Assembly: GCA_040755755.1 (NCBI GenBank)
Contig: JBFLZW010000046.1
Coordinates: 4,575 to 10,938, forward strand
Origin: a bacterium
GTDB lineage: Bacteria > SZUA-182 > DTGQ01
DNA: 6,364 nt
Reading direction: 5' to 3'
Shown: positions 1-6,364 of the stretch, one piece after another
Layout of the letters: each line of letters starts with the position of its first letter
Numbering within the stretch: position 1 is the first letter of the stretch
Program-made: the position numbers and the translations under genes
The notes under the pieces: generated by a model
The model's input: only the letters and a program-made list of their open reading frames with translations
Database searches by the model: none
Told to the model about the DNA's origin: nothing

Positions 1-537
1 CCTGATACTGTCTGGTATGTGGGCTTTGGCTATGGGGGGATATCGTACGGCAACAGGGGGGCAAGCCAAGACAGCAAATACTATGTGCGGGCCGTGCGTG
101 GCAGCTCCGCAGATGAGACAGTGATAGATGAGACAGTGATAGTAGAGAAGAGAAAAAATTATATCTATGCCAACGGCTCCTACAAAGCTAACGACGACGG
201 CACGGTGAGTGATGAGACAAGCGGCCTTATGTGGCAGCAAGAGACAGCAGGGCCGATGAGCTGGGAGGAGGCGCTGCGCTACTGTGAGGGACTCACCCTT
301 GGGGGGTATAGCGACTGGCGGCTGCCGAATATCAATGAGCTGCAATTTCTGGTGGACTACAGCCGCTACAATCCAGCCATAAACCCTGAGCTATTCCCCA
401 CAACTCAAGCCTCTGGCTACTGGTCATCAACGGTGAATCACTGCTCGCCTGATAATGCCTGGTATGTGGGCTTTGACTATGGGTGGATATCGTACGGCAG
501 CAGGGGGGCAGGCAAATACAATGTGCGGGCCGTGCGG
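1..537 (+). repeat. Two DUF1566 (Lcl_C-like) domains in tandem, first one cut by the window edge
   Basis: Bases 1-98 and 448-536 align with one 9-base (three-codon) gap and are about 90% identical, coding for the domain ending W-Y-V-G-F...YGxRGA...VRAVR. The complete second domain (residues 50-173) shows the family hallmarks: DGTVSDETSGLMW, WEEALRYCE, SDWRLPNINEL, YWSST and the terminal VRAVR. The fold in this family is C-type-lectin-like, and such domains are usually ligand-binding parts of exported proteins. Seven substitutions in the aligned codons up to the last Arg of VRAVR all change the residue; the first silent change is in that last Arg codon (CGT versus CGG). Confidence 0.85.
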
Positions 538-3500
538 AGCGGTAGGTTATTGGGTGATTTGGTTATTTGCACGCCGGAGAAGTTAACCTTGACTTACGGC
601 AATGGGGCCTTCAACAGCGACGATGCGACCAGGTATGAGATGATTGGCGACAGGGCAGTAGCCTCGGCCAGACCACTGGGGGCTAAATTGTGCCTTAAGG
701 TGGATTGGCTGGAAGATAAGGGCAAGGTAAAATTTACCGATAATTGCGGCAATACGCTTGAGATTTCGCCTGATAGAATCACTTCAGATGACCGAGCCTG
801 GGTCAAGGTGCGGGATGTGGCTGAACATTTTGGCTGGCGGGTGGATTGGAATGTGCAGAATCGGATTGTGACGGTCTCTCCACTAAAACTAACCAGCCCA
901 AGTAACAATGCCACCTTTACCGTGGGCGATATAGTAAAGCTGTCTGCTACTGCCCCAGGAGTGGCCACAGCCAAGTTCTGGGTGAGTAACATCTCTACTG
1001 GGTGGTCAGATAATCCTGGCGGAGAGCTGCATGGAAGTTATAATTATTCAGTTAATTGGTCAACAATCGGATTGGATAGCGGCTGGTATTTGATAAGGGG
1101 GATAGGGTATGACAGCAGTCAGCAGGAAGTAGCACGGGATGAAGCTTATGTCAGGCTAATACCAGGCAGATTACCAAGTCCCAAAATTAACCAGCCTGCA
1201 AAGGATGTAACCCTGCCCCTTGGTGACATTACTGTCCAATGGAATTCTGTACCAGGCGCTGTAAAGTATTGGTTTAACATCCGAGATATTAACAGGAATA
1301 AGGTGCCGGAATGGTTTCATGATAATGAATTAAGTAAGGATAAAACCAGCTATAAAATATCAGCAGAAAACCTATCCAAGGATTATGAGGTTGATAAGAA
1401 AACAGAGCGCAGATACAGAGTGGCGGTAGCTGCGGTTCCTCAAGGTGCGCTTGCTTTATCGGACGCCTTGTGGTCAGAGGTGGAATTTACGGTTAAGTTT
1501 CCACCTGGATCTCTGGCAAAAGTAGAAATAACCGAGCCTAAAGAAAGCGGTAAAACCTACAACTTAAGGGATATGATAATAAGATGGAAGGAGGTGGCAG
1601 GAGCAAGCCAATATGCAGTGGCCATGTGGGAGTGGGAGCCGCCGATATTAGTCAGAAAGAAACAAAGGAGCAAAGCTCTATTGTCATCCAGCTGCGATGT
1701 CAAGGAGAAAATCTCATCATGGATTAACGAGTTAAATGGGCATCCTCCAAAGCTACTGAAGACAGACATAGATAAGGATAAGACTACCTATACTATACCG
1801 ATGACCAAGCTTGCCGAGGGCCATCAGTATATGTTTGGGGTTTGGGCGGTGAATGCAGAAGATTGTCTTGTGGGGCCACCAGGAGGGGTTGACTTCAAAA
1901 TAGCATCATCTACAATTTTAATAAAAATTGACACGAAACCACCTTCTGCGTATCCAGAAGATTCTTGGTATTTAGGAGATTGTCATGTACATACAAATTA
2001 CAAGGGGAAGGATAATCCTATTAATGAGGATAAAAATAAAGGGGTAATTGATCATGTAACAGTAACATTGGCTGATCGTATAAGCCAAGCACAATCTATC
2101 GGCTTAAATTTCTTAATAACTACTGATCATAGAAGTATGTTTGACCACAATAATGACGACAACTACTACGCTGGCATACGTTGGCAAGACTACGCATCTG
2201 CTTGTAATAAGTCAAATTTTCTTGTCATTCCAGGAGTGGAATTTTCTATAAGAAACCCCAAGGGAGGTGGGGATATTAGTCATTGTCTTGCTTATGGATT
2301 GGCAGCGGATAAAGATTTATTTAGCGAGTGGTGGAGGTTGAAGGATAGGAAGGAGGCATATACGCATCAGGAGATTATCAATAAAATAAATGAGCATAAC
2401 CCTGAAAAGTCGTTTGCTGTGATTGCTCACCCCTACCAAAATCCAAGTTGGAATAATTGGAATTGTGAGAATTTTAATGGAATACAACTACTAAATAATG
2501 AAAAAATGGCTGACCCTAATACTATTAGGATTAGGAAGTGGTTTGACCTCTTGAGAGACAGATTCGTTTCTACAGTGAGGGGAGGAGAAGGATTCGTTGT
2601 AGGTATTGGTGGTACAGATAGTCATTATGAGTATAATGATAACAAGGGATTTACCTGGGTATATACAAGTGATTTTAGTAGAGATGGCATATTGAAAGCA
2701 ATCCGAGCTGGTCGTGTAAGCGTTTCGGGGAGGAAAGAAAATTTTGGGGCTTTTTCAATTAATTCCCGACCTCAAGGAGACGTTGTTAAGGTATCATCAA
2801 ATGACACCCTTAACTGGAAATGGAAAGTCAAAGGGGATTGGAAAGATGTTACAATATATGATTATGATAGAACGACGTTTGGGTATTTTGAGAGGGTAGA
2901 GCGACCAGAAAAGTACGAGCATCCTTTTACAACTTCGGCTCCCCAAAAAGATACCTTCTATGTGGTAAGGTTTAGATATACGGATGGCAGTGATGTATGG
3001 ACTAATCCCATTTTTGTGGATGTTGAATCAAAATCATCATCACCACCTATACTCGTACGCGCCAGAACCGATTCTCTACCTGTTAGTTTACCTATAGAAC
3101 TTAGTCTTGCTGATGCCCTTCTCACTGCTAATGGCTCAGGAGGCGCAGCTGTGCAAGGTATGACTATATCTTCTTTTGATTGTCCTGCTGAATCTCTACC
3201 GCCATCAGGTTATATTAGTGATATCTATTACTTCAATGCTGACGATACTGACAATATTTCGATTTCTAACATTAGATTGACTATCACTTACAATGATTCT
3301 GATCTTTATGTAAATCCGAGCCGCTTAACCATTTATCAATATGATCCTATGGCTAAGAATTGGGTAGAATTGCCGTCAACTATTGATACTACCTTACATA
3401 CTGTAACTGCCAACCCTTATTCTCTAGGTATATTTGTCTTAAGTGCTTATGATGAGGAAGATTTTGTAGCTCCTGACATTGCTTTTGAAATACCCACTGA

Positions 3501-5571
3501 TGGAGTGATACTATGTGAGCCAACCACAGTCAAAGTTAGGGCAAGCGATTACAATGGGGTAATTAAGGTAAGATTTTATATTGATGGAGTATGGTTTGAA
3601 ATTGACAACTTCAGAGAAGACGGCTGGTCAACAACCTTTGACCCGCATCTCATCACCGCCGGAACGCACACCTTAACTGCCGAAGCCTTTGATGCCGCTG
3701 GCAACTCAAGTCAGGCCGAAATCACTATTTCCATCCCCGAATCTGTGGCAGCCATGTCGCCGGTAGTTTCCATCACTTCACCGGCGAACAATGCTGGAGT
3801 CTCTGGGCAAATAGCCCTTACCGGAACGGTTACTGCGGCCTCAATGCCTGAGATCGTTGCCGTGGTGGATGAGACGCCTATCGGCTGGGCCGAGATTGAC
3901 GATCAGGGCAGATGGACCATTGAGCTGGATACGACCATGCTAGACAATGGCCAGCATACCATTTCGATCCTGGCCACAGACTCGATGGGTGCCCAGGGCA
4001 CGGCCAGCCTGACTATTACTATTGCAAACCAGTACCACACTTACTACCAGGACGCCGACGGCGACGGTTATGGCGATCCTAATCGGTCAATCACTGCTCT
4101 TGCCGCACCAGCGGGCTATGTGGATAAAGGGGGCGATTGCCAAGACAGTGATGCCAATATCAATCCTGCTGCTTCTGAAGTCTGCGATAACAAGGACAAT
4201 GACTGTGACGGGCTGGTGGATGAGAACCTGGCCAAACCCTGCTCTACAGGCTGTGGCAGCGGCACCGAAACCTGCCAGGCTGGCCGCTGGGTTGGCTGCA
4301 CTGCGCCTCAGCCTCGGCCTGAAACTTGCGACGGCAAGGACAATGACTGCGACGGGCTGGTGGATGAGGGTTTGGCCCGCACCTACTACCTCGATGCTGA
4401 CGGTGACTGGTATGGGGATGCTTCCGAGAGCTTGCAGGCCTGCTCTCCGCCTTCTGGGTATGTGGAGGATGGCACTGATTGCGATGACCAGAATGGGGCT
4501 GTTCATGAAAACTGCGGATCGTCACAGCCACCTGAATCTCAGGCAGCCTGCCAGGAGGATAATTCAGGCGCGCTGGATGTGGTTGGAGCCAAGGGGAAGC
4601 CAGGGGATGAGGTTGAGATTGCCGTCAGAATCCAGGGGGCGCCTTGGGATGTCTACTCCTTTGGATTTGAGCTGACCTACGATCCTGAGATTTTGGAATA
4701 CCGGGAGGAAGATTATAAGTTAGGGGAGTTAGCCGCTTCCTTGCCTCTTTTTGGAGTAAGGGAGATCAGCTCTGGCAAGATAAAAGTAGCGGGTATTGAT
4801 CCTAGTGGTGGCAGTATAACCGAGGGTGCAAGCGGCACAGTGGTTGTGCTCAAATTCGAGGTCAGGAGCGGGATTCAGGGAGGAGAATGCTATCCCCTGG
4901 GGCTGGAGGCGCTCGATGGTGATATCACAGAATTTTCGGCCACTGGCGGCTGCCTGTGTGTTGAATGCCAGGAGCAGACTTCAGGCGTGCTGGATGTGGT
5001 CGGCACCACAGGCTCACCAGGTGATGAGGTTGAGATTCCAATCAGAATCCAGGGAGCACCAGATGCGGTTTCTTCCTTTGGATTTGAGTTTACTTATAAG
5101 CCCAATGTCCTGGAATACTCAGGTTATGAGAAGGGGGATTTGCCCGCCTCTTTCCCCATATTTGAGGTGATAGAGCTTGGCTCTGGCAGATTAAAAATAG
5201 GCGGGCTTGATCCCTACAGCGGGATAAGCGAGGGTGCAAGCGGCACAGTGGCAGTGTTAAAATTCAAGGTCAAAGAGGAGGGCAGTGCTGGCCATGAGGG
5301 TGAATGCTATCCCTTGAGGATAGAAAAGCCGGAAGATACTATCAGCCAGTTTGCCATCAGCGGTGGCTGCTTCTGCATCGAAACCTGCACTGGAGACCTT
5401 ACCGGAGATGGAATCGTTACTCCATCTGATGCTCTGATTGTCTTCAGATGCTACCTGGGTATAACCCCATGCCCTGAGTGTGCTGATGTTGATAAGAGCG
5501 GGCATGTTAGCCCGGCTGATGCTCTTTGCCTGTTCCGCAAATACCTTGGGATGGTATCTTGCCTGGATTAA
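1..5571 (+). CDS. Giant secreted multidomain protein (DUF1566, Ig/FN3, PHP phosphoesterase, MopE repeats, cohesins, dockerin), 5'-partial
   Basis: The frame is open from base 1 to TAA at 5569-5571. Codons 1-18 (PDTVWY) match the second DUF1566 copy, so the ATG at 19 is not the true start. Residues below count that ATG as 1. Domains in order: end of DUF1566 (to 27); full DUF1566 (50-173); probable amine-oxidase-type stalk domain (178-289, ending in a GWRVDWN...IVTVSP motif); Ig-like (290-382); two FN3-like (384-495, 498-629); PHP (645-905) with a C-terminal beta region (906-1003); beta-rich domain (1013-1144); two Ig-like (1150-1241, 1246-1337); MopE-type repeats (1338-1500); two cohesin-like domains (1511-1650, 1650-1789); dockerin (1790-1850). 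The adhesion and Ca-binding modules imply export, but the signal peptide is outside the window. No membrane segment, sortase motif or PEP-CTERM tail is seen, so cell attachment would have to be through partners. The substrate is unknown. Domain calls are by motif; the Ig/FN3/stalk borders are approximate. Confidence 0.93.
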   Translation, partial: PDTVWYVGFGYGGISYGNRGASQDSKYYVRAVRGSSADETVIDETVIVEKRKNYIYANGSYKANDDGTVSDETSGLMWQQETAGPMSWEEALRYCEGLTLGGYSDWRLPNINELQFLVDYSRYNPAINPELFPTTQASGYWSSTVNHCSPDNAWYVGFDYGWISYGSRGAGKYNVRAVRSGRLLGDLVICTPEKLTLTYGNGAFNSDDATRYEMIGDRAVASARPLGAKLCLKVDWLEDKGKVKFTDNCGNTLEISPDRITSDDRAWVKVRDVAEHFGWRVDWNVQNRIVTVSPLKLTSPSNNATFTVGDIVKLSATAPGVATAKFWVSNISTGWSDNPGGELHGSYNYSVNWSTIGLDSGWYLIRGIGYDSSQQEVARDEAYVRLIPGRLPSPKINQPAKDVTLPLGDITVQWNSVPGAVKYWFNIRDINRNKVPEWFHDNELSKDKTSYKISAENLSKDYEVDKKTERRYRVAVAAVPQGALALSDALWSEVEFTVKFPPGSLAKVEITEPKESGKTYNLRDMIIRWKEVAGASQYAVAMWEWEPPILVRKKQRSKALLSSSCDVKEKISSWINELNGHPPKLLKTDIDKDKTTYTIPMTKLAEGHQYMFGVWAVNAEDCLVGPPGGVDFKIASSTILIKIDTKPPSAYPEDSWYLGDCHVHTNYKGKDNPINEDKNKGVIDHVTVTLADRISQAQSIGLNFLITTDHRSMFDHNNDDNYYAGIRWQDYASACNKSNFLVIPGVEFSIRNPKGGGDISHCLAYGLAADKDLFSEWWRLKDRKEAYTHQEIINKINEHNPEKSFAVIAHPYQNPSWNNWNCENFNGIQLLNNEKMADPNTIRIRKWFDLLRDRFVSTVRGGEGFVVGIGGTDSHYEYNDNKGFTWVYTSDFSRDGILKAIRAGRVSVSGRKENFGAFSINSRPQGDVVKVSSNDTLNWKWKVKGDWKDVTIYDYDRTTFGYFERVERPEKYEHPFTTSAPQKDTFYVVRFRYTDGSDVWTNPIFVDVESKSSSPPILVRARTDSLPVSLPIELSLADALLTANGSGGAAVQGMTISSFDCPAESLPPSGYISDIYYFNADDTDNISISNIRLTITYNDSDLYVNPSRLTIYQYDPMAKNWVELPSTIDTTLHTVTANPYSLGIFVLSAYDEEDFVAPDIAFEIPTDGVILCEPTTVKVRASDYNGVIKVRFYIDGVWFEIDNFREDGWSTTFDPHLITAGTHTLTAEAFDAAGNSSQAEITISIPESVAAMSPVVSITSPANNAGVSGQIALTGTVTAASMPEIVAVVDETPIGWAEIDDQGRWTIELDTTMLDNGQHTISILATDSMGAQGTASLTITIANQYHTYYQDADGDGYGDPNRSITALAAPAGYVDKGGDCQDSDANINPAASEVCDNKDNDCDGLVDENLAKPCSTGCGSGTETCQAGRWVGCTAPQPRPETCDGKDNDCDGLVDEGLARTYYLDADGDWYGDASESLQACSPPSGYVEDGTDCDDQNGAVHENCGSSQPPESQAACQEDNSGALDVVGAKGKPGDEVEIAVRIQGAPWDVYSFGFELTYDPEILEYREEDYKLGELAASLPLFGVREISSGKIKVAGIDPSGGSITEGASGTVVVLKFEVRSGIQGGECYPLGLEALDGDITEFSATGGCLCVECQEQTSGVLDVVGTTGSPGDEVEIPIRIQGAPDAVSSFGFEFTYKPNVLEYSGYEKGDLPASFPIFEVIELGSGRLKIGGLDPYSGISEGASGTVAVLKFKVKEEGSAGHEGECYPLRIEKPEDTISQFAISGGCFCIETCTGDLTGDGIVTPSDALIVFRCYLGITPCPECADVDKSGHVSPADALCLFRKYLGMVSCLD
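112..141 (+). repeat. Perfect 15-bp tandem duplication (DETVI x2)
   Basis: The unit GATGAGACAGTGATA occurs at 112-126 and again at 127-141 with no mismatch, coding for DETVIDETVI in the linker between the two DUF1566 domains. It is a whole number of codons, so the frame is kept. It looks like a recent slippage duplication in a linker, and copy number may vary between strains. Confidence 0.9.
1951..3027 (+). other. PHP metallo-phosphoesterase module, CehA/McbA type, inside the giant protein
   Basis: Residues 645-905 carry the full PHP motif set in order: DCHVHT (H656, H658), TTDH (D703, H704), PGVEFS (E741), a further His in DISHCLAYG (H755), AHP (H804) and GGTDSH (D867, H869). These are the metal-binding positions of PHP enzymes, so the active site appears intact. 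The following 906-1003 region ends in a TNPIFVDV motif resembling the C-terminal beta region of CehA/McbA-like proteins. The family hydrolyses phosphoesters or, in CehA, the carbamate carbaryl. The substrate here cannot be read from sequence. Its place between FN3-like and Ig-like domains implies an extracellular hydrolase. Its codons are more AT-rich than those of the modules far upstream and downstream. Confidence 0.88.
4030..4518 (+). repeat. MopE-type Asp/Cys-rich metal-binding repeats
   Basis: Residues 1338-1500 contain two DADGDxYGD loops (1345-1353 and 1459-1467), each followed by a GxDCxDxxxxxxP-type or similar acidic Cys segment, and two CDxKDNDCDGLVDE motifs (1389-1402 and 1438-1451). 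A 33-base stretch at 4192-4224 recurs at 4336-4368 with one silent change (T4206/C4350), 144 bases apart. This matches the MopE-type putative metal-binding repeat (PF11617), named after a copper-binding surface protein of Methylococcus. The DxDxDG loops also resemble calcium-binding loops, so the bound metal is uncertain. Between the two motifs is a Cys-rich insert (about 1407-1438) with CSTGCGSGTETC. Confidence 0.85.
4549..5385 (+). repeat. Two tandem cohesin-like domains
   Basis: Residues 1511-1650 and 1650-1789 are about 140 residues each and clearly duplicated. Shared landmarks are LDVVG, GDEVEI, RIQGAP, SFGFE, a Y-x-P-x-x-LEY strand, ISEGASGTV or its TEGASGTV variant, ECYPL and GGC-x-C. 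A 22-base stretch at 4822-4843 is repeated exactly at 5230-5251. Cohesins are beta-sandwich domains that bind dockerins of partner proteins in cellulosomes and in many non-cellulolytic bacteria. Conserved Cys (C1624, C1645, C1647 and C1763, C1784, C1786) are unusual for classical cohesins and suggest disulfides in an oxidising, extracellular setting. Confidence 0.85.
5386..5568 (+). other. C-terminal type I dockerin
   Basis: Residues 1790-1850 hold two calcium-loop/helix repeats: DLTGDGIVTPSD (D1793, T1795, D1797, D1804) followed by ALIVFRCYLG, and DVDKSGHVSPAD (D1823, D1825, S1827, D1834) followed by ALCLFRKYLG. This is the canonical duplicated dockerin layout that docks onto cohesin. Six Cys (C1790, C1811, C1818, C1821, C1837, C1848) are more than classical dockerins have. 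The protein ends four residues after the second YLGM, with no anchor sequence behind it. Confidence 0.92.
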
Positions 5572-5624
5572 GGAATTGAGGTGGGGCGAAAGAGCCCATA
5601 TGCATCAAGCTAAGCGGTCTTGTT

Positions 5625-5738
5625 GCGCCCTCTCCCCTTTGGGGTTCAGGGTATGAGGAGCATTCGCTCCCTTATAGTGTAACAACAGGAGGCTGCCTCT
5701 GATAAATTACGCCCCTCTCCCCAAAGGGTTCAGGGGCG
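5625..5738. repeat. Degenerate CCCTCTCCCC palindromic repeat pair in the intergenic region
   Basis: Two related copies are seen: 5625-5651, with CCCCTTTGGGG at 5634-5644, and 5710-5738, with CCCCAAAGGG inside. Both share the CCCTCTCCCC...GGGTTCAGGG layout. The second is bounded by a 7-bp inverted repeat, CGCCCCT (5710-5716) and AGGGGCG (5732-5738), so it can form a stem-loop. Between the copies lie two smaller hairpins: GGAGC-ATTC-GCTCC (5657-5670) and GAGGC-T-GCCTC (5689-5699). Similar CCCTCTCCC-type dispersed repeats are common in bacterial genomes, but I cannot confirm copy number here. No T-run follows, so these are not convincing intrinsic terminators. Confidence 0.6.
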
Positions 5739-5778
5739 GACACTTTTGAATTTGGGGAAGCGGACTTTGGAATGCGGG

Positions 5779-5835
5779 CGGCAGCCGCAGAGTTATAGTG
5801 GCAGCCGCAGTTATGTGGAAGCGGCTTCCAGCCGC
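5779..5835. repeat. GC-rich direct repeat plus palindrome (REP-like)
   Basis: GGCAGCCGCAG occurs at 5780-5790 and 5800-5810, each followed by a TTAT-containing tail, giving two near-tandem units of about 20 bases. The 8-mer TTATAGTG at 5793-5800 also occurs at 5672-5679. At 5821-5835 is a 15-base perfect hairpin, GCGGCT-TCC-AGCCGC. The block abuts the truncated end of the transposase remnant and looks like an extragenic palindromic element that may mark the break. Confidence 0.6.
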
Positions 5836-5853
5836 GCCTCTTTGGCCTCTCAC

Positions 5854-6057
5854 TTCAGTAGTTTTGACTGATTGACTATCGATGACACCAGCACTGGGCT
5901 GGACATTTCGTCCCGATTGTTTTCTCACTTCTTGCCGAAGAGCAGTATGAAGTTTCTCCAGTGTTCCATCTTGTCGCCGGATACGGAAATAATGGTACAC
6001 TGTCTGCCAAGGAGGAAAGTCATGTGGCAATAAACGCCAGCCACAACCACTGCCAAG
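5854..6057 (-). pseudogene. IS5-family transposase remnant (internal fragment)
   Basis: Read on the minus strand, this frame carries [21 protein letters not shown], then [11 protein letters not shown] and [11 protein letters not shown]. These are hallmarks of the IS5-type transposase (DUF4096 followed by the start of the DDE domain); the Asp in IDSQSV is the expected first catalytic acid. About 66 family-like residues remain of a protein usually around 250. The N-terminal 40 or so residues are missing, with a stop at 6076-6078 two codons before the possible TTG start at 6070-6072. Everything after KTTEVRG, including the remaining catalytic residues, is replaced by repeat sequence. It cannot be functional. 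No terminal inverted repeats are recognised. Confidence 0.85.
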
Positions 6058-6075
6058 GAGGCGCGCTTTCAATTT

Positions 6076-6198
6076 CTACTGCTCCCGGATCAACTGGAGC
6101 AGTTCGTCGGCGGACATTTTGCCGGTCATATCGCTGCCATCCAGGAGGTTGGAAGCCAGGTCCCGTTTTTCTTCGAAGAAACGGTCGTTGCAGAACGC
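6076..6198 (-). pseudogene. SNF2-family helicase C-terminal remnant
   Basis: On the minus strand this short frame reads RFFEEKRDLASNLLDG, then SDMTGKMSADELLQLIREQ and a TAG stop (6076-6078). This is the typical extreme C-terminus of bacterial SNF2/Swi2 helicases, where the last motor motif is followed by xxKRxLAxxLLxG...MSAxELLxLIRE. An in-frame TGA at 6199-6201 and loss of the expected GTIEEKI-type sequence upstream show that only about the last 35 residues survive. The rest of the helicase would lie to the right but is replaced by AT-rich sequence. The recognition rests on memory of the family motif, with no search. Confidence 0.72.
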
Positions 6199-6364
6199 TC
6201 ATTAATCTTGTTTGAATCAGTCGTTAATTTTACTCTTGACAGCAATTCAGAGTGAGGAAAAATAGGGGTAAAAACATAGCAATATTGAGGAGATAGAAAA
6301 ACATTCTCAAGAAATTTTTCGGATTATTTTGCTTTGATTGAAGGGATTTTTGTGATAAATCAGG
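6199..6364. other. AT-rich stretch without recognisable gene
   Basis: Bases 6241-6360 are roughly 31% G+C by hand count, well below the repeat region to the left. No frame on either strand carries recognisable coding sequence. A TTGACA at 6236-6241 followed after 16 bases by AAAAAT (6258-6263) is a weak sigma70-like pair on the plus strand that could serve a gene to the right of the window, but no start follows inside it. Confidence 0.5.

Follow-up and report, generated by a model that had tools for sequence, protein, structure and literature searches.

The CehA/McbA family of metallohydrolases (NCBI model NF038032) includes the carbaryl and carbofuran hydrolases, and carbamate hydrolysis by CehA and McbA requires the HxH-type histidines as well as those of the PHP-like domain (PMC8292978). 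Solved PHP proteins such as 2anu (TM0559), 3e38 and 3e0f are annotated as phosphoesterases. Cohesins and dockerins are known from cellulosomal and non-cellulosomal proteins (Clostridia, Archaeoglobus, ANME archaea), where both can reside in one protein and the partner domains differ between close relatives (PMC9012536). DUF1566 (Lcl_C) domains, finally, are often targets of diversity-generating retroelements (DGRs; PMC6642488). The gene described here appears, from its sequence, to join known kinds of modules in a combination that is new among the architectures compared, so that the enzyme family is familiar and its packaging is unusual.

The window, that is the whole stretch of 6,364 nucleotides analyzed, was mapped in the genome to positions 4575-10938 of contig C46. 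A long reading frame runs without a stop from its first base to the stop codon at 5569-5571. The gene exceeds the window and its beginning sits upstream on the contig, beyond a gap of 100 Ns that directly precedes the first base of the window. On the far side of this gap, an ORF starts at contig position 3259 with the signal-peptide-like MRRLLCGLTLFILLLCSRLALADF and continues into three more stretches of Lcl_C repeats of the window's kind (contig 3364-4470). The gap interrupts an Lcl_C repeat, and since the window opens with the residues that complete it, both sides read as one gene. From this repeat pattern and the sister genome, we infer a single gene across the gap, which would encode a protein of about 2,250 residues, most of it within the window. 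Given the signal-peptide-like start and the surface-type modules, the protein is probably secreted and its PHP domain probably extracellular, as the first-pass annotation of this DNA had proposed.

The modules of the protein are all encoded on the forward strand. Lcl_C repeats, comprising the tail end of one and one whole copy, occupy positions 1-615 (PF07603, 126.6 bits, Pfam match at 199-537). The Lcl_C fold serves to bind ligands, and all six Lcl_C stretches of the genome are located on contig C46. The following segment (616-1950) is the start of a middle part that is replaced in the sister species and contains a Cu_amine_oxidN1-like stretch at 757-879 (PF07833, 27.5 bits) and Ig/FN3-like modules. 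Next are the PHP domain with its own C-terminal beta-sandwich (1966-3021), Big_7 and Big_13 Ig-like modules (3472-4023; PF17957, 86.9 bits and PF19077, 40.4 bits), and two putative metal-binding motifs of the MopE type (4135-4530; PF11617, 48.1 bits, two stretches). The protein ends with a first cohesin (4573-4884; PF00963, 46.3 bits), a second cohesin (4990-5292; PF00963, 47.7 bits, with a fold match of the modelled tail) and a Cys-rich type-I-like dockerin (5392-5538). The dockerin scored 22.1 bits in the window scan (cut-off 22.9) and 27.8 bits in the genome-scale search (PF00404), and is also seen in the tail alignments. The fusion of a PHP domain to cohesin and dockerin modules, noted in the first pass, was thus recovered by Pfam together with the Big_7, Big_13 and MopE modules, while the FN3 label on the modules ahead of the PHP domain had been a call by eye and Pfam did not recognize them. 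Separate from the protein, an IS4/IS5-family transposase remnant (5707-6072, reverse strand; PF13340, 44.2 bits) lies downstream of the gene, before the contig ends. An Rfam scan of contig C46 yielded zero matches.

The first-pass annotation had regarded the PHP form as distinct from the CehA/McbA type. NF038032 (CehA_McbA_metalo), however, scores 92.0 bits on residues 656-1007 (curated cut-off 80), and the alignment covers model positions 2-315 of 315, that is the PHP core and the C-terminal beta-sandwich. By NCBI's curated cut-off, the domain is a member of the CehA/McbA metallohydrolase family, and the last approximately 100 residues of the range first assigned to it (1951-3027, residues 651-1009) are the family's own domain, since the model covers these as well. 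The generic Pfam PHP model (PF02811) gave 13.3 bits, below its cut-off of 26.4, which is a detection aid and not a defining feature of the PHP superfamily. A stronger family member (L020) likewise falls below it, which shows that PF02811 is insensitive to this PHP branch.

All five motifs reported earlier were found in order within residues 651-1009, namely CHVH (661-664), TTDH (707-710), PGVEF (744-748), AHP (809-811) and GTDSH (871-875). They provide H662 and H664 (HxH), D709 and H710 (TDH), E747 (GxE), H810 (HP) and D873 and H875 (DxH) as metal-ligand candidates. H761 in SHCLAYG, absent from the earlier list, completes the set of nine that is expected of PHP enzymes (1984-2625). When the domain was shuffled 200,000 times, the ordered motif set did not arise once. 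In an alignment of nine divergent family members, 11 columns are invariant, and these include eight of the nine ligand candidates; H710 is replaced by Tyr in two relatives (L020 and L063). The domain thus appears intact by sequence. A single-sequence AlphaFold model had low confidence (mean pLDDT 40). Metal binding is accordingly predicted from sequence, and clustering of the ligands into a metal site from family membership.

A catalytically dead domain, whose retained fold would, as in the adjacent modules, only bind a ligand or metal at the surface, would be compatible with the strong divergence from the aligned family members (18-26% identity, 26% at most), with the long insertion after the HxH motif and with the poor generic PHP score, and the neighboring Ig, MopE and Lcl_C modules are indeed non-catalytic. 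We nevertheless judge a binding-only role to be improbable, as all nine ligand candidates are retained in an otherwise very divergent sequence, which is most simply explained by selection on the site.

For an active enzyme, two classes of substrate come into consideration. A profile built from nine family members matches the PHP phosphoesterases 2anu (5.9e-18) and 3e38 (5.4e-14) in the PDB, and the HxH, TDH, GxE, H and HP motifs align with those of 2anu, 3e38 and 3e0f. This match is profile-only and restricted to the PHP core, and the solved proteins do not cover the multi-module setting of the gene; with the domain as a single sequence, the PDB search returned no real solved relative. The full-length model match and the ligand set are also those of CehA and McbA, which hydrolyze carbamate esters (PMC8292978) and with which the domain shares its NCBI family, so that the substrate could instead be a carbamate or carboxyl ester. 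The family is, however, huge and diverse, with members above the NF038032 cut-off in 120 of the 386 genomes searched, and the substrates of CehA and McbA therefore need not be typical. As the profile-matched solved relatives are annotated as phosphoesterases, we favor a phosphoester, and consider a carbamate or carboxyl-ester hydrolase rather unlikely.

The PHP domain itself was matched in only five other genomes among the 386 (E 1e-5), but not in the other eight genomes of the phylum (E 1e-6). A phage search gave no match and a plasmid search gave a single one, annotated as CehA/McbA, from Hymenobacter (23.5% identity). Another CehA/McbA-like protein of this genome stands alone and begins with a signal-peptide-like sequence (L060:1343-3007); at 57 bits, it is under the cut-off. 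CehA/McbA domains are common on long, apparently secreted proteins. We scanned 14 members, picked mostly for their long frames, with Pfam. They carry CarboxypepD_reg, LamG, DUF4082, Big, CARDB or PD40 domains, or no recognized domain, and cohesin or dockerin was absent from all 14, on which basis we rejected PHP with cohesin/dockerin as a common architecture of the family. A literature search for cohesin, dockerin and PHP domain together found no related report. The parts being known separately, their combination appears to be new, and the earlier remark that no such architecture had been described stands within this limited search. Compared with CehA and McbA themselves, the present domain is embedded in a multi-module cohesin/dockerin protein.

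The first-pass annotation had called the protein a scaffold, a term that overstates its tail. The genome contains 25 cohesin and 29 dockerin matches. With a profile of the tail, a cohesin-dockerin unit of approximately 200 residues, 14 complete copies were counted in this genome and a further 13 in the same-genus one; the tail is a common C-terminal module. Seven other tails in the genome are 52-60% identical to that of the window, with conserved cysteines. The last 201 residues (4966-5568), modelled with relatives from other genomes, reached a mean pLDDT of 90.4, and solved cohesins match this model, led by 5nrm_A (E 4.2e-13). As the tail ends 14 genes of the genome, it carries many cargoes besides the PHP domain, and the N-terminal parts of the tail genes are diverse, including peptidase C25, CotH, VWA, PQQ beta-propellers, NosD and SQHop-type repeats. 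Similar tails are present in Desulfococcaceae and Desulfobacteraceae. The Cys-rich unit (window 4966-5568, L041-L058) ends with DALCLFxKYLGQPSCLD and is C-terminal in all 14 genes. Another tail protein, L045 (contig C22:106000-115000), carries long Cys-rich CCP repeats (LWCRPCP...CCPVA), which are also present in the sister.

The cohesin fold, the type-I-like dockerin, their union in one protein and the varied partner domains are shared with the cohesin/dockerin proteins of Clostridia, Archaeoglobus and ANME archaea (PMC9012536). Unlike in those systems, one cohesin and one Cys-rich dockerin here form a fixed C-terminal unit. In contrast to cellulosomes, a cellulase context was not seen, with no cellulases among the cargo of the other tail proteins scanned. 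In a cellulosomal scaffoldin, numerous cohesins would recruit cellulases that bear dockerins, next to modules for carbohydrate binding and anchoring; this protein has two cohesins only, and no carbohydrate-binding module was found. With cohesin and dockerin adjacent in one protein, the unit might pair with itself or link into chains.

The gene was compared with its orthologue in the sister species (locus L067, contig JAILZY010000048, MAG HOT.CON.50). The Lcl_C end is 65.7-71.2% identical and the MopE-cohesin-cohesin-dockerin end 73.7% identical over 468 columns. Window residues 206-1392, on the other hand, have no match in the orthologue at E 1e-3, and homology picks up again at residue 1393 (nt 4177). 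The middle of the sister protein, approximately 1,050 residues long, is unrelated to that of the window and carries DUF11 and PKD domains. Replacement of the middle is not the general rule, since six other orthologous tail pairs (L044/L070, L050/L083, L052/L071, L046/L073, L051/L077 and L045/L069) align over most of their length with 58-75% identity, cargo included, and the pair L043/L072 deviates in part.

The PHP part has a GC content of 0.383 (GC3 0.323), as against 0.540-0.542 (GC3 0.55-0.64) for the conserved ends. The unrelated middle of the sister protein and the low GC of the PHP part make the domain look like exchanged cargo that was probably acquired horizontally. Alternatively, the mismatch of the two middles could stem from deletion or rearrangement in either species. 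Horizontal arrival of the cargo would be the simplest reading; it is not proven by composition, since the gene of tail protein L048 is likewise low in GC.

A further feature of the contig is an element that lies 450 bp upstream of the gene (contig C46, L002:280-2809). It comprises an Lcl_C gene (contig 280-951) with a variable repeat (VR), a gene resembling bAvd (38.0 bits, just below the cut-off of 40), a template repeat (TR; contig 1577-1714) and a reverse transcriptase (RT), as in known DGRs with DUF1566 targets. TR and VR differ at 21 of 138 positions, of which 20 are template adenines, and in the DGR of the sister (L103) 14 of 16 such differences are at template adenines. By these sequence features, the element is a DGR acting on the neighboring Lcl_C gene.

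Its immediate proximity, the adenine bias in both species, the Avd-like protein and the RT, together with the frequent targeting of DUF1566 by DGRs (PMC6642488) and the recurrence of the last approximately 20 TR bases in some Lcl_C repeats of the window gene, might suggest that these repeats are diversified as well, and that the gene belongs to a DGR-driven repertoire of adhesins in which the PHP domain is secondary. The substitution pattern speaks against this. Whereas the neighboring gene shows the adenine-biased signature, the Lcl_C repeats of the window gene depart from the template in 48-49 of their 120 aligned bases and 27-28 of these differences lie off adenine, so they are related to the template but are not recent copies of it, and we rejected them as DGR targets. 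Moreover, no second template was found among the Lcl_C-like stretches of the genome, and the RT frame of the element has 410 aa compared with 564 aa in the sister. We therefore regard such a DGR-driven adhesin repertoire as very improbable.

Two details of the element are recorded here. Past the end of the RT frame, a remnant of the missing part follows in a shifted frame (L002:2780-3240); this may be real or an assembly error. The stretch of approximately 20 bases at the 3' end of the TR, TATGTGCGGGCCGTGCGGAGC (L002:1690-1710), is identical in some otherwise quite diverged repeats of the window gene, and this identity extends to synonymous sites.

With moderate confidence, we posit that the gene encodes a secreted chassis of about 2,250 residues with an exchangeable middle, and that its PHP cargo most likely hydrolyzes, with the help of metal, an ester outside the cell, for which a phosphoester is the best candidate. 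According to this proposal, the protein would be exported from the cell, and the stable chassis would consist of the N-terminal tandem Lcl_C repeats and the C-terminal MopE-cohesin-cohesin-dockerin part, with the middle as exchangeable cargo. The Lcl_C modules might bind a ligand or surface, the cohesins and the dockerin might link the protein to the many other tail-bearing proteins of the cell, and the PHP domain would then hydrolyze an ester of a substrate held nearby. A broader and more speculative idea, to which we give little weight, is that of an evolvable, self-assembling exoenzyme layer, in which enzymatic middles are swapped on a stable chassis between sister species while the adjacent DGR diversifies a related binding protein.

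The locus places a PHP hydrolase of the CehA type, probably extracellular, onto a cohesin-dockerin system without obvious cellulose use, in a candidate lineage where biochemistry is scarce. In the two sister species, one exoprotein gene has kept both of its ends and had its whole middle replaced, and this is a clear example from nature of what appears to be cargo exchange. The tail shared by 14 genes may represent a general docking tag.
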